In this document: in pieces, positions 1 through 64,000 of the stretch
Position numbering within the stretch: the first letter of the stretch is position 1
Layout: each line of letters starts with the position of its first letter
NCBI GenBank assembly: GCA_026414605.1
Contig: JAOAIP010000045.1
Coordinates: 1-64,000 of the forward strand
Direction: 5' to 3'
Origin: Bacteroidia bacterium
GTDB lineage: Bacteria > Bacteroidota > Bacteroidia > B-17B0 > Aurantibacillaceae
DNA: 64,000 nt
The notes under the pieces: generated by a model
The model's input: only the letters and a program-made list of their open reading frames with translations
The model's database searches: none
What the model was told of the DNA's origin: nothing
Position numbers and translations under genes: made by a program

Positions 1-80
1 CGAGGAGCGAAGCGACGAGGGGATTACCGAAGCGATAGCGTAGCCCGTAGCAGCCCGACCCGAACACACTACAGCCAATT
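1..80. repeat. GC-rich dispersed-type intergenic element, cut by the window edge
   Basis: The first 60-80 bases are far richer in G and C than the AT-rich surroundings and contain two copies of GAAGCGA within about 25 bases. They code for nothing evident. This looks like the end of a dispersed intergenic repeat of the kind common in Bacteroidota genomes. Its other end lies outside the window and no second copy is visible here, so the call rests on composition and internal repetition only. Confidence 0.35.
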
Positions 81-90
81 GAAATTTTTT

Positions 91-111
91 AAACGACATT
101 TTTTGTCGTTT
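91..111. terminator. Short hairpin downstream of the first gene
   Basis: A perfect 8-bp stem (AAACGACA with TGTCGTTT) closes a five-T loop, with A/T-rich flanks that can partly extend the pairing. It sits about 80 bases after the stop codon of the minus-strand gene ending at 190, so it may end that transcript. No clean T tract follows on either strand. Confidence 0.3.
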
Positions 112-189
112 TGAAAAATTGATTGTGAATATCAGCAATAGTTGAAACTGTTGTGGTGTGTGAGGGGCACGCCCAAATAAAAATTAAAA

Positions 190-1188
190 TTATCCTTTAT
201 CGGATTTAATGAGATATTTTTTTTGATTAAAGTTGTAGGTTAGTCCAATAATAAATCTACCTTTATTTTTCAAGGCATCTGCAGTGCGTTCTTCGTATAC
301 ACGCCATTGCCAAGCCGTAGTGAGTTGGATATTCTTATATGTCCAATCGCATCCTAATCCACTTAACCATACATTCATTGTTGTGCCATTTACAAGTGTA
401 TTGTTGATATAAAGTCCTTTTGTGTATTCATAGTAATTTTGCCAAGATGGAACAAAAATGAAATTTTTAAGTTTTATTTTGTAAAATAAAAAATGATTGA
501 GTGTGATGCTATTGGCGATTTTTTCTTTGTAATAATTTTTTCCGTTTATTTTGTAGTTGAGGTTGATCATTGAACCTAATTTTTTATATCCTATTATATA
601 AGTCAATCCTATTGAATAATCTACACTGCCTGTGCCGGGTTGTAATAACAATGGTATTCTTTTGCCCCATTGGTCTTTGGCATAATAATTTCCACTTGGA
701 ATTTTTATTCCACTATAAAGTATCAAACGATGTTGAAATTTTTCTTCATAAATTTTTTTGATAAGATGGTATCCTATTAAAAATGTAGGGTCTGATAATC
801 CAAAGTGTTGGATTTGAATGGTATCTTCTCTGGAACGGGTTTCTAAAAAAGGTAGCATAGCATTGATTTCTATTCTTGGATGAATAAACCATTTGATACG
901 AAATTCATAGTTTTTGTAGGATTCATAATCAGATGAAAGATATTTTTTGGATGTATCTAAAGTAGGTTCTGTATAACTGCCGTGCATTACTCTGTAAGAT
1001 CCTGATGGGAAAAAAACACCTCTTTGATGTGCAGCATAATATCCATTAAATATGCGATAACGATGAAAAAACGCTATGTTACTTTGATTATCATAAGGTA
1101 AAATGCCCATAAAACAACCACAAATATCACAAGCCAAAATTATTTTTGTTGTGAAAATTAAAACACTTAAATACAATAATTTTTTCAT
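190..1188 (-). CDS. Secreted outer-membrane-type protein with N-terminal Cys motif, copper cluster member
   Basis: A 332-residue protein. Residues 1-19 form a signal peptide, and the mature N-terminus carries the motif CDICGCF (three Cys in six residues). The rest is rich in aromatic and alternating polar/non-polar stretches ending in a YNF-type segment, as in an outer-membrane beta-barrel or porin-like protein. It is the last gene of a minus-strand series with a small lipoprotein, an MbnH-like dihaem protein and an MbnP-like protein. Proteins with this kind of Cys-rich mature start do occur beside MbnP/cytochrome-peroxidase genes in Bacteroidota; a role in metal or electron handling at the outer membrane is inference. 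No family with known biochemistry was recognised. Confidence 0.7.
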   Translation of the reverse strand: MKKLLYLSVLIFTTKIILACDICGCFMGILPYDNQSNIAFFHRYRIFNGYYAAHQRGVFFPSGSYRVMHGSYTEPTLDTSKKYLSSDYESYKNYEFRIKWFIHPRIEINAMLPFLETRSREDTIQIQHFGLSDPTFLIGYHLIKKIYEEKFQHRLILYSGIKIPSGNYYAKDQWGKRIPLLLQPGTGSVDYSIGLTYIIGYKKLGSMINLNYKINGKNYYKEKIANSITLNHFLFYKIKLKNFIFVPSWQNYYEYTKGLYINNTLVNGTTMNVWLSGLGCDWTYKNIQLTTAWQWRVYEERTADALKNKGRFIIGLTYNFNQKKYLIKSDKG

Positions 1189-1321
1189 AAGTATAAATTT
1201 AATTGAATGAATTTGATTTTTAATTGATAAAAAACTTTTTTACCAAAAAATTAATTAGAAAATAGAATGTATCAACTAATTATAGATAAACAACAGATTG
1301 CTTTGATGGATGGCTTACATT

Positions 1322-1717
1322 TTAATCCCCTTCTGTTACATACAAATCCAGGGATCTTTTTTCATTAAAACGAAGATGTACTGAAGTGCCTCCTTTTACA
1401 ACATAGGGCGGTGGAATAGCATAATCGTATCCAACAGCATATAAATAATAATCTCCTTTATAAAAATTGATTTTATAAAAAGCATTAGCATCTGCAGAAA
1501 CTTTGGCGTCATAAATGGTAGTGTCATCTCCTGGAAAATCTTTGGCATTGTATTTAATAAAAATTCTTGCGTAAGGAATGTTTTTTCCGTGATGCTTTAC
1601 ATATCCTGATACTTCGGCTTTCCCGCCTATTTGATTTTTTTTGCAGGAAATACCAAGTATCAAAATAAACACACTACCGATTAGGATTGTCAAATTTTTT
1701 GTCGTAAATAAATTCAT
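1322..1717 (-). CDS. Small lipoprotein, carboxypeptidase-regulatory-like fold suspected
   Basis: A 131-residue protein with a lipoprotein signal: a hydrophobic N-terminus ending in LGISC followed by Lys-Lys, giving lipid attachment at about Cys25. The mature part starts with an AEVSGYVKH pattern that resembles the beta-sandwich (CarboxypepD_reg-like) domains of many Bacteroidota lipoproteins, with regularly spaced strands and a YLYAVGYD segment. Its start lies 44 bases inside the end of the upstream dihaem peroxidase gene, so the two are translated from one message. Its function is unknown; the context points to the MbnP/MbnH copper cluster. Confidence 0.65.
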   Translation of the reverse strand: MNLFTTKNLTILIGSVFILILGISCKKNQIGGKAEVSGYVKHHGKNIPYARIFIKYNAKDFPGDDTTIYDAKVSADANAFYKINFYKGDYYLYAVGYDYAIPPPYVVKGGTSVHLRFNEKRSLDLYVTEGD

Positions 1718-2711
1718 AATCCGTTAATGTATAAAGGAATTGGATGAGGTCTTGTTTTTCTTGATCACTCATAGGAATGCCATTTTGTAATAATGTATCT
1801 AATGTAGGACTTTGAACAATTCCAAATCTGTAATGATCTAATACTTGTTCTAATGTTTCAAATCTTCCATCGTGCATATAGGGGGAGGTGAGAGCCACAT
1901 TGCGTAAAGATGGCACTTTGAATTTATTTCTATCGTTTGGGTTTCCTGTAATTCGCATTCTTCCGCTATCTTGTAATGCAGGATTTACAGATAAGCCATT
2001 ATTCTTAAATGAAAAATCTGTCATCAATGGTTCTTTGTGGCAAATAGCACATTTTTGTACAAATAAATTATATCCTCTTTGTTCGGCTGCACTAAATGTG
2101 GCTTTTCCTTTTTTAACCATATCGTATTTGCTTTGATAACTATACATTGATCCCATAAATTGGGCTAATGCACGGAATATCCTTTGTGTTGTAATGCTAT
2201 CATCTCCAAAGGCATCTTTGAACATTTTACGGTAATTGGATTTGTTTTTTAATTTTGCGATTACATTTTCCATTGTTTCATCCATTTCTACAGGATTTGT
2301 AATCGGTGCAAGGGGCTGTACTTCAATGTGATTGATGCCTCCATCCCACATAAAATATGGATGCCAAGTAAGATTGAACAATGGAGGGGCATTTCTATTG
2401 CCTAATTGACCATTTACACCGTGACTTAAACTGTGTCCTGCATTGGCAAATGCGACAAAGTGCTGATGACAATCTCCGCAAGATATTGTATTATCTCGTG
2501 AAAGTGCAGGTTCATAAAACAATGATCTTCCGAGAATAAATCCTTCTTTGGTAAGGGGATTATTTTCAAAGTTGTAATGGGGTCTTGGCCAGCCCTCGGG
2601 CACTACCACACGGATATCATCCGCGGGTAGTGCGGGCTTTATTTCAGGATCTACTTTACATTGAGTAAAAAGAACAGTTATCAATAATATGTAAGCAACC
2701 TGTTGTTTCAT
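1674..2711 (-). CDS. Dihaem cytochrome c peroxidase family protein, MbnH/MauG-like
   Basis: A 345-residue exported lipoprotein (signal ends at about Cys18) with two c-type haem motifs: CGDCH at residues 78-82 and CAICH at 221-225. A later SPYMHDGRFETLEQVLDHY segment is typical of the bacterial dihaem peroxidase family. Family members either reduce peroxide or, as MauG and MbnH, make oxidative changes in a partner protein. The gene lies 3 bases downstream of an MbnP-like gene, and MbnH is known to convert a Trp of MbnP to kynurenine, which then binds copper. That pairing, rather than simple peroxidase activity, is the preferred reading. It overlaps the next lipoprotein gene by 44 bases. Confidence 0.85.
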   Translation of the reverse strand: MKQQVAYILLITVLFTQCKVDPEIKPALPADDIRVVVPEGWPRPHYNFENNPLTKEGFILGRSLFYEPALSRDNTISCGDCHQHFVAFANAGHSLSHGVNGQLGNRNAPPLFNLTWHPYFMWDGGINHIEVQPLAPITNPVEMDETMENVIAKLKNKSNYRKMFKDAFGDDSITTQRIFRALAQFMGSMYSYQSKYDMVKKGKATFSAAEQRGYNLFVQKCAICHKEPLMTDFSFKNNGLSVNPALQDSGRMRITGNPNDRNKFKVPSLRNVALTSPYMHDGRFETLEQVLDHYRFGIVQSPTLDTLLQNGIPMSDQEKQDLIQFLYTLTDYEFIYDKKFDNPNR

Positions 2712-2714
2712 AGA

Positions 2715-3506
2715 TTAATTGTGAATATGTTCTACGGTTATCATATCAGCGTAGTTGTCTGCAATCATTTTGGCCATAAGTCCTGGCGTTGTTACGTTAT
2801 AGGTAGTAGCAAGATTAATAGTATTAGGAGTTTTGAATATCTCACTAATATCTGTTTTGAAGTGAATTTCAGGGGTCATTGAACCAGATACATTTGCGGT
2901 AGCACTATTAAACGAAGGGGTTATCCACTTTAGTACATTATTCGTTCCCGAAAAACCTCCTATATGATAAAAAAAGCTTTTTGAAGCAGAACCAGATTGT
3001 GGTGATGTACCTTCCAGTTTTAGCATAATGTATCCTGTGCTCCAAGACCAAAACATACCATTAGCGGGATCTAATGCACCTGTTTGAGCCCCTGAAACAT
3101 TTCTGGCAGAATCAACTCCTATCAACATTTTGATGGCTTTGTATTGTCCTACGGGGATATTATTGAGTGTAAAAGACACCGTACTTGAACTATTATGATT
3201 TACCAAATAATAACTTTCAGGTACAGTATAAGTTGAATTATCTGTTTTTGTAAGGGTGATATTACTGATGTAGTATTTGAAAGTAGATATTTTTACAGAG
3301 TCACCATTGGCAGTAACATAAGTTTTGTTGTTCAATACCAAAGCACTATCGCCAAACATTGCTTCAAAAGTAAGAATTAACTTTCCTGTTGTGGCAGTAT
3401 TAGAGTTGTTGTTATTATTGTTATTAGATGGTTCTGATGGGTCTTTTTTACAATTTGTAAAAGTGATTATTGAAAGTGCTGAAATGATTAATGCTATTTT
3501 TTTCAT
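2715..3506 (-). CDS. MbnP-like copper-binding lipoprotein
   Basis: A 263-residue lipoprotein: signal residues 1-18, lipid Cys19 followed by KKD, then an Asn/Ser-rich linker. The mature domain has the MbnP pattern, with GKLILTFEAMFGDSAL at its start, a KISTFKYYISNI strand, a VDSARNVSGAQTGALDP loop and the MFWSWSTGYIMLKLEG segment. In MbnP proteins this last segment is conserved and Trp-rich. Characterised MbnP binds copper through a kynurenine made from Trp by MbnH. The MbnH-like gene is next in the operon, 3 bases away. The protein is probably anchored in the outer or inner membrane facing the periplasm. Which Trp is modified cannot be told from the sequence alone. Confidence 0.8.
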   Translation of the reverse strand: MKKIALIISALSIITFTNCKKDPSEPSNNNNNNNSNTATTGKLILTFEAMFGDSALVLNNKTYVTANGDSVKISTFKYYISNITLTKTDNSTYTVPESYYLVNHNSSSTVSFTLNNIPVGQYKAIKMLIGVDSARNVSGAQTGALDPANGMFWSWSTGYIMLKLEGTSPQSGSASKSFFYHIGGFSGTNNVLKWITPSFNSATANVSGSMTPEIHFKTDISEIFKTPNTINLATTYNVTTPGLMAKMIADNYADMITVEHIHN

Positions 3507-3722
3507 AGTTTTAAAATTTTAAGTTTTTCATTAATGAATTTAAATAGAGAAAATAATTATTGAAAATTTAGGTATCCATTGATAAAATTTGGATTTATTA
3601 GGATATTAGTTTGCATTAAATTTAAGCAAATCAATTTAATTTAGCCAAAGTAAAGTAATAAGTAGATGTTTTTATCAAAGATGGAATACCTAAAATTTAT
3701 TTGACAAAAGTAATAATAAAAA

Positions 3723-4103
3723 CTAACTTAAACAAGGGGGATGAAAGATAAATGTTGAAAACTCAAAAGAATATGAATAATAAGGGAGAATGTTGTGTGT
3801 TATTTTTTCTTCTAAAAATTTGAATTCGGTTAATGAATTATGGATGTATTCTTTTTGTTGAATAGATAATAAAATGTTTAATGAAGTTTCTGATTTTGTA
3901 TTGTCAGTGGATTTGAATTTTACAGAAAGATAACATTTACCGTGGCAATTTAATTCAATATTGTTTTTATTAATACAGAGATTATTCTCAATAAAATTTT
4001 TATTAAGAATATAGGACACAGCGATGTAGGATTTGTAAAAAGGAATAAAAAGTAATAAAACTAAAACTTCTGCTACTACAATTATTTTAATCCAATTTTT
4101 CAT
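3723..4103 (-). CDS. Small membrane-anchored protein with CHGKC motif
   Basis: A 126-residue protein with one N-terminal membrane segment (about residues 5-25), then a conserved-looking stretch with LCINKNN and NCHGKCYLSVKF, and a C-terminal tail ending FHPPCLS. Small Bacteroidota proteins with the same layout (anchor, a Cys, a C-x-G-K-C-x-L motif, an HPP tail) exist, but I know of no assigned function. The spaced Cys and His suggest metal binding, and its place upstream of the MbnP/MbnH genes on the same strand would fit copper. The function is inference; that it is a coding gene is fairly safe from its composition and domain-like order. Confidence 0.6.
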   Translation of the reverse strand: MKNWIKIIVVAEVLVLLLFIPFYKSYIAVSYILNKNFIENNLCINKNNIELNCHGKCYLSVKFKSTDNTKSETSLNILLSIQQKEYIHNSLTEFKFLEEKITHNILPYYSYSFEFSTFIFHPPCLS

Positions 4104-4160
4104 ATTTCAAAAGCGGAATAAGTATTTTTTAAATTTTCATTAAGTAGTTTCATATCGTTA

Positions 4161-4629
4161 CTAATTCTTTTTTTGGGATTTATAGACATACATTAAACTG
4201 TCATTTGTATCAAAAAATACGTATAGGTTTTTATAGTTTAGTAAATTTGTAAGGTAAATTTCTTTAATTTGAGAGGGATAACCTTTGGCTATAAGCGAAT
4301 AATTTTTTTTAATTATTTTAGGATTATTGAAAGACATTTCTTTTATCTTGATAAAATCGGAGTAGTAGAGATCAGGTTCATACCAGACCTTAAAATATTG
4401 ATTTTGCTTATTAAAATACTGATCTGAAGGATAGTAAGCAATATACTTAAAAAACATCTATATACCGCCTGCTACTCCTCTTATCGTTTCTAACTTTTCT
4501 TTTTCAGAAAAATGTAAGGAAGCGGTGTCGCGCCAAAGATAAGCAAATTCACTTGTATCTATTTTTGTTTGAGAAAAAAACAAGAAATGAAATAATTAAT
4601 AATAATCCTATTAAATACTTGCATTTCAT
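4161..4629 (-). pseudogene. Broken small secreted protein (frameshift and in-frame stop)
   Basis: An ATG at 4629 starts a good signal peptide (MKCKYLIGLLLIISFLVFF), but after a run of seven T (4574-4580 as A on the plus strand) the frame closes within a few codons. Dropping one T gives SQTKIDTSEFAYLWRDT and continues to GVAGGI, where a TAG (4458-4460) interrupts. The same frame goes on directly as the 98-residue open stretch 4161-4457, which starts with ATG immediately after the TAG. Removing the two lesions would give an exported protein of about 155 residues. The family is not recognised. Alternatives are two separate small genes, or a sequencing error in the homopolymer plus one real stop. 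Confidence 0.45.
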
Positions 4630-4652
4630 TTTAATTCTTATTGACATCTTTT

Positions 4653-6476
4653 TTAATGATGCCCGCCGCCGTCTAATTCACCTTCTTTAAGTGGAACTGT
4701 TTGTGGTACAAAATCTTCTTCATAACCGGGTTTGCTATAATCATAAGCCCATCTATGTACAACAGGTAATTCACCTGGCCAATTACCATGGATATTAGCC
4801 ACTGGATTGGTCCATTCAAGACCATTGGCTTTCCAAGGATTTTGTGGGGCTTTAGGTCCTCTAAACATACTATAAAAGAAATTAAAGATAAAAATTAACT
4901 GTGCTAATGCTCCTATTATTGCAGAGATAGTTATGACGACATTAACATCATACAAAGCATCAAACATAGGGAATTCACTATTCGTATAATATCTACGAGG
5001 AACACCTGCTAATCCTAAAAAGTGCATTGGGAAAAATACACCATAAGCACTAATAAACGTAAGCCAAAAATGTAAGTAGCCAAGTTTTTTATTCATCATT
5101 CTTAAATATAATTTTGGAAACCAGTGATATACTCCTGCAAACATTCCAAATATAGCAGAAAGTCCCATTACTATATGGAAGTGCCCAACTACAAAGTATG
5201 TATCGTGTACTGTGATGTCCAAAGTACTATCTGCTAAAATGATACCAGTAACCCCACCTGTAACAAAAGATGAAACTAATCCAATTGAAAACAAAGCAGC
5301 AGGTGTATATTGGATGTTACCTTTCCATAAGGTTGTAAGATAATTAAATGCTTTTACTGCTGATGGAATAGCAATCAGCAATGTTGTAAATACAAACACA
5401 GAACCTAAAAATGGGTTCATTCCTGTAACATACATATGGTGACCCCATACAATAAAGGACAAGAAAGCAATTGCTAGCATTGAACCAATCATCGCTCTAT
5501 AACCAAAAATAGGTTTGCGTGAAACATTGGCAATAATTTCTGAAGTAATACCTAAAGCAGGTACTAACACAATGTATACTTCGGGGTGACCTAAAAACCA
5601 GAACAAGTGCTCAAACAATATAGGACTACCACCACTATAATCTAATGGTCTTCCACCAATATAAATATCAGATAAATAAAAACTTGTTCCTAATAATCTA
5701 TCTGACAATAATAACAAAGCAGCGGATAATAATACAGGGAATGACAAAAGACCAATAATGGCTGTAATTAAAAATGCCCAAATTGTAAGTGGTAAGCGGG
5801 TCATTTTCATTCCTTTAGTTCTATAATTTAAAATTGTTACAATGTAGTTTAATCCTCCCATTAAGGATGAAGCAATAAATAAAGCCATAGACACTAACCA
5901 TAAATCCATTCCTAACCCAGAACCCGGCATTGCTTCTGGTAGTGCGGATAATGGGGGATAAACAGTCCAACCGGGACCTGCGGCTCCATCTGGCAAAAAG
6001 AGAGAAATTACCATAATTAAAGAAGATAAAAAGAAAAACCAATAAGACAACATATTGATAAAAGGCGAAGCCATATCACGGGCACCAATTTGATAAGGTA
6101 TCAACAAATTGGAGAAAGTACCAGATAAACCACCAGTTAATAAGAAAAATACCATTATTGTTCCATGCATAGTAACTAACGTTAAATAGGCATTAGGATC
6201 TAAGATCCCATCTTTTCCCCACTTATCGCCCATTATCCAATTGATAAAAGCGAACTTTTCTCCTGGCCATGCTAATTGTAAACGGAACACAATAGACATA
6301 ATCATTGCTATAACCGCCATCACCATTGCAGTGATAAGGTATTGCCTTGCGATCATTTTATGATCTTGACTGAACACATATTTGCTAATAAAACTTTCTT
6401 CATGATCTTCATAGCGATGAAGATCTATGTGTTCTTGTGCGTGCAATTCTTTGTTTGTGATGTTTATTGTTTCCAT
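4653..6476 (-). CDS. ctaD: Cytochrome c oxidase subunit I (haem-copper oxidase)
   Basis: A 607-residue inner-membrane protein with about twelve transmembrane helices. It is the catalytic subunit that reduces O2 to water and pumps protons. All metal ligands are visible: low-spin haem His104 (TMHGT) and His434, high-spin haem His432 (GHFHIV), CuB His297 (GHPEVY), His346 and His347 (GHHMY), and Tyr301 positioned to crosslink with His297. Intact ligands indicate an active A-type oxidase. It follows subunit II by 83 bases on the same strand and is probably cotranscribed. Subunits III/IV and the alternative complex III genes often found upstream in Bacteroidota are not in the window. The C-terminus is a soluble tail ending in Gly-Gly-His-His. 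Confidence 0.97.
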   Translation of the reverse strand: METINITNKELHAQEHIDLHRYEDHEESFISKYVFSQDHKMIARQYLITAMVMAVIAMIMSIVFRLQLAWPGEKFAFINWIMGDKWGKDGILDPNAYLTLVTMHGTIMVFFLLTGGLSGTFSNLLIPYQIGARDMASPFINMLSYWFFFLSSLIMVISLFLPDGAAGPGWTVYPPLSALPEAMPGSGLGMDLWLVSMALFIASSLMGGLNYIVTILNYRTKGMKMTRLPLTIWAFLITAIIGLLSFPVLLSAALLLLSDRLLGTSFYLSDIYIGGRPLDYSGGSPILFEHLFWFLGHPEVYIVLVPALGITSEIIANVSRKPIFGYRAMIGSMLAIAFLSFIVWGHHMYVTGMNPFLGSVFVFTTLLIAIPSAVKAFNYLTTLWKGNIQYTPAALFSIGLVSSFVTGGVTGIILADSTLDITVHDTYFVVGHFHIVMGLSAIFGMFAGVYHWFPKLYLRMMNKKLGYLHFWLTFISAYGVFFPMHFLGLAGVPRRYYTNSEFPMFDALYDVNVVITISAIIGALAQLIFIFNFFYSMFRGPKAPQNPWKANGLEWTNPVANIHGNWPGELPVVHRWAYDYSKPGYEEDFVPQTVPLKEGELDGGGHH

Positions 6477-6559
6477 ATACTTTATTTTGGGGCAAAGTTA
6501 GTTTTAATGATATGTTATTATTAGTGATTAAAGTAACTTTTCTTATTATTTAACAATTT

Positions 6560-7591
6560 TTATTTGCTTGCTAATGTTTTAAAGGATTTTTGTTGTCTAA
6601 GCCATTCATTATATTCTTGTTCTGTTTCTACGACGATTTTCATTTGCATATTGTAATGAGATGCACCGCAAATTTTATTACACAATAAGGTATAATCAAA
6701 TTCTACAGGTTCTTTTCCTTCTTTAGATCTTTGTTCATTAATTTGTTTCATTAAGTTTTGAACATAAGGGTCTTGACGCATTTCTTTGGTGGTCTTTGTA
6801 GGTTTAAATTTAAAAGTGGTAACCATTCCAGGTACGCAGTTCATTTGTGCTCTAAAGTGTGGCATAAATGCAGAGTGTATTACATCTCTTGAACGAAAAT
6901 AAAACACAACTTCTCTTCCAACAGGAATATGAAATTCATTTTTTACTAAAATATCATCAAATCCTGCTTTATCTGTAGTATCCAGGCCTACAGGATTGCT
7001 TCCTTCAATTTGACGATAATCTGTACTTCCTAATTTTCCATCCTTTCCAGGATAACGAGCCGTCCAGTCAAATTGTTTGGCATAAAGTTCAACAACAATA
7101 GGATTTTTTTCTTCAGAAGGGGCTGTAATTTCATTCCAATATTTCAATCCAAATGTAATAATGAATGCTAAAGCAGAAGCAGGAATTATTGTCCATAACA
7201 TTTCTAATTTGCTATTATCTGCATAGTAAATGGATTTTCTATTTTTGTTTCCTCTGTATTTATAGGCAAAATAAAATAATAAAGCATTTACTACTACAAA
7301 TACAAAACTAATCAGTATCAAATTCCAAAACATCAATTCATCTATGTGTTTTCCGTGTTCAGATGCTGCAGGAGGCAGTGTCTTATCATACCATCTATCG
7401 ATTTGATAAAAGAACATTCCTAAAAATATGATGCCAAATAGGAGCATTAAAGTTCCCATCAAATCATTTTCAGAGTCCGTAGGTTCCCATTCTTTGGTTT
7501 TTCTAATTTCTCTTGCTAACTCTATTACTTTAAGTAATTGATGAACTGCAAGAATGAAAAGAACAACTGCTAATACAATTAAAAGTTTCAT
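6560..7591 (-). CDS. ctaC: Cytochrome c oxidase subunit II (CuA subunit)
   Basis: A 343-residue protein that accepts electrons from cytochrome c (or an alternative complex III cytochrome) through its CuA centre. The CuA ligands are present: Cys304 and Cys308 in CNKICGASH, His312 and Met315, with the earlier His in the DVIHSAFMPHF segment. There are membrane segments at about residues 1-20, 45-65, 85-110 and 130-150, so it has more N-terminal helices than the usual two, as is common in Bacteroidota. No haem c domain is fused at the C-terminus. A consensus promoter lies just upstream (7613-7644), and ctaD follows downstream, so this is the first gene of the pair. Confidence 0.96.
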   Translation of the reverse strand: MKLLIVLAVVLFILAVHQLLKVIELAREIRKTKEWEPTDSENDLMGTLMLLFGIIFLGMFFYQIDRWYDKTLPPAASEHGKHIDELMFWNLILISFVFVVVNALLFYFAYKYRGNKNRKSIYYADNSKLEMLWTIIPASALAFIITFGLKYWNEITAPSEEKNPIVVELYAKQFDWTARYPGKDGKLGSTDYRQIEGSNPVGLDTTDKAGFDDILVKNEFHIPVGREVVFYFRSRDVIHSAFMPHFRAQMNCVPGMVTTFKFKPTKTTKEMRQDPYVQNLMKQINEQRSKEGKEPVEFDYTLLCNKICGASHYNMQMKIVVETEQEYNEWLRQQKSFKTLASK

Positions 7592-7612
7592 ACTTTAAAA
7601 TTTTATTCGGCA

Positions 7613-7644
7613 CAAAAATAGGTATTTTAAAGCATACTTTCCAA
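7613..7644 (-). promoter_or_regulatory. Bacteroidota-type promoter for ctaC-ctaD
   Basis: Read on the minus strand, TTTGGAA carries the -33 TTG, followed after 21 bases by TATTTTTG, which matches the TAnnTTTG -7 box. The ATG of ctaC lies about 20 bases further on. The same arrangement (TTTGGAA, 21 bases, TAnnTTTG) is found at 12354-12385, which supports the call. Confidence 0.55.
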
Positions 7645-7683
7645 ATAATTTTTTTAATAAATTTCCACAAAATGGTGACTTGT

Positions 7684-8226
7684 TTATTTAGCAATTTCCC
7701 AATATTTCCCATTGTGTTTTAGGAGTGTAATTTTATTTACAGAAAAGGAATCTTGAATTGGGAATTTTTCTTGAAGGTCTTTTAATATATCTTGTACTAA
7801 TGTTTTTTTAATATCTCTAAAAGCAATGGTAATATGTGGGTGAAATGGACGAGATGGAAGATCTTTATAAATTTTTAATTCTGTTTTTACAAAATCATTT
7901 ACTTGATTGTATAGTTTTACTAATTCAGAACTCATTAATACATTTATGAATATTACTTTAGGTAAGAAAATGGCATAGCCATCTATATGGATGTTGATTA
8001 TAGTTTTATTTAAATGTATATTTAATTCTTCAATTTTATTGTACAAAAATTTTTCTTTTTTAATTGGATATTGAAAAGGAGGGACAATAGTAATGTGTGG
8101 GGGTGATTTTAAGGCGTGTTTGCAATGGTAAGTAGAAGCCACATATTCTTTGATGTTTTGAATAGATTTTAATTTATCATGAGGCGGAAGTAGGGCAATA
8201 AAATAAAGTGAATGTTTATCAGACAT
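7684..8226 (-). CDS. 2H phosphoesterase family protein (2'-5' RNA ligase-like)
   Basis: A 180-residue cytoplasmic protein with the two H-x-T motifs that define the 2H phosphoesterase superfamily: PPHITIVPPF near residue 44 and HPHITIAF near residue 128, each at the end of a beta strand. Members (LigT, ThpR) cut or form 2'-5' or 2',3'-cyclic phosphodiester bonds in RNA or nucleotides. The length is normal for the family. The physiological substrate cannot be told. The gene stands alone between ctaC and a repeat-filled spacer, so the neighbours add nothing about its role. Confidence 0.85.
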   Translation of the reverse strand: MSDKHSLYFIALLPPHDKLKSIQNIKEYVASTYHCKHALKSPPHITIVPPFQYPIKKEKFLYNKIEELNIHLNKTIINIHIDGYAIFLPKVIFINVLMSSELVKLYNQVNDFVKTELKIYKDLPSRPFHPHITIAFRDIKKTLVQDILKDLQEKFPIQDSFSVNKITLLKHNGKYWEIAK

Positions 8227-8265
8227 TTTTAGTGGAACTTTTAATTTTTTAAATTAAAAACTATT

Positions 8266-8345
8266 GATACGGATTTTACAGATGAGAACGGATTTTTACT
8301 ATCTGTTTTAATCTGTCGTATCTGCGTCATCTGTGTTCTATTAAC
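8266..8345. repeat. Non-coding repeat with GGATTTT and ATCTGT units
   Basis: Within this spacer, ACGGATTTT occurs twice and ATCTGT several times in about 75 bases. The text resembles a widespread non-coding repeat of environmental Bacteroidota. No open frame or promoter is visible in it. It is the first of several repeat modules filling the 392-base gap between the 2H phosphoesterase gene and carB. Confidence 0.45.
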
Positions 8346-8392
8346 ATCCCTCATCACTGATATTATTTTCGTCCCTTTGGGGCTTATTTTAA

Positions 8393-8590
8393 CTCATCCC
8401 CATCCCTTCTCTTTTGAAAGAGAAGGGCGATTTGATAAATCCTTTTTCCCCTCTTTAACTTTGTTAGAGAGGGGGAATTAAAGGGGGTGAGTGAAAATTG
8501 AAAAAGAGAAGATCAATGTGAATAAAATTCATTTCCATTATTCGCCTCTCTAATTTGTCGTAGAGAGGGGAAATTAAAAGGGGGTGAGTT
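8393..8590. repeat. Composite hairpin repeats in the carB downstream spacer
   Basis: Three hairpins follow each other. 8404-8414 pairs perfectly with 8417-8427 (11 bp, two-base loop). 8448-8459 pairs with 8463-8474 (11 of 12 bp). 8545-8552 pairs with 8561-8568 (8 bp). The second and third are each followed by near-identical text (GGGAATTAAAGGGGGTGAG and GGGGAAATTAAAAGGGGGTG), so this is a direct repeat of a hairpin module. It lies just after the carB stop codon on the minus strand and may also act as a transcription end. No gene is seen here. Confidence 0.55.
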
Positions 8591-8618
8591 AATCCACTTT
8601 TAAACTCAATAATTATCT

Positions 8619-11432
8619 TTATTTACTTAAGTATAAATTGCGTTCGGAGTATATTTTTTGAAAGTATTCATCGTGTAAATCATCAATAAAATAGATGGCT
8701 TCGCCCGTACTTTTCATTTCAGGACCAAGTTCTTTTTGAATATCCGGGAATTTTTCAAAACTAAATACAGGAATTTTAATAGCGTATCCTTTTTGTTTGG
8801 GTTGAAATTTAAAGTCCTTTAATTTGTTTTTACCCAGCATTATTTTGGTAGCATAATTAATATAAGGTTCTTGGTATGCCTTTGCAATAAAAGGCACAGT
8901 GCGGCTGGCACGAGGATTGGCTTCAATAACATAAACAGTGTTATCCTTGATGGCAAATTGTATGTTTATAAGTCCAATAGTATTTAATTTTAGTGCTATG
9001 ATTTTAGTGTATTCTTCAATAGTTTTAATTATCTCTTTATTTAAATCAAATGGAGGTAATACTGCATAACTATCGCCGCTATGAATACCGGCGGGCTCAA
9101 TGTGTTCCATAATTCCAATAATATAAACATCTTTGCCATCGCAGATAGCATCGGCTTCTGCTTCAATAGCCCCTTCTAAAAAGTGATCCAATAAAATTTT
9201 ATTTCCTGGAATGTCTTGTAATAATTTTACAATATGTTGTTCTAATTCTTCGTCATTGATAACAATTTTCATACTTTGACCTCCTAAAACATAACTTGGA
9301 CGAACTAATAATGGATATCCTAATTCTTTGGCTACTTGCAATGCTTGGTCGGCATCTTCTGCAACACCAAATTTTGGATAAGGGATATTACATTCTTTGA
9401 GTAATGTTGAAAAACTCCCACGATCTTCGGCAAGGTCTATTGATTTGAAGGAAGTACCAAATATCTTAATTCCATAACGGTCTAATTTTTCGGCTAATTT
9501 CAATGCCGTTTGACCACCCAGTTGAACAATTACGCCTTCCGGTTGTTCGTGTTGAATAATATCATATACATGTTCCCAAAAAACGGGCTCAAAATAAAGT
9601 TTATCAGCCACGCTAAAATCTGTAGATACAGTTTCAGGATTACAATTTATCATGATGGCTTCGTAGCCGCATTCTTGAGCAGCCAATACACCATGTACGC
9701 AGGCATAGTCAAATTCTATACCTTGTCCAATTCTGTTAGGACCACTTCCAAGAATGATTACTTTTTTCTTATTGGAAACAATACTTTCATTTTCTGTTTC
9801 AAAAGTAGAATAATAATAAGGCGTTTTGGCTTCAAATTCAGCAGCACAGGTATCTACTAATTTAAATACTCTTCCAATGCCCAGTTCTTTTCTTTTTTTG
9901 TGCACTTCACTTTCTAAACATTTTAATAAGTGGGCAATTTGTCTATCGGCATATCCTTTTTGTTTGGCTTCTAATAATAATTCTTTTGGAATAGAATCTA
10001 ATGTATATTTTTGAATTTCTTGTTCTAATGCTATTAACTCTTCAATTTGTTTTAAGAACCATAAATCAATGTGCGTTAATTTGTGAATGGTATTGATGGA
10101 TATACCTAATTTCATGGCATCATAAATCATAAACAGGCGGTTCCAACTGGGTTTTTGCAATGCTTCTAAAAGAAGTTTTTGGTCTGTTATTTCTCTACCG
10201 TCTGCTCCTAAGCCATTTCGTTTAATTTCTAAACTTTGTGCGGCTTTTTGAAGGGCTTCTTGAAAACTTCTACCGATGCCCATAGATTCTCCAACAGATT
10301 TCATTTGAAATCCTAATTCACGGTTGGCACCTTTGAATTTATCAAAATTCCAGCGAGGTATTTTTACTACTACATAATCAAGGGCGGGTTCAAAGAATGC
10401 AGAAGTGGATTTGGTAATTTGGTTTTGAATTTCATCAAGGGTGTAGCCAATGGCTAATTTTGTTGCTATACGGGCAATAGGATAACCTGTTGCTTTGGAT
10501 GCTAATGCAGAAGAACGAGACACGCGAGGGTTTATTTCAACAGCAATAATTTCTTCTTTGTCATCAGGGCTAACGGCAAATTGAACATTGCATCCCCCTG
10601 CAAAATTCCCGATACTTCGCATCATTTTGATAGCCATATCGCGCATCTTTTGATACGTTCTGTCGCTCAATGTCATAGCAGGGGCTACTGTAATGCTGTC
10701 GCCTGTGTGAACACCCATTGGGTCAAAGTTTTCAATAGAGCAGATAATGGTTACATTATCGTTTTTATCGCGTAATAGTTCTAACTCAAATTCTTTCCAA
10801 CCAATAACGGCTTTGTCAATTAAAACTTCGTGAATGGGTGAGGTCTGTAATCCTCTATTGAGAGCGGCATCAAAATCTTCTTTGGAATACACTACACTAC
10901 CACCGCTTCCACCAAGGGTAAAAGATGGACGAATAACTAATGGGAAACCAAATTCTTGGGCAATTGTTTTGCCTTCTAAAAAAGATCGGGCAATTTTGCT
11001 GGGAGCCATTGGTATTCCAATTTCTTCCATACGGGCACGAAACAAATCTCTATCTTCTGTAACTTTAATAGCATTAATATCAACGCCAATCATTCGTACT
11101 CCATATTTTTGCCAAATACCCAGTTCTTCACATTTCATAGCGAGGTTTAATGCTGTTTGTCCACCCATAGTAGGAAGAACAGCATCTATTTTTCTTTCTT
11201 GTAAGATTTTTTCAATATACTTTGGTTCCAAAGGCCATAAATACACATGGTCAGCAGTAACAGGGTCTGTCATTATAGTAGCAGGATTGTTATTAATGAG
11301 AGTAACTTCAATGCCTTCTTCTTTTAAACTTCTGGCGGCTTGAGAACCAGAATAGTCAAATTCACAGGCCTGTCCAATAATGATAGGACCACTGCCAATG
11401 ATTAAAACGGACTTAATACTTTCATCTTTCAT
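8619..11432 (-). CDS. carB: Carbamoyl-phosphate synthase large subunit, without allosteric domain
   Basis: A 937-residue enzyme that makes carbamoyl phosphate from bicarbonate, ATP and ammonia (from CarA) for pyrimidine and arginine synthesis. Two homologous ATP-grasp halves are evident: the carboxyphosphate half at about 1-400 (GSGPIIIGQACEFDYSG start), the oligomerisation part at about 405-550, and the carbamoyl-phosphate half from about 555 (GSGPNRIGQGIEFDYA). The protein ends soon after the EMKSTGEA motif. The C-terminal MGS-like domain of about 130 residues, which in E. coli binds ornithine and UMP, is absent. This shorter form is usual in Bacteroidota. carA is not in the window. The stop is followed by repeat modules. 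Confidence 0.96.
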   Translation of the reverse strand: MKDESIKSVLIIGSGPIIIGQACEFDYSGSQAARSLKEEGIEVTLINNNPATIMTDPVTADHVYLWPLEPKYIEKILQERKIDAVLPTMGGQTALNLAMKCEELGIWQKYGVRMIGVDINAIKVTEDRDLFRARMEEIGIPMAPSKIARSFLEGKTIAQEFGFPLVIRPSFTLGGSGGSVVYSKEDFDAALNRGLQTSPIHEVLIDKAVIGWKEFELELLRDKNDNVTIICSIENFDPMGVHTGDSITVAPAMTLSDRTYQKMRDMAIKMMRSIGNFAGGCNVQFAVSPDDKEEIIAVEINPRVSRSSALASKATGYPIARIATKLAIGYTLDEIQNQITKSTSAFFEPALDYVVVKIPRWNFDKFKGANRELGFQMKSVGESMGIGRSFQEALQKAAQSLEIKRNGLGADGREITDQKLLLEALQKPSWNRLFMIYDAMKLGISINTIHKLTHIDLWFLKQIEELIALEQEIQKYTLDSIPKELLLEAKQKGYADRQIAHLLKCLESEVHKKRKELGIGRVFKLVDTCAAEFEAKTPYYYSTFETENESIVSNKKKVIILGSGPNRIGQGIEFDYACVHGVLAAQECGYEAIMINCNPETVSTDFSVADKLYFEPVFWEHVYDIIQHEQPEGVIVQLGGQTALKLAEKLDRYGIKIFGTSFKSIDLAEDRGSFSTLLKECNIPYPKFGVAEDADQALQVAKELGYPLLVRPSYVLGGQSMKIVINDEELEQHIVKLLQDIPGNKILLDHFLEGAIEAEADAICDGKDVYIIGIMEHIEPAGIHSGDSYAVLPPFDLNKEIIKTIEEYTKIIALKLNTIGLINIQFAIKDNTVYVIEANPRASRTVPFIAKAYQEPYINYATKIMLGKNKLKDFKFQPKQKGYAIKIPVFSFEKFPDIQKELGPEMKSTGEAIYFIDDLHDEYFQKIYSERNLYLSK

Positions 11433-11551
11433 GGATGTTTTTAGGGGCTAAAAGTAATGAAAAAAGAAATGAAATTAAATTTTCTCAACAATGAATTTTG
11501 AAGAGTTGGGTTACTGCTCGTGTTATATTTTACCACAAAGAATACATTAGT

Positions 11552-11662
11552 AAAAAGTGGAAAGTGAAAAGTAGAAAGTTTAAAGTTTGAAAGTAAAAGG
11601 AGATATTTTTCAATATAATGATGTAGCGTTTTAATACTTTTCACTTTTCACTTTTTACTTTC
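11552..11662. repeat. Inverted AAAGT repeat arrays
   Basis: At 11552-11600, AAAGT-containing units (AAAAGTGG, AAAGTG, AAAAGTAG, AAAGTTT and so on) run in series. At 11636-11662 the complementary ACTTTTC units appear in the opposite orientation (ACTTTTCACTTTTCACTTTTTACTTTC). The two arms could fold into a long imperfect hairpin around a spacer of about 35 bases. It lies in the 361-base gap upstream of carB, in which I see no gene; the 67-codon open frame through it has repetitive low-complexity text and is not credible. Confidence 0.55.
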
Positions 11663-11793
11663 AACTAATTATTGTGGTTAAGTTGGAAGTGTTGAGTTGT
11701 AACGAATTTTTATTTCAAAACTAACAAAATATTTGAAGCAAAAATACTTACAAACAAATGAATATGGGATAATATAGTATATGCTAAGAACAA

Positions 11794-12336
11794 TTAAATA
11801 CAAGTCATAGCCCCTGAAACCGTTACAACGGGGAAAGGAAACTGTTGTTGCGTGCAGGGGATATTGTTAAAGGTTACGGTTACGTTTCCTCCGCTTGTGG
11901 TGGTTACGCTTATCATTCCAGAAGCAGAGTACCATACCACACCACTGGGTTGTCCTGGAGGATTGTATACTATCATTTGAGCACTACTATTAGAAGTAGG
12001 TGTTCCGCTTTGTAGATTGTAATTTCCAGTAGTAGGAGCAGAATAGAAGTTGATTTGAACAGTAGTAGCACCATTAAATGCCATAAGTGTATTATTGCCC
12101 GAACAAGATGCATACGACCATCCTGCTCCTCCCACATTTAATGTGCTATTAGAAGTAGCGGGATTAGTAATAGTACTTGTTCCTGTTGTTGTAACAGAAT
12201 TGGGGTTAGGATTCCCACCTCCGCCTACTTCGTCTCTATAACCGGGTGCAATGCTATCATCTTTGCTTTTATTACACATTAGTAAAAATAAAGAGATTGC
12301 TATAGTGACAGTTAAATAAAGATATTGCTTTTTCAT
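11794..12336 (-). CDS. Secreted lipoprotein of unknown function
   Basis: A 180-residue protein with an N-terminal membrane/lipoprotein signal (hydrophobic stretch ending LFLLMC, then NKSKDD). A Gly/Asn/Thr/Ser-rich linker (about residues 35-65) follows, then a compact beta-rich domain with evenly placed YxL and VxVTF strands and two Cys near 78 and 160 plus one at 179. It resembles many Bacteroidota surface lipoproteins with a single beta-sandwich but matches no family I can name. It has its own promoter (12354-12385) and stands as a single gene. Confidence 0.6.
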   Translation of the reverse strand: MKKQYLYLTVTIAISLFLLMCNKSKDDSIAPGYRDEVGGGGNPNPNSVTTTGTSTITNPATSNSTLNVGGAGWSYASCSGNNTLMAFNGATTVQINFYSAPTTGNYNLQSGTPTSNSSAQMIVYNPPGQPSGVVWYSASGMISVTTTSGGNVTVTFNNIPCTQQQFPFPVVTVSGAMTCI

Positions 12337-12353
12337 ACGTTTAAATTTTGCTA

Positions 12354-12385
12354 CAAAGATAATTTATTTTTCTCTTATGTTCCAA
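12354..12385 (-). promoter_or_regulatory. Bacteroidota-type promoter for the lipoprotein gene at 11794-12336
   Basis: On the minus strand TTTGGAA (with the -33 TTG) is followed after 21 bases by TATCTTTG, a full TAnnTTTG -7 box. The ATG of the lipoprotein gene begins 18 bases downstream. The form matches the promoter before ctaC. Confidence 0.55.
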
Positions 12386-12401
12386 ATAAATTTTACAAAA
12401 A

Positions 12402-12440
12402 GGTAAAATTATTTCGTGAATGGGTATTTTGGTTGAGTGA
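12402..12440. repeat. Diverged intergenic repeat, copy 1 (partner at 50673-50711)
   Basis: These 39 bases, from GGTAAAA to GAGTGA, match 50673-50711 at 32 of 39 positions with no gaps, including TTCGTGAAT and TTGAGTGA. Both copies lie in intergenic DNA. The rest of the gap (12386-12787) holds no convincing gene: the 78-codon minus-strand frame at 12393-12629 is Lys/Asn/Ser-rich, has no domain pattern, and its end is formed by this repeat. Confidence 0.5.
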
Positions 12441-12787
12441 GTGGAAGTGTAAATTTTCATTGTATAAATCTTTTTTCGTTTTCGGAAAATTCTTTTTTTG
12501 AGATATTAAAATGTTTAGTAATGAGGATAATTTTTTTGGAAATGATGACAATAATGTTTGATATCCCAAAATAATCAGTTTTGTACGAACGTAGGGTATT
12601 GCAGAAATGGACTTTATGCCAATGATCATTTTAGTTCAAAGTTATATGATTCGATCCGACGGGGCGTTGTTCATAAAGAAGAATCGTATTTATGACACTT
12701 TTTTATAGATACTTGCATTTCAAAAAAGAATTATCAGTTTATAAAAATAATAAACTAATACCTACTTTCGCAGCAAGCAAAAATTTT

Positions 12788-13594
12788 ATGGAAGAAAAAA
12801 TAGAACAAGACAAAGAAATGAGTTTTTTAGAACATTTGGAAGAGTTGCGAAGACATTTGGTACGAAGTGCTATTGTGGTAGCAGTATTGTCGGTGTTTGT
12901 TTTTATTTATGCTTCGTGGATTTTTGATAATATCATTTTTGCACCACTTCGCCCTGATTTTTTATCATACAAAGCATTGTGTTATTTATCTCAATTTGTA
13001 AAAATTCCTGAACTGTGTTTTCAAGTAAAAGTACATCCATTGCAGGCATTATCAGCATCTGAACAATTTTTTAATCATATTTGGATTTCCATTGTTATTG
13101 CTATTATTATAGCGTCGCCTTTTATTTTGTTTGAATTGTGGACATTTATTCGTCCAGCATTAAAGGATAATGAAGCCAATCCTGTAAAAAGTTTTATTAG
13201 CATCGCAAGTTTTTTGTTTTTTGTAGGTGTGCTATTTGGGTATTTTATATTGTTTCCAATGTCTTATAATTTTTTAATTAACTATCAAATATCGGATTTG
13301 GGATTGGTAGAAACACATAATACTTTAGATGATTATATTTCTTTAATTAGTACAATGGTTTTGGTATCGGGCTTGGTGTTTGAACTTCCTGTTGTTGTTT
13401 ATTTATTGGCTAAGTTTGGATTAATTACAGCAGAGTTTATGCGGAAATATAGACGACACGCAGTAGTCATTATTTTAATTGTAGCAGCAGTGATTACGCC
13501 ATCGCCGGATGTAGCATCTCAACTTATTGTGGCTTTGCCTATTTATATTCTCTATGAAATCAGTATATTTATAGCGAAAGCCGTGAATAAATAA
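12788..13594 (+). CDS. tatC: Twin-arginine translocase subunit TatC
   Basis: A 268-residue inner-membrane protein, the receptor core of the Tat pathway that exports folded proteins. The start MEEKIEQDKEMSFLEHLEELRRHL is chosen over an in-frame ATG 96 bases upstream because this N-terminus is the conserved TatC start (FLEHLxELRxRL) and the extra residues resemble no TatC. A weak -7-like sequence (TACTTTCG) lies within the extension. About six transmembrane helices are seen, with the conserved periplasmic Pro-rich and FELPVVVYLL segments and the TPSPDVxSQ motif near the last helix. The usual length is 230-270. It is followed after 2 bases by an outer-membrane protein gene. tatA is not in the window. 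Confidence 0.96.
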   Translation: MEEKIEQDKEMSFLEHLEELRRHLVRSAIVVAVLSVFVFIYASWIFDNIIFAPLRPDFLSYKALCYLSQFVKIPELCFQVKVHPLQALSASEQFFNHIWISIVIAIIIASPFILFELWTFIRPALKDNEANPVKSFISIASFLFFVGVLFGYFILFPMSYNFLINYQISDLGLVETHNTLDDYISLISTMVLVSGLVFELPVVVYLLAKFGLITAEFMRKYRRHAVVIILIVAAVITPSPDVASQLIVALPIYILYEISIFIAKAVNK

Positions 13595-13596
13595 AA

Positions 13597-14325
13597 ATGT
13601 TGTTTTATAGGATAAGTGTATTTATTTTTATTAGTGTAAAATTGTTAGCACAAACATTAGATTCTGTGCAAATTATCCGTTCTTTTCAGATAGGTGCGGG
13701 ACGCAGTATTTCTACAATTGCTCTTCAAGAAAATAATTATGATGTAGAATTTGTAAAAGGATGGGATTTTAATGCCAATTATTTGTTCAAAGATTTATCA
13801 AGAGTAGAATTTCAGTATTGTCGCTATTCACCTATAGATATTTTGCCTATTTGGAAACAAGCCCATTTGGAAAATTTTAATTGGAACTATCATTATATTA
13901 TTAGTAATGAAGATGGGTCTTTTTTTATTTATCCTAATGTAGGTATAGCGTATACAAAGTTTCGTTCTTTTCAAGTGATGGACAAAAATTTTAATACTAT
14001 TAATGCTATTAAAACCTATTTTCAATGGGGCTTTAATGTGGGTGGTGGTGCGGAATTTCATATACGATTTTTTAGTATCTTTGTTAATTACAATATGCGT
14101 GTAACAAAGATTACTTCAGATAATACACCAAATGTGCGAAATGTAAGTTTTTCAGCAGGTATTCGTTTGTTTTACTTCAAGATGTTTTGGAAAAAAGAAA
14201 AAGCAAAAGACATTGATAATCCTGAAATCAAAGAAAATAAAATAAATATTCCTAAATCAAAGCACAAAAAACGAAAAAGAAGAGTTTTATTTGAACGTTT
14301 ACACGACCGCTACCATTGGTTTTGA
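13597..14325 (+). CDS. Outer-membrane beta-barrel-like protein with basic tail
   Basis: A 242-residue protein with a signal peptide (residues 1-18, ending LLAQT). The body at about 20-200 alternates polar and aromatic residues in strand-length pieces (GAGRSIST, EFQYCRYS, FFIYPNVGIAYTKF, WGFNVGGGAEFHIRFF, VSFSAGIRLFYF), as in small Bacteroidota outer-membrane barrels. The last 40 residues are instead strongly charged and basic (SKHKKRKRR). It starts 2 bases after tatC, so the two are cotranscribed. No specific family is recognised and its role is unknown. Confidence 0.7.
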   Translation: MLFYRISVFIFISVKLLAQTLDSVQIIRSFQIGAGRSISTIALQENNYDVEFVKGWDFNANYLFKDLSRVEFQYCRYSPIDILPIWKQAHLENFNWNYHYIISNEDGSFFIYPNVGIAYTKFRSFQVMDKNFNTINAIKTYFQWGFNVGGGAEFHIRFFSIFVNYNMRVTKITSDNTPNVRNVSFSAGIRLFYFKMFWKKEKAKDIDNPEIKENKINIPKSKHKKRKRRVLFERLHDRYHWF

Positions 14326-14379
14326 TTTTATTAAAAATAAGATTAAAAAAATACAGATATTTGCAAAAATCTATAAACT

Positions 14380-15171
14380 ATGTATTCCCAGTATGGAATT
14401 GCAAAACTCTCTGTAATACCTTGTAGATCTGAACCTTCCAGCAAGAGTGAAATGACCACTCAATTACTTTTTGGTGAATCATATAAAGTTTTAGAACAAC
14501 ATCAAAAATGGTATAAGATAAAAATGGATGCAGATGGCTATGAATGTTGGATTAATGAATTGCAGCATTTTCCAATTACAGAAGAGTTTTATTTTTTACA
14601 ACAAAAAACACCAAGATATTATAGTTCTGAACTTTTACAAATTGTTCAGTCGGGGCAAAATCATTATGTTGTACCAATGGGGTCTCATTTTCCTATGTAT
14701 CAAAATCATCAATTTAAGATAGAAAGCAGTATCTATGAGTGCTATGGTAAAGTTACCGAAATCACCAATAATACACGATACGATGGACAAAAATGTGTGG
14801 ATTTTGCTTTTATGTTTTTAAATGCCCCCTATCTTTGGGGGGGTAAAACGTTAATGGGCATTGATTGTTCTGGACTTGTGCAGGTGTGCTGTGCTTTGGC
14901 GGGTTATCAATTACCAAGAGATGCTAAAGATCAAGTACATCACGGTACGCCATTAAGTTTTTTAGATGAAGTACAAGCAGGAGATATTGCTTTTTTTCAT
15001 AATGAAGAGGGGAATATCGTGCATACAGGTATTTTAATTAATTCGGAAACAATTATTCACGCATCAGGAAAAGTGCGTATAGATAAAATTGATCACTACG
15101 GGATTTTTTCACCAGAATTAAAAAATCATTCCCATCATTTAAGAGTGATTAAAAGATTGAGTTCATCATAA
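14380..15171 (+). CDS. NlpC/P60 family cell-wall peptidase with SH3-like domain
   Basis: A 263-residue protein with an N-terminal bacterial SH3-like region (about 1-120; GESYKVLEQHQKWYKIKM) and a C-terminal NlpC/P60 Cys peptidase domain (about 130-260). The catalytic Cys163 lies in GIDCSGLVQ and the catalytic His215 in IVHTGIL. YLWGGKT before the Cys is also typical. Such enzymes (YkfC, dipeptidyl-peptidase VI type) cut gamma-D-Glu-diamino acid bonds in peptidoglycan or in recycled muropeptides. There is no obvious signal peptide, so a cytoplasmic recycling role is more likely than wall cutting. A near-consensus -7 box (GATATTTG, 14356-14363) lies just upstream. Confidence 0.9.
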   Translation: MYSQYGIAKLSVIPCRSEPSSKSEMTTQLLFGESYKVLEQHQKWYKIKMDADGYECWINELQHFPITEEFYFLQQKTPRYYSSELLQIVQSGQNHYVVPMGSHFPMYQNHQFKIESSIYECYGKVTEITNNTRYDGQKCVDFAFMFLNAPYLWGGKTLMGIDCSGLVQVCCALAGYQLPRDAKDQVHHGTPLSFLDEVQAGDIAFFHNEEGNIVHTGILINSETIIHASGKVRIDKIDHYGIFSPELKNHSHHLRVIKRLSSS

Positions 15172-15295
15172 ATCATCTATTTTCAATAGAAAAAGTTTTT
15201 TGTTGATTACAAGAGAGATTAAGAGAATTTTATTTAATGCAATTGGTGAGGAATTGTTATTTGAAAACAAACACACTTGCTAAAATTTCAAACGA

Positions 15296-16774
15296 ATGAA
15301 TGATTTATTTAAAGAAAATGAAAATAATGTTTTGACCTTGTATCAATTAAATTTATTGATCAAAGAAGTGATGGATGCTTCTTTTTTGGGGAAAAATTGG
15401 TGGGTCAAAGCAGAAATACATAAACTTAATTTGTATAAGCAAAGTGGTCATGCTTATCCTGAATTATTAGAAAAAAAAGATAATGAAGTTGTTTGTCAAA
15501 TGAGAGGAATTATTTGGAAAAATGATTTTTTGAGAATTAATCAAAAATTTATTGAAACAACAGGGGAGCCATTAAAAGACAATATCAATGTATTGATGTA
15601 TGTAAGTGTGCAGTTTGAACCACGCTATGGATTGAGTTTGAGAATACGCGATATAGATCCAAATTATACTTTAGGAGAATTAGAAAAATACAAAAAACAA
15701 ACGATTGAACGATTAAAAAAAGAAGGGATATTTGACAAAAACAAACAACTTTCTCTTGCACTTGTTCCACAAAGAATTGCCGTCATATCTGTGGAAACAA
15801 GCAAAGGATACAATGATTTGATTACAACATTTCAAAAGTTTTCTCATAAATATCAGATTTTATACGATTTGTATCCTTCGCTATTGCAAGGTGAAGAAGC
15901 AGCGGCTAACATTCGCTTTCAATTAGAAAATATCAAAACGCATTCATCCATATACGACGCTGTGTTGATTGTTCGTGGTGGTGGGGGAGAGGTTGGATTG
16001 TCTTGTTACAATGATTATGAACTTTGTAAAGCCATCGCATTATTTCCAATTCCTGTCATTACAGGTATAGGGCATTCTACCAATTTTACGATAGCAGAAA
16101 TGGTGGCGTATCAAAATGGCATTACACCAACCGATACAGCAATGATTATTATCCAAAGATTTCAGCAATTTGAACAAACTATCCTTGAACTTCAACAAGC
16201 ACTTATCCAACACACAAAAAATTTCATTTTATCACAACAGCATTTTGTTCAGCAGATGAGTCAAGAGATTTCATTACAAGCAAAAGAATTATTTCATCAA
16301 CAAAAATTACTATTACAAGAATTTGAACAAATTATTAAAAATACACCTAAAAGTATTTTTCGTAAGCAAGAACATAAGTTAATTCAAAAGGCACATCAAT
16401 TAAAGCATTTTGCTACACAAATTATTTCATATCAAGAAAAATATATTCAAAGTGTTCAACAAAATCTTTTGTTTTCTACTGAAAAGATATTTACACAAGA
16501 TCATCAGAAGATAAAAAATTATCAATCAAAAATTATTCAAAGATCACAATACTTTTTAATTATGAAAAATGTGCATTTGCAAAATCTTGAAAAGAATATA
16601 CAATTATTGCATCCTGATAATATATTAAAACGTGGATATAGTATTGTTTTTGATAATCAAAATAAAACCATTTCATCAGCCAATGAAATATCTGAAGAAC
16701 AAGATATTAAGATAAAGTTTTATCAATCTGAAGCAAATTTTAAAATAACACAACTTAAAATAAAAAATTTATGA
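15296..16774 (+). CDS. xseA: Exodeoxyribonuclease VII large subunit
   Basis: A 492-residue protein with an OB-fold nucleic-acid-binding N-terminus (about 1-110; VLTLYQLNLLIKEVM start, WWVKAEI), the catalytic core at about 120-290 (RIAVIS, DAVLIVRGGGGE, PVITGIGHSTNFTIAE, TPTDTA), and a long coiled-coil C-terminus ending LKRGYSIVFD. The enzyme degrades single-stranded DNA into oligonucleotides and acts in repair. It is somewhat longer than the E. coli protein (456), mainly in the coiled coil. It overlaps xseB by four bases (ATGA), the usual translational coupling of the two subunits. Confidence 0.96.
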   Translation: MNDLFKENENNVLTLYQLNLLIKEVMDASFLGKNWWVKAEIHKLNLYKQSGHAYPELLEKKDNEVVCQMRGIIWKNDFLRINQKFIETTGEPLKDNINVLMYVSVQFEPRYGLSLRIRDIDPNYTLGELEKYKKQTIERLKKEGIFDKNKQLSLALVPQRIAVISVETSKGYNDLITTFQKFSHKYQILYDLYPSLLQGEEAAANIRFQLENIKTHSSIYDAVLIVRGGGGEVGLSCYNDYELCKAIALFPIPVITGIGHSTNFTIAEMVAYQNGITPTDTAMIIIQRFQQFEQTILELQQALIQHTKNFILSQQHFVQQMSQEISLQAKELFHQQKLLLQEFEQIIKNTPKSIFRKQEHKLIQKAHQLKHFATQIISYQEKYIQSVQQNLLFSTEKIFTQDHQKIKNYQSKIIQRSQYFLIMKNVHLQNLEKNIQLLHPDNILKRGYSIVFDNQNKTISSANEISEEQDIKIKFYQSEANFKITQLKIKNL

Positions 16775-16989
16775 AAAGTAATAATGTAGAGGATATTAGT
16801 TACAAACAAGCCATTGAAGAATTAGAGCAAATAGTCAATGAAATAGAAAGTGGAGAATTAGATTTAGATGAATTGCTTAAAAAAGTAGAACGTTCGGCTG
16901 CATTGATATTGTATTGCAAAGAAAAACTCAAAAACTCTGAAACAAAACTGAATCAAGTAATTAAGAAATTAGAAAGTGATAAGGAGTAA
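16771..16989 (+). CDS. xseB: Exodeoxyribonuclease VII small subunit
   Basis: A 72-residue protein with the XseB pattern: SYKQAIEELEQIVNEIE, then GELDLDELLKKVERS and a C-terminal helix with KLKNSETKL. It binds the coiled coil of XseA and controls the nuclease. Its ATG overlaps the xseA stop. It ends 30 bases before the converging ribD gene. Confidence 0.95.
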   Translation: MKSNNVEDISYKQAIEELEQIVNEIESGELDLDELLKKVERSAALILYCKEKLKNSETKLNQVIKKLESDKE

Positions 16990-17018
16990 ATTTGGAAATG
17001 GATTGGTAAATATATTCT

Positions 17019-18080
17019 TTAATCTCTCTTCCAAATACTAATACTATCCGTATCGTTTTCAAAAGTGTGTGAAAGTATTAGTGATTGGGGTGATATAGGG
17101 GCTTTTATACCTTCATTAAATACAACTTTTTTACTTTTCAACACTCTTATTTCATCAAATAAAAATTGATTGATAAATGCTTGCAAGGTCTTTGTTCCAC
17201 CTTCAATTAATACACTAACAATGTTTAATTCATATAAATGTTGTATAATTTCTTGTTCTTTATTTTCCCAATTAATTTTTTTGAATAAGATATTTTGACT
17301 TTCTTCTTCTTTGATAGTATTAAATAGTATTACTCTTTCTGTTCCTTTAAACATATTGTAAGAAAAGATGTCTTCGGGAATTTCTCTACAGACAACTATT
17401 TTAATTGGATTTTTTCCTTCAACATATCGTACATTTAAGTATGGATTGTCTTTTACAAGTGTATTGTATCCTATCAAAATACTATGTTCTTCGCTTCTCC
17501 ATTGATGTACTAATTTCAATGTTTCTTTTCCGCTAATTATGTTTTCGTTTTTTTGACTAAAAGAGTATTTACTGATAAAACCATCTTTTGTTTCAGCCCA
17601 TTTTAAGATAATATAAGGACGCTTTAAGCGGTGATAAGTAAAAAAACGTTTATTTAATTCAATGGCTTCTTTTTCTTTTACACCAAGGGTAATGCTCACA
17701 CCATTTTTTTTCAATTTTTCAATTCCTTTGCCGGCTACTAAAGGATTGATATCTGTTGTTGCAATGATGACTTTTTTAATTCCTTTTTTGAGTATTAAGT
17801 CGGTACAAGGTGGTGTTTTGCCAAAATGAGCACAAGGTTCTAATGTTACATAGAGTTCTACTTCATTCCATTGATGGAATCCTTGTTGTTCTAATTGAAG
17901 AATAGCATTAACTTCTGCGTGATTGCCACCATAATATTGATGATATCCTTGACTTACAATTGTATTGTTAAGAACAATGACACATCCTACTAATGGATTA
18001 GGATGCACATAGCCACCACCTTTTTTAGCAAGGTCAATGGCTACTTGCATAAAATACTCGCTGTTATCAGAAACACCCAT
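17019..18080 (-). CDS. ribD: Bifunctional riboflavin biosynthesis deaminase/reductase
   Basis: A 353-residue enzyme for the second and third steps of riboflavin synthesis: deamination of the GTP-derived pyrimidine, then NADPH reduction of the ribosyl side chain. The deaminase half (about 1-145) has the zinc site HAEVNAI and PCAHFGKTPPC, plus VHPNPLVGCVI. The reductase half (about 150-353) has RPYIILKWAETKDG and a late SVLIEGGTKTLQAF motif. Both domains are complete. It lies 20 bases downstream of an MFS transporter gene on the same strand and is probably cotranscribed. No FMN riboswitch is visible upstream of the pair. Confidence 0.96.
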   Translation of the reverse strand: MGVSDNSEYFMQVAIDLAKKGGGYVHPNPLVGCVIVLNNTIVSQGYHQYYGGNHAEVNAILQLEQQGFHQWNEVELYVTLEPCAHFGKTPPCTDLILKKGIKKVIIATTDINPLVAGKGIEKLKKNGVSITLGVKEKEAIELNKRFFTYHRLKRPYIILKWAETKDGFISKYSFSQKNENIISGKETLKLVHQWRSEEHSILIGYNTLVKDNPYLNVRYVEGKNPIKIVVCREIPEDIFSYNMFKGTERVILFNTIKEEESQNILFKKINWENKEQEIIQHLYELNIVSVLIEGGTKTLQAFINQFLFDEIRVLKSKKVVFNEGIKAPISPQSLILSHTFENDTDSISIWKRD

Positions 18081-18100
18081 TTACAATAAAATGTATTTTA

Positions 18101-19384
18101 CTATGGAATAACTTCTTCTTCACCTTCAATATAATTCAGTTCTTTATGAAAGGTCTCATCTAATTTATACACAGACCAGAGTGCTAATGCAAAAATAATT
18201 ATGCCGATAATAATAGCAGAATTTACAGTTCCAACAATGTCTTTTAAGTATAAATGAGAAATAGACATCAAAGGAACAGAACCACGAACAAAGTTAGGAG
18301 CCGTAGTAGCCACAGTTCCACGGATATTAGTGCCAAAAGATTCAGCAGCAGTAGCCATAAATACTGCCCAATATCCTGCGAAATATCCTAACACAAATAC
18401 AATAGAATAAAACCACAACAAAGAATCCTGTACAAAAGCAAAATATACAAATGTGGCAAGCATCGTACCAAGGATAAAAATATACAATGCTTTTTTACGA
18501 CTGCGTAATTTTTGACTTAAAAATCCACTGGACAAATCGCCAAGTGATACGCCCATATATTCAACCATTATTGGTATTCTTGCTTCTTTTGGGTAATTAT
18601 GCATTCCTAATGCCTTGGTCATTTCTGGGGCAAATTGTATAAGCATATAAGTAACATACCATACAGGTAAGGCAATAATAATCACAGATAGATATTTTAA
18701 TAAGACATTTGGATGAGAAAATAGATATAAGAAATTTCCTTTTTGAGTTTTACTTGATTTTAATTGGCTATACATTCCTGATTCATACACGCCGATGCGT
18801 AAGATTAAGAGCAAAAATCCTAATGCACCGCCGATATAATAAGACATTCGCCAATTATTGATGTAATAAGTTGTAAGTCCGGCAAACACTGCTCCTAATA
18901 AACCAATAGTAGCCACCATTGTTGTTCCTATACCACGAGTTTCTTTGGGCATAGTTTCGGATACTAAAGTAATACCGGCACCTAATTCTCCTGCTAAACC
19001 AAAACCAGAAATAAAACGAAGTAGTGCATAAGATGTAGTGTCTTGCACCATTCCATTCAAAACATTAGCAATAGAATAAGTAATAATGCTTCCAAATAAT
19101 ACAGATAATCGTCCTTTTTTATCGGCTAATATACCCCACACAATGCCACCTATTAGCATTCCAAACATTTGCCAGTTTAATAACTTTGTTCCTATTTCTT
19201 CAACATACTTATCCATATTGGCTAATTCTTCGGGCGGTAATGTGTGAGATAAAATATCTTTTAATGATGCTACTCTTTCCATCCCAAATAATACTAAATC
19301 ATAGATGTCTACAAAATAACCCAGTGCTGCAACAATGACTACTTTATTGAAAATACTTGTGTAATAACCCGATGAATGTTTCAT
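18101..19384 (-). CDS. Major facilitator superfamily transporter
   Basis: A 427-residue inner-membrane protein with about twelve transmembrane helices. The loop between helices 2 and 3 has the MFS signature (GILADKKGRLSVLFGS, compare GxLaDrxGrr), and helix 4 reads RFISGFGLAGELGAGITLVSETMP, as in the sugar/metabolite:H+ symporter group. The central loop is short. The substrate cannot be told. Because ribD follows only 20 bases downstream, transport of a riboflavin-related compound is possible but not supported by any motif; carboxylate or sugar transport is as likely. Confidence 0.85.
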   Translation of the reverse strand: MKHSSGYYTSIFNKVVIVAALGYFVDIYDLVLFGMERVASLKDILSHTLPPEELANMDKYVEEIGTKLLNWQMFGMLIGGIVWGILADKKGRLSVLFGSIITYSIANVLNGMVQDTTSYALLRFISGFGLAGELGAGITLVSETMPKETRGIGTTMVATIGLLGAVFAGLTTYYINNWRMSYYIGGALGFLLLILRIGVYESGMYSQLKSSKTQKGNFLYLFSHPNVLLKYLSVIIIALPVWYVTYMLIQFAPEMTKALGMHNYPKEARIPIMVEYMGVSLGDLSSGFLSQKLRSRKKALYIFILGTMLATFVYFAFVQDSLLWFYSIVFVLGYFAGYWAVFMATAAESFGTNIRGTVATTAPNFVRGSVPLMSISHLYLKDIVGTVNSAIIIGIIIFALALWSVYKLDETFHKELNYIEGEEEVIP

Positions 19385-19474
19385 AGTGTATTTTTTTAAG
19401 GAGATTGTTAGAAAGCGATAAAATACCTATATCCAATTTATATTGTCCTGCTTTATTTTTGTAAATAAAAAATT

Positions 19475-21130
19475 TTAGGTACGAATAACACCTACATTAA
19501 AAGGTTTTTCAATAGGAGCGTGATTAGCCATTTCTATACCCATAGAAATTACTTTGCGTGTTTCTAATGGATCAATAATAGCATCAATCCACAAACGAGC
19601 GGCGGCATAATAGGGAGACATTTGTTTGTCATAACGTGACTTGATTTTTTCAAAAAGTTCTTTTTCTCTTTCGGGAGTAATTTGTTCGCCTTTGGCTTTT
19701 AGAGAAGCCGTTTCAATTTGTAAAAGAGTTTTAGCGGCTTGTGCACCACCCATTACGGCTATTTGAGCCGATGGCCACGCTACAATTAAACGTGGATCAT
19801 ACGCTTTTCCGCACATTGCATAGTTGCCTGCACCAAAACTATTTCCAACAATAATGGTAAATTTTGGAACCACAGAATTACTCATCGCATTTACCATTTT
19901 AGCACCGTCTTTTATAATTCCGCCATGTTCGCTTTTTGATCCAACCATAAAGCCCGTTACGTCTTGAATAAACACAAGTGGTATTTTCTTTTGATTACAA
20001 TTCATAATAAAGTGTGCTGCTTTATCGGCACTATCACTATAAATAACACCACCAAACTGCATTTCACCTTTTTTGGTCTTTACGACTTTTCTTTGATTAG
20101 CCACTATACCAACTGCCCATCCATCAATACGGGCATAAGCACAAATTATAGTTTTACCATATAATGCTTTGTATTCATCAAATTCTCCATTGTCTACCAA
20201 TCGTTCAATGATTTCATACATATCGTATTGCTTATCTCTTGAATCAGGGATTATTCCGTTGATTTCATTGGGGTCTTTCTTGGGCGGAGCAGGTGCAATG
20301 CGATTAAAACCTGCTTTTGGAAATTCTCCCAACTTACTCATTATTCTTTTGATTCTATCAAGGCAATCTTTATCGTTTGCACATTTGTAGTCCGTTACAC
20401 CAGAAATTTCGCAATGGGTAGTAGCACCACCTAAGGTTTCGTTATCTACATCTTCTCCAATAGCGGCTTTTACAAGATAAGATCCTGCCAAAAAAATAGT
20501 ACCTGTTTTATCAACAATCATGGCTTCATCGCTCATAATGGGCAGGTAAGCACCTCCTGCTACGCAACTTCCCATAATAGCGGCAATCTGCGGAATACCA
20601 CGGCTACTCATTACGGCATTGTTACGAAATATCCTGCCAAAATGTTCTTTGTCAGGAAAAATTTCGTCTTGCATGGGCAAATAAACGCCTGCACTATCTA
20701 CTAAATAAATAATAGGTATTCGGTTTTCCATTGCAATTTCTTGGGCTCGTAGATTCTTTTTGCCTGTTATAGGAAACCAAGCCCCTGCTTTTACAGTAGC
20801 ATCATTAGCCACGACAATACATTGTTTCCCGCTTACATATCCTAATACTACCACTACTCCACCAGAAGGACAACCTCCGTGTTCTTGATACATTTCATAT
20901 CCGGCTAATGCACCAATTTCAAAACGTGGTTTATCTTTGTCTAATAAATAATCAATGCGGTCACGAGCGGTCATTTTTCCCTGTTCATGCTGTTTGGCTA
21001 TTTTGTCCTTTCCTCCACCGAGATAAATTTTACTTAAAATTTGATTAAGATTAGATACTGCCAATCGCATTACATCTGCATTTCTATTAAATTCTAAATC
21101 TTCTTTTTTTAGGGTATCATTAGTTGCCAT
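19475..21130 (-). CDS. Acyl-CoA carboxylase beta (carboxyltransferase) subunit
   Basis: A 551-residue cytoplasmic enzyme with two crotonase-like halves. It moves CO2 from carboxybiotin to an acyl-CoA. The segments FPDKEHFGRIFRNNAVMSS, MGSCVAGGAYLP and GTIFLAGSYLVKAA are closest to 3-methylcrotonyl-CoA carboxylase beta (leucine breakdown) rather than to the shorter propionyl-CoA carboxylase. The length also fits. The second half has FIQDVTGFMVG and VVPKFTIIVGNSFGAGNYAMCG. The biotin carboxylase/carrier partner is not in the window, so the substrate stays open. The gene is flanked by an MFS gene and a divergent cobalamin adenosyltransferase gene. Confidence 0.92.
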   Translation of the reverse strand: MATNDTLKKEDLEFNRNADVMRLAVSNLNQILSKIYLGGGKDKIAKQHEQGKMTARDRIDYLLDKDKPRFEIGALAGYEMYQEHGGCPSGGVVVVLGYVSGKQCIVVANDATVKAGAWFPITGKKNLRAQEIAMENRIPIIYLVDSAGVYLPMQDEIFPDKEHFGRIFRNNAVMSSRGIPQIAAIMGSCVAGGAYLPIMSDEAMIVDKTGTIFLAGSYLVKAAIGEDVDNETLGGATTHCEISGVTDYKCANDKDCLDRIKRIMSKLGEFPKAGFNRIAPAPPKKDPNEINGIIPDSRDKQYDMYEIIERLVDNGEFDEYKALYGKTIICAYARIDGWAVGIVANQRKVVKTKKGEMQFGGVIYSDSADKAAHFIMNCNQKKIPLVFIQDVTGFMVGSKSEHGGIIKDGAKMVNAMSNSVVPKFTIIVGNSFGAGNYAMCGKAYDPRLIVAWPSAQIAVMGGAQAAKTLLQIETASLKAKGEQITPEREKELFEKIKSRYDKQMSPYYAAARLWIDAIIDPLETRKVISMGIEMANHAPIEKPFNVGVIRT

Positions 21131-21304
21131 AAATTAAATTTTTGCTCAAAAATGCGAAAAATTGGTGTATTCATAAAATCAAAAAAATTATATGTACAAT
21201 TTTAATACAATGTGGAATTTTGATGTTTTACATATAAATAAAAAACAATTTTCGGGTAGAATGAAATTATTTAATTAAATTGGCGACAAATGAAATGATA
21301 GAAT

Positions 21305-21892
21305 ATGGCGTCTAAAATTTATACCAAAACAGGAGATAAGGGAAATACTGGATTATTTGGTGGTACAAGAGTTTCAAAAGATGATTTGCAAATAGAAGCG
21401 TACGGAACGGTAGATGAGTTGAATTCTTATATTGGATTATTGAGAGATTTGATATTAAGTTCGGATATAGAAGATAAAGAAAAAATCCATCAGTTTTTAT
21501 TAGATATTCAAGATAGATTGTTTAGCATAGGATCGCATTTGGCAACAGATGTATCTAAAATGGAAAAAGTAAAGGATATGTTGCCACCTTTATTTGATGC
21601 GGATATTCAGGCATTAGAAAAAGCCATTGATGAGATGGAAGAACATTTAGAACCAATGAAGTTTTTTGTCTTACCAGGTGGGCATCCTTTGGTATCACAT
21701 TGTCATATTGCAAGATGCATTTGTAGAAGATCTGAAAGAAATGTAGTGCGTTATTCTCGTCATCATAATACAATAGATCCACATATTTTACCATACTTAA
21801 ACAGATTATCAGATTACTTATTTGTACTTTCAAGATACATTACCAAACTACTTGGTGCCCCTGAATTTCCATGGATTCCTAAAAGACAATAA
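21305..21892 (+). CDS. pduO: Cob(I)alamin adenosyltransferase, PduO type
   Basis: A 195-residue cytoplasmic enzyme that attaches the adenosyl group of ATP to cob(I)alamin to make coenzyme B12. The PduO pattern is complete: IYTKTGDKGNTGLFGGTRVSKD at the ATP site, EAYGTVDELNSYIG, and CRRSERNVV near residue 140. The last part, RLSDYLFVLSRY, is also typical. Adenosylcobalamin would serve, for example, methylmalonyl-CoA mutase, which fits the divergent acyl-CoA carboxylase gene; that link is inference. There is no cobalamin riboswitch in the 174-base gap upstream. A histidine kinase gene follows directly. Confidence 0.95.
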   Translation: MASKIYTKTGDKGNTGLFGGTRVSKDDLQIEAYGTVDELNSYIGLLRDLILSSDIEDKEKIHQFLLDIQDRLFSIGSHLATDVSKMEKVKDMLPPLFDADIQALEKAIDEMEEHLEPMKFFVLPGGHPLVSHCHIARCICRRSERNVVRYSRHHNTIDPHILPYLNRLSDYLFVLSRYITKLLGAPEFPWIPKRQ

Positions 21893-21894
21893 TT

Positions 21895-21912
21895 TATATA
21901 TATATATATATA
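21895..21912. repeat. (TA)9 microsatellite before the histidine kinase start codon
   Basis: Nine uninterrupted TA units start 3 bases after the pduO stop codon and run directly into the ATG of the histidine kinase gene, whose A is the last base of the tract. Unit loss or gain by slippage would change the distance and the frame between the two genes and the folding of the start region. Confidence 0.85.
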
Positions 21913-23162
21913 TGATAAAAACTTTAAGATCATTGGTTGATGTTGGAATAGATAGTAATACAGATCTTAAAAGTGTATTTAAAATTCGCTTTGTTAATGG
22001 ATTGCATATTCTAATATTAATTATTTTGTTAATCGGCATTACAAATTGGATAATATTAAATAAATTGCCATTTGCTATTATTGAAGGAGTATGCTTGGCT
22101 TTGTCTATTGTAGGATTGATATTAAACAAATGGCGATATTTTAATGCATCATTGGCTTTGTTTTATATTTATACAAATATCCTTATTATCTATAATGTAG
22201 AATTGTATCCCCTTGAAGTCGCTGGTTATGCATATTATTTTCCCTTTGCAATGGTTCTTGGTATCAACAATATGTCTGTATTGAAAAATAAAATTACTTA
22301 TTCATTTTTATTGTTATCTTTTATTGTGTTTCTAATAGTAATTTTTCTTGATCTTTCATTTTTAATACCTAAAAGTTGGTATGTTACATTTTCAAATCAT
22401 GAAATAGATTATATCCGTTCTCTTAATATCGCCATTGCAGGGCTTTGTGTGGTGTTTTTTACGGCATTTTATATGTGGTTATCTAATAAACAAACAGAGG
22501 AAATTAAAATTTTAATTCAAAAAGAAAAAGATCTTCATGAAGAATTGAAACAATCTTTAATGCAAAAAGAAATTTTATTAGCAGAAGTTCATCATAGAGT
22601 AAAAAATAATTTAGCCGTTTTAAATAGCATGATAAATATGAAAATGAATAATCATAACAATCAAAATATAGATCAGATATTAAATTCATTACAAAACAGA
22701 ATACACAATATGAGTATGATACATAATTTGCTTTATCGTCAAGAAAATATAGATTCTATAAAGATAGAGGATTTTATTCAAAAAACAATTCAATCAAGCA
22801 TTCAATATAATCAAGCAGATTCTATACAATTAATAGAAAACTATGATGAATTGGGTACTATAAAAACAGCCGCTATTATACCAATAGGTATTATTGTGAA
22901 TGAAATGGTTACGAATTCTATTCTACACGCTTTTCCTAACAAGTATAATCCTACTTTAAACCTTAATATCTATATGCAGGGAGATGATATTGTGATTAAT
23001 TATTCTGATAATGGAATGGGATTAAATAACTCATATCAAGAGGGTTTAGGTTTTGAAATTATTTACTTATTGGTTGAACAATTAAATGGTCAAATTCGTT
23101 TGGAAGACAATAATGGATTGCATATCAAAATTAATATCCCTAAAAATGAACTCGTAAATTAA
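21912..23162 (+). CDS. Membrane sensor histidine kinase, HisKA_2 type
   Basis: A 416-residue protein: about six transmembrane helices in residues 25-205, then a linker helix, a HisKA_2 dimerisation domain with EVHHRVKNNLAVLN (His227/His228) and a HATPase_c domain with VNEMVTNSILHAF (N box) and YSDNGMGL (G1). Kinases of this class often signal through unusual response regulators. No regulator gene is adjacent. The start MIKTLRS is chosen because the longer frame runs back through the TA tract into pduO. Its stop codon shares the palindrome TTAA (23159-23162) with the stop of the converging rsmI gene. What it senses is unknown. Confidence 0.88.
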   Translation: MIKTLRSLVDVGIDSNTDLKSVFKIRFVNGLHILILIILLIGITNWIILNKLPFAIIEGVCLALSIVGLILNKWRYFNASLALFYIYTNILIIYNVELYPLEVAGYAYYFPFAMVLGINNMSVLKNKITYSFLLLSFIVFLIVIFLDLSFLIPKSWYVTFSNHEIDYIRSLNIAIAGLCVVFFTAFYMWLSNKQTEEIKILIQKEKDLHEELKQSLMQKEILLAEVHHRVKNNLAVLNSMINMKMNNHNNQNIDQILNSLQNRIHNMSMIHNLLYRQENIDSIKIEDFIQKTIQSSIQYNQADSIQLIENYDELGTIKTAAIIPIGIIVNEMVTNSILHAFPNKYNPTLNLNIYMQGDDIVINYSDNGMGLNNSYQEGLGFEIIYLLVEQLNGQIRLEDNNGLHIKINIPKNELVN

Positions 23163-23827
23163 ATAACAATAACAAATTCGCCTTTGGGAGGATGATGTGT
23201 AAAATGAGTAATAAGTTCTTCTATTTTACCTCTTAAATGTTCTTCAAACATCTTTGATATTTCTCTTGAAATACTAATTTCTTTATCACCACCATAGATA
23301 TTTTTCAAATCTTCAAGAGTTTTAATTAATTTATGTGGGCTTTCATACAAAACTATAGTATAAGGCAGTTGTGCCATTTCTTTTAGTTTACTTTGTCTTC
23401 CTTTTTTAGGGGGTAAAAAACCGATAAACACAAAATGATGTAAGGGTTTTCCACTACACACAAGTGCAGGTACAAATGCAGTAGCACCAGGTAAGCATTC
23501 TACTTTGATATCATTTGAAATACATTCTTTAACGATTAAATAGCCAGGGTCAGAAATAGCAGGTGTTCCTGCATCGCTGATGAGTGCGATGTTTTTTCCT
23601 TGATTTAAATCGTTAATGATGTTTTGAAGTATAGAATGTTCATTAAAAGCATGGTAGGATTTTAATGGCGTAGAGATATTGTAATGTTGAAGAAGTGGCT
23701 TAGAGGTTCTTGTATCTTCAGCAAGAATGTAATCTACTTGTTGCAAAACTTCAATAGCCCTTAGTGTTATATCTTTAAGATTGCCTATTGGCGTGGGTAC
23801 TATGTATAATTTTCCTTTGTTGGACAT
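23159..23827 (-). CDS. rsmI: 16S rRNA (cytidine-1402-2'-O)-methyltransferase
   Basis: A 222-residue SAM-dependent methyltransferase of the tetrapyrrole-methylase fold that methylates the ribose of C1402 in the ribosomal decoding centre. It has the family start KLYIVPTPIGNLKDITLRA, the AEDTRTSKPLL motif, ALISDAGTPAISDPG and the late KGEFVIVI. It ends right after that motif, which is the short form found in Bacteroidota; E. coli RsmI is longer (286). The thiF-like gene lies 19 bases upstream on the same strand. Its 3' end overlaps the converging kinase gene by four bases. Confidence 0.95.
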   Translation of the reverse strand: MSNKGKLYIVPTPIGNLKDITLRAIEVLQQVDYILAEDTRTSKPLLQHYNISTPLKSYHAFNEHSILQNIINDLNQGKNIALISDAGTPAISDPGYLIVKECISNDIKVECLPGATAFVPALVCSGKPLHHFVFIGFLPPKKGRQSKLKEMAQLPYTIVLYESPHKLIKTLEDLKNIYGGDKEISISREISKMFEEHLRGKIEELITHFTHHPPKGEFVIVI

Positions 23828-23846
23828 AAATAATCAAATTAGTAAT

Positions 23847-24560
23847 TTAATAACGGATAATTTGTTGTTTGAAATTCCATAAATCAGAAAGTATTAGAGT
23901 ATTTGTCCATTCTTGGGCTTTGCCAGTAATGCAAAACACAATGAGTTGAGCCATTAAAGATGCACAGTGTGTGGTTACTGTATTGATGACACCTGCTTCT
24001 GCACAAGATGGGGCTTCTTCGGGGTTAGGTGGTTCTGGAAACAAATCCCGAAGATGTTTACTGCCATTGTAATTAAACAATGCTACTTGTGATGTCCATT
24101 TAAAAATGCTTCCAAATACTAATGGTTTTTGATATTGCACACAAACGTCATTTACTAAATAACGTGTTGTAAAATTATCTGTTCCGTCTGCGATAATATC
24201 ATAATTAGGAAGAATGTTATGAATGTTTGATTCGTCTAATAGTACAGGATGTTCTATAATTTCAATAAATGGATTTCGTTGCTTAATTTTTTGAGTGGCT
24301 AAAGAGGATTTGGGTTGATTAATTTCGTTGTAATAATAAAGATACTGTCTATGTAAGTTGTGAATAGCCACAGAGTCAAAATCTACAATGCCTATTTTCC
24401 CAATTCCAATTCCACTGCACATTTGTAACAATGGCGATCCGAGTCCGCCTGCACCTATTATTAGTAGAGATGTGTTTTTGGCTTTTTCTTGATGGAGTAG
24501 ACCAAAATTATCCAGTATGATTTGTCGTTGGTAGTATTTGAACTCATCAGGAGTAAGCAT
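23847..24560 (-). CDS. thiF: ThiF/MoeB-family adenylyltransferase
   Basis: A 237-residue E1-like enzyme that adenylates the C-terminus of a small sulfur-carrier protein. It shows the ATP-binding GAGGLGSPLLQ, the VDFDSVAIHNLHRQYLY motif and PSCAEAGV, whose Cys aligns with the reactive Cys of ThiF. The first of the two zinc CxxC pairs of classical MoeB/ThiF is missing (the place reads HLRDLFPEPP), so the zinc site is probably absent. thiH lies 21 bases upstream, which favours thiazole synthesis over molybdopterin. thiS, thiG and thiC are not in the window. Confidence 0.85.
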   Translation of the reverse strand: MLTPDEFKYYQRQIILDNFGLLHQEKAKNTSLLIIGAGGLGSPLLQMCSGIGIGKIGIVDFDSVAIHNLHRQYLYYYNEINQPKSSLATQKIKQRNPFIEIIEHPVLLDESNIHNILPNYDIIADGTDNFTTRYLVNDVCVQYQKPLVFGSIFKWTSQVALFNYNGSKHLRDLFPEPPNPEEAPSCAEAGVINTVTTHCASLMAQLIVFCITGKAQEWTNTLILSDLWNFKQQIIRY

Positions 24561-24581
24561 AGAGTAAGGGATATTATTAGA

Positions 24582-25700
24582 TTAGTCAAACAGAGCGTAT
24601 TCCCAATCTTTGAAAACGGCTTCCAGTCCTTTGTTTTTGAGTACTTGTATGATTTCTTCTAAACTACGATGGTCATCTATTTCAAATTGTTCTAATGATG
24701 TGGGTTCTATTGTATAGCCACCAGGATTTGTTTTTGATTCAGCACTCATTGTGGTAAAGCCAATATCTACTAATTCATCTCTAAATTCCGCCCTTTCTCT
24801 TGTAGAAAGTGAAAGTTCTACATCGGGATTAAAAATACGATAAGCACATACTAATTGTTTTAATTCTTCATCTTGAATATGAATGTTTTCTTGAATAGCA
24901 CCAATAGCAGGACGAATGCGAGGAAATGATATAGAAAATCGGGATTTCCAATACTTTTTTTGTAAATAATTTAAGTGTAATGCTGTGAAAAAAGAATCTA
25001 CACGCCAATCTTCTAAACCTAATAAAACACCTAATCCAATTTTGTGAATTTCTGCTTTGCCTATTCTATCGGGTGTTTCAAGACGATAATAAAAATTGCT
25101 TTTTTTCCCTTTTGGGTGATATTGCTTATAGTTATTGATGTTGTAGGTTTCTTGATAAACTAATACGGCATAGATATTTTTTTGTGCTAATAATTGATAT
25201 TCTTCATATTCCAAAGGTTGCACTTCAATTGAAATATTTGAAAAATAATTTTTTAATATGTCAATAGCATTGTTTAAATAATCAACGTGTACATTTTGAT
25301 TGTCTTCTCCTGTTACGATTAAAACGTGTTCAAATCCTTTTTTCTTCAAAAATTCTGCTTCTTGTCTAATTTCATTATCATTTAGGGTTTTACGAGGTAT
25401 TTTGTTATTAAAACTAAATCCACAATAAGTACAGATATTTTTACATTCATTAGATAAATATAATGGAGCAAATAACCAGATGTTTTTACCAAACCGTTGT
25501 CTTGTAAGATATTGGCTTTTTTGGATCATTTGTGGTAAAAATGTTTTGGCTGCAGGAGAAATGAGAATAGCAAAGTCATTAGGAGTGAGTTCGTTTTTTT
25601 GTAAGACCTCTTTCACTTGATGTGGCTTTGTAGAATAGATAAAATCTTTTATATCCTCCCATTTGTATTGTGCAAATATGTCTTTAAAAGAATTAACCAT
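24582..25700 (-). CDS. thiH: 2-iminoacetate synthase (radical SAM tyrosine lyase)
   Basis: A 372-residue radical SAM enzyme that splits tyrosine to give dehydroglycine for the thiazole half of thiamine. The cluster-binding Cys86, Cys90 and Cys93 lie in CKNICTYCGF, which is the CxxxCxxC form. Other family segments are YRLETPDRIGKAEIHKIGLGVLLGLEDWR and the late MSAESKTNPGGY. The length is typical (E. coli 377). thiF follows after 21 bases. A -7-like TATCTTTG (minus strand, 25778-25771) lies in the 134-base gap upstream; I found no TPP riboswitch motif there. Confidence 0.95.
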   Translation of the reverse strand: MVNSFKDIFAQYKWEDIKDFIYSTKPHQVKEVLQKNELTPNDFAILISPAAKTFLPQMIQKSQYLTRQRFGKNIWLFAPLYLSNECKNICTYCGFSFNNKIPRKTLNDNEIRQEAEFLKKKGFEHVLIVTGEDNQNVHVDYLNNAIDILKNYFSNISIEVQPLEYEEYQLLAQKNIYAVLVYQETYNINNYKQYHPKGKKSNFYYRLETPDRIGKAEIHKIGLGVLLGLEDWRVDSFFTALHLNYLQKKYWKSRFSISFPRIRPAIGAIQENIHIQDEELKQLVCAYRIFNPDVELSLSTRERAEFRDELVDIGFTTMSAESKTNPGGYTIEPTSLEQFEIDDHRSLEEIIQVLKNKGLEAVFKDWEYALFD

Positions 25701-25834
25701 TAATTTTTTATTTAAGAAATTGTGTATGAAAGAAATATTCGTTCATTTAAATTTTCAAAAGAGAATAACACAAAGATAGCACAAATTTCTGTGGCAGTAA
25801 AAAAATTTCGTTTCAAAATTCACTGATCCATTAT

Positions 25835-28078
25835 CTATTTAAATTTAGATAGTAATGCTTGAAGTGCGTTTTCTTCTGTGATTTCAATAGATTTTTGTTT
25901 GGATGTTTGGTTATTTCCTTTTTTCTTTGGGGTATCAGCAAATGGTTCTGATTTCATTGAAAGAGCAATGCGTTTTCTTGGGAGATCTATTTCAATGACA
26001 GTAACTTTTACTTTTTGACCAACTTTTACAAAACTATGTGGGTCGGATACAAATTCATCTGAAAGATGTGAAATATGCACTAATCCGTCTTGATGTACAC
26101 CAATATCTACAAATGCTCCAAAATTTGTAACATTCGTAATAATGCCGGGTAATTGCATTCCTACTTTTACATCTTCAATGGTATGTACGCGTTCATCAAA
26201 ACTAAATATCTCAAAGGATTTGCGAGGGTCTCTGCCAGGTTTTTTTAATTCACTCATAATATCTTGTAGTGTTGGTAGTCCTACTTCGTCGGTAATGTAG
26301 TTTTCAAGTTTTATTTTTTTTCGTAATTCTGAATTATTAAGTAAATCATCAATTGTGCAGTTTAAATCCTGAGCCATTTTTTCTACAATATGATAACTTT
26401 CGGGATGCACGGCACTTTTATCTAATGGATGTTTGCCATTACGAATGCGTAAAAATCCGCTGGCTTGTTGAAATGCTTTTTCGCCAAAGCGAGGCACCTT
26501 AAGAAGGTCTTGCCTTGATTGAAATGGACCGTGTTGTTTTCTATAATCAATAATGCTTTGGGCTAAGGATGGACCAATGCCTGATACGTAAGAAAGTAAT
26601 TGTTTAGATGCTGTATTGAGTTCTACACCTACAGCATTTACACAACTCATCACTACTTCGTCTAATTTATCTTTGAGTAGTCCTTGATCTACATCGTGTT
26701 GGTATTGACCTACTCCAATGGACTTCGGATCTATCTTTACCAATTCTGCTAAAGGATCTTGCAATCTTCTGCCAATTGACACAGCCCCTCTTACTGTAAC
26801 ATCTTTGTCGGGAAATTCTTCTCTTGCAACATCAGATGCAGAATATACGGATGCTCCGGCTTCATTGACCATAATTACAGGGATATCATTGGGCAAAATG
26901 GAGATATTTCTAATAAATAATTCGGTTTCTCGTGAAGCCGTTCCATTTCCAATAGCAATGGCTTCTATATTGTGTTTAGCGGCTAATGCGAGTATTATTT
27001 GTTCGGCTTCTTCTGTTCTTTTTTGAGGTTCGTGTGGATAGATGACAGCGTCTTCAATTAGATTGCCTTGTTCATCTAATACTACTACTTTACAACCTGT
27101 TCTAAAGCCAGGGTCAATGGCTAAGACACGTTTGTTTCCTAATGGTGATTGCATCAATAATTCTCTTAAATTATTAGCAAATACTTTAATGGCTTCTAAA
27201 TCGGCTTTTTCTTTTGTAAGTATTCTAAATTCTGTTTCTAAAGATGGATGTAGTAAACGCTTGTATGCATCTTCAATGGCTTTTTGCAGTTCAATAGCCG
27301 TAGGATGATTTTTTCTTTTGATTATAAATTGGCTAATGATGTTGTGTGCTAATGCTTCATCAATACTGATATCTAAGTATAAAATATCTTCTTTTTCTCC
27401 TCTTCGCATTGCTAACATTCGGTGAGATGGGCATTGCATAAGGGGTTCTGACCAATTAAAATAATCTTTGTATTTAATGCCTTCTTCTTCTTTTCCTTTC
27501 ATCACTTTGGAAGTAATCACTGCTTCTTCTTTGAAGATAGTTCTTAATTTTTCACGAATATCTGCATTTTCATTAATCATTTCTGCGATAATATCTCTTG
27601 CACCTTGTAATACATCTTCAATGTTGTTTAATCCTAATTCAGCATTAATGTATTTTTCGGCTTCTTTCAGAATATCAATATCTTCTTGGTTAAAAATTTG
27701 AAGAGCAAGTGGTTCTAATCCCTTTTCACGAGCAACGGAAGCACGGGTTTTCTTTTTGGGTTTGTAGGGCAAGTATAAGTCCTCTAATTGTTGTAATGTT
27801 TCAGCAGCAAGGATTTTATTTTTTAATTCATCTGTTAGTTTGCCTTGTTCTTCAATTGTTTTCAAAATAGTATTTCTACGATTTTCAAGGGCTAATAACT
27901 TTTCAAATCCATCTTTAATTTGACTAATTTGCACTTCGTCTAAGCCGCCCGTTTTTTCCTTGCGGTAACGAGCAATGAAAGGAATGGTGCATCCTTCTTC
28001 AAAGAGTTCTAATACTGCATTTACCTGATTAGGTTTAATGTTGAGTTGTTCTGATAATTTTGTTACAAAGAAATTCAT
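25835..28078 (-). CDS. tex: Tex-family RNA-binding transcription accessory protein
   Basis: A 747-residue cytoplasmic nucleic-acid-binding protein. It contains the N-terminal helical Tex domain with CTIPFIARYRKEKTGGLDE, the YqgF/RNase H-like domain (about 315-440; VLAIDPGFRTGCKVVVLD), two helix-hairpin-helix motifs (LLSYVSGIGPSLAQSII, LLKVPRFGEKAFQQASGFL) and a C-terminal S1 domain (about 640-710; GIITNVTNFGAFVDIGVHQDGLVHIS). The start MNFFVTKLSEQLN is preferred to an ATG 42 bases upstream, which would lie inside the end of the upstream sulfotransferase gene. Tex affects transcription and RNA stability in other bacteria; its exact role is not settled. Confidence 0.95.
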   Translation of the reverse strand: MNFFVTKLSEQLNIKPNQVNAVLELFEEGCTIPFIARYRKEKTGGLDEVQISQIKDGFEKLLALENRRNTILKTIEEQGKLTDELKNKILAAETLQQLEDLYLPYKPKKKTRASVAREKGLEPLALQIFNQEDIDILKEAEKYINAELGLNNIEDVLQGARDIIAEMINENADIREKLRTIFKEEAVITSKVMKGKEEEGIKYKDYFNWSEPLMQCPSHRMLAMRRGEKEDILYLDISIDEALAHNIISQFIIKRKNHPTAIELQKAIEDAYKRLLHPSLETEFRILTKEKADLEAIKVFANNLRELLMQSPLGNKRVLAIDPGFRTGCKVVVLDEQGNLIEDAVIYPHEPQKRTEEAEQIILALAAKHNIEAIAIGNGTASRETELFIRNISILPNDIPVIMVNEAGASVYSASDVAREEFPDKDVTVRGAVSIGRRLQDPLAELVKIDPKSIGVGQYQHDVDQGLLKDKLDEVVMSCVNAVGVELNTASKQLLSYVSGIGPSLAQSIIDYRKQHGPFQSRQDLLKVPRFGEKAFQQASGFLRIRNGKHPLDKSAVHPESYHIVEKMAQDLNCTIDDLLNNSELRKKIKLENYITDEVGLPTLQDIMSELKKPGRDPRKSFEIFSFDERVHTIEDVKVGMQLPGIITNVTNFGAFVDIGVHQDGLVHISHLSDEFVSDPHSFVKVGQKVKVTVIEIDLPRKRIALSMKSEPFADTPKKKGNNQTSKQKSIEITEENALQALLSKFK

Positions 28079-28106
28079 AGTTTTATTTTTTAAAGATAAC
28101 TTTGTC

Positions 28107-29312
28107 TTAAAAATCATCATAAGTAGATGGAGATTGTAATCGATAAGGGTATTTTTTAACTTTAATTAATCGCTTGATGAAGTAAGGAACAAAATGGAAG
28201 TAAATAAAAGAACTTATATGATTAAATTTGACTTTTAATTGCGTTTTCCAACAAGATAAGTGAATGGGTTTAAAATCATTATGAGATTGATAATTAAGTT
28301 GCTTTGCTAATTCTTGAGTCATTGTCCAAGTAGCATTAATAAGATGGGCTATTTCAGGTTGATTAATATTATGTTTCCATTCATTGACTTTTTGTGGAGA
28401 AATTGGTTGCGTTAAACTTTTATGCGTAATAAAAAAATAATCTTTAAGTTTAGGGTCTTGAATGTTTTCAAAAAGATCTTGAATAATTGAAGGGTAATCA
28501 AAAAACTTAGATGTATACGGTAAATCCAAAAAATTGGAAATATTTTTTAATGTATCTGTACTTTCACTAATTAATTTTTCATAATTGACAATTAGAAATG
28601 GAATCTTGGATTTTTGCAGTATACTAAAATAGGTTTGAAATGCTTCTTCCCAAGTATAAATATAAAGACAACTGTTGTAATGTGTTCTTAATCTTTGGTT
28701 GTAGTTAAATTTTGAATATACATTATCTCTTGGATCTCTGACTAATAGTAGAATTTTGGCATTTGGAAAAAGTTGAAGATAGTAGCGTGATAAGTAGTAC
28801 CGTAATTGTTTGTCCACAATGTGGGTAATTTTAGATACATCCTTATTTATACCAAATGCTAAATAGGATAGTCGTATCACTCTTTCATAATTCAATTGAT
28901 TTTGAAATTTTAATAGTAATTGTTTTAATACTTCCTTACCAGCAAAAAGAGGATATAATTTACCTTCACTCATCAATACAAAATCATCGCAATATTGTTG
29001 GATAGTTTTAGTTGTCCAACTTTTTATAGATCGGTATTTTTGACGAAGAATAATAGGAAACACTTCTTCAGAAGTAAATACCACTTGTTCGTGCATCATT
29101 AGCATTACTCCAAGTAGTGTAGAAGCAGACCTTCCCGTAGTGAAAATATAATTGATTTTCAAATTATCTACTTGTTCTAATGTTACTTTATCGATATTAT
29201 ATGGTTGGGCGACAATAGGATTAAACTCGGGAGAAGTATTGATGTGAAACTTAGAAATTATCCCATTTTTTTGTTTTAATGATGATGTTAGTATAGATGA
29301 AGAATTATTCAT
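28107..29312 (-). CDS. Sulfotransferase-family protein
   Basis: A 401-residue protein with the two PAPS-binding motifs of sulfotransferases: the 5'-phosphosulfate loop FTTGRSASTLLGVML near residue 55 and the 3'-phosphate motif LLVRDPRDNVYSKFN near residue 190. Members move sulfate from PAPS to carbohydrates, lipids or proteins; the acceptor here is unknown. The start MNNSSSIL is chosen because it gives an ATGAATAA overlap of eight bases with the stop of the sigma-54 regulator gene upstream; the longer frame would overlap by 74 bases. The end of the protein is rich in aromatic and basic residues. PAPS-synthesis genes are not in the window. Confidence 0.82.
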   Translation of the reverse strand: MNNSSSILTSSLKQKNGIISKFHINTSPEFNPIVAQPYNIDKVTLEQVDNLKINYIFTTGRSASTLLGVMLMMHEQVVFTSEEVFPIILRQKYRSIKSWTTKTIQQYCDDFVLMSEGKLYPLFAGKEVLKQLLLKFQNQLNYERVIRLSYLAFGINKDVSKITHIVDKQLRYYLSRYYLQLFPNAKILLLVRDPRDNVYSKFNYNQRLRTHYNSCLYIYTWEEAFQTYFSILQKSKIPFLIVNYEKLISESTDTLKNISNFLDLPYTSKFFDYPSIIQDLFENIQDPKLKDYFFITHKSLTQPISPQKVNEWKHNINQPEIAHLINATWTMTQELAKQLNYQSHNDFKPIHLSCWKTQLKVKFNHISSFIYFHFVPYFIKRLIKVKKYPYRLQSPSTYDDF

Positions 29313-30480
29313 AGCAGTATTGTTCAAGATCGTTAATAGATATTTTTTCGCCATCGCATAAGATGTAAATTCGTTCAATTAAATTTTTCAATTGTCTTAC
29401 ATTTCCCGTGTAATTTATGTTTTGAAGATATTCAATGGTTTTAGTATCAAATACTTTTTTGGGAATATTTTGTTGTTGGCTTATTTGGTCAGAAAAATAT
29501 TCTACTAATAAGGGAATATCTTCTTTTCTTTCATTTAAGGATGGAACGGAAATGTGAATAACATTCAATCGGTGATACAAGTCCTCTCTGAAGTTTTGTT
29601 TTTTAATTTCATCTTTTAAGTTTTTATTTGTTGCAGCAATAACACGAACATTTACTTGAATGTCTTTTTCACTGCCTACTCTTTGAATTTTGTTTTCTTG
29701 TAATGATCGTAACACTTTTGCTTGTGCGGATAAACTCATATCGCCAATTTCATCAAGGAACAATGTGCCATTGTTGGCTTGTTCAAATTTTCCTTTTTTC
29801 TGTGCAATAGCCCCAGTAAATGAACCTTTTTCGTGTCCAAACAATTCGCTTTCAATCAATTCAGATGGAATGGCGGCACAATTCACTTCAACGAATGGAT
29901 AAGTAGAACGATGCGATAATGCGTGAATACGCTTTGCTACTAATTCTTTACCTGAACCATTAGGTCCTGTAATTAAAACTTTTGCATCGGTTAAGGCCAC
30001 TTTGTCAATAATTTTTAAGAGTTTAACAATGGCTTCGCTTTTGCCTATAATTTCAGGGATTTCAACACTACTTGTTTTTTTAACGGAAGAATGAGATTTG
30101 TTTTTTTGATCAATAATTTGATTTCTGTTTAAAGCATTTCTACAAGTATTGATAAGTTTGTCTAAACTAAATGGTTTTTGTAAATAGTCAAATGCTCCTG
30201 CTTTCATAAATTTTACAGCCGTATCTATATCGCCGTGAGCACTCATTACAATAAATGCTGTTGGATAATTTAATTCTGTAACTTTTTGAAATAATTCTTC
30301 TCCATTCAGTTTGGGCATTTTAATATCGCATAATAAAATATCAAAGTTTTCTTTTTGAATGGAATTGAGTGCTTCTGCACCATTACTGCATTCTTGAACT
30401 TGCCATCCTTCGGCTTCTAATATCTCTTTAACTACACTTCGTATGGCTTTTTCGTCATCTATTACTAATATCTTTGGCAT
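29305..30480 (-). CDS. Sigma-54 activator with receiver domain, lacking a DNA-binding domain
   Basis: A 391-residue response regulator of the NtrC group. The receiver domain (1-120) has the phosphoacceptor Asp in ILLCDIKMP and the late Lys in YLQKPFS. The AAA+ domain (about 145-370) has Walker A GPNGSGKE, Walker B GTLFLDEIGDM, and the sigma-54-contact loop GSFTGA (usual GAFTGA). The protein stops about 15 residues after the AAA+ domain, so the Fis-type helix-turn-helix that normally guides such activators to DNA is missing. It may act from solution, as FlgR-type activators do, or need a partner. No kinase gene is adjacent. It overlaps the sulfotransferase gene by eight bases. Confidence 0.93.
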   Translation of the reverse strand: MPKILVIDDEKAIRSVVKEILEAEGWQVQECSNGAEALNSIQKENFDILLCDIKMPKLNGEELFQKVTELNYPTAFIVMSAHGDIDTAVKFMKAGAFDYLQKPFSLDKLINTCRNALNRNQIIDQKNKSHSSVKKTSSVEIPEIIGKSEAIVKLLKIIDKVALTDAKVLITGPNGSGKELVAKRIHALSHRSTYPFVEVNCAAIPSELIESELFGHEKGSFTGAIAQKKGKFEQANNGTLFLDEIGDMSLSAQAKVLRSLQENKIQRVGSEKDIQVNVRVIAATNKNLKDEIKKQNFREDLYHRLNVIHISVPSLNERKEDIPLLVEYFSDQISQQQNIPKKVFDTKTIEYLQNINYTGNVRQLKNLIERIYILCDGEKISINDLEQYCYE

Positions 30481-30520
30481 AACTAAACTATTACATTTAT
30501 TTTTTAATTTTAATTTATTG

Positions 30521-30569
30521 ATTTCGGCTATTTAGCCGAAATTTTAAATTTTCGGTTCATTCGCCGAAA
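30521..30569 (-). terminator. Two adjacent TTTCGG/CCGAAA hairpins after dtd
   Basis: 30521-30530 pairs perfectly with 30533-30542 (10 bp, ATTTCGGCTA), and 30550-30555 pairs with 30564-30569 (6 bp, TTTCGG/CCGAAA). They lie just past the dtd stop on the minus strand and before the sigma-54 regulator gene, so they probably end the M61-dtd transcript. The T tract after them is poor. The shared TTTCGG arms look like a duplicated unit. Confidence 0.45.
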
Positions 30570-30574
30570 GTTAA

Positions 30575-31027
30575 TTATTCTTTGTTTTTGGTGTCTATCC
30601 ATATTGTTACAGGACCATCATTGATTAAATGTACTTTCATATCTGCACCAAAAATTCCTCGTTCTACTTTTTTTTGTAATAAACTTTCGCATTTTTCAAT
30701 AAATTGTTCATATAATGCTTTTGCCTTTTCAGGTGGGGCACTATTTATAAATGAAGGGCGATTTCCTTTTTTAGTAGATGCAAATAAAGTGAATTGGCTT
30801 ACTATTAAAAGAGATCCATTAATGTCTTGTATACTTTTATTCATCTTGCCTTCTTCATTTGAAAATATCCTTAATTGAATTATTTTTTGAGATAGCCAAT
30901 TTATATCTTCTTCATTATCATCATTGCCAACGGCTAAAAATACAAGCAACCCATCATTGATTTCACCTACAATGTTATTATTTACGATTACTTTTGCTTC
31001 TTTTACTCTTTGTATCAATGATCTCAT
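30575..31027 (-). CDS. dtd: D-aminoacyl-tRNA deacylase
   Basis: A 150-residue cytoplasmic proofreading enzyme that removes D-amino acids (and glycine from tRNA-Ala) from mischarged tRNA. The start MRSLIQRVKEAKVIV, the SQFTLFAST motif and the late NDGPVTIWIDT, which holds the Gly-cisPro chiral filter, are all present. The length is typical. It starts 6 bases after the M61 peptidase gene on the same strand, so the two form an operon. Confidence 0.96.
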   Translation of the reverse strand: MRSLIQRVKEAKVIVNNNIVGEINDGLLVFLAVGNDDNEEDINWLSQKIIQLRIFSNEEGKMNKSIQDINGSLLIVSQFTLFASTKKGNRPSFINSAPPEKAKALYEQFIEKCESLLQKKVERGIFGADMKVHLINDGPVTIWIDTKNKE

Positions 31028-31033
31028 CTTTAA

Positions 31034-32764
31034 TTACATTTTTTTAAAATGTGAGAATAAATCTTTTTCTATTGTAGATAATTTATCCTTTAATCGTAAT
31101 GATAATTTTTGATAGAATGTTTTGTTTTTAAGTGCTTTAATTTCTACATTTATTATTTTATGGAATCTTTGAACTGTAAGGTTGATGGTATTTATTTTAT
31201 TAATGCTTTTATCGGTAAATGCATCTTTGCTTGTAATAGAATTGACTGCCAATATCTCGTCATTTAATGATAGGGCATAATAAGCAGGACTTTCAGGTAA
31301 GATATGATTGACGATGTATTTCCCTTGTTGTTCTGATGCTTTGAAACCAAAGTATCTTTCCCACCAATTTTCAGATTCTTTGTATTCAATGTATAAGCCA
31401 AAGTTTTTAATGATTTTTTCAAATAGTGGAATATAATCATTGGGAAATAATAATGTATTATCAAAAAATACTATGTCTGTTTCATCTTTTGTAAATTCTA
31501 AAAAATACTTGATGAAGGATTGTAGTGTATATGGTTCATTATTGTTGATTTGATTATCATATAATTTTAAACACACATCTCGTAAAGATTTTCTCTTTTT
31601 GGTTTTGAAAATAATATACAAGTCCATCATCATTGCTAATAGGCATCCTTCGTCGTAAATAGAGACCTTTTTATGTGGTGCGTGATTGGCGTATCCATCT
31701 ACCCAAGTATCTATGCTTGAATTAAGCAAGGATTGTGAGAATTTACCATAATTGATAAAATGCCTGTTTAATCGTTCATTAATGCAATTAAAGAACTCAT
31801 CATCATTAAAAACACCTGATTGCCATAATAATTTATCCCCATAATAGGTAGTAAATCCTTCGTAAATAAATCCTAATTCTGAATAATTTTCTGTGTAATA
31901 GTTGTAAGGAAACATTTGTTTAGGGCGAATGGTTTTGATATTCCAAGCGTGGAATAACTCGTGGGATGCTACTCCTAAAAGTTCATTGTATAGTTTGGTC
32001 ATTATTTGTGTATTCGGACCTAATACAATGACTGTGTTTTTTAAGTGTTCTACGCCGTGATAGTAAGAATAAGGTAATAAGTGTATGATAAAGTGGTATT
32101 TTTTGAAAGGTGCAGTGCCCCAAAATTTCAGTATTTGTTGAGTAAATTTTTTAAAATCGTTTTTCGTTTTTTCTTCATCAATGTATTTTTCGTGAATATC
32201 TATAGTATGCACATAAAAAGTATATTCATCTACTTTGTATGAAAAGGATTTGACATAAGGTGTGGCAACAATTGGGCTATCTACTAATTCGTCATAATCA
32301 GTAGATTCAATGGTATTATTTTTAATGTTTAATGAAGTAATTATCTTGTAATTTTTTGGAACATTAATGTGAATGTAAAATTTTTGGATAGTATCTGAAT
32401 AACTTGGTTTCATTAGTAAATGCACAGGATTAAAATACAATATATTTTCATCTGCATAACACGCCCCTGCATTGTATTCATTAGCATAATAATTATATTC
32501 TACAAAAATTTCTTTGTTTAAATTGTCATTGAAAATTTCCCAAGAGTGTGTATTTGATTTTATAACTAAAAGTTGTTTACCTTTGCTATCATAAGCACGA
32601 AAGTTTTGAATGTTTTTTGAAAAATGACCTAATTCGTATCTACCAGGACGCCATCTCGGAAGTAAGAGAATAAGTTTTTTATCAACAACATTTTGTATTT
32701 TTAATTTTACATTGATATAGTGAGATACAGGATTGGATTGAGAAATTGAAAAGAATAATTCCAT
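31034..32764 (-). CDS. M61-family metallopeptidase with PDZ domain
   Basis: A 576-residue glycyl-aminopeptidase-type enzyme. The N-terminal beta domain (about 1-160; LPRWRPGRYELGHFSKNIQNF) is typical of M61. The zinc motif HELFH lies at 268-272, followed by AWNIKTIRPKQM and a later GFTTYYGD with the third ligand. The C-terminal PDZ-like part runs from about 480. There is no signal peptide. The start MELFFSISQSNPVSHY is chosen over an upstream ATG at 32797, because that ATG lies inside the -7 box at 32795-32802 and so would not be transcribed. It is the first gene of the M61-dtd operon. Confidence 0.92.
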   Translation of the reverse strand: MELFFSISQSNPVSHYINVKLKIQNVVDKKLILLLPRWRPGRYELGHFSKNIQNFRAYDSKGKQLLVIKSNTHSWEIFNDNLNKEIFVEYNYYANEYNAGACYADENILYFNPVHLLMKPSYSDTIQKFYIHINVPKNYKIITSLNIKNNTIESTDYDELVDSPIVATPYVKSFSYKVDEYTFYVHTIDIHEKYIDEEKTKNDFKKFTQQILKFWGTAPFKKYHFIIHLLPYSYYHGVEHLKNTVIVLGPNTQIMTKLYNELLGVASHELFHAWNIKTIRPKQMFPYNYYTENYSELGFIYEGFTTYYGDKLLWQSGVFNDDEFFNCINERLNRHFINYGKFSQSLLNSSIDTWVDGYANHAPHKKVSIYDEGCLLAMMMDLYIIFKTKKRKSLRDVCLKLYDNQINNNEPYTLQSFIKYFLEFTKDETDIVFFDNTLLFPNDYIPLFEKIIKNFGLYIEYKESENWWERYFGFKASEQQGKYIVNHILPESPAYYALSLNDEILAVNSITSKDAFTDKSINKINTINLTVQRFHKIINVEIKALKNKTFYQKLSLRLKDKLSTIEKDLFSHFKKM

Positions 32765-32794
32765 AAGCGATTTTTTATTCGTATTATTACCCCG

Positions 32795-32802
32795 CAAATC
32801 TA
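32795..32802 (-). promoter_or_regulatory. -7 box (TAGATTTG) of the M61-dtd operon
   Basis: A full TAnnTTTG match on the minus strand, about 30 bases before the chosen ATG of the M61 gene, in the 53-base gap between it and the divergent TPR gene. It decides the start of that gene. A clear TTG -33 element was not seen. Confidence 0.45.
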
Positions 32803-32817
32803 TGTAAAATAAAGTAA

Positions 32818-33897
32818 ATGCGAGACCTCTATTTTTGGAACTTGTTCTTAATTGTTTTTTTATCTTTTCAAAATTTCATTGCTCAATCTAAAAAAGATAG
32901 TGTAGAATTTCAACATTATTTTGATAAAGCGTATAAATTAAGAAGCGTCAATGTAGATTCTGCCTTTTATTGGATAGATAATGCATTAGAAGTGGCTAAA
33001 AAATTAGGCAACAAAGAATGGTTGGCAAAAGCACACAATCTTAAAGGGATATTGTATTACAAGAAAAGTCAGTATTTTGCTTCTATTACAGAGTTAGATA
33101 AAGCATTAAAACTTACTAATGACAAAGAATTAAAGGGTAAAATATACATCAATCTTGGCAATGCACTCTCAGATTTGAATTACCCTTATTCTGCCAAAAG
33201 ATATTACGAAGATGCTATTCGTATGTTTAATGAAACACAAAATTATCCTTTTTTAGTGCGGGCTTTATTGAATTTAGCCACAGAAGAATTTAATTTAAAA
33301 GAACAAACTGCTGCTCGTGTGCATTTGAAATTAGCACTTTATTATGCTCAACAGCAAGATTTAGTAGAAGAAGCCGCAATTTGTCTGAATAATCTTTCAG
33401 CAATGTTTATCAAAACAGGTCAAATAGATAGTGCCAGTAAATACATTTATCAATCATTTAATAACTATGAAAAAACAGAAAATTATTATGGTTTAGCAGA
33501 TGCGTATTTGACGGCCATTTCTTTGCATTTAGCCAAAAAAGAATTGAGTTATGCTAAAGCACTTATAGATTTAGCGGATTCTATCATAGATCATTTGGGA
33601 TATTTAGAAGGAAAGAAAAATCTTACAGAACATAAAGTTAATTATTATTTGCTTTCTAATGATAATGAATTAGCCAAAAGATATTTTAATGAATATATCC
33701 AATTAGAAGATAGTTTTTATCGTCAAAAAAAGGGAAATATCACATTACTTTCTGAAACCAATCAAACAATTCCAAATAAAGAAATTACAAGTTTTAAAAA
33801 TATAAAAGTTTCTTTCCTTCAATTGTTTATTACCATTTTAATTGCCCTTGCTTGTTCTATTTATTTATTCAAACAATATCGTTATGGCGAGAAATAA
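32818..33897 (+). CDS. Exported TPR protein with C-terminal membrane anchor
   Basis: A 359-residue protein: signal peptide 1-22 (ends FIAQS), then about six tetratricopeptide repeats from residue 30 to 290 (for example KAHNLKGILYYKKSQYFASI, KIYINLGNALSDLNYPYSA), and one transmembrane helix at about 330-348 followed by a short tail RYGEK. This is the sensor half of the common Bacteroidota TPR-membrane-kinase proteins, but no kinase or DNA-binding domain follows. Its end overlaps the eIF1-like gene by 14 bases. It may be a signalling scaffold; this is inference. Confidence 0.78.
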   Translation: MRDLYFWNLFLIVFLSFQNFIAQSKKDSVEFQHYFDKAYKLRSVNVDSAFYWIDNALEVAKKLGNKEWLAKAHNLKGILYYKKSQYFASITELDKALKLTNDKELKGKIYINLGNALSDLNYPYSAKRYYEDAIRMFNETQNYPFLVRALLNLATEEFNLKEQTAARVHLKLALYYAQQQDLVEEAAICLNNLSAMFIKTGQIDSASKYIYQSFNNYEKTENYYGLADAYLTAISLHLAKKELSYAKALIDLADSIIDHLGYLEGKKNLTEHKVNYYLLSNDNELAKRYFNEYIQLEDSFYRQKKGNITLLSETNQTIPNKEITSFKNIKVSFLQLFITILIALACSIYLFKQYRYGEK

Positions 33898-34237
33898 ACA
33901 AGACAACAAAAGTTCATTGGTCTATTCTACAAATGCAGATTATTTAAAGAAATATCAAGAAGAAAATTCGGAACAAGAACCCGATACATTGCCGCCCTCT
34001 CAACAGCAATTAAAAATTTTTTTAGATCGTCTTGGGGGTAATAAATTTGTATGTAGAATTACAGGATTTATTGGAAAATCAGAAGATTTAGAAGCATTGG
34101 CTAAAACCTTAAAAAACAAATGTGCAACAGGGGGCAATGTAAAAGATGGGGCTATTTTAATTCAAGGTAATCAAAGAGAAAAATTGCAAACTATTCTCAC
34201 ACAAATGGGATATAAAGTGAAATTAGCAGGGGGCTAA
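33884..34237 (+). CDS. SUI1/eIF1-like translation factor
   Basis: A 117-residue cytoplasmic protein of the eIF1/YciH family. The C-terminal SUI1 domain (about 35-117) has NKFVCRITGFIGKSEDLEAL, LKNKCATGGNVKDGAILIQG and a final MGYKVKLAG, as in YciH. The family affects the fidelity of start-codon choice. The start MARNKQDN is chosen because the frame before it lies within the TPR gene membrane segment; the remaining 14-base overlap couples the two. Its stop codon overlaps that of the converging gene by four bases (34234-34237). Confidence 0.92.
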   Translation: MARNKQDNKSSLVYSTNADYLKKYQEENSEQEPDTLPPSQQQLKIFLDRLGGNKFVCRITGFIGKSEDLEALAKTLKNKCATGGNVKDGAILIQGNQREKLQTILTQMGYKVKLAGG

Positions 34238-35388
34238 TAATCAAAACTATTTATTAAGTCCGATATTTCTTCATTACTTACTTTAAACTTTTCTTTCTTT
34301 TGATAATTGTCTGTAGTAGAATGAACTTGTAAGTTATTATCTCCTACACCCATTTCATTATTTATGGAAATCATCTCGTCAATATTCTTTCTTTGATAAT
34401 AAGATTTTGTTTTGCCGAAATAAGCAATAATTCCAAAGTTTACAAAAGCTGTACGACCTTGTTCATCCTTAAAAAATGGAATATAACTTCCTTGAGTTCG
34501 TCTATTAAAATGCAAAGAATAAAGTGCTAAATAATTATTAACTGATTTACCTACAGATACATACATTCCAAGAAAATTGACGGGCTTTATGTCTATGCGT
34601 ATACCGCCCAAAAATTCATATCTTCCAAGATAAACGACTTTGTTTTCTCTTAAAAATGCTGCATATAATGTATCGGAATTACTAATACTAAATACACCAC
34701 CTTGGGGCTTGGTAAATAATGATATTTGAAACTTGTTGGATATAGGATAATTTAAACTCATTATTCTTGGAAACTGTAAACTAAAATTCAAACGATTTAA
34801 TGATCCTATTCTAAAACCTATTACAGGCAAATAATATCTATTTCCCCACAAAAATGATTTTGTTACTCCTAATCGCAAATTAAACTTTGTGGAAGGACTA
34901 AAACTCCATAATAACAAACTTGCCATTCTGATTACTCTTGTTTCAGAACGATTCTGCTTATCTACATTTGAAAATGGCGAAAAATCTACAAAGAAGATGG
35001 ATCGCTTTCCATTATTGTAAATAAAGCGAATGCCGATACCATTTTTTTGTAAAATATGTTTTTCTGTAAGTCCCGAAAAATTGGGATTGTAAGACAAAAA
35101 ATAACCTGTGAGTAAAAAATTAAAATTAGCAAAAGTAGAATCGGTATTCATTCTATCTCTTGTAAATACAGGGATATTGAAGGCAATAGTAGTTTGCTGA
35201 ATTTGATACGATTTTAATTTAGTATGAACATAATCTGTTGGACTTAATTCAACTTTTGGTTTTTGATAATAATCTACTAATACGATATTTTTAAAATAGT
35301 GCTTGGGTGTGCGAATAGACACACTATCACTTTGTGGATAAAGATGAATAATGAACGCGATATTTAATACAATAATATATTTATACAT
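34234..35388 (-). CDS. Outer-membrane beta-barrel-like protein in ECF sigma operon
   Basis: A 384-residue protein with a signal peptide (1-19, ending YPQSD). The body has many strand-like aromatic segments (FNFLLTGYFLSYNPNFSG, KRSIFFVDFSPFSN, FNLRLGVTKSFLWG, FLGGIRIDIKPVNFLGMYVSVG), as expected of an outer-membrane barrel, followed by a polar C-terminal tail of about 50 residues. The start codon follows the stop of the small helical protein gene with no spacing (TAAATG), so it is the last gene of a four-gene operon with the ECF sigma gene. No named family is recognised. Confidence 0.7.
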   Translation of the reverse strand: MYKYIIVLNIAFIIHLYPQSDSVSIRTPKHYFKNIVLVDYYQKPKVELSPTDYVHTKLKSYQIQQTTIAFNIPVFTRDRMNTDSTFANFNFLLTGYFLSYNPNFSGLTEKHILQKNGIGIRFIYNNGKRSIFFVDFSPFSNVDKQNRSETRVIRMASLLLWSFSPSTKFNLRLGVTKSFLWGNRYYLPVIGFRIGSLNRLNFSLQFPRIMSLNYPISNKFQISLFTKPQGGVFSISNSDTLYAAFLRENKVVYLGRYEFLGGIRIDIKPVNFLGMYVSVGKSVNNYLALYSLHFNRRTQGSYIPFFKDEQGRTAFVNFGIIAYFGKTKSYYQRKNIDEMISINNEMGVGDNNLQVHSTTDNYQKKEKFKVSNEEISDLINSFDY

Positions 35389-35814
35389 TTAATCGGGCTT
35401 ATCAGATTTAAGGAGTTTTACAAGTTCTAATCTAAACTCTTCTTCTGCACGAATAAGATGTGCAGTTTTTACAGTGCCAATGATTTGTTTAAATTTTTGT
35501 ATGTACTCTAATTTTAATTGTTCTTCGGCTGTTTCTAATTGACTGTATTTTTTCAAAAATTGTTCTGCTTCTGCTGGATTATTAGAATAATTATATTCTT
35601 TAAATAATTTTCTTCTTTCGTGACGAATGCTTTTTAATTTATCTACATACTCATTGTATACGGGCCAAAATTTTTGAGCCACGGCAGGTTCAAGATTTAA
35701 TTTTTCAGTAATAAATTGAATCCTTGCCTTGTCAATCTTTGGAGATTGTGCAAAGTAGGAATAACTTACGCAAAGTAGTAAAAGAAATAAAATATGTAAC
35801 TTAAAATGTTTCAT
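35389..35814 (-). CDS. Small periplasmic helical protein (Spy/CpxP-like)
   Basis: A 141-residue exported protein: signal 1-22 (ends YFAQS), then a mostly helical charged domain with ARIQFITEKLNLEPAVAQKFWPVYNEYVDKL and RHERRKLFKEY. This is the pattern of Bacteroidota proteins usually found with ECF sigma/anti-sigma pairs and loosely like Spy/CpxP periplasmic stress sensors. Its start overlaps the preceding regulator gene by 14 bases, and the next gene starts directly at its stop codon. A role in sensing envelope stress for the sigma system is inference from the operon. Confidence 0.75.
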   Translation of the reverse strand: MKHFKLHILFLLLLCVSYSYFAQSPKIDKARIQFITEKLNLEPAVAQKFWPVYNEYVDKLKSIRHERRKLFKEYNYSNNPAEAEQFLKKYSQLETAEEQLKLEYIQKFKQIIGTVKTAHLIRAEEEFRLELVKLLKSDKPD

Positions 35815-36388
35815 TTACGATATTGGAATTGGTTGGAGATGGTGAAGGATAATTTTTTGAATTAAAATGTTTTTCAATATCTTGTTCAGATACGGCTTCT
35901 TCTATGTCTGCTTCGTCAAGATATTCTATGTCTTTTGAAATGTCCTTTTTTGTAAGGCAAGCAAGCGTTTGACAATCTTTGTTTTTTGTGATTTCGGAAT
36001 GAGAATTGGGCTTGGGTTGCAATAAAATATAAGTAGTTAAAATAAAAAGAGTTACAGATGCCGCAATTCCAATAGTTCTAATCAATGGAATAATTCTTCT
36101 TTTTTGGGGTTTTAAACTTTGTATTTCTTTAAATAATTTTTTTTCTGTGTCTTCAAAATATCCTTCAGGATATGTAAAAACATTTTCAAATGAGTTAGAA
36201 AGAAGTTTTTCTTGTAATTTTAGTGCATTGGTTTCAAAATAATCTTCGGGTACATTAAAGGTTTCAGTAGATGTAGAATGTATTTTTGCAATTATTTTTA
36301 TTGCATTTGTATCAAAATAATCTTCGGGTACATTGAAAGGATTTTCTTTCAAATGCGGATTATCAAGTATGGATTTTTTATCTTTCAT
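35801..36388 (-). CDS. Anti-sigma-like single-pass membrane protein with three PExYF repeats
   Basis: A 195-residue protein with a cytoplasmic N-terminal part of about 110 residues, one membrane helix (about 115-135; IRTIGIAASVTLFILTTYILL) and a periplasmic acidic tail. The N-terminal part holds three copies of a motif: NPFNVPEDYFDTNA, TFNVPEDYFETNA and NVFTYPEGYFEDTE, each followed by a short helix. It sits directly after the ECF sigma gene, so an anti-sigma role is likely, although the classical zinc motif is not seen. A GTG at 36415 could also start it, overlapping the sigma stop; the ATG at 36388 (MKDKKSIL) is preferred. Confidence 0.78.
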   Translation of the reverse strand: MKDKKSILDNPHLKENPFNVPEDYFDTNAIKIIAKIHSTSTETFNVPEDYFETNALKLQEKLLSNSFENVFTYPEGYFEDTEKKLFKEIQSLKPQKRRIIPLIRTIGIAASVTLFILTTYILLQPKPNSHSEITKNKDCQTLACLTKKDISKDIEYLDEADIEEAVSEQDIEKHFNSKNYPSPSPTNSNIVNETF

Positions 36389-36407
36389 ATTTGCATTTAG
36401 ATGCGAA

Positions 36408-36964
36408 TTATTCACTTTGGTTTAAAAGATATTCTTCAATTTTAGTAACAGCGTGATGATAGGATGCTTTTAATGCACCGACAGATGTATCAAGAATTTC
36501 AGCCATTTCTTCATAACTTAATTCATCATAATAACGCATATTAAATACAATTTTTTGTTTTTCAGGTAAGCGTAAGATGGCTTGTTGTAATTTTTTTGAA
36601 TTTCATCGCCTTTGAAGTACGGATCACTGGTTAATGAATTACTCAAATAATGGGCGACTTCATCATAGGGGATATTTTTTTCTTGGGCTTTTTTTCTTAA
36701 AATTTGTAGTGCTTCATTAGTGGCTATTTTATACAGCCAAGTAAATAAACTGCTATTTTGATTAAAATTTTTAAGTCCTTGCCACGCCTTGATAAATGTG
36801 TTTTGTAAAGCATCATCGGCATCATCGTGATGTATAACTATTCGTCTTATTTGCCAATAGAGTCGTTTTTGATAAGTATCTATCAATAGTTTTAGTGCCT
36901 GATTATGTTGATCAGGATGTGCAATGAGTTCCAGAATTTTTTTATCGATTTCGGCGGGTGTCAT
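36408..36964 (-). pseudogene. ECF sigma factor, split by a one-base frameshift
   Basis: From ATG 36964 (MTPAEIDKKILEL) the frame has sigma region 2 (AEQ-type helices with WQIRRIVIHHDDADDALQNTFIKAWQ) and reads on to GDEIQK. There, in a run of seven A (36591-36597 as T on the plus strand), the frame is lost. One further A restores QQAILRLPEKQKIVFNMRYY and region 4 (LSYEEMAEILDTSVGALKA), ending at a TAA at 36408-36410. The full product would be about 197 residues. Without the correction, region 4 (the -35 binding part) is replaced by a short tail. It may be a real mutation, a sequencing error, or slippage at A_AAA_AAT. Confidence 0.82.
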
Positions 36965-36970
36965 AGGATA

Positions 36971-37008
36971 AAAAAAAGGGCTATTTGCTTTGTATTGCAA
37001 ATAGCCCT
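36971..37008 (-). terminator. Rho-independent terminator of the lipoprotein gene at 37028-37987
   Basis: A perfect 12-bp stem (36977-36988 with 36997-37008; AGGGCTATTTGC and its complement) with an 8-base loop is followed on the minus strand by seven T. It lies 20 bases after the stop of the upstream lipoprotein gene. It also excludes the ATG at 37000 as the start of the sigma factor gene, because that would lie in the stem. Confidence 0.85.
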
Positions 37009-37027
37009 ACATTATGATTTTAATAGA

Positions 37028-37987
37028 TTATGGTAATGTTACATTACAATTGGTATAACTATATGCAGGGATGGATACGCATACATTGAAGTCACATGAA
37101 CCATTTCCAAAGTCAATGACTCTTGCGGGCTTGTTAGAAGGTGTAAAAGTAATAGTACCTGACTTGAAAGGATGTCTACGTGGTCTTAATATAGGGTCGG
37201 GTGTACAGGTGGCATCCCATATTAAGTTACTCATTGTAGCAGTATAACTAACACCGCTTGCTGTAGTGCCACTGGCTGTTCCATTCAATCGTAAAATAAC
37301 TTTATTCCAAGCAATGGGGTAATTTCCGGATGGATCATAAACAGTAGGATCGCTTGTATTTGTTAACTCTGTATTTCTTGTGGCTGTCCAAGTGATAGTT
37401 CCGCCCCCTGCAGTAGATGGTTTTATGATTTGGATATTTGCAGAGGTTGTCCAAGTGATGTTGGTAGTGGATGGATTAAATCCAAGAGGTGTAGTGTTGG
37501 TATGTGTTCTATTGATGATATTTACGGTGTGGCTATCTACTACATAGTTTTGAGAGGTGCAAGAGATAGAGAAGCCGGGTTGTCGAGGCCATTTAGCCCC
37601 ATTTGTAGAGGCAGAATAGTTATAAATAAGTTTGCCCGAACGTTTTCTTCCATCAAGGCAAGTACAAGGTGTTGTTCCAAAGTCCACGGTGAATGTTTTA
37701 GCAGCGGTATCTAAGGTAACGGTGGCACAAGGTGCGGCTGTAATTCCGCCTACATAAGTATTCCCTGTTACACGATAATTAGAAAGTGTGCCATTTTCTT
37801 TTGCTTCCATTCCGATATTACCAATATCATTGTTGTAAATTTCTGCCTGATTATGGTCCTGCACATAGGAATAACTGGTGTCGGGTTGTTCTTCTTGTTG
37901 TTGGTCTTTTTTCTTGCAACCTGTAATGAATAATACGGCTATTAAGCCAGCGGTTGCACTGCTGATTAAAATGCTTTTTGTTTTCAT
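37028..37987 (-). CDS. Secreted lipoprotein of unknown function
   Basis: A 319-residue lipoprotein: signal ending LFITGC, then KKKDQQQEEQ. The mature part is beta-rich, with Thr/Asn-rich repeated strands (ITWTTSANIQI, TITWTATRNTELTN) and three short Cys-containing pieces (PCATVTLD, TTPCTCLDG, NGSCDFNVCVS). One piece reads CTCLDGRKRSGKLIYNYS, which is a recurring form in Bacteroidota surface lipoproteins. No function can be given. It is a single gene closed by a strong terminator, transcribed divergently from lepB. Confidence 0.7.
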   Translation of the reverse strand: MKTKSILISSATAGLIAVLFITGCKKKDQQQEEQPDTSYSYVQDHNQAEIYNNDIGNIGMEAKENGTLSNYRVTGNTYVGGITAAPCATVTLDTAAKTFTVDFGTTPCTCLDGRKRSGKLIYNYSASTNGAKWPRQPGFSISCTSQNYVVDSHTVNIINRTHTNTTPLGFNPSTTNITWTTSANIQIIKPSTAGGGTITWTATRNTELTNTSDPTVYDPSGNYPIAWNKVILRLNGTASGTTASGVSYTATMSNLIWDATCTPDPILRPRRHPFKSGTITFTPSNKPARVIDFGNGSCDFNVCVSIPAYSYTNCNVTLP

Positions 37988-38106
37988 AATTTTAAGTTTT
38001 TTGGGTTTTCATCATTTTGATGCAAAGTAAGGTAAAAGGTTTAAAAGTTTAAAAAAAAATTTTTTTGAGGGATATTTTAATCATCTTTGCCACTCAAAAA
38101 TTTTAT

Positions 38107-39909
38107 ATGGGAAACATCGTGTTTATCATCATTACAATTATATCATTTTTTGGAATAGCGAAAATTTTCAAACTCTTACAAATTCCAGTTTGGCACGCCT
38201 TTATTCCTATTCATAATTTTTACAAATTATCGCAAGTATTAAAAAAGCCGTGGTGGTGGTCTTTAATAATGATTATACCAGGGGTGAATTTGATTATGTG
38301 GGGCGTATATGGATTTAATACAGCCCGTGCTGTGGATAAGACCAAAACATCCGATTTATTATTAGCATCTTTATTACCGCCTTTCTTTTTTATATCATTG
38401 ATAGTTGATAAAAATTTAAAGTTTGTTGGTTTAGACAAATATACACCAGAACCATCCAAGTTTATTCGTGAATGGGCAGATCCTATTGTATTTGCTACTA
38501 TTGCCGCATCTATTATTCGTACTTTTTTTATTGAAGCATTTACTATTCCTACATCATCATTAGAAAAAACATTAATGGTGGGGGACTTTTTGTTTGTTAA
38601 TAAATTGGCTTATGGTCCAAGGATTCCACAAACAGTGATTGCATTTCCATTTTCGCATCATACACTTATAGGCACTAATTCTATTCCTGCTTATGTTGAT
38701 TGGGTAAAATTACCTTATATGCGTATTCCTATTGGTGGAAAGGTGGAACGAAACGAAATTGTAGTATTTAATTATCCCGATGGTGATACGGTTATTCAAA
38801 ATATGCAAGATATTAGTTATTACCAAGCCGTCCGTTTAATTGCAATGCTAATGAAAAACGAAGATATTCAAACAGGGAAGCCAACCTTAGATGATGCTTC
38901 TTATCAAAAAATGGCTTGGGAATATGTGCATCAGCCCAATAATGTCAATCCTTTAAATAATCGTCCTTTTGGAAAAATTGTAGCAAGACCTGTAGATAAA
39001 AGAGAGCATTATGTAAAACGTTGTGTGGCTATTGCAGGCGATACTTTAGAAATCAAAGATGGGATATTGTTTATCAATGGCAAAGAACAACCTACACCAG
39101 AACACGCTCAATTTAAGTATTATGTAACAACCAAAGGACCACTCTTTGGTGAACGAATGGAAGTCAATGGAAGGATAGTATTGAGTAACTTTAAATTATT
39201 GGATGAGTTGGATATTTATGTGGGTGAAACCGATTTAGTAGAAACAAAAAAGGATACTTGTGTGTATTTATTAACTATGCCCAAAAGTACATTAGAAAAG
39301 GTAAAGCAATTGGAAGGTGTGATTTCTGTAAAAAGAAAAATTGATCCAAAAGGACAAAGAGATATTACGATATTTCCACATCACGAAAAATTTCCTTGGA
39401 ATAACGATAACTTTGGACCATTAGTAATTCCGCATAAAGGAATGACAATTAAAATGGATAGTGCTAATTTTATTTTGTATAGAAAAATTATGGATACTTA
39501 TGATGATTTTGGAAAGGTGCATCAGGTAGAAATGAAAAATGGTAAAGTGTATTATGATGGAACGCCCATAGATACTTATACATTTAAACAAGATTACTAC
39601 TGGATGATGGGAGATAATAGACACAATAGTGCTGATTCTCGTAGTTGGGGATTTGTACCATTTGATCATATTGTTGGAGAACCATTTTTTATATGGATGA
39701 GTGTGAAGTATGAAGATAACAATCCAATTAGTGGTAAGTGGTCTTTATCTACTGCTTTTTCTAAAAATGGAAAATTGAGATGGGAAAGATTTTTATGTTA
39801 TGTTGGTCATAATGGCTTGGTATCTTTGAAAATTCCTATTTTGTCTATCCTATTTGGTATATGGGCGTATAATAAGTGGAAGAAAAGAAAGCAAGTGAAG
39901 AAAAAATAA
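38107..39909 (+). CDS. lepB: Signal peptidase I, active paralogue
   Basis: A 600-residue inner-membrane protease that removes signal peptides from exported proteins. The N-terminal 100 residues hold extra membrane helices (DUF5684-like; WHAFIPIHNFYKLSQVLKKPWWW). The catalytic Ser151 lies in IPTSSLEKTL and the general-base Lys304 in VKRCVAIAGDTLEI, and the box GDNRHNSADSR is present. The spacing between Ser and Lys (about 150 residues) is much longer than in E. coli, as is usual in Bacteroidota. A second, catalytically altered paralogue follows. The start MGNIVF is chosen because the residues before it are not membrane-like and no promoter lies upstream of the earlier ATG. Confidence 0.94.
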   Translation: MGNIVFIIITIISFFGIAKIFKLLQIPVWHAFIPIHNFYKLSQVLKKPWWWSLIMIIPGVNLIMWGVYGFNTARAVDKTKTSDLLLASLLPPFFFISLIVDKNLKFVGLDKYTPEPSKFIREWADPIVFATIAASIIRTFFIEAFTIPTSSLEKTLMVGDFLFVNKLAYGPRIPQTVIAFPFSHHTLIGTNSIPAYVDWVKLPYMRIPIGGKVERNEIVVFNYPDGDTVIQNMQDISYYQAVRLIAMLMKNEDIQTGKPTLDDASYQKMAWEYVHQPNNVNPLNNRPFGKIVARPVDKREHYVKRCVAIAGDTLEIKDGILFINGKEQPTPEHAQFKYYVTTKGPLFGERMEVNGRIVLSNFKLLDELDIYVGETDLVETKKDTCVYLLTMPKSTLEKVKQLEGVISVKRKIDPKGQRDITIFPHHEKFPWNNDNFGPLVIPHKGMTIKMDSANFILYRKIMDTYDDFGKVHQVEMKNGKVYYDGTPIDTYTFKQDYYWMMGDNRHNSADSRSWGFVPFDHIVGEPFFIWMSVKYEDNNPISGKWSLSTAFSKNGKLRWERFLCYVGHNGLVSLKIPILSILFGIWAYNKWKKRKQVKKK

Positions 39910-40006
39910 TGTTTGTTGATGATTATCAGAAATAAAGCACTATTAAGCAAAGTATTTAAGAATATCACATTTTGCAACTCTATTTTTCTATGCATAGATG
40001 CAGTCG

Positions 40007-40037
40007 TTGTAATTGTTTTTATTTATTAGTATATTTG
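40007..40037 (+). promoter_or_regulatory. Promoter of the second signal-peptidase-like gene, close to the ATG
   Basis: TTG at 40007-40009, 20 bases, then TATATTTG at 40030-40037: a full match to the Bacteroidota consensus. The ATG at 40043 is only 5 bases after the box, so transcription would begin at or next to the start codon, giving a leaderless or nearly leaderless message. It also rules out the earlier start at 40013. Confidence 0.5.
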
Positions 40038-40042
40038 CAATA

Positions 40043-40891
40043 ATGAAAAAGCAAGTAGTCAATTTATTAATTGGTGTTATTTTGTTTCTTTTAGTGTATT
40101 GGAATTTTGGGATTATTAAGATGCCCGAAAAAGATATGAAACAAAGTATTCAAAAAGGAGATGTTTTGTTGTATCGTAAATTTTTGTTATTTCCTAATCA
40201 TAATGATGTTGTGGTATATAAAAGCAATTATTTTCTACAAGAAGATTCATTAGATGATAAGCGATATTTGTTTATTCAAAGAATAGTTGCATTACCAGGA
40301 GATACCATAAAAATTGACAGTGGTAATGTTTTCATAAATTCCTTGCTTGAAAAACCAAATGTATTTTACCAAAGAAATTATATTGTTCAATTAAAAGATT
40401 CTATTGAAAAATTTAGTTACTTAAATGAAAGTATTTCTGAAAAAGTAATGATTTCAAAAAAGTTTGAATATGCAATGAGTTTGTCGTATCAGCAATATCA
40501 AGAATTAGTAAATGATACAAATGTTTTAAGTATTGAATCACAACTTGATCATCCTTCTATTTTTGAAGAAAATGTTTATCCTTATTCTGAAGATATTCGT
40601 TGGAATAAGCACTTTTTTGGACCAATTTATTTGCCCAAGAAAAAAGATAAAATAACATTAACTAAAAAAAATCTCTATATTTATTTCCCAATTATTCAAG
40701 GAGAAGAAAAGTTTTCAGAAATGAGAAATGATAGTTTGTTTATCAATAAAAAATATGTCAATGAGTATGTTTTTAAAAATGATTATTATTTTGTTTTAGG
40801 TGATAATCGTGATAATGCTATAGATAGTCGGTTTTTAGGACCTATCAAAAGAAAAGATATTGTAGGCATTGTGTTTTATCATTTTCATTAA
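40043..40891 (+). CDS. Signal peptidase I-like protein lacking catalytic Ser and Lys
   Basis: A 282-residue protein with one N-terminal membrane helix (about 5-24) and an S26-type fold. Aligned without gaps to the box of active enzymes (PSGSMxPTLxxGD), it reads PEKDMKQSIQKGD, so the nucleophile Ser is Asp31. In the second box IQRIVALPGDTI the general-base Lys is Gln79. The last box GDNRDNAIDSR is kept, so the fold is probably intact. It should be inactive as a peptidase. It follows the active lepB, has its own promoter, and is followed after 9 bases by wbqC. A role as a partner or regulator of LepB is possible but unproven. Confidence 0.85.
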   Translation: MKKQVVNLLIGVILFLLVYWNFGIIKMPEKDMKQSIQKGDVLLYRKFLLFPNHNDVVVYKSNYFLQEDSLDDKRYLFIQRIVALPGDTIKIDSGNVFINSLLEKPNVFYQRNYIVQLKDSIEKFSYLNESISEKVMISKKFEYAMSLSYQQYQELVNDTNVLSIESQLDHPSIFEENVYPYSEDIRWNKHFFGPIYLPKKKDKITLTKKNLYIYFPIIQGEEKFSEMRNDSLFINKKYVNEYVFKNDYYFVLGDNRDNAIDSRFLGPIKRKDIVGIVFYHFH

Positions 40892-40900
40892 AAAATAATT

Positions 40901-41518
40901 ATGTCAGTTCTTCCTGTTTTTTCTACTCAATATTTTGGATGCATTTATTTTTATCATTGCATTATACAACACACAGATATTTTGTTTGAAACTCAAGAAT
41001 ATTACATTAAGCAAACATATCGTAATAGACAATACATACTGACTGCTAATGGTGTAATGCCATTGATAATTCCAGTTGTTCATCATTCTCATCAAGAAAA
41101 AATGATTGATAAAGAAATTTGTTTTAAAGAAAAATGGCATAAAAAACATTATACGGCTATTGTGTCTGCTTACAAAAATGCACCTTATTTTGAATACTAT
41201 GCAGATGAATTGTTATCACCACTTCTTCATCCACCTACTAATAAATTATTTGAGTTTAATTTTTTGATTATACAAAAAGTTTTGTCATTGCTTAATTGTA
41301 ATGTTCATTTTCATTTTACAAAAGAATATTATCCTAATTATGAAAAAGATTTTAGACAAGCATTTCATAAAAACATAAATTTACCCGATTCCTTAAAAAT
41401 ACCATATTTACAGGTATTTTCAGATAGATTTAAGTTTCAAGAAAATTTAAGCATTATAGATGCGATTTTTAATTTAGGTCCAAAAGTTAAAACTTATCTT
41501 GATTCAAAAAGCCAATAA
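40901..41518 (+). CDS. WbqC-family protein
   Basis: A 205-residue protein of the WbqC-like family, with the typical start VFSTQYFGCIYFY (compare P-x-Y-Fxx), then QTYRNRQYILTANGVMPLIIPV, KEICFKEKWHKKHYTAIVSAYKNAPYFEYY and the late DLGPKV-like FNLGPKVKTYL. The family occurs in O-antigen and other loci and its biochemistry is not settled. In Bacteroidota it is often found right after lepB genes, as here, 9 bases after the second signal-peptidase-like gene. No membrane segment is seen. Confidence 0.88.
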   Translation: MSVLPVFSTQYFGCIYFYHCIIQHTDILFETQEYYIKQTYRNRQYILTANGVMPLIIPVVHHSHQEKMIDKEICFKEKWHKKHYTAIVSAYKNAPYFEYYADELLSPLLHPPTNKLFEFNFLIIQKVLSLLNCNVHFHFTKEYYPNYEKDFRQAFHKNINLPDSLKIPYLQVFSDRFKFQENLSIIDAIFNLGPKVKTYLDSKSQ

Positions 41519-41548
41519 ATTTTCATTAAATTTCTGCAAAAAATAGGT

Positions 41549-43306
41549 ATGCAAAAAGTAACGGATATTTTGTTTTTGGAAGAAGTTATAAATAAGCCCA
41601 ATTTATTGAACTATAAAGAGAATAAAGAGTGGAAGTCCTTGTCAGGAAAAGAGTTTTATACAAAAGTATTTCAATTGGCAGCGTATTTAAATTCACAAAA
41701 TATAAACAAAGGCGATAGAGTTTTATTGATGTCAGAAAATCGTCCTGAATGGAATATCGTTGATTTTGCTTGTCAGTTGATAGGTGCTGTTACTGTACCT
41801 GTGTTTCCTAATATATCTGAAAATGATTTGTCATTTATCTTAAATGAATCACAACCACGATTAGCATTTATATCTACTACCTATTTATTAAAAAAATACC
41901 ATTCCTTGCTAAAATCATTTTTTGATAACAAAATAGTACTGTTTAATAGAACCGAAAATGCTTTATTCATTGATGATATTTTAAAGACATTTAATTTGTC
42001 AGAAATAGAAAACAAACTAATTTCTATTTACAAAACAGTTCAGCCCAACGATTTATTGACTTTGCTTTATACATCAGGTACATCGGGGCAGCCCAAAGGA
42101 GTAATGTTATCACATCAAAATTTATTATCTAATGTACTAAATTGTCAACATATTGCACCATTTCAAAAGCATTGGAAAGCATTGAGTTTTTTGCCGCTTA
42201 ATCACGTGTATGAACGAATGGTAAATACATTATTAATTTACAAAGCAGTATCCATTTATTATGCAGAAGGAATTGAAAAAGTAGTGGATAATATCAAAGA
42301 AGTAAAGCCCCATTTGTTTGTGTCTGTTCCAAGATTAATTGAACGAGTGTATCAGAAAATTACAAGTACAAGAGATACATTGAAAGGATTAAAAAAACAC
42401 ATTTTAGCGTGGGCTATTGCATTAGCAGAAAACTATGAATTACACGGCAAAAATGGATGGTGGTATGAGTTTCAAAGAAAAATTGCAGATAAATTAGTGT
42501 ATAAAAAATGGCGTGAGGCATTAGGGGGAAATATAGAATGTATGATTTCAGGTGGGGCAGCATTAAATCCCAAAATGGAAAGAATGTTTTTGTGTGCTCG
42601 CATTAATTGTATGCAAGGATATGGATTAACAGAAACATCGCCTGTTGTAGCCGTGAATACATTTGATGATAGCGGAAAATGTATAGGTACCGTGGGACCT
42701 ATTATCCCAAATACACAAGTAAAAATCGCCGATGATGGAGAGATATTGGTCAAAGGACCAGGAGTAATGATGGGCTACTATAAAAATCCAACGGCTACTG
42801 CAGAAGTTATAGATAATGAAGAATGGTTTCACACCGGAGATATAGGTGAATGGGTAGACAATCGTTTTTTGAAAATTACAGATAGAAAAAAGGGGATATT
42901 TAAGACCACCGCAGGAAAATACATTTCACCTGCATACATTGAAAATAAATTAAAAGAACATCCTTTTATTGAACATTGTATGGTGATTGGTGCGAATGAA
43001 AAATTTCCCAGTGCATTGATTACTTTAAATATCAAAAATATCCAAGAAAAATTTCCTTCTTTGAAAAAAGCATCACTTGATGAATTGGCAAATGATAAAG
43101 AGATTAAAAAGACCATAAATGATTTTGTTCAAAAAGTCAATAAAGAATTAGCCCCTTATGAACAGATAAGAAAACCTTATATTCTTAATACTCAATGGAG
43201 TGTAGAAAGTGGAGAATTAACGCCAAAGATGAGTTTGAAAAGAAAGTTTATATTGGAAAAATATCAAAACATTGTAGATAGTATTTATCGTTCTAATGAT
43301 GTTTAG
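41549..43306 (+). CDS. fadD: Long-chain acyl-CoA synthetase (AMP-forming)
   Basis: A 585-residue enzyme of the ANL superfamily that activates fatty acids to acyl-CoA through an acyl-adenylate. The P-loop LLYTSGTSGQPKGVMLSH, the GYGLTETSP motif, EWFHTGDIGEW and the C-terminal hinge DRKKGIFKTTAGKYISPAYIE are all in place. The last Lys, in TPKMSLKRKFI, is that of the catalytic A10 motif. It most resembles the long-chain (FadD15-type) group. It starts 30 bases after wbqC on the same strand and converges with dabB. Confidence 0.93.
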   Translation: MQKVTDILFLEEVINKPNLLNYKENKEWKSLSGKEFYTKVFQLAAYLNSQNINKGDRVLLMSENRPEWNIVDFACQLIGAVTVPVFPNISENDLSFILNESQPRLAFISTTYLLKKYHSLLKSFFDNKIVLFNRTENALFIDDILKTFNLSEIENKLISIYKTVQPNDLLTLLYTSGTSGQPKGVMLSHQNLLSNVLNCQHIAPFQKHWKALSFLPLNHVYERMVNTLLIYKAVSIYYAEGIEKVVDNIKEVKPHLFVSVPRLIERVYQKITSTRDTLKGLKKHILAWAIALAENYELHGKNGWWYEFQRKIADKLVYKKWREALGGNIECMISGGAALNPKMERMFLCARINCMQGYGLTETSPVVAVNTFDDSGKCIGTVGPIIPNTQVKIADDGEILVKGPGVMMGYYKNPTATAEVIDNEEWFHTGDIGEWVDNRFLKITDRKKGIFKTTAGKYISPAYIENKLKEHPFIEHCMVIGANEKFPSALITLNIKNIQEKFPSLKKASLDELANDKEIKKTINDFVQKVNKELAPYEQIRKPYILNTQWSVESGELTPKMSLKRKFILEKYQNIVDSIYRSNDV

Positions 43307-43347
43307 CAGGATAGTTTTTGAAAATCTTTTTTCAATACTTTGTTTTG

Positions 43348-45237
43348 TTATGCAGATTTGATGGCTATTTCGTGATAGGGCTTACAATGATGGCCTAAAA
43401 ATAATCTTGCATACATTTTTATACCTGTAATACCTGTTAAGATAAAATGAATGGCAAAATTGAATGCTAATAAAACTTGATGTGTGTGAATGTGTTCAAT
43501 GATAATATCTTCGCCTAAAAATGTAGGTGTAATAGGAAATCCAATAATGCTTAATATAGAAATCAAAAAAACAAATCCAAACCATCTGTGTTCGTAAATG
43601 TGCCCATAGTATTTATTCAAATCAAAATATCTTTCTTCTTTTGATTTTAAATAGATTAAACAAATCAATGCGATTAAAAAGCCAGGAATAATTCCTGATA
43701 AATAAATTAAGAAAGATAATACATCGTATTTTTCATTGTAAGATACGGCTAATGCGATAAATAATTCACTAAACAAAATCAAATACAATACTAAAAAAAC
43801 TTTATATCTTTCTGCAAAGGCACGAATAATGAGTATTACTGCAACAAAAGAAAGTAAAATAGCATAAATGTTTTCTGAAAAATGAAGTGGAAGATGTATT
43901 TTGTTTTGATGAATATAAAAAGAAAGTACAAACAATGGTAGAACAAACAATAAAAATGTTTTGGTATTGATGAATTGAAAAACTCTTCCAATTTTTTTTA
44001 TGGTACCAAATAAATAGGTATTTATGAGTGGGTCTAAATACCATTCATTGTGTGCTAAAACAAATAAAGTATACTTTAAGCGATTAGGTAAGTAATGAAT
44101 AAAGTGTTTTTGTATTTTTTCTATCAATTCTGAAAAATATACTTGTTGTCGCATTAAATAAGCGGCTACTGAAGGGGATACAATTAATTGATAAGTTCTT
44201 AAAAACGCATTGCTTACAAAATGTATAAGTACTAACCAATATAATCCTAAAGAAAGTTCAATGTACATAATACCTATTTGAGCAATAGAACTATAACCAA
44301 TTTGTGGTTTAATAGAAGATTGTAGTTTAGCAGATTTATTAGCAGTAAAATAAGTAATGCTTCCAACCAAAAACATTAGTATTCTTAACTCATAAAATTG
44401 ATTCCAAAGATAATAGGTTTTTAATAATAAAAGTACGCCCATATGAACAGATAATGATCCATAAAATATTGCAGAAGAAGCGGTAGGACCTTCCATAGCA
44501 CGGGGTAGCCAATACGAAAAAGGAAATAAAGCGGACTTGCCTGCAGAAGCCACTAATATACCTAACCCAATGGCTAATGCTGTATAGTAATGATTATCTA
44601 CATAATCATTAATATAAGAAGACGGACGAAAATTATAGAATAATACATTTTCGTGTAAAATATGATGAAGTGCCCACATACTTACTATTAACCCAATATC
44701 TGCAATACGATATACAGAAAATACTTTTACAGAATTTCTAACAGGTAAATATCTATCTCTATAAAATCCTATCAATAAAAATGAAGATATACCAAGATAT
44801 TCCCAACCTATAAATAAAGTAGTGAAATTGCCCGATAATACAGTGATAGTATATGCCATATAAAAAAACATAAGTGTGTTGAAAAATCTTTTGAATCCAT
44901 TCTCTCTGTGCATATAATAACTACTAAAATATAATATCAATAATGTTATAATATTTCCTGTCATTAAAAAGATGAGTGTTGTTGTATTCCACAATAAATC
45001 AATTGAAAAACCGTGCATTAACTGAAATAAAAATATATTATATGAAGGGAATAAATGTCCAATATGTAAGATCAATAATAGGATTAATATCAGTCCAATG
45101 AGTAAAACGACGCTAAAAGAAAACAATGCCAAAGGGCGCTCTTGTTGTTCTTTCTCTGAAAAAAATAATCCAATAATAAAACCAATTATATTTAATCCAA
45201 GTATTAGTGAAAGCAATATCTTTAAAATCTCCATCAT
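43348..45237 (-). CDS. dabB: DabB: proton-channel-like subunit of the DAB inorganic carbon transporter
   Basis: A 629-residue membrane protein with about fifteen helices, homologous to the NuoL/MrpA antiporter-like proteins (HGFSIDLLWNTTTLIFLM, YFFMAYTITVLSGNFTTLFIGWEYLGISSFLLIGFY, LFPFSYWLPRAMEGPTASSAIFYGSLSVHMG). The conserved buried Lys in SAGKSALFPF and the Glu in WEYLG, used in proton transfer in that family, are kept. Alone it could be read as an NADH dehydrogenase subunit 5, but it follows the dabA gene after 6 bases, and there are no other nuo genes. In DAB systems DabB gives the energy coupling and DabA does the chemistry. Confidence 0.9.
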   Translation of the reverse strand: MMEILKILLSLILGLNIIGFIIGLFFSEKEQQERPLALFSFSVVLLIGLILILLLILHIGHLFPSYNIFLFQLMHGFSIDLLWNTTTLIFLMTGNIITLLILYFSSYYMHRENGFKRFFNTLMFFYMAYTITVLSGNFTTLFIGWEYLGISSFLLIGFYRDRYLPVRNSVKVFSVYRIADIGLIVSMWALHHILHENVLFYNFRPSSYINDYVDNHYYTALAIGLGILVASAGKSALFPFSYWLPRAMEGPTASSAIFYGSLSVHMGVLLLLKTYYLWNQFYELRILMFLVGSITYFTANKSAKLQSSIKPQIGYSSIAQIGIMYIELSLGLYWLVLIHFVSNAFLRTYQLIVSPSVAAYLMRQQVYFSELIEKIQKHFIHYLPNRLKYTLFVLAHNEWYLDPLINTYLFGTIKKIGRVFQFINTKTFLLFVLPLFVLSFYIHQNKIHLPLHFSENIYAILLSFVAVILIIRAFAERYKVFLVLYLILFSELFIALAVSYNEKYDVLSFLIYLSGIIPGFLIALICLIYLKSKEERYFDLNKYYGHIYEHRWFGFVFLISILSIIGFPITPTFLGEDIIIEHIHTHQVLLAFNFAIHFILTGITGIKMYARLFLGHHCKPYHEIAIKSA

Positions 45238-45243
45238 AGTTTT

Positions 45244-47790
45244 TTATTTTAAAAAGTAAACATTTAAATTTTGTGAGTTGTTTTCAAAAATCTTTAATAA
45301 ATCTGATAATGTAATACTGTTTATTTCCTTATTATTCATATCACTTATTTTTTCCATAGTTTCAAGTGTAGTATTAAAAACATAAAATTCATTTGTTTCT
45401 GGATGATAGACAACTAAATTTATCCAAGCATTTTTATACCATTCATACACTTCAGGATAGAAGCGAATAGCATTTAAAACCATTTGGGGATAATGTTCAA
45501 CAACCATTAATAATCGCAAAGGATCGTGAATTTCTACCATTTGTGAGGGCAAGCCAATTCTTAAATCTCCTTCTGCACCATTAGCCACACTTAATAATCC
45601 AAAGATATTATGAGGTAATTTTGAACCAGAACCTAATTTTTGATTATCTACTCTTGAATAGTAGTATTCCAAATTGATGCCACCACATACTGCTGTAATT
45701 GACTTTAAGACATAAGGCAAAAGTTCTCCATCTTTATCTGTTGTATAGTCATACGATTGTAAAAATGATCTTCTGTCTAAAAAAATATCTTTTGTGAGTG
45801 CCCTTCTCCCAACTACACATAATGCATTGGTAGCGTGGTTGTATTCAGGTCTTACTTCAAATAATGCATATTGTCTGTTTTTCACTTCGTTGTGAATTTC
45901 TTCTTCTGATTTGTTTTTCATATTCACAATTGTTCCAAATCTTCTTGCTCTTTCTTTTGCATTCAGATGTAGTGCTTTCTCAAAAATCTCTTGATGCTTT
46001 TTCAAATCTTGTTTTTGCTGTTCATTCAAGTCATCAGTATCATAAAAAAGAACTTCATCTGTTGTAGTATTGTGAAGCACTGGAATAAACCTTGTATCAT
46101 TAGGAATATCAATGCCTCTATTTTTCAATTCTTCACGAATTTCTTTTTGATTTAAGAAAGCACACATTACACGAGCATTTACAGAACCTGGTTTCCCTGA
46201 ACATGCCCCACAATCATAAGCCGCATAATAGGGATTATTAGTACTCCCCGCCCCGTGTGCCATAATATAAACAAAAGGAGCAAAGTTTTTAGTTAAACCA
46301 ATACTTTTTAATAATAGTTCAGATCGTTGTATGGCTTCTTCTTTTGTATATCCAACTTTTAATTGACAAGAATCAATAGAATGATGTGGTGAGTATTCAT
46401 ACTCTATACTGGAACTTGGGGATATGTGATTAAAGGCACTTATTGTTAAAGGATTATTATGAGGTTTAAATAAATGTAATGCTAATTTAATGGCTGACCA
46501 ATAACCAATAGTTTGTGCAATCAACCACCCACCTAAATAAGTATGATGCCGTGCTTCTAAATGCACGTCAGTAGTATGTTCTACCAGTTCAGATTTTTCT
46601 TTTAATAAATGTTGTGGTTTTACAGGTGCAGGGGCTATCTTTAATAAATGTTTACTATGTTGTGGCTGATAATATGCATCTATATTAAAAAATCCTGCTG
46701 TAGAAAAGGTTTCACAATTGTTATCTAATAACTCTAAATAGCGTCTAAAAGATTCTTCTCTATCATCAATACAATGTATAGTTTGAAATGATTTTTGAGA
46801 GGCACATAATGTATTATTGATTTTTGATGAATGTTGTTTTATAGCATTCAGTACCTTTTCATAATAACTCCATTCAAATGCTTCTTGCCATAATTGTAAC
46901 AATTCAAAATTTAATTCCTCTTCGTCAGAAAATTTTTCTTCAAATAAATGATCTTCGGGCATTTTAGACACTTTGGTTAATGCTTGCCATTCTTTTAATT
47001 TATAATCCAAATAATCAATTTGAAATAATAATTCCAAAACAATAAATTCTTCTAATGAAATTTTTCTTGGATGCGTTAAATAATCAGGATGATCTTCTAA
47101 AACACTTACCATTCCACTCCATCCAGGATGTTCAAAACACAAATCATACAAATAATCTTCAAACCATTCATCATCACCTACTAATATCTTTAGTAGATAA
47201 GGAATCTGTAATGCTTCTTTATTATTTTCTAATAGCCATTTTCGGGATCTTCCTTTTTTTAGTAAAAAATACGATTGAAATGAATGCAATTCAATATTTC
47301 TTACATTATTTAATAATCCCTCTTCTACTATCGGAAATTCTATTAAAGATATGCCTTGATCTAAATAATTACTAATAAGCCGAAATAATTTTGGTTGTAT
47401 ATATTTACTGATATTCACTTTATACTCATCCTTCCATTTATGCATTATTCTGCCCATTCTTCCCTGAAAACTTACTTCAACATTATCATATAATAATCTA
47501 AATTTATATTCTTCTAATTCTTCTTGCGATTTGTGTTTTAATATCACGTTTTCAATAATTTTCTCCTCTATTATTCCCGACCTGTACAATTGTCTAAATT
47601 CACTTATATTAAGATAGGTCTTATAACCAAAAATTTTAGTAGAACGCTTATTGGCCTCGCTAAATGAATGGTCTTGAAAAAAATGTAATAAATTATGATG
47701 AACAAAATCTTTCAATGGACTTTGAGATGGTAGAAAATGCTTTAAATGATGTAAAACTTTTTTTGTTTCAAATGCGATTGTGTGTTGCAT
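45244..47790 (-). CDS. dabA: DabA: zinc-dependent inorganic-carbon hydrating subunit (DUF2309)
   Basis: An 848-residue peripheral protein that, with DabB, accumulates bicarbonate in the cytoplasm using an ion gradient. The zinc ligands of a beta-carbonic-anhydrase-like site are visible: Cys340 and Asp342 in IHCIDDREESF, His512 in AHGAGSTNNP and Cys527 in DCGACSGKPG. The separations (2 and 15 residues) match those of the studied DabA (Cys351, Asp353, His524, Cys539). It is first in a two-gene operon with dabB. A -7-like box (48042-48035) lies about 245 bases upstream. The organism shows no carbon-fixation genes in this window, so the job is probably to feed carboxylases. Confidence 0.92.
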   Translation of the reverse strand: MQHTIAFETKKVLHHLKHFLPSQSPLKDFVHHNLLHFFQDHSFSEANKRSTKIFGYKTYLNISEFRQLYRSGIIEEKIIENVILKHKSQEELEEYKFRLLYDNVEVSFQGRMGRIMHKWKDEYKVNISKYIQPKLFRLISNYLDQGISLIEFPIVEEGLLNNVRNIELHSFQSYFLLKKGRSRKWLLENNKEALQIPYLLKILVGDDEWFEDYLYDLCFEHPGWSGMVSVLEDHPDYLTHPRKISLEEFIVLELLFQIDYLDYKLKEWQALTKVSKMPEDHLFEEKFSDEEELNFELLQLWQEAFEWSYYEKVLNAIKQHSSKINNTLCASQKSFQTIHCIDDREESFRRYLELLDNNCETFSTAGFFNIDAYYQPQHSKHLLKIAPAPVKPQHLLKEKSELVEHTTDVHLEARHHTYLGGWLIAQTIGYWSAIKLALHLFKPHNNPLTISAFNHISPSSSIEYEYSPHHSIDSCQLKVGYTKEEAIQRSELLLKSIGLTKNFAPFVYIMAHGAGSTNNPYYAAYDCGACSGKPGSVNARVMCAFLNQKEIREELKNRGIDIPNDTRFIPVLHNTTTDEVLFYDTDDLNEQQKQDLKKHQEIFEKALHLNAKERARRFGTIVNMKNKSEEEIHNEVKNRQYALFEVRPEYNHATNALCVVGRRALTKDIFLDRRSFLQSYDYTTDKDGELLPYVLKSITAVCGGINLEYYYSRVDNQKLGSGSKLPHNIFGLLSVANGAEGDLRIGLPSQMVEIHDPLRLLMVVEHYPQMVLNAIRFYPEVYEWYKNAWINLVVYHPETNEFYVFNTTLETMEKISDMNNKEINSITLSDLLKIFENNSQNLNVYFLK

Positions 47791-48242
47791 AAATTTTCTT
47801 TTTAATGAACTAAATCAAAATAGAACAGAATAGGGTTGAGAATGATTTTATTTTACAATAGATATATGCTACTTATTTTTATTTCAGTAGCAAAATGTAT
47901 TATGATAATGGATGTGATATTTATAGATAAAACTATAATAATGTAGAAACAATAGAATAACTAAAAGTTATTTTGGGATTACTCTAAATAAAAACCCTTT
48001 TAGTTGTATTAAACAGTATTTCATAAATGTGCAGCAAATATACTTAGTTTTTAATTATATTGATAAATATCATCATTCTCACACTTTAATTTTATATGGT
48101 AAAGTATTTAAAAAATTTTTCCCTTGTTTATCTAATAATTTTGTATATTTGTCTAAAAATCTTCTTAAATAAAACAAAAACTTAAAAAAGATTGGAATAA
48201 AATTCTTTATATTTATAGTCCAAAATTAAAAATTTTAATAAA
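47791..48242. other. Divergent dabA/recQ intergenic region
   Basis: A 452-base AT-rich gap without a gene. It holds the recQ promoter (48124-48151), a -7-like TATATTTG on the minus strand (48042-48035) that may serve dabA, and an inverted repeat of 9 bp (47959-47967 AACTAAAAG with 47997-48005) around a 29-base loop between that box and the dabA start. The inverted repeat could be part of a regulated leader of dabAB; nothing else is seen. Confidence 0.4.
48124..48151 (+). promoter_or_regulatory. Promoter of recQ
   Basis: TTG (48124-48126), 17 bases, then TATATTTG (48144-48151), matching the Bacteroidota consensus in full. It gives a 5' leader of about 85 bases before the recQ ATG. Confidence 0.6.
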
Positions 48243-50576
48243 ATGAGTAGTACAGTTGAATTGCCTAAAGCAAAGAAAATGACAAAATCAAAAGATGAAA
48301 AGGCAACAAAAGAAAAGAAAACTAAAGCAAATGAAATTACAAAATTAAATACTGCCAAGAACGATTCTAATCGTAGACCTTACTCGGACGAAGAAATTTA
48401 TGGTACATTAAAAAGTTTCTTTGGATTTAATGCTTTCAAAGGAAATCAAGAAGCCATCATCAAAAGTGTTTTGAATGGTGAAAATGTTTTTGTAATAATG
48501 CCTACAGGTGGGGGAAAATCTTTGTGCTATCAGTTACCCGCGATATTAATGGAAGGTACGGCTATTATTGTATCTCCTCTTATTGCTTTAATGAAAAACC
48601 AAGTAGACCTTGTTCGTGGGTTTAGTACCAATACGGATATTGCACACTTTTTAAACTCTACATTAAATAAAACAGAAACTAAAAAGGTAAAACAAGACGT
48701 TTTAAGTGGTAAATGTAAAATGCTTTATGTCGCACCAGAAACTTTAAATAAAGAAGATAACATTGCCTTCTTCAAAGAATTTAAAGTATCCTTTTTTGCT
48801 ATAGATGAAGCCCACTGTATTTCTGAATGGGGACATGACTTTAGACCTGAATATAGAAAGATTCGCCCTATCGTAGATAAATTAGGCAGTCCTCCAATTA
48901 TTGCACTTACTGCTACGGCTACGCCCAAAGTACAACAAGACATCCAAAAGAACTTAGGAATGATGGATGCTACTGTTTATAAATCTTCCTTTAATAGACC
49001 TAACTTGTATTACGAAATAAGACCCAAAATTGGTGCTACCAAACAAATTATTTCCTTTATAAAAAAGAATTCAGGAAAATCAGGTATCATTTATTGTTTA
49101 AGCCGTAAGAAAACAGAAGAATTAGCAGAACACCTTCAAATAAACGGCATTCGTGCTGCCGCTTACCACGCAGGAATGGAAGCCAAAGATAGAAGTAAAG
49201 TCCAAGATAAATTCTTGAACGAAGAAATAGATGTAATTGTAGCTACCATTGCGTTTGGAATGGGAATTGACAAACCCGATATTCGCTTTGTGATCCACTA
49301 CGATATTCCCAAGTCCTTAGAAGGATACTATCAAGAAACGGGTCGTGCAGGCCGTGATGGCGGTGAAGGACATTGTTTGGCATTCTATAGTTATTACGAT
49401 ATTCAAAAGTTAGAAAAATTCATGCGTGACAAACCTATTAGCGAACAAGAAATTGCTAAACAAATGTTGCAAGAAACGGCTGCCTTTGCTGAAACATCTT
49501 CTTGTCGTAGAAGATATCTTCTACATTATTTTGGTGAAGAATTTGACGAAGAGAATTGCAATAAAATGTGCGATAACTGTCGCCATCCAAAAGAAAAATT
49601 CAATGCCCAAGACGATCTTGAACTCGTACTTGAAACTATCATTGAAACCAAAGAAAAACATAAAGCCAAAGACATTGTCAATATCCTTATTGCCAATATG
49701 ACTACTACCGCAAGATCCTATAAACATAATCAACTTGAAATGTGGGGCAAGGGTTTAGAAGATGATAAAGATGAAAAACATTGGAATGCTATTATTCGCC
49801 AAGCCATCGTCAATGGTTTTATTCAAAAAGAAATAGAAACTTATGGAGTATTGAAATTAAGTGAACAAGGTAGAAAATTCTTAGAAGAACCATATCCAGT
49901 AATGTTTACAAAAGATCAGGATTTCAGCGATGCAGAAAAAGATGATGACGATTTGATTATGGCTCCCAAATCAGGAAGTACTGCATTGGATGAGACCTTG
50001 TTCCAATTATTAAAAGACGAAGTGAGAAAAATTGCAAAGCAAAATAATTTGCCACCTTATGTTGTTTTCCAAGAAAGTTCACTTTCAGAAATGGCGACTC
50101 AATATCCTATTACAATTGAAGAATTATCCCGAATTACCGGCGTTGGTCAAGGAAAAGCAATGAAATTTGGCAAACCCATTATTGCATTGATTAAAAAATA
50201 TGTTGAAGAAAATGAAATAGAAAGACCTACAGATATAGTTATTAAAACATCTGCTAATAAATCTCAATTGAAAGTTTCCATTATACAAAGTATTGATAGA
50301 AAAATAGATTTAGAAGAAATTTGCAAGTTGAAAAAAATTGATTTTAATGAATTACTTGATGAATTAGAATCTATCGTTTATTCAGGAACCAAAATTAATA
50401 TTGATTATTATATTTATGATGTAATGGACGAAGATAAGTTAGAAGATCTTTTATTGTATTTCAAAGAAGCAGAAACAGATAGTTTAGAAGAAGCCATCAA
50501 AGAATTCGGCAAAGATGCTACTGAAGAAGAAATCCGTTTAGCCCGTATTAAATTTATATCTGACTTTGGCAATTAG
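48243..50576 (+). CDS. recQ: ATP-dependent DNA helicase RecQ
   Basis: A 777-residue 3'-5' helicase for recombination and repair. A Lys-rich N-terminal extension of about 50 residues precedes the helicase core: Walker A PTGGGKSLCYQLPA, DEAH in FAIDEAHCISEWGHDFRPEY, TATATP, and the C-terminal motor half ending QETGRAGRDG. The zinc module follows (SSCRRRYLLHYFGE, NCNKMCDNCRHP; four Cys), then an RQC winged-helix part and an HRDC domain (about 590-670; SSLSEMATQYPITIEELSRI). About 100 further residues at the C-terminus are less conserved. A strong terminator follows. Confidence 0.96.
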   Translation: MSSTVELPKAKKMTKSKDEKATKEKKTKANEITKLNTAKNDSNRRPYSDEEIYGTLKSFFGFNAFKGNQEAIIKSVLNGENVFVIMPTGGGKSLCYQLPAILMEGTAIIVSPLIALMKNQVDLVRGFSTNTDIAHFLNSTLNKTETKKVKQDVLSGKCKMLYVAPETLNKEDNIAFFKEFKVSFFAIDEAHCISEWGHDFRPEYRKIRPIVDKLGSPPIIALTATATPKVQQDIQKNLGMMDATVYKSSFNRPNLYYEIRPKIGATKQIISFIKKNSGKSGIIYCLSRKKTEELAEHLQINGIRAAAYHAGMEAKDRSKVQDKFLNEEIDVIVATIAFGMGIDKPDIRFVIHYDIPKSLEGYYQETGRAGRDGGEGHCLAFYSYYDIQKLEKFMRDKPISEQEIAKQMLQETAAFAETSSCRRRYLLHYFGEEFDEENCNKMCDNCRHPKEKFNAQDDLELVLETIIETKEKHKAKDIVNILIANMTTTARSYKHNQLEMWGKGLEDDKDEKHWNAIIRQAIVNGFIQKEIETYGVLKLSEQGRKFLEEPYPVMFTKDQDFSDAEKDDDDLIMAPKSGSTALDETLFQLLKDEVRKIAKQNNLPPYVVFQESSLSEMATQYPITIEELSRITGVGQGKAMKFGKPIIALIKKYVEENEIERPTDIVIKTSANKSQLKVSIIQSIDRKIDLEEICKLKKIDFNELLDELESIVYSGTKINIDYYIYDVMDEDKLEDLLLYFKEAETDSLEEAIKEFGKDATEEEIRLARIKFISDFGN

Positions 50577-50603
50577 TTTTTTTCAAATAGTTTTATTTTT
50601 AAT

Positions 50604-50631
50604 AGCCCTACCTAAAAAGTAGGGCTTTTTT
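50604..50631 (+). terminator. Rho-independent terminator of recQ
   Basis: AGCCCTAC (50604-50611) pairs perfectly with GTAGGGCT (50619-50626) around a 7-base loop, followed by a run of T. It lies about 27 bases after the recQ stop. The stem has the same AGCCCT/AGGGCT core as the hairpins at 36977-37008 and 60501-60539. Confidence 0.85.
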
Positions 50632-50672
50632 ATTTAAGATGTGTTGGATAAATTTTAAAATTTAGACGAAAG

Positions 50673-50711
50673 GGTAAAATGAGTTCGTGAATAGCCATTT
50701 TTATTGAGTGA
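50673..50711. repeat. Diverged intergenic repeat, copy 2 (partner at 12402-12440)
   Basis: Matches 12402-12440 at 32 of 39 positions without gaps (GGTAAAA, TTCGTGAAT and TTGAGTGA kept). It lies between the recQ terminator and the giant SprB gene. The rest of the 312-base gap (50577-50888) holds only the recQ terminator and AT-rich text; I see no gene and no clear promoter match there. Confidence 0.5.
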
Positions 50712-50888
50712 AAAATTTGGATGATTACCCTAATTCTATTTAAATTCGTAACATCAAATTTTAATTTGAACGACAATCAAAATTGTGCATAATTTTAAAA
50801 ATATTGTTCATAAAATTTTTTAGGATAAAATAATAATCAACTAAACCAACGGCATACAAATTTCGTATAAATATAAAAATAGATAAAT

Positions 50889-53800
50889 ATGAAAAAACTT
50901 TTATTAATTATAGTTCTGTTAAGTTCTCTGGTACTAAAATCTCAAAGAGATTACATTCAGAGAATTGCTAATTACAAATTCTCACAAGATTCTTTATTAG
51001 GATTTGATGAGCAAGCAGCAAGTCAAGAAGCATTGAGAACCAATTGTTTTGGAGATGAATACAAAGTTTTTATGTATTATGCTAAAAGAGATTTTATTAA
51101 ACAAAAATACAATTTGCATAACGAAGAAAACAATGATGTATTTGAAATTTCTATGACTTGGAAAGGTTATGGAAATGGCGAGAATCCTGTTCCTACTGGA
51201 ACGCCTTGTGTAAATGAAGATTTTGAAACAGGAACATTAACAGGTTGGACAAATACTACTGGTAACAATAGCAATTCTTGTACTATGGCAGGTTGCTGTG
51301 GAGGAGGGGCAGGTTTGGTATGGATAATGACTACGCCATTTTCAGATCCTATTGTAGGAACGATTCCTGCCTCTCCCTTTGGTGGAACAAAAGTGGCTAA
51401 AATCAATGATAATGCGACGGGTGCGAGAGTAGCACGACTCACTCAAATAGTACCTGTAACTTCTTCAAATGCCCTGTTTCAATTTGCTTACATTGCTGTT
51501 TTACAAAATCCAGGACATACTTGCTGTCAACAACCCTATATCAAAATAGACATTTCAACATGTAGTTCTTGTAATGCTTCTAATTGTAGTAATACTCCAT
51601 TGACTTGTCCAAAAGTAGATATTTCTCCTCCTACTTCAGGTTGTCCTGCTTTACCAGGTGGATGGACGCAATCAGGCGGTGTTGCTTATACACCTACATG
51701 GCAAATTGGTTCTGTAGATTTAACGCAATATATTGGACAATGTGTCATGATTAGAATTACAGTCGGAGATTGTGCTGCAGGTGGTCATTATGGTTATTGT
51801 TATTTTGATGCTCGTTGCATGCCTATGACATTAAATGTCAATGGTATTGACTTTCCTGCTGGTTCATCTAATGTGTACGTAAATTCATGCGGTATCTCTA
51901 CCGCTACATTAACTGCTCCCTCTGGCTTAGCACCTTATACTTGGAATGGACCTCCAGGTAGTGGCATTGTTAATAATAACAATCAAACGATTACTACTTC
52001 TGTAAGTGGAAATTATACATTAGTGATGAATCCGCCTGGTGTGTGTACTCCTATTACAAAAACCGTGCAGATAAATATCTCACCGAATCCTACTGCAGGT
52101 TTTTCTTTTACAAATAATTGTAATACATTTACTTTAGCAAATACTGGTACAGGATCGCCTGCAGTTCAAACATATTCATTTATTGGGTCATCAGCCCCAT
52201 CCAGTTTTACTACAACGGCTAATACTTCTACGGTAATTTTCCCCAACCCTGGAACGTATACTATTATGCAAACTGTAACTAACTCTGCTTCGTGTACAGC
52301 CACCTATTCTACAATTGTCAATGTGCCTACTCCGCCTAATCCCGCATTTACAATCAATAATCCTATTCAATGTTTAAGTAATAATGCGTTTGTTTTTACA
52401 GCAGCATATACGAATGGAAGTCATCAATACTCTTTTTCTCCCACCAGTGGTGCTCCCCCTTCTTCTAATGTTCAAAATTATGGTCCTGTCTCATTTTCCG
52501 CACCTGGTACATATACAGTTACACACACAGTTGTTGATTTTGGTTGTGTGATGAGTACACAAAGTGTTGTAACTATAAATCCAATGCCTGTTGTTTCTAC
52601 ATCTTATACCAATGCCACCTGTGGTAATAATAATGGGATAATTGTAATCAATAATTTATCTCCGCCTGGGCAATTTGTTTCTTCCTATCAATATGATGGT
52701 TCCAACATTCCTACTTCTACCATCATTAACGTTCCCGCAGGTACCCATACCGTGGGAATTATTAATAACTTTGGATGTAGTACGCAAACTATTATAAATA
52801 TATCTAATACGCCTCCTATCACAAATGTGAGTTATACTACTTATCCTGCTACGTGTGGAAATAATAATGGCGTTATTAATGTTACTAATGTGATAGGCGG
52901 TACGTCGGGCTATCAATATTCTTTAAATGGTGTTACTTATACTGCTTCCCCTTCATTTAGTGGTTTAGCCCCAGGAAATTACTCTCTATATATCCAAGAT
53001 ATAATAGGATGTACTTATTCTACAAATGTCTCTATTATTTCAGCCCCAGGACCATCGGGCATTAATTTTCAAACAGCACCAAGTGCGTGTGTAGGAAGTA
53101 CAGGGTCTTTTACCATTAATGCAGTTATTGGAGGAACTTCTCCATATTCTTATGTGGTAGATGGCATAGGTACTAATGTAGTTACTTTCCCATTAGGAGC
53201 GGGTATTCACACTGCTTCTATAATAGATGCTAATAGTTGCGTTTATACTACAACTTTTGCTATAAACACAATTCCAGGACCATCTGCTGCCACGGTTAAT
53301 GTCGTTAATGCCTCTTGTGGAAATAATAATGGGGGTGCCACTGTTGTAAATGTAATGGGTGGGGCAAGTCCTTATCAGTATTCTTTTAATGGAAGTGCAT
53401 TTAGTACTAATAACTCTGTTTCTGGATTGGGTGCGGGAATGCATAATGTAGTAATTAAAGATATTAATTCATGTACATTGGCAGTCGTATTTAATGTTTC
53501 AAACATTGGTGGACCTACTGCATTGAATTTTACAGTAAATAATGTTTCTTGTAATGGAGGAAATAATGGTGTTATAAATGTAAGCACAACAGGTGGAACG
53601 GCGCCATATAATTATACCTTGTCCCCAAATAATGTAACAAATGGTTTGGGAATATTTAATAACTTAAATGCAGGGACTTATACTATTTCTGTAAAAGATG
53701 CTAATAATTGTGCATATACATCTACTGTAAGCATTTCTCAACCTGCACCATTATCTCTTTCTTTTAATGTAACAAATGTTTCTTGCTACTCAGGTAATAA

Positions 53801-56800
53801 TGGAATGATTAATTGTGTTGGTAGTGGAGGAACTTCGCCTTATCAATTTTCCTTAAATGGTGGGGCTTTTCAATCATCTTCTACTTTTTCTAATTTATTT
53901 GCTGGATATTATAATGTTACCATAAAAGATAACAACAATTGTTTGGTTACAAACACAATACAAATCAATCAACCTACCGATATTCAACTTTCAGTAACGA
54001 CTAAAAATGCTAATTGCACAACGGCTAATGGATCCGCTACGGTAAATGTTACAGGCGGAACACCACCTTATGCTTATGTGTGGAGTAGTATTGGTGGAAA
54101 TGCTCCTATTTCTAATAGTTTAACAGCAGGTAATTATACAGTCAATGTAATGGATATTAATGGTTGTACAAAAAGCATAACACTGACAATAAATTCTATC
54201 CCTGGTGGTACTGCTGTAATAACGGCTGCTTCCAATGTAACTTGTAAAGGATACAACAACGGATGGGCAACAGTAAGTTATGTCGGTAATATGACCCCTC
54301 CAATTTCTTATTCTTGGTCAAATGGACAAAATACTCAAACAGCAAACAATTTAGCACCAGGTAATTATAACTGTATTATACAAGATGTGTGTGGTTGCAC
54401 ATCTTCTATTGGAATTGGAATTTCTGAACCTGATTCTTTACATTTTTCAATATCGTCTAACCCTGCATTGTGTTTTAATCAAAATTCTGGATCTGCTTCT
54501 GTTAGTTATATTAGTGGTGGAACACCACCATTTACTTATTTGTGGACACCTGGTGGGCAAACATCTGCTACTGCTACTAATTTGGTGGCTGGTACTTACT
54601 CTTGTTTAATTACAGATGCCAATGGATGTACCAGAACCTATTCTGTAAATGTTACACAACCTTCGTCTGTTACTATAACCTCTACTGTTAATACAGCATA
54701 TTGTATGCAAAGTAATGGGGCAGCAACGGTTAGTGCTTCTGGTGGTTTTCCTGCCTATTCCTATACATGGAGTACAGGAACTACAGGAAATGTTTTAAGT
54801 AATGTGGCTGCAGGTACTTATACAGTAATGGTTAAAGATGCAAACAATTGTGTAAATGTATTTGGCATCACTATTCCAAATACCAATGGACCAACACTCA
54901 CTGTAACAGGTTATACAAATGTCTCTTGTTATGGAGGTAATAATGGTGTAGCCACTACTTCTGTAAATGGTGGGGTTCCGCCCTATTCTTATATGTGGAG
55001 CAATGGTCAAAATGTTGGAACGGCTATTAATCTATCAGCAGGTATTTACACAGTTTCTGTTACAGATGCTGTAGGTTGTGTAGCATCAGCAAGTGTTCAG
55101 ATTACTCAACCTCCTGCTTTGTCCTTAAATATCATACCTCAACATCCATTATGTTTTAATTCTAATAATGGAAGTGCTACTGCTTTAGTGAATGGTGGAA
55201 CTTCTCCATACTCTTACACTTGGTCTCCTGTTGGAGGAAATGCCTCTACAGCAAGTAATTTGTCAGCGGGCATTTATATCGTGAATGTAAAAGATGCTAT
55301 GAATTGCGGAATTAGCGGTACTGTTCAATTAAACAATCCTCCTCAAATGCAAGCGAATGTAAATTATACGAATGTAACTTGTAATGGGGCTTGTAATGGT
55401 ATTGCTACTGCTAATGCTATTAATGCCAATGGAAGCATCACTTATTATTGGATAGGCGGGGTATCTCCTCAAACAACACCTGTATTTAATAATCTTTGTC
55501 CTGGAAATTATACCCTTATCCTGACAGACCAAAACAACTGTACTGCATCTGCTGTATTTAGCATCACAGAACCTCCTCTATTGAATGTAACGATAACAAA
55601 TTCAGCCAATGTTACATGTTTTGGTGCCAATAATGGATATGCATCTGTGATAGCATCAGGAGGTTCTCCCTCTTATTCCTATCAATGGTTACCCTCTGGT
55701 GGAAATAGTTTTTCAGCCAATAATTTAGCACCTGGTACTTATACAATTAAGGTAACAGATTCAAAAAATTGTCAAAAACAACAGGTTATTACCATAACAC
55801 AACCCTCTCCATTACAAGCTTCTGTCAGTATCAATAATGTATCTTGTTATGGATTAAATGATGGAAGTGGTATTGTTTCTGCATGGGGTGGCACCGGACC
55901 ATATAATATCTTATGGTATCCGTCATTACATAATACTTTTAGTGCAAATAATTTAGCCCCAGGTACGCATACGATTCAAGTTACAGATGCTAATAATTGT
56001 GTAACAACGATAACTGCTATGGTTAATCAACCTCCCCAATTATTGGCTAATGTAACTACAACAAATTCTAACTGTAATATGAGTAATGGTTATGCCTGTG
56101 TAATGGCAAGCGGAGGTGCTGGCGGGTATTCTTATCAATGGAGTGGAAGCCCAACATATACTAATGCATGTTTGAACAACGTATCTGCTGGAATATATAC
56201 GGTGATGGTCAAAGATGCTAACAATTGTGTAGTTTATGCTAATGCGGTTATTAATGATATATCTGGACCAGTTGTTAGTATCACAGGATACACAAATGTG
56301 TCATGTTATGGACAAAACAATGGGGCTGCACAAGCAAGTTTATCAGGAGGAACTCCACCATACAATATCGCATGGACTTATCAGGGACAAAGCGGTTTAT
56401 CTATTACAAACTTACCAGCAGGAAATTATGGAATAACAGTAGTGGATGCTGCTGGATGCGTGGGAAATGCTACCGTGAACATTTCTCAACCTTCTCCATT
56501 AAATAGTGCTATAGTGAATGTAGGACACGTATCTTGTTTTGGTTTAAATGATGGAAGTGCAACAATGTTAGTTAATGGAGGAACTCCTGCTTACACTTAT
56601 ACTTGGACAGGTGGAAGTGGGGTTCAAAATTCTCAAACGGCGGTAAGTTTAATCGCAGGAAATTATACTTGTACTGTTAAAGATGCTAATGGTTGTACTT
56701 CTACACAAACAGTTCAAATACTACAACCTAACCCCATAGCAATAGGAAGTTATACTATTCAAAATGTTTTGTGTAATGGTGGAAATAACGGGCAAATTGC

Positions 56801-58760
56801 CGCTAATATCGTAGGAGGTACTCCACCTTATACTTTTACATGGAACCCATCTAATGTGAATGCACCTGTTATATCCAATTTAAGTGGTGGAAGTTATACC
56901 CTTAATATCAATGATGGTAAGGCGTGTATGGCAACTTTTATTTTTACTGTAACAGAACCTGCACCATTAGTGGCTAATATCAATTCTACTCCTGCTTATT
57001 GTGGAAATGCGGTGGGTAGTGCTACAGTACAAGTTAGTGGCGGAACGCCTCCGTATCAATATCTATGGAATACACCTAATCCTCAAAATACTTCTATTGC
57101 TACTAATTTGTCGCCAAATACTTGGACGTGTCAAGTAGTGGATGCTAATAACTGTATTATTAATCCAACCGTTCAAATTATTCCTACACCACATCCAACT
57201 ATTACAAGCACTTCATTTACTCCACCGTTATGTTATGGACAGCAAAATGGTGCGGCAGGTATACAAGTAACAGGAGGAACATCCCCCTATTCCTATACAT
57301 GGAATGCCCCAAGTGGCGGAAATACAGCGACACTTACAGGGCTTGGGGCAGGGGTTTATCAAGTTGTAGTATCTGATAATTATGGATGTCAAACATTTAC
57401 TACTGTAAATGTACAACAGCCCAATCAAGTAGTAATAAATGCAACGCCTAATCATACTATATGCTATGGTACTAATAGCCAAATCTTTGCAGCAGGAACA
57501 GGAGGAATTGCTTCTTACACCTATACTTGGATTCCTTCAATTTACAATGGACCTGGTCCTTATGTTGTTCAACCTACTGTTACTACATCTTATACCGTAA
57601 TGGTAAAAGATGCCAATGGATGCGTAGCACCTCCAAGAGTTATTACAGTATTTGTTAATCCGCCATTAGCGGCTGTGGGAAAAACACTGGATGTATGCGA
57701 TGCACACATTGCTGTTTTAAGCCCTACTATTACAAGTTTAGGAAATGGAGGACCTTATCAATTTTTCTGGAGTGATGGAACTAATCAAGCGTATGATAGC
57801 GTAATGGTTAATTTGCAATTGGGAAGTGTTTATTCTTATTCTGTAATTATCAAAGATGGTTGTACGATTCCTGATGCAGTTGCAAATTTTGTTGTCAATG
57901 TTAAACCATTACCATCTCCTACTTATAGCATTTTGCCCAATAAAGGATGTCGTCCTGCTAAAATTACCTTTACAGCAACAGAAACAAATACCAACAGTAT
58001 CAATAATTATTATTGGCATATTGAATATAATACAGGTAGTTATGATACTACAAATGGTGTATTTGATATAGATGTTTTAGGAAATCCAGCAAGTATAGTT
58101 TTAAGCAATAATGGAAGTTATGCTGTAAGTATTATGGTTTCTAATCAATACGGATGTTATGTAAATATCCCCTTTATAGATAGTATTAAAGTGTATCCTA
58201 AACCAGTGGCTGCTTTCACTTATTCACCTTTTTATGTAGATATGGTGAATCCCGAAGTTCAATTTACCAATCAATCACAAGGGGCATCGCAGTATCTATG
58301 GAATTTGGGGGATTATTCATCTAATGATAATTTATCTACGGATACGAATGTTACTCATTATTATCAATATGAAGGTGTGTATATGGTTAATTTAATAGCC
58401 ACTAATCAATATGGATGTAAGGATACCGCAGATGCAGTAATACAAGTACGACCACAATTTGCAGTGTATATACCAAATACTTTTACACCAGATGGTAATG
58501 ATTTGAATGATGTGTTTATTCCCGTAGGAATTGGTATTATGGAGGATGAATACCAAATGCTTATTTACGATAGATGGGGCAATTTAGTATTTAGTTCTAA
58601 TAATTTAAAAGTAGGATGGGATGGTAGTATTAAAGGAGACCCGAATCCAAAAGATGGTGTATATGCTTACAAAATAACCTTGCTGGATGTTTTTGGTAAT
58701 AAACACGAATACGTAGGTCATGTATATTGTCAAGTGGTAGATAGAGATCGTGGAAAATGA
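50889..58760 (+). CDS. Giant SprB-repeat surface protein with type IX secretion C-terminal domain
   Basis: A 2,623-residue exported protein. Signal peptide 1-18 (ends LKSQ). Residues 90-325 form a Cys-rich beta domain of the kind found in large adhesins, and two PKD-like units (about 400-560) follow. About 21 tandem SprB-type repeats of 75-78 residues fill 567-2180 (consensus NVSCxGxNNGxA..V.GGTPPYxYxWS, then AGxYTVxVKDANxC). Three PKD-like segments follow, and the last 100 residues (from IPNTFTPDGNDLNDVF) are the gliding-motility/CHU_C C-terminal domain, a type B signal for type IX secretion. It is a likely cell-surface adhesin for gliding or attachment. No SprF/PorP-like partner is adjacent. 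Confidence 0.94.
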   Translation: MKKLLLIIVLLSSLVLKSQRDYIQRIANYKFSQDSLLGFDEQAASQEALRTNCFGDEYKVFMYYAKRDFIKQKYNLHNEENNDVFEISMTWKGYGNGENPVPTGTPCVNEDFETGTLTGWTNTTGNNSNSCTMAGCCGGGAGLVWIMTTPFSDPIVGTIPASPFGGTKVAKINDNATGARVARLTQIVPVTSSNALFQFAYIAVLQNPGHTCCQQPYIKIDISTCSSCNASNCSNTPLTCPKVDISPPTSGCPALPGGWTQSGGVAYTPTWQIGSVDLTQYIGQCVMIRITVGDCAAGGHYGYCYFDARCMPMTLNVNGIDFPAGSSNVYVNSCGISTATLTAPSGLAPYTWNGPPGSGIVNNNNQTITTSVSGNYTLVMNPPGVCTPITKTVQINISPNPTAGFSFTNNCNTFTLANTGTGSPAVQTYSFIGSSAPSSFTTTANTSTVIFPNPGTYTIMQTVTNSASCTATYSTIVNVPTPPNPAFTINNPIQCLSNNAFVFTAAYTNGSHQYSFSPTSGAPPSSNVQNYGPVSFSAPGTYTVTHTVVDFGCVMSTQSVVTINPMPVVSTSYTNATCGNNNGIIVINNLSPPGQFVSSYQYDGSNIPTSTIINVPAGTHTVGIINNFGCSTQTIINISNTPPITNVSYTTYPATCGNNNGVINVTNVIGGTSGYQYSLNGVTYTASPSFSGLAPGNYSLYIQDIIGCTYSTNVSIISAPGPSGINFQTAPSACVGSTGSFTINAVIGGTSPYSYVVDGIGTNVVTFPLGAGIHTASIIDANSCVYTTTFAINTIPGPSAATVNVVNASCGNNNGGATVVNVMGGASPYQYSFNGSAFSTNNSVSGLGAGMHNVVIKDINSCTLAVVFNVSNIGGPTALNFTVNNVSCNGGNNGVINVSTTGGTAPYNYTLSPNNVTNGLGIFNNLNAGTYTISVKDANNCAYTSTVSISQPAPLSLSFNVTNVSCYSGNNGMINCVGSGGTSPYQFSLNGGAFQSSSTFSNLFAGYYNVTIKDNNNCLVTNTIQINQPTDIQLSVTTKNANCTTANGSATVNVTGGTPPYAYVWSSIGGNAPISNSLTAGNYTVNVMDINGCTKSITLTINSIPGGTAVITAASNVTCKGYNNGWATVSYVGNMTPPISYSWSNGQNTQTANNLAPGNYNCIIQDVCGCTSSIGIGISEPDSLHFSISSNPALCFNQNSGSASVSYISGGTPPFTYLWTPGGQTSATATNLVAGTYSCLITDANGCTRTYSVNVTQPSSVTITSTVNTAYCMQSNGAATVSASGGFPAYSYTWSTGTTGNVLSNVAAGTYTVMVKDANNCVNVFGITIPNTNGPTLTVTGYTNVSCYGGNNGVATTSVNGGVPPYSYMWSNGQNVGTAINLSAGIYTVSVTDAVGCVASASVQITQPPALSLNIIPQHPLCFNSNNGSATALVNGGTSPYSYTWSPVGGNASTASNLSAGIYIVNVKDAMNCGISGTVQLNNPPQMQANVNYTNVTCNGACNGIATANAINANGSITYYWIGGVSPQTTPVFNNLCPGNYTLILTDQNNCTASAVFSITEPPLLNVTITNSANVTCFGANNGYASVIASGGSPSYSYQWLPSGGNSFSANNLAPGTYTIKVTDSKNCQKQQVITITQPSPLQASVSINNVSCYGLNDGSGIVSAWGGTGPYNILWYPSLHNTFSANNLAPGTHTIQVTDANNCVTTITAMVNQPPQLLANVTTTNSNCNMSNGYACVMASGGAGGYSYQWSGSPTYTNACLNNVSAGIYTVMVKDANNCVVYANAVINDISGPVVSITGYTNVSCYGQNNGAAQASLSGGTPPYNIAWTYQGQSGLSITNLPAGNYGITVVDAAGCVGNATVNISQPSPLNSAIVNVGHVSCFGLNDGSATMLVNGGTPAYTYTWTGGSGVQNSQTAVSLIAGNYTCTVKDANGCTSTQTVQILQPNPIAIGSYTIQNVLCNGGNNGQIAANIVGGTPPYTFTWNPSNVNAPVISNLSGGSYTLNINDGKACMATFIFTVTEPAPLVANINSTPAYCGNAVGSATVQVSGGTPPYQYLWNTPNPQNTSIATNLSPNTWTCQVVDANNCIINPTVQIIPTPHPTITSTSFTPPLCYGQQNGAAGIQVTGGTSPYSYTWNAPSGGNTATLTGLGAGVYQVVVSDNYGCQTFTTVNVQQPNQVVINATPNHTICYGTNSQIFAAGTGGIASYTYTWIPSIYNGPGPYVVQPTVTTSYTVMVKDANGCVAPPRVITVFVNPPLAAVGKTLDVCDAHIAVLSPTITSLGNGGPYQFFWSDGTNQAYDSVMVNLQLGSVYSYSVIIKDGCTIPDAVANFVVNVKPLPSPTYSILPNKGCRPAKITFTATETNTNSINNYYWHIEYNTGSYDTTNGVFDIDVLGNPASIVLSNNGSYAVSIMVSNQYGCYVNIPFIDSIKVYPKPVAAFTYSPFYVDMVNPEVQFTNQSQGASQYLWNLGDYSSNDNLSTDTNVTHYYQYEGVYMVNLIATNQYGCKDTADAVIQVRPQFAVYIPNTFTPDGNDLNDVFIPVGIGIMEDEYQMLIYDRWGNLVFSSNNLKVGWDGSIKGDPNPKDGVYAYKITLLDVFGNKHEYVGHVYCQVVDRDRGK
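52590..57430 (+). repeat. Array of about 21 SprB-type coding repeats
   Basis: About 4.8 kb of in-frame repeats of roughly 225-235 bases. The protein pattern is steady (Cys about 10 residues in, Gly-Gly-x-x-Pro-Tyr in the middle, Cys near the end, Gln-Pro at the joint), but the DNA copies have diverged, so recent duplication or easy loss of units is unlikely for most of the array. Confidence 0.85.
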
Positions 58761-58842
58761 TAAATGAATTAAAGGTTTAAGTTTAGTAAATTGTTATTCT
58801 ATTTTTTGATTTAAATCATTCTTTTTTGTTTTATTTAATAAT

Positions 58843-58850
58843 TACATTTG
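58843..58850 (+). promoter_or_regulatory. -7 box (TACATTTG) before the crotonase gene
   Basis: A full TAnnTTTG match 13 bases before the ATG at 58864. The nearest upstream TTG (58826-58828) is 14 bases from the box, shorter than usual, so the -33 element is uncertain. Confidence 0.4.
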
Positions 58851-58863
58851 CCACAAAAAATGT

Positions 58864-59640
58864 ATGGCTGTTTTAGAGATTAAAAAAGAAAAAGAAGTCG
58901 TTTATATTTATTTAAATAGACCTGAAAAGTTTAATAGTTTTAATCGTGAAATGGCATTAGAATTACAATCTGCTTTGAAAAATTCAGAACAAGATGAATC
59001 GTGTAGATGTATTGTTATTAGTGGAAATGGTAAAGCATTTAGTGCAGGGCAAGATTTGGAAGAAGCCATAGATCCTAATGGACCTGGTATATCCACAATT
59101 GTTACTTCTCATTACAATCCTATTATTGAACTTATTCGAGAAATAAAAAAGCCCATTATTGCAGCAGTTAATGGTGTAGCAGCGGGGGCAGGTGCCAATA
59201 TTGCATTGTGTTGTGATATAGTATTGGCATCCGAGTCGGCTTCTTTTATTCAAGCATTTAGTAAAATAGGTCTTATTCCTGATAGTGGAGGCACTTTCTT
59301 TTTACCAAGAATTGTAGGATTTCAAAGGGCTTCTGCATTAATGATGACGGGAGATAAGGTTTCTGCACAAGATGCATTCCTAATGGGTATGGTGTATAAA
59401 GTATTTCCTGCTGAAAATTTTATAGAGGAAGTGAAAAAGTTTGCAGAAAATATCGCTCAAATGCCAACAAAAGCATTGGTTGCTACCAAAGAGTTATTGA
59501 ATCAATCATATACAAATTCATTGCATAGTCAACTTTCTCAAGAAGCAGTTTTTCAAGTAGAATTGGCTCAATCTTATGACTATAAAGAAGGAGTAAATGC
59601 TTTTTTAGAAAAAAGAAAGCCCGTGTTCAAAGGCAAATAA
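58864..59640 (+). CDS. Enoyl-CoA hydratase/isomerase family protein, PaaG-like
   Basis: A 258-residue crotonase-fold enzyme. The oxyanion-hole segments SGNGKAFSAGQDLEEA and NGVAAGAGANIALCCDIVLAS are present, and the AFSKIGLIPDSGGTFFLPR segment carries the Asp that in PaaG and related isomerases replaces the usual hydratase Glu. This suggests an isomerase (PaaG/2,3-dehydroadipyl or ring-epoxide type) rather than a classical hydratase. The length is normal. No other phenylacetate genes are in the window, so the pathway is uncertain. It is followed on the same strand by a JmjC-like oxygenase gene (33-base gap). Confidence 0.88.
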   Translation: MAVLEIKKEKEVVYIYLNRPEKFNSFNREMALELQSALKNSEQDESCRCIVISGNGKAFSAGQDLEEAIDPNGPGISTIVTSHYNPIIELIREIKKPIIAAVNGVAAGAGANIALCCDIVLASESASFIQAFSKIGLIPDSGGTFFLPRIVGFQRASALMMTGDKVSAQDAFLMGMVYKVFPAENFIEEVKKFAENIAQMPTKALVATKELLNQSYTNSLHSQLSQEAVFQVELAQSYDYKEGVNAFLEKRKPVFKGK

Positions 59641-59673
59641 TAAAGTGAGTGTTTTATTGATAATTTGGTTATT

Positions 59674-60540
59674 ATGGAATTCATTAGAAAAATTGATGTT
59701 GTAGAAAATATATCTGAAAAGGATTTTTTGAATCATTATTTTTATCCACAAAAGCCCTGTATTATCAAAGGTTTAATTAAAAACACAGCGGCTGAACATT
59801 GGGATTTTGATTATATGAAAAAGGAATTAGGTAATGTAGTAGTTGATGTTTTTGATAATACTATCAACAAAACAAGTGCGTATGTAGGCGGTGATAAAAA
59901 AATGAAGTTCTCTGAATTTATTGATGAAATTTTAAAGAATGAAGATCAATGCCCTTATCGTTTGTTTTTATTTAATGGGTTTAAGCACTCTGTTCAGTTA
60001 CAAAAAGATTTCCCTTGTCCTACGATTTTTAAGGGGATATTGGATAATGTGGGTTTTATGTTTTTTGGAGGTAGAAATACTATAGTCCGAATGCATTATG
60101 ATATAGATATGAGTGCTGTATTACATACTCATTTTTATGGAAAAAAGAGAGTGTTGCTTGTTCCTTATGAGTATTCACAATATATGTATCGTCCTTATTT
60201 TAATACTTATAGTATAGCAGATTTTTCTTATATTGATGATATTGATTATGAGAAGTGGCCTGCTTTGAGAAAAGTAAAAGCATACGATATTTATTTAGAA
60301 CACGGAGATTCATTGTTTATGCCTTGTGGTTGGTGGCATTATATGATTTATTTAGAACCCAGTTTTTCAGTGGCTTATAGAAAATTTCCTTATGGTTTTA
60401 ATAATATCGTCAATGGGGCACTGAATTTAACTACTCGTTTGTGGACAGATAAGTTATTAAATAAATTTTTTGGTAAAAAATGGGCAGATTTTAAATACAA
60501 TAAAGCCCTTGAAAATTCAAATAAACTTGCAGGGCTTTAA
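59674..60540 (+). CDS. JmjC/cupin_8-like 2-oxoglutarate oxygenase
   Basis: A 288-residue cytoplasmic protein with the JmjC-type double-stranded beta helix (cupin_8). The iron ligands are visible: His141 and Asp143 in RMHYDIDMSAVLH and the distal His222 in CGWWHYMIY. FGGRNTIVRMHYDID and EHGDSLFMPCGWWHY are the family signature segments. Bacterial members hydroxylate ribosomal proteins, other proteins or small molecules; the target here is unknown. The start MEFIRKID is preferred to a TTG 9 bases upstream. Its 3' end contains one arm of a hairpin (60501-60539). Confidence 0.85.
   Translation: MEFIRKIDVVENISEKDFLNHYFYPQKPCIIKGLIKNTAAEHWDFDYMKKELGNVVVDVFDNTINKTSAYVGGDKKMKFSEFIDEILKNEDQCPYRLFLFNGFKHSVQLQKDFPCPTIFKGILDNVGFMFFGGRNTIVRMHYDIDMSAVLHTHFYGKKRVLLVPYEYSQYMYRPYFNTYSIADFSYIDDIDYEKWPALRKVKAYDIYLEHGDSLFMPCGWWHYMIYLEPSFSVAYRKFPYGFNNIVNGALNLTTRLWTDKLLNKFFGKKWADFKYNKALENSNKLAGL
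60501..60539. terminator. AGCCCT hairpin at the end of the oxygenase gene
   Basis: TAAAGCCCT (60501-60509) pairs perfectly with AGGGCTTTA (60531-60539) around a 21-base loop. It lies within the last codons of the oxygenase gene and includes its stop codon, between two converging genes. No T tract follows, so it may be a bidirectional or weak terminator. Confidence 0.4.
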
Positions 60541-60576
60541 TATGAGGAATGTATAAATTGTAAAAATACTTGGTTA

Positions 60577-61605
60577 TTAAATCTCAAATTTCTGAAGAGT
60601 TTGAACAACGTGATTTATCATTTCATCAGTGATGTCTCTGTGTGTAACCATACGAATAGTATGTTTTCCAAAACTGGATACTTTGATGTTATTTTGTAAT
60701 AAAAATTGTTCAAATTGAAGTGGCGAGACATCCTCTTTTAATTCAAAAATGATGATATTAGTATAAACAGGTTTTACGGATTTGATGAAGTGTAAGTTGA
60801 TTAAAGTAGTATAAATTTGTTTTGCACGAATATGATCTTGTTTTAATGCTTGAATGTGATGTTTTAAAGCATACAAACCGGCTGCTGCCAAGATACCTAC
60901 TTGTCGCATTCCCCCACCCATTTGTTTTCTGATTCTGCGGGCCCTTTTAATGTCATCTTTATTACCAATCAGTAAAGTTCCAACGGGAGCACCAAGCCCT
61001 TTAGATAAGCATACTGAAATAGTATCACAATATTTTCCTATATCTTGTGCTGAATAATCATTTTCAACAATGGCATTAAATATCCTTGCTCCATCTATGT
61101 GGAGTTTTAATTTTCTTTTTTTACAAAGGTCATAAATGGCTTTAATACCTTTTAAAGAATAATAAGTGCCGCCTGCTCTATTGCAAGTGTTTTCAATGAC
61201 AACTAAAGACGATCTTGTAAGCCAATCGTATTCAGGATTTATATTTAACTCAATCATTTCGGCAGAAAGTATTCCATCAGTAGTGTGGATAAGTTTGGGT
61301 TGAATGCCTGAATGAACAGCCATTCCACCGGTTTCATAATGATAAATATGCGAATGAATATCGCAAATCACTTCATCGCCTGGCTGGGTGTGAAGTCGCA
61401 ATGCAATTTGATTACTCATTGTTCCACTGGGACAAAACAAGGCGGCTTCCTTCCCAAATAAACCTGCCGCATACTCTTCTAACTCATTCACTGTCGGATC
61501 TTCACCAAATACATCATCACCTACTTCGGCTTGTAGCATTGCTTGAAGCATTTCTTTAGTAGGTTTTGTAACCGTATCGCTTCTTAAATCTATAATTACA
61601 GTCAT
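60577..61605 (-). CDS. ltaE: Low-specificity L-threonine aldolase
   Basis: A 342-residue PLP enzyme that splits threonine (and allo-threonine) to glycine and acetaldehyde. It has the family start [55 protein letters not shown] and the PLP Lys202 in [12 protein letters not shown]. The length is typical (E. coli 333). The start [11 protein letters not shown] is chosen, since the longer frame would run 20 bases into the aminopeptidase gene upstream. That gene ends 4 bases before this start, so the two are probably cotranscribed. Confidence 0.94.
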
Positions 61606-61609
61606 TGTA

Positions 61610-63955
61610 TTAGTGTTTTTGTTTTTCAAAATAATTCAGTGTTTCCTTGGCAGCAGCAGCCAAACGATGATTGGCACTTTGGCTGGCTTGTTGCAGATAT
61701 TGTTTTACTTTGTTATTAAAATAGTTGATTTTTATAAGCGTATTAAATGCATTGATACGCGTGCGAAATTCAAATGATGGTGAAGCATAAAAAACAATTT
61801 TATCAGCAAGTTTTTTATCTTTTGTTTGTAAGTATTCTATGGCTAATGCCGTTATTTCTATGTTTCGGTCGTTGGGTTTAAATTTATTTGTATTTGAAAT
61901 GATTTGCTGATATTCATTGGGATAGTTAGAATAGAGCAACCACATTAATTTCTCAATGTTGATGTAGGATTTTGTGCTTTGTATAGCACTAAAAAAATCA
62001 TTTTTGAGTAAAGAAGGTATTTTGGGTGTATTATCAATCAGTGTGCGAGTAACCAAAGGATGTGCTTGCAATAATGCGTGCTTTAAGATTTGTAGAGATG
62101 TTGGATGGGCTGTATCTGTGGCTAATTGTTTTACAATTTCAGATAAGATGGCGTGAAAATTTTCTTTGTAATAACTTTTTTGTAATAATTCTCTTTTTTT
62201 ATCAATAGGCATATCTCTCATTGCTACAAAAGCATCGTAGCGATCAAGCATATTTTGGGCTTGTGCGGCTTGATTTTTAAGCATTTCAAAGTCCTTTGGA
62301 AAATTTACTTTTTTCAAGATGTTAGAATTTGGATCAAAGAGAACATAACTAATTGTCTTATTTTTATCAAATGGAATTTGAACTATTTCATCTTTATTTT
62401 GAATAATCATTCTTTTATTGATAAAAGTTCCATCTGTAAAATGGATTTCAAATTCAATAGGCATCTTAAAGAGATAAACATTGTCTTGAAATGCTTGTAC
62501 TTGTTTTACATAAAAGACGCCAATGCTTTGATTATCTTTTTCCATTCTTTCAAATTTCACATCATAACTTGGCTCACCGCCACGATATAACCATTCATCA
62601 AAAAACCAATCCAAGTTTATACCGGTTTCCTTGTATATTGCCATCATCAAATCATTGGATTCAACATTTTGATAAGGATGTTCTTGTAAATAACGTTTTA
62701 TAGAAGCATTGAATAAGTCCTTTCCAATAACATATTTCATCATATGCAAGACATAAGCCCCTTTGGGATAAATACGTGTTGTCCCTGCCAATGAATGAGC
62801 AATGGGGTATAAATTTTTTTCAGATTCTTTAATTATTCCTTCAGTTGCAGATTTTCTCAACCAATCATAATGATCTTTTCCAAAATATGCTTCTTCTACA
62901 AGCCAATTGTAATGTGTTGCAAAACTTTCTTGAAGCCACACGTGTGCAGGAGAATAAGCCGTTACATAATCACCAAACCATTGATGGGCTAACTCGTGAG
63001 CCGCTACTGGTAAGAAATCACGATCATTGATAGAATATTCATCTATTAAAAAGAAATCACCAAAGATAGTTGCTGTAGTATTTTCCATTGCACCAAACAT
63101 ATATTCTTGAACAGGTATTACAGAATATCTTTCCCAAGGATATTTAAATCCCGTTTCATTTTCTAAAAAGTCCATCATTTGTGCAGAAAAACGAAAGGTT
63201 GTATCCACACAATATTCTTTTTCTGGATAATAATAAGCAGTTATTTCAACACCACTTTTGCTTTTAAATTTTTTGAACTTGTAATTTCCAATGGCTAACA
63301 TTATTAAATAAGGGGCGTGTGGCTTGTTCATTCTATAATGCCAAACTTTTATGTTGTCTTTGAGTTCTTTTTGGTCTATTAAAACACCATTTGAAATAAC
63401 AGGATATTTTTTATTGAATTCTATAAAAATATCTGTGGTAATTTTATCCGACATATCATCAAACATAGGAATCCAATGTCTATTGTCAATGCCTTGACCT
63501 TGTGTCCATATTTGTCTTTGAGAATATCTTAAAGAGTCCGTCCAACCAATAAAATACAGCCCTCGCTTTGGGGTGCATTCATAAGAAATACTCATTTTTT
63601 CAATATTATCTTTGAATAGTTTTTTTGGAAAATAAATAGTTAGTAAATTGTTTTTTTGTTTGAAACTACTAATTTCTTGATTTTGAAATACAATTTTATT
63701 GACTTTAATATTTACAGCATCTAACTCAATTGAATCAATAGAAGATCTCGTCACTTTGAAAGTATGCGTAACTTCACCAAAAACTTTTGAATTTAAGGTA
63801 TCAAATTTTAAGTGTAATTCCAGATGTTGAAAATTTACAAGGTGTTCTCTTGCTGATTTTTCTTGGTCTTTTAAGTAACAATTGAATTGATTGAATTGAG
63901 CATGGATATTAATCTCCCACTGGATGATGAATAAAATAATGATGGTTTTTCTCAT
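61610..63955 (-). CDS. Secreted M1-family aminopeptidase
   Basis: A 781-residue exported zinc aminopeptidase. Signal peptide 1-19 (ends NIHAQ). The N-terminal beta domain spans about 30-220. The exopeptidase motif GAMEN lies near residue 288, followed by the zinc motif HELAH (320-324) with Glu343 as third ligand (WLQESFA) and a later Tyr in [12 protein letters not shown]. The C-terminal helical part is about 300 residues. It would cut N-terminal residues from peptides in the periplasm or outside the cell. It lies 4 bases before ltaE on the same strand; the window ends 45 bases upstream of it. Confidence 0.94.
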
Positions 63956-64000
63956 ATTTTTTTGTCGCCAAGGTAATAAGAAAAAATAAAGTTATTTTAA

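Follow-up and report, generated by a model that had tools for sequence, protein, structure and literature searches.

As reportedly described for MbnP (in PNAS in 2021) and MbnH (in JBC in 2019), MbnH makes a kynurenine in MbnP, and the product is said to bind copper. The pair from Methylosinus trichosporium (TIGR04052, TIGR04039, PF20243; PDB 7l6g, 6e1c) is the one with which we compare the locus presented here. PMC3621798 already reports the MbnP/MbnH pair without methanobactin genes as common, far beyond methanobactin producers, and PMC9426467 already reports operons that are headed by CruR and contain MbnPH-like genes. CruR and CutF are copper-sensing leaders of Proteobacteria with opposite responses to copper, and copper control by both has been experimentally shown (PMC9426467, PMC9973294). 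PMC9973294 gives 29 CutF-like clusters, and Bacteroidota members are counted in its CutF-like list.

A conserved cassette around MbnP and MbnH

We analysed a window of 64,000 nt, by which we mean the whole stretch of DNA from position 1 to 64,000 of contig JAOAIP010000045.1, from Bacteroidia bacterium GCA_026414605.1 (genome 96% complete). Its minus strand encodes, between 190 and 4103, a small protein with the motif CHGKC, then MbnP, an MbnH-like dihaem enzyme, a small lipoprotein (LIP) and an outer-membrane barrel; genes for cytochrome c oxidase lie upstream of this cassette on the same strand:

3723..4103, minus strand: CHGKC small protein, 126 aa, a candidate copper-sensing leader ORF (ORF and family statistics)
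3507..3722, minus strand: intergenic region between the CHGKC gene and mbnP, 216 nt, the expected control site
2715..3506, minus strand: MbnP-family lipoprotein, 263 aa (PF20243, 7l6g profile match, AF2 model, conservation)
1674..2711, minus strand: MbnH/MauG-like dihaem protein, 345 aa (CCP_MauG; closest PDB entry 6e1c)
1322..1717, minus strand: small lipoprotein (LIP), 131 aa (ORF, His42-His43 conservation)
190..1188, minus strand: outer-membrane beta-barrel, 332 aa (ORF, AF2 fold, COG4313-like)
4653..6476, minus strand: cytochrome c oxidase subunit I (PF00115)
6560..7591, minus strand: cytochrome c oxidase subunit II (PF02790, PF00116)

A sequence-only reading of the window had proposed this five-gene set, and all five ORFs were found on the minus strand, with the 3 bases that it gave between MbnP and MbnH. 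It had also described overlapping genes downstream; the lipoprotein ORF does overlap MbnH, by 44 bases, whereas the outer-membrane gene starts 133 bases past the lipoprotein and overlaps nothing there.

The set recurs across genomes. All five genes occur together in 10 of the 52 loci with room to judge, in addition to the window, and the neighbours that might have differed in related genomes are conserved. Conservation merely by close kinship, among genes with no functional link, could be read from the 52-locus table, which comes mostly from one family of bacteria, so that its counts are not independent; yet the cassette is kept while the flanking genes differ between lineages, and the order CHGKC-MbnP-MbnH-barrel is also found in other families of the phylum (L152, L155, L159, L165, L167, L168, L172), which makes kinship alone a highly improbable explanation. 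Because the five genes recur together in relatives with different flanks, we conclude that their association is not chance.

Two linked pairs surround MbnP in this table dominated by one family: CHGKC with the barrel (both in 19 of the 52 MbnP loci, neither in 31, discordant in 2), and MbnH with the lipoprotein (both in 28, MbnH only in 10, the lipoprotein alone in 0). The p-values for these pairings take no account of relatedness, and we do not treat them as probabilities. Six checked genomes with CHGKC-MbnP-barrel loci (G049, G059, G067, G077, G080, G084) hold a separate MbnP-MbnH-lipoprotein locus elsewhere, so an MbnH encoded at a different locus may do the work. In the window, cytochrome oxidase is the copper neighbour, and the oxidase adjoins the cassette in the same arrangement in both cassette loci of the same genus (L002, L041). 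A search of the genome with PF05114 (MbnB/TglH/ChrH) gave a single gene, located on a different contig and accompanied by an EGKCG-repeat precursor and a DUF2063 gene; given this company of the MbnB/TglH-type gene, we dropped methanobactin genes as a candidate in this genome.

Predicted copper-site residues of MbnP, and the dihaem enzyme

MbnP matches PF20243 with E 1.3e-57 (195.3 bits against a gathering score of 27) and misses the TIGR04052 cut-off (47.5 bits against 140). A PDB search with the single sequence gave no match, and 7l6g was reached via profile and fold only; all six PDB matches of the AF2 model at E 0.001 or better were to 7l6g. The profile alignment to 7l6g places the predicted copper-site residues at Met151, Trp153, Trp155 and His181, with Trp153 as the predicted kynurenine site; the W-x-W, Met and His residues correspond to those of the copper site in the described MbnP. 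Each of the four residues is invariant in 50/50 MbnP sequences with MbnH alongside, which disposes of the concern, raised by the sequence-only reading, that no conserved Trp might be present. M-x-W-x-W is likewise kept in 14/14 MbnP sequences of the phylum loci. MbnH adjacency is not needed for retention of the motif, since 19 of the 20 MbnP sequences without adjacent MbnH (20/73) still carry W-x-W; an expected loss of Trp from this group thus failed to separate it from the other and was abandoned.

The dihaem protein matches CCP_MauG with E 3.8e-53 and carries an N-terminal lipobox-like Cys. Among solved structures it comes closest to 6e1c, an entry named "Di-heme enzyme" that we take to be MbnH. 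Two CXXCH haem sites, at residues 78-82 and 221-225, are conserved in 45/45 full-length relatives, and Tyr294, which aligns with a Tyr in 6e1c, is present in 43/45; it presumably has the role of the MauG-type Tyr in place of Met. The protein scores 232.7 bits against the curated TIGR04039 cut-off of 362.85, a score reached in 0/87 genomes, and we rejected TIGR04039 as a genome-wide detector of MbnH as unspecific, its signals extending to E. coli and Methanosarcina.

The window pair thus resembles that of M. trichosporium in its adjacent genes, its MbnP fold, M-x-W-x-W with His, and a dihaem MauG-type partner with the aligned Tyr. Unlike that pair, both window proteins fall under the NCBI cut-offs, and MbnP has one Cys rather than four: its single Cys in 263 residues is the lipobox-like Cys19, and the four-Cys motif of the TIGR04052 name is absent. 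The window also adds an HH lipoprotein, an outer-membrane channel and the putative CHGKC leader.

Were the MauG-like enzyme an ordinary dihaem peroxidase, MbnP would be unmodified or would not bind copper, and the neighbours would form a peroxide-defence set. PF03150 does span peroxidases and MauG, and the score under the TIGR04039 cut-off would suit such an enzyme; the match to 6e1c with its aligned Tyr, and the invariance of W-x-W, Met and His in the partner, argue against a peroxidase, and we think it very unlikely. By analogy with the described MbnP, the dihaem MbnH probably converts, by oxidation, the leading Trp of W-x-W to kynurenine, which with Met151 and His181 would form a Cu(I) site.

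The small lipoprotein and the outer-membrane barrel

Pfam and NCBIfam searches gave no credible name for the CHGKC protein, the window lipoprotein or the window barrel. His42-His43 of LIP is invariant among 20 aligned relatives; CarboxypepD_reg and DUF4198 each match 6/20 of these relatives weakly, and neither matches the window lipoprotein. Relatives of LIP also occur in loci without MbnH, outside the 52 MbnP loci, and both the lipoprotein and barrel families are found without MbnP or MbnH.

The barrel has the N-terminal motif CDICGC (CDICG at window 1131-1117). CDxCG is present in 27/37 barrels near MbnP versus 0/13 barrels away from it; one of the 10/37 barrels near MbnP that lack it is a truncated frame. 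No Pfam family matches the window barrel, and PF13557 (Phenol_MetA_deg) is found in 4/15 relatives. The AF2 model, of modest confidence (pLDDT 66, from a 5-sequence alignment), has about 12 strands and matches 4rl8 with E 2.1e-07 and TM 0.61/0.75 (0.75 normalised by target). The model is closer to a general channel (COG4313) and to FapF, a secretion protein, than to a TonB receptor. The window barrel therefore shares the ~12-strand fold model of the COG4313 channel (4rl8)/PF13557 and differs from COG4313 in its N-terminal CDxCGC motif and its linkage to copper genes. We suggest that this 12-strand channel with CDxCG, together with the HH lipoprotein, probably passes copper to or from MbnP.

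The CHGKC family as a candidate copper-sensing leader

The CHGKC protein has a hydrophobic N-terminus, Cys43, CHGKC at residues 53-57 (window 3947-3933) and a C-terminal IFHPP, with PP at 122-123 of 126 (window 3740-3735) and three further residues before the stop. C43, C53, C57, P122 and P123 are invariant across 22 aligned members; away from these Cys and PP positions conservation is poor, with a mean column identity of 30%. CxxxC and a PP followed by at most 12 residues occur together in 113/115 relatives, a figure that is partly selected because the family model includes PP columns; the background rate of PP near the end is 10/310 ORFs. The PP lies mostly within [I/V]FHPP near the stop, and the CxxxC-to-PP spacing has a mean of 66.4 (sd 2.3, range 62-73).

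These features resemble those of known copper leaders. CruR of Bordetella pertussis (DUF2946, PF11162) is also a small exported-type protein with a Cys copper motif that heads copper operons (TonB receptor, Sco, MbnPH-like), with PP a few residues ahead of the stop and a long gap to the next gene. The CHGKC family differs from CruR in lacking its CXXC and C-terminal RAPP, having instead CxxxC with a further Cys and mostly FHPP ends, and in its spacing of ~66 rather than 45, which varies from 62 to 73 where CruR reportedly varies by one or two residues. PF11162 (DUF2946) was found in 0/22 CHGKC members at E 0.01 and was not one of the 14 families in a listing at E 10, from which filters drop most weak matches; hhalign of CHGKC against five Bacteroidota DUF2946-type rows gave a probability of 0.2 percent. 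We found no profile similarity and detected no homology between CHGKC and DUF2946.

The resemblance to CutF of Rhodobacter capsulatus lies in CxxxC, a proline-rich C-terminus, a length under 150 aa and a downstream gene on the same strand less than 1,000 nt away (PMC9973294). The rules for CutF-like proteins in that source are <150 aa, CxxxC, PP within the 15 C-terminal residues and a same-strand gene within 1,000 nt; the window protein has 126 aa, CHGKC, PP at 122-123 and MbnP 216 nt on. Those rules further ask for a cleavable Sec signal peptide; what the CHGKC proteins show in that region is a hydrophobic segment. CutF differs in heading the gene of a multicopper oxidase, and a stem-loop covers its ribosome-binding site (PMC9973294), whereas the commonest genes after CHGKC are those for MbnP, the barrel and a TonB receptor (MbnP 40, barrel 23, TonB 20 and YtkA 13 of 114).

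The gap after CHGKC has a median of 119.5 nt over 112 same-strand pairs, against medians of -1 for MbnP-MbnH, 3 for MbnH-LIP, 10 for MbnH-OMP and 45 nt for LIP-OMP. In the 216-nt gap at the window we found no terminator-like site and a borderline RNA fold (z-score -1.87; 7/200 shuffles as good). CHGKC does not clearly open the transcript in every case, since 35/80 cases with a same-strand neighbour have a same-strand gene <=50 nt upstream.

An alternative takes CHGKC for a copper or thiol chaperone of the periplasm, stable and anchored in a membrane, that would pass copper between the inner membrane and an outer-membrane receptor or MbnP, with PP as a docking motif rather than a site of arrest. 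A hydrophobic segment precedes the Cys cluster in 112/113 members, and 39/40 phylum CHGKC loci have a gene labelled TonB receptor, MbnP, barrel or YtkA <=3.5 kb downstream (the TonB label of one, L178, is unconfirmed by Pfam), a placement that we also count in favour of the copper-operon reading. Against a chaperone, the sequence is poorly conserved and yet keeps both the CxxxC-PP distance and a PP close to the stop, the layout is that of CruR and CutF, and the following gap is long compared with most gaps within the operon; we consider a chaperone rather unlikely. Probably the CHGKC ORF is instead a copper-sensing leader, of the same kind as CruR and CutF.

Across the phylum, CHGKC relatives also head TonB-receptor operons, some of them OprC-like, and SCO1, HMA and P-type ATPase genes lie near them. 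In L126 the TonB receptor after CHGKC matches OprC, a TonB-dependent copper transporter, with CxxxM and HxM aligned; the group of OprC-like receptors has GACTDKMDP in 7/8 and HxMD in 8/8. In these sister loci the OprC-like receptor follows CHGKC and a YtkA-like lipoprotein, whereas the cassette of the window lacks a TonB receptor and the small barrel takes the outer-membrane place.

These neighbourhoods bear on the direction of copper movement. Detoxification, export or outer-membrane storage of copper, rather than uptake, would accord with a barrel like the COG4313 channel and FapF instead of a TonB receptor, and PMC9973294 reports efflux genes as the commonest neighbours that CutF-like leaders have. 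The same CHGKC family, however, heads OprC-like import receptors, its relatives lie near SCO1, and the cassette sits next to cytochrome oxidase genes in this genus, so that detoxification appears to us possible and on balance doubtful.

A copper role of the operon is well supported. Synteny, the two linked sub-modules and the copper neighbours of CHGKC relatives indicate a copper system with more members than MbnP and MbnH; in this the sequence-only reading of a copper system beyond the pair stands, whereas the CHGKC protein is probably a leader and not a copper-binding partner of MbnP. The best reading, which we hold with moderate confidence, is a copper-regulated MbnP operon headed by a Bacteroidota-type arrest-peptide sensor. 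During export of CHGKC, its Cys cluster would bind or fail to bind copper; this copper state would alter ribosome behaviour at the C-terminal FHPP, presumably by arrest, and we propose that this behaviour decides expression of the genes past the 216-nt gap. The likeliest role of the operon would be copper supply to cuproproteins of the periplasm and of respiration, the neighbouring cytochrome oxidase among them.

We suggest more tentatively, at somewhat short of an even chance, that non-DUF2946 copper-sensing arrest peptides (C-x9-CxxxC, ~66 residues, mostly [I/V]FHPP, stop) are a phylum-wide control head of two alternative outer-membrane copper routes: OprC-like or other TonB receptors; and a route free of TonB receptors, made up of MbnP (kynurenine-copper), MbnH maturase, a 12-strand channel with a Cys tip and, in one order, the HH lipoprotein. 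For the role of MbnP/MbnH outside methanotrophs, the fixed set of partners gives concrete genes and proteins to study, and two of these partners bring candidate metal ligands of their own; the FHPP family could fill the role of copper-sensing leader in Bacteroidota.

Composition of the cassette

The copper cassette proposed from sequence alone was recovered as five open reading frames, all on the minus strand and where that reading had placed them:

3723-4103, minus strand: CHGKC, a small Cys-motif protein
2715-3506, minus strand: MbnP (PF20243, E 1.3e-57)
1674-2711, minus strand: MbnH-like dihaem protein (CCP_MauG, 3.8e-53)
1322-1717, minus strand: LIP, a lipoprotein
190-1188, minus strand: OMP, an outer-membrane protein

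CHGKC lies 216 bases from MbnP, and the 3-base spacing described between MbnP and MbnH is exact; of the overlaps attributed to the lipoprotein and outer-membrane genes, that of LIP with MbnH (44 bases) stands, whereas OMP starts 133 bases after LIP and does not overlap it. By eye, window positions 1-60 form a repeat-like GC-rich stretch inside AT-rich surroundings, and a 98-aa ORF (4161-4457), for which we found no relative among the loci searched, lies between CHGKC and cytochrome oxidase subunit I.

Of the 87 genomes of the order, 80 encode MbnP (PF20243). We fetched 60 MbnP neighbourhoods from the listed matches, mainly the highest-ranked, and 10 loci of named genomes; of these 71 loci, window included, 70 remained after the duplicate L042 was dropped, and 52 had room for five genes on both sides, the window being left out because it ends too soon. 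The cassette is real: in these 52 loci, whose counts are non-independent because the loci are related, all five genes occur together in 10 (a co-occurrence that the sequence-only reading had named as a check), MbnH and LIP only in 16, MbnH alone in 9, CHGKC and OMP without MbnH in 8, none in 6, and three mixed patterns once each. CHGKC and OMP are both present in 19, both absent from 31 and discordant in 2; LIP and MbnH are both present in 28 and both absent from 14, with MbnH only in 10 and LIP without MbnH in 0; CHGKC and MbnH showed no association (12, 8, 26, 6). Two linked pairs, CHGKC-OMP and MbnH-LIP, therefore assemble around MbnP. The second tie is not universal, since 13 of 45 LIP loci have no MbnH, mainly CHGKC-OMP-LIP clusters without MbnP. 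Flanks vary: in the window's genus the neighbours are cytochrome oxidase genes, and other genes flank the cassette in L043, L051, L053, L054, L071 and their kin.

Conserved residues of the cassette proteins

MbnP and the MbnH-like protein of the window both score under the cut-off of their respective NCBI models. The dihaem protein has 6e1c as its first match among solved structures (6.4e-48), and a profile (A4) built from 11 MbnP sequences has a single credible structural match, 7l6g (E 0.0039), with whose identical residues Met151, Trp153, Trp155 and His181 of the window MbnP align in the profile alignment. All six PDB matches of the AlphaFold2 model of MbnP (pLDDT 78) at E <= 0.001 are chains of 7l6g, the Methylosinus trichosporium MbnP. 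In the MbnP paper the kynurenine is reportedly formed from the first Trp of W-x-W, with Cu(I) bound by His and Met.

The fetched loci hold 73 MbnP, with MbnH adjacent in 50, not adjacent in 20 and at an edge in 3. Conservation of Trp, set beforehand as a test of the copper reading, is complete beside MbnH: W153 and W155, as well as M151 and H181, are each kept in 50/50. Without adjacent MbnH (n=20) the counts are W153 20/20, W155 19/20, M151 17/20 and H181 18/20, and M-x-W-x-W is kept in 14/14 MbnP from phylum loci. Among 51 MbnH relatives, the 45 full-length ones used for residue counts keep both CXXCH sites (45/45) and Tyr294 (43/45), whose counterpart in MauG is a haem ligand. By homology, a kynurenine-copper site in MbnP, produced by MbnH, is likely.

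Some relatives depart from this pattern. Two MbnP without adjacent MbnH (L049 5998-6780, L067 5907-6677) have the conserved Met replaced by His (GHFWTW), and a paralogue close to an intact MbnP-MbnH pair (L055 2272-3066) has lost W-x-W (MWFGS). Tandem MauG/MbnH-like gene pairs occur at G005:C12:9183-11173, G003:C1:1863182-1865190 and G033:C49:268831-270826, the top-scoring gene of each exceeding the window MbnH on TIGR04039. Elsewhere in the source genome (L191 2864-5703; G000:C51), an operon, which we take to resemble bufferin operons, encodes a 129-aa precursor with EGKCGEGKCG repeats, a Sigma70-type sigma factor, an MbnB/TglH/ChrH enzyme (PF05114) and a DUF2063 protein.

In OMP, C20, D21, C23 and G24 are kept in 15/15 aligned relatives, 4 of which match PF13557. 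Across all 50 OMP matches (order and named loci), C[DNE]xCG is present in 27/37 near MbnP, the other 10 including one truncated frame, versus 0/13 away from MbnP. AF2 modelling of OMP (pLDDT 66, with a low-scoring N-terminus) gives a structure of about 12 long strands that matches the COG4313 channel 4rl8 (TM 0.61/0.75) and FapF. LIP keeps His42-His43 in 20/20 aligned relatives, with weak DUF4198 and CarboxypepD_reg matches in 6/20 each; 0 LIP relatives were found across 40 phylum loci.

CHGKC as a candidate leader

The CHGKC family occurs in 56/87 genomes of the order (E 0.001) and 113/296 sampled phylum genomes (E 1e-8). Among 115 members, 114 have CxxxC, 114 have a PP followed by no more than 12 residues and 113 have both (one exception is a truncated frame, the other has an extended tail), counts partly selected because the family model contains those columns; PP near the end occurs in 10/310 other ORFs of 90-160 aa from the same loci. 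In the 113, CxxxC and PP are 66.4 residues apart (sd 2.3, range 62-73), 1 to 9 residues follow PP (2 in 53 cases), a further Cys lies 10 residues ahead of CxxxC in 107, His directly precedes PP in 66 and Phe precedes that position in 88. A hydrophobic stretch lies ahead of CxxxC in 112/113 and is also common in the background (167/310). Outside these registers conservation is poor (mean column identity 30%). A median of 119.5 nt (n=112) separates CHGKC from the gene that follows, versus -1 for MbnP-MbnH, 3 for MbnH-LIP, 10 for MbnH-OMP and 45 nt for LIP-OMP. CHGKC is a candidate transcript head only, as its upstream neighbour shares its strand in 80/112 cases and lies within 50 nt in 35.

CruR of Bordetella pertussis is described as having CXXC, 45 residues, RAPP three residues from the end and a 162-bp gap; its nascent chain senses copper, arrest is relieved and Rho terminates transcription, and the operons headed by its relatives include TonB receptor, Sco and MbnPH-like genes (PMC9426467). 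Arrest has been demonstrated in vitro (PMC12992588). CutF combines CxxxC with an end rich in proline, and in its case copper promotes expression of the gene that follows (PMC9973294). By anatomy CHGKC may work like CruR and CutF, with no family membership claimed: CHGKC lacks RAPP, a PF11162 match sought in the CHGKC family was not found, and hhalign against five Bacteroidota DUF2946-type rows gave a probability of 0.2 percent. True DUF2946 is rare, in 8/296 phylum-sample genomes at E 0.001, 5 above cut-off. On balance we favour a copper-sensing arrest leader over a chaperone. Because 66 residues separate the Cys motif from PP, the motif of an arrested chain would lie beyond the ribosome tunnel, probably across the membrane.

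We also inspected 40 further order regions and 40 phylum regions, hand-picked from match lists. In 39/40 phylum loci a same-strand gene labelled TonB receptor (28), MbnP (13), barrel (10) or YtkA-like (5) lies within 3.5 kb downstream; the remaining locus, L150, has a cytochrome oxidase gene only. The TonB label is our own profile or cluster, with which Pfam agrees for 5/6 scanned representatives; the gene so labelled in L178 has no Pfam match. Other Pfam-named neighbours in order loci are SCO1/SenC, HMA, YtkA, E1-E2 ATPase and Rrf2. The gene directly after CHGKC (n=114) is MbnP in 40, OMP in 23, TonB in 20, YtkA in 13, another gene in 13, on the opposite strand in 2, another CHGKC in 2 and SCO in 1.

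CHGKC-barrel-LIP clusters without MbnP (L102 to L111), some adjoining SCO1, an HMA protein or a small CxxxxCH protein, are a third arrangement under the same head gene. In L121, L124, L126, L127, L130, L131, L132 and L137, CHGKC precedes a Met/His-rich, YtkA-like lipoprotein and a TonB receptor resembling OprC; some of these loci adjoin an Rrf2 regulator, a putative anaerobic ribonucleotide reductase or a putative cytochrome oxidase gene. The L126 receptor matches OprC (8.9e-14), its GACTDKMD and YHEMDD aligning with the CxxxM and HxM stretches; its group (n=8) keeps GACTDKMDP in 7/8 and HxMD in 8/8, and a related phylum group has GACTD[K/R]MDP in 5/14. CxxxM and HxM are described as the OprC copper site (PMC11213822).

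Known elements and the role in copper handling

MbnP/MbnH pairs are already known well outside methanobactin producers (PMC3621798), as are CruR-headed operons with MbnPH-like genes, mainly in Proteobacteria (PMC9426467). Published counts of CutF-like leaders cover Bacteroidota (PMC9973294) and may include the CHGKC family. RAPP/RGPP leaders of copper genes are reported except in groups such as Bacteroidota, with TonB-related ones throughout Gram-negative bacteria (PMC12992588). No description of the five-gene cassette was recognised among the literature matches listed, subscription journals lying mostly outside the search. As far as we searched, it is new that two linked pairs are arranged around MbnP, that a Cys-tipped barrel and an HH lipoprotein recur as partners, and that OprC-like and MbnP-type copper operons have a common head in the FHPP family.

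Cytochrome oxidase adjoins the cassette in the window (4653-7591) and in L002 and L041. We consider it very probable that the operon handles copper; import seems the more plausible role than detoxification, because OprC-like and SCO1 genes neighbour CHGKC relatives and cytochrome oxidase is adjacent.
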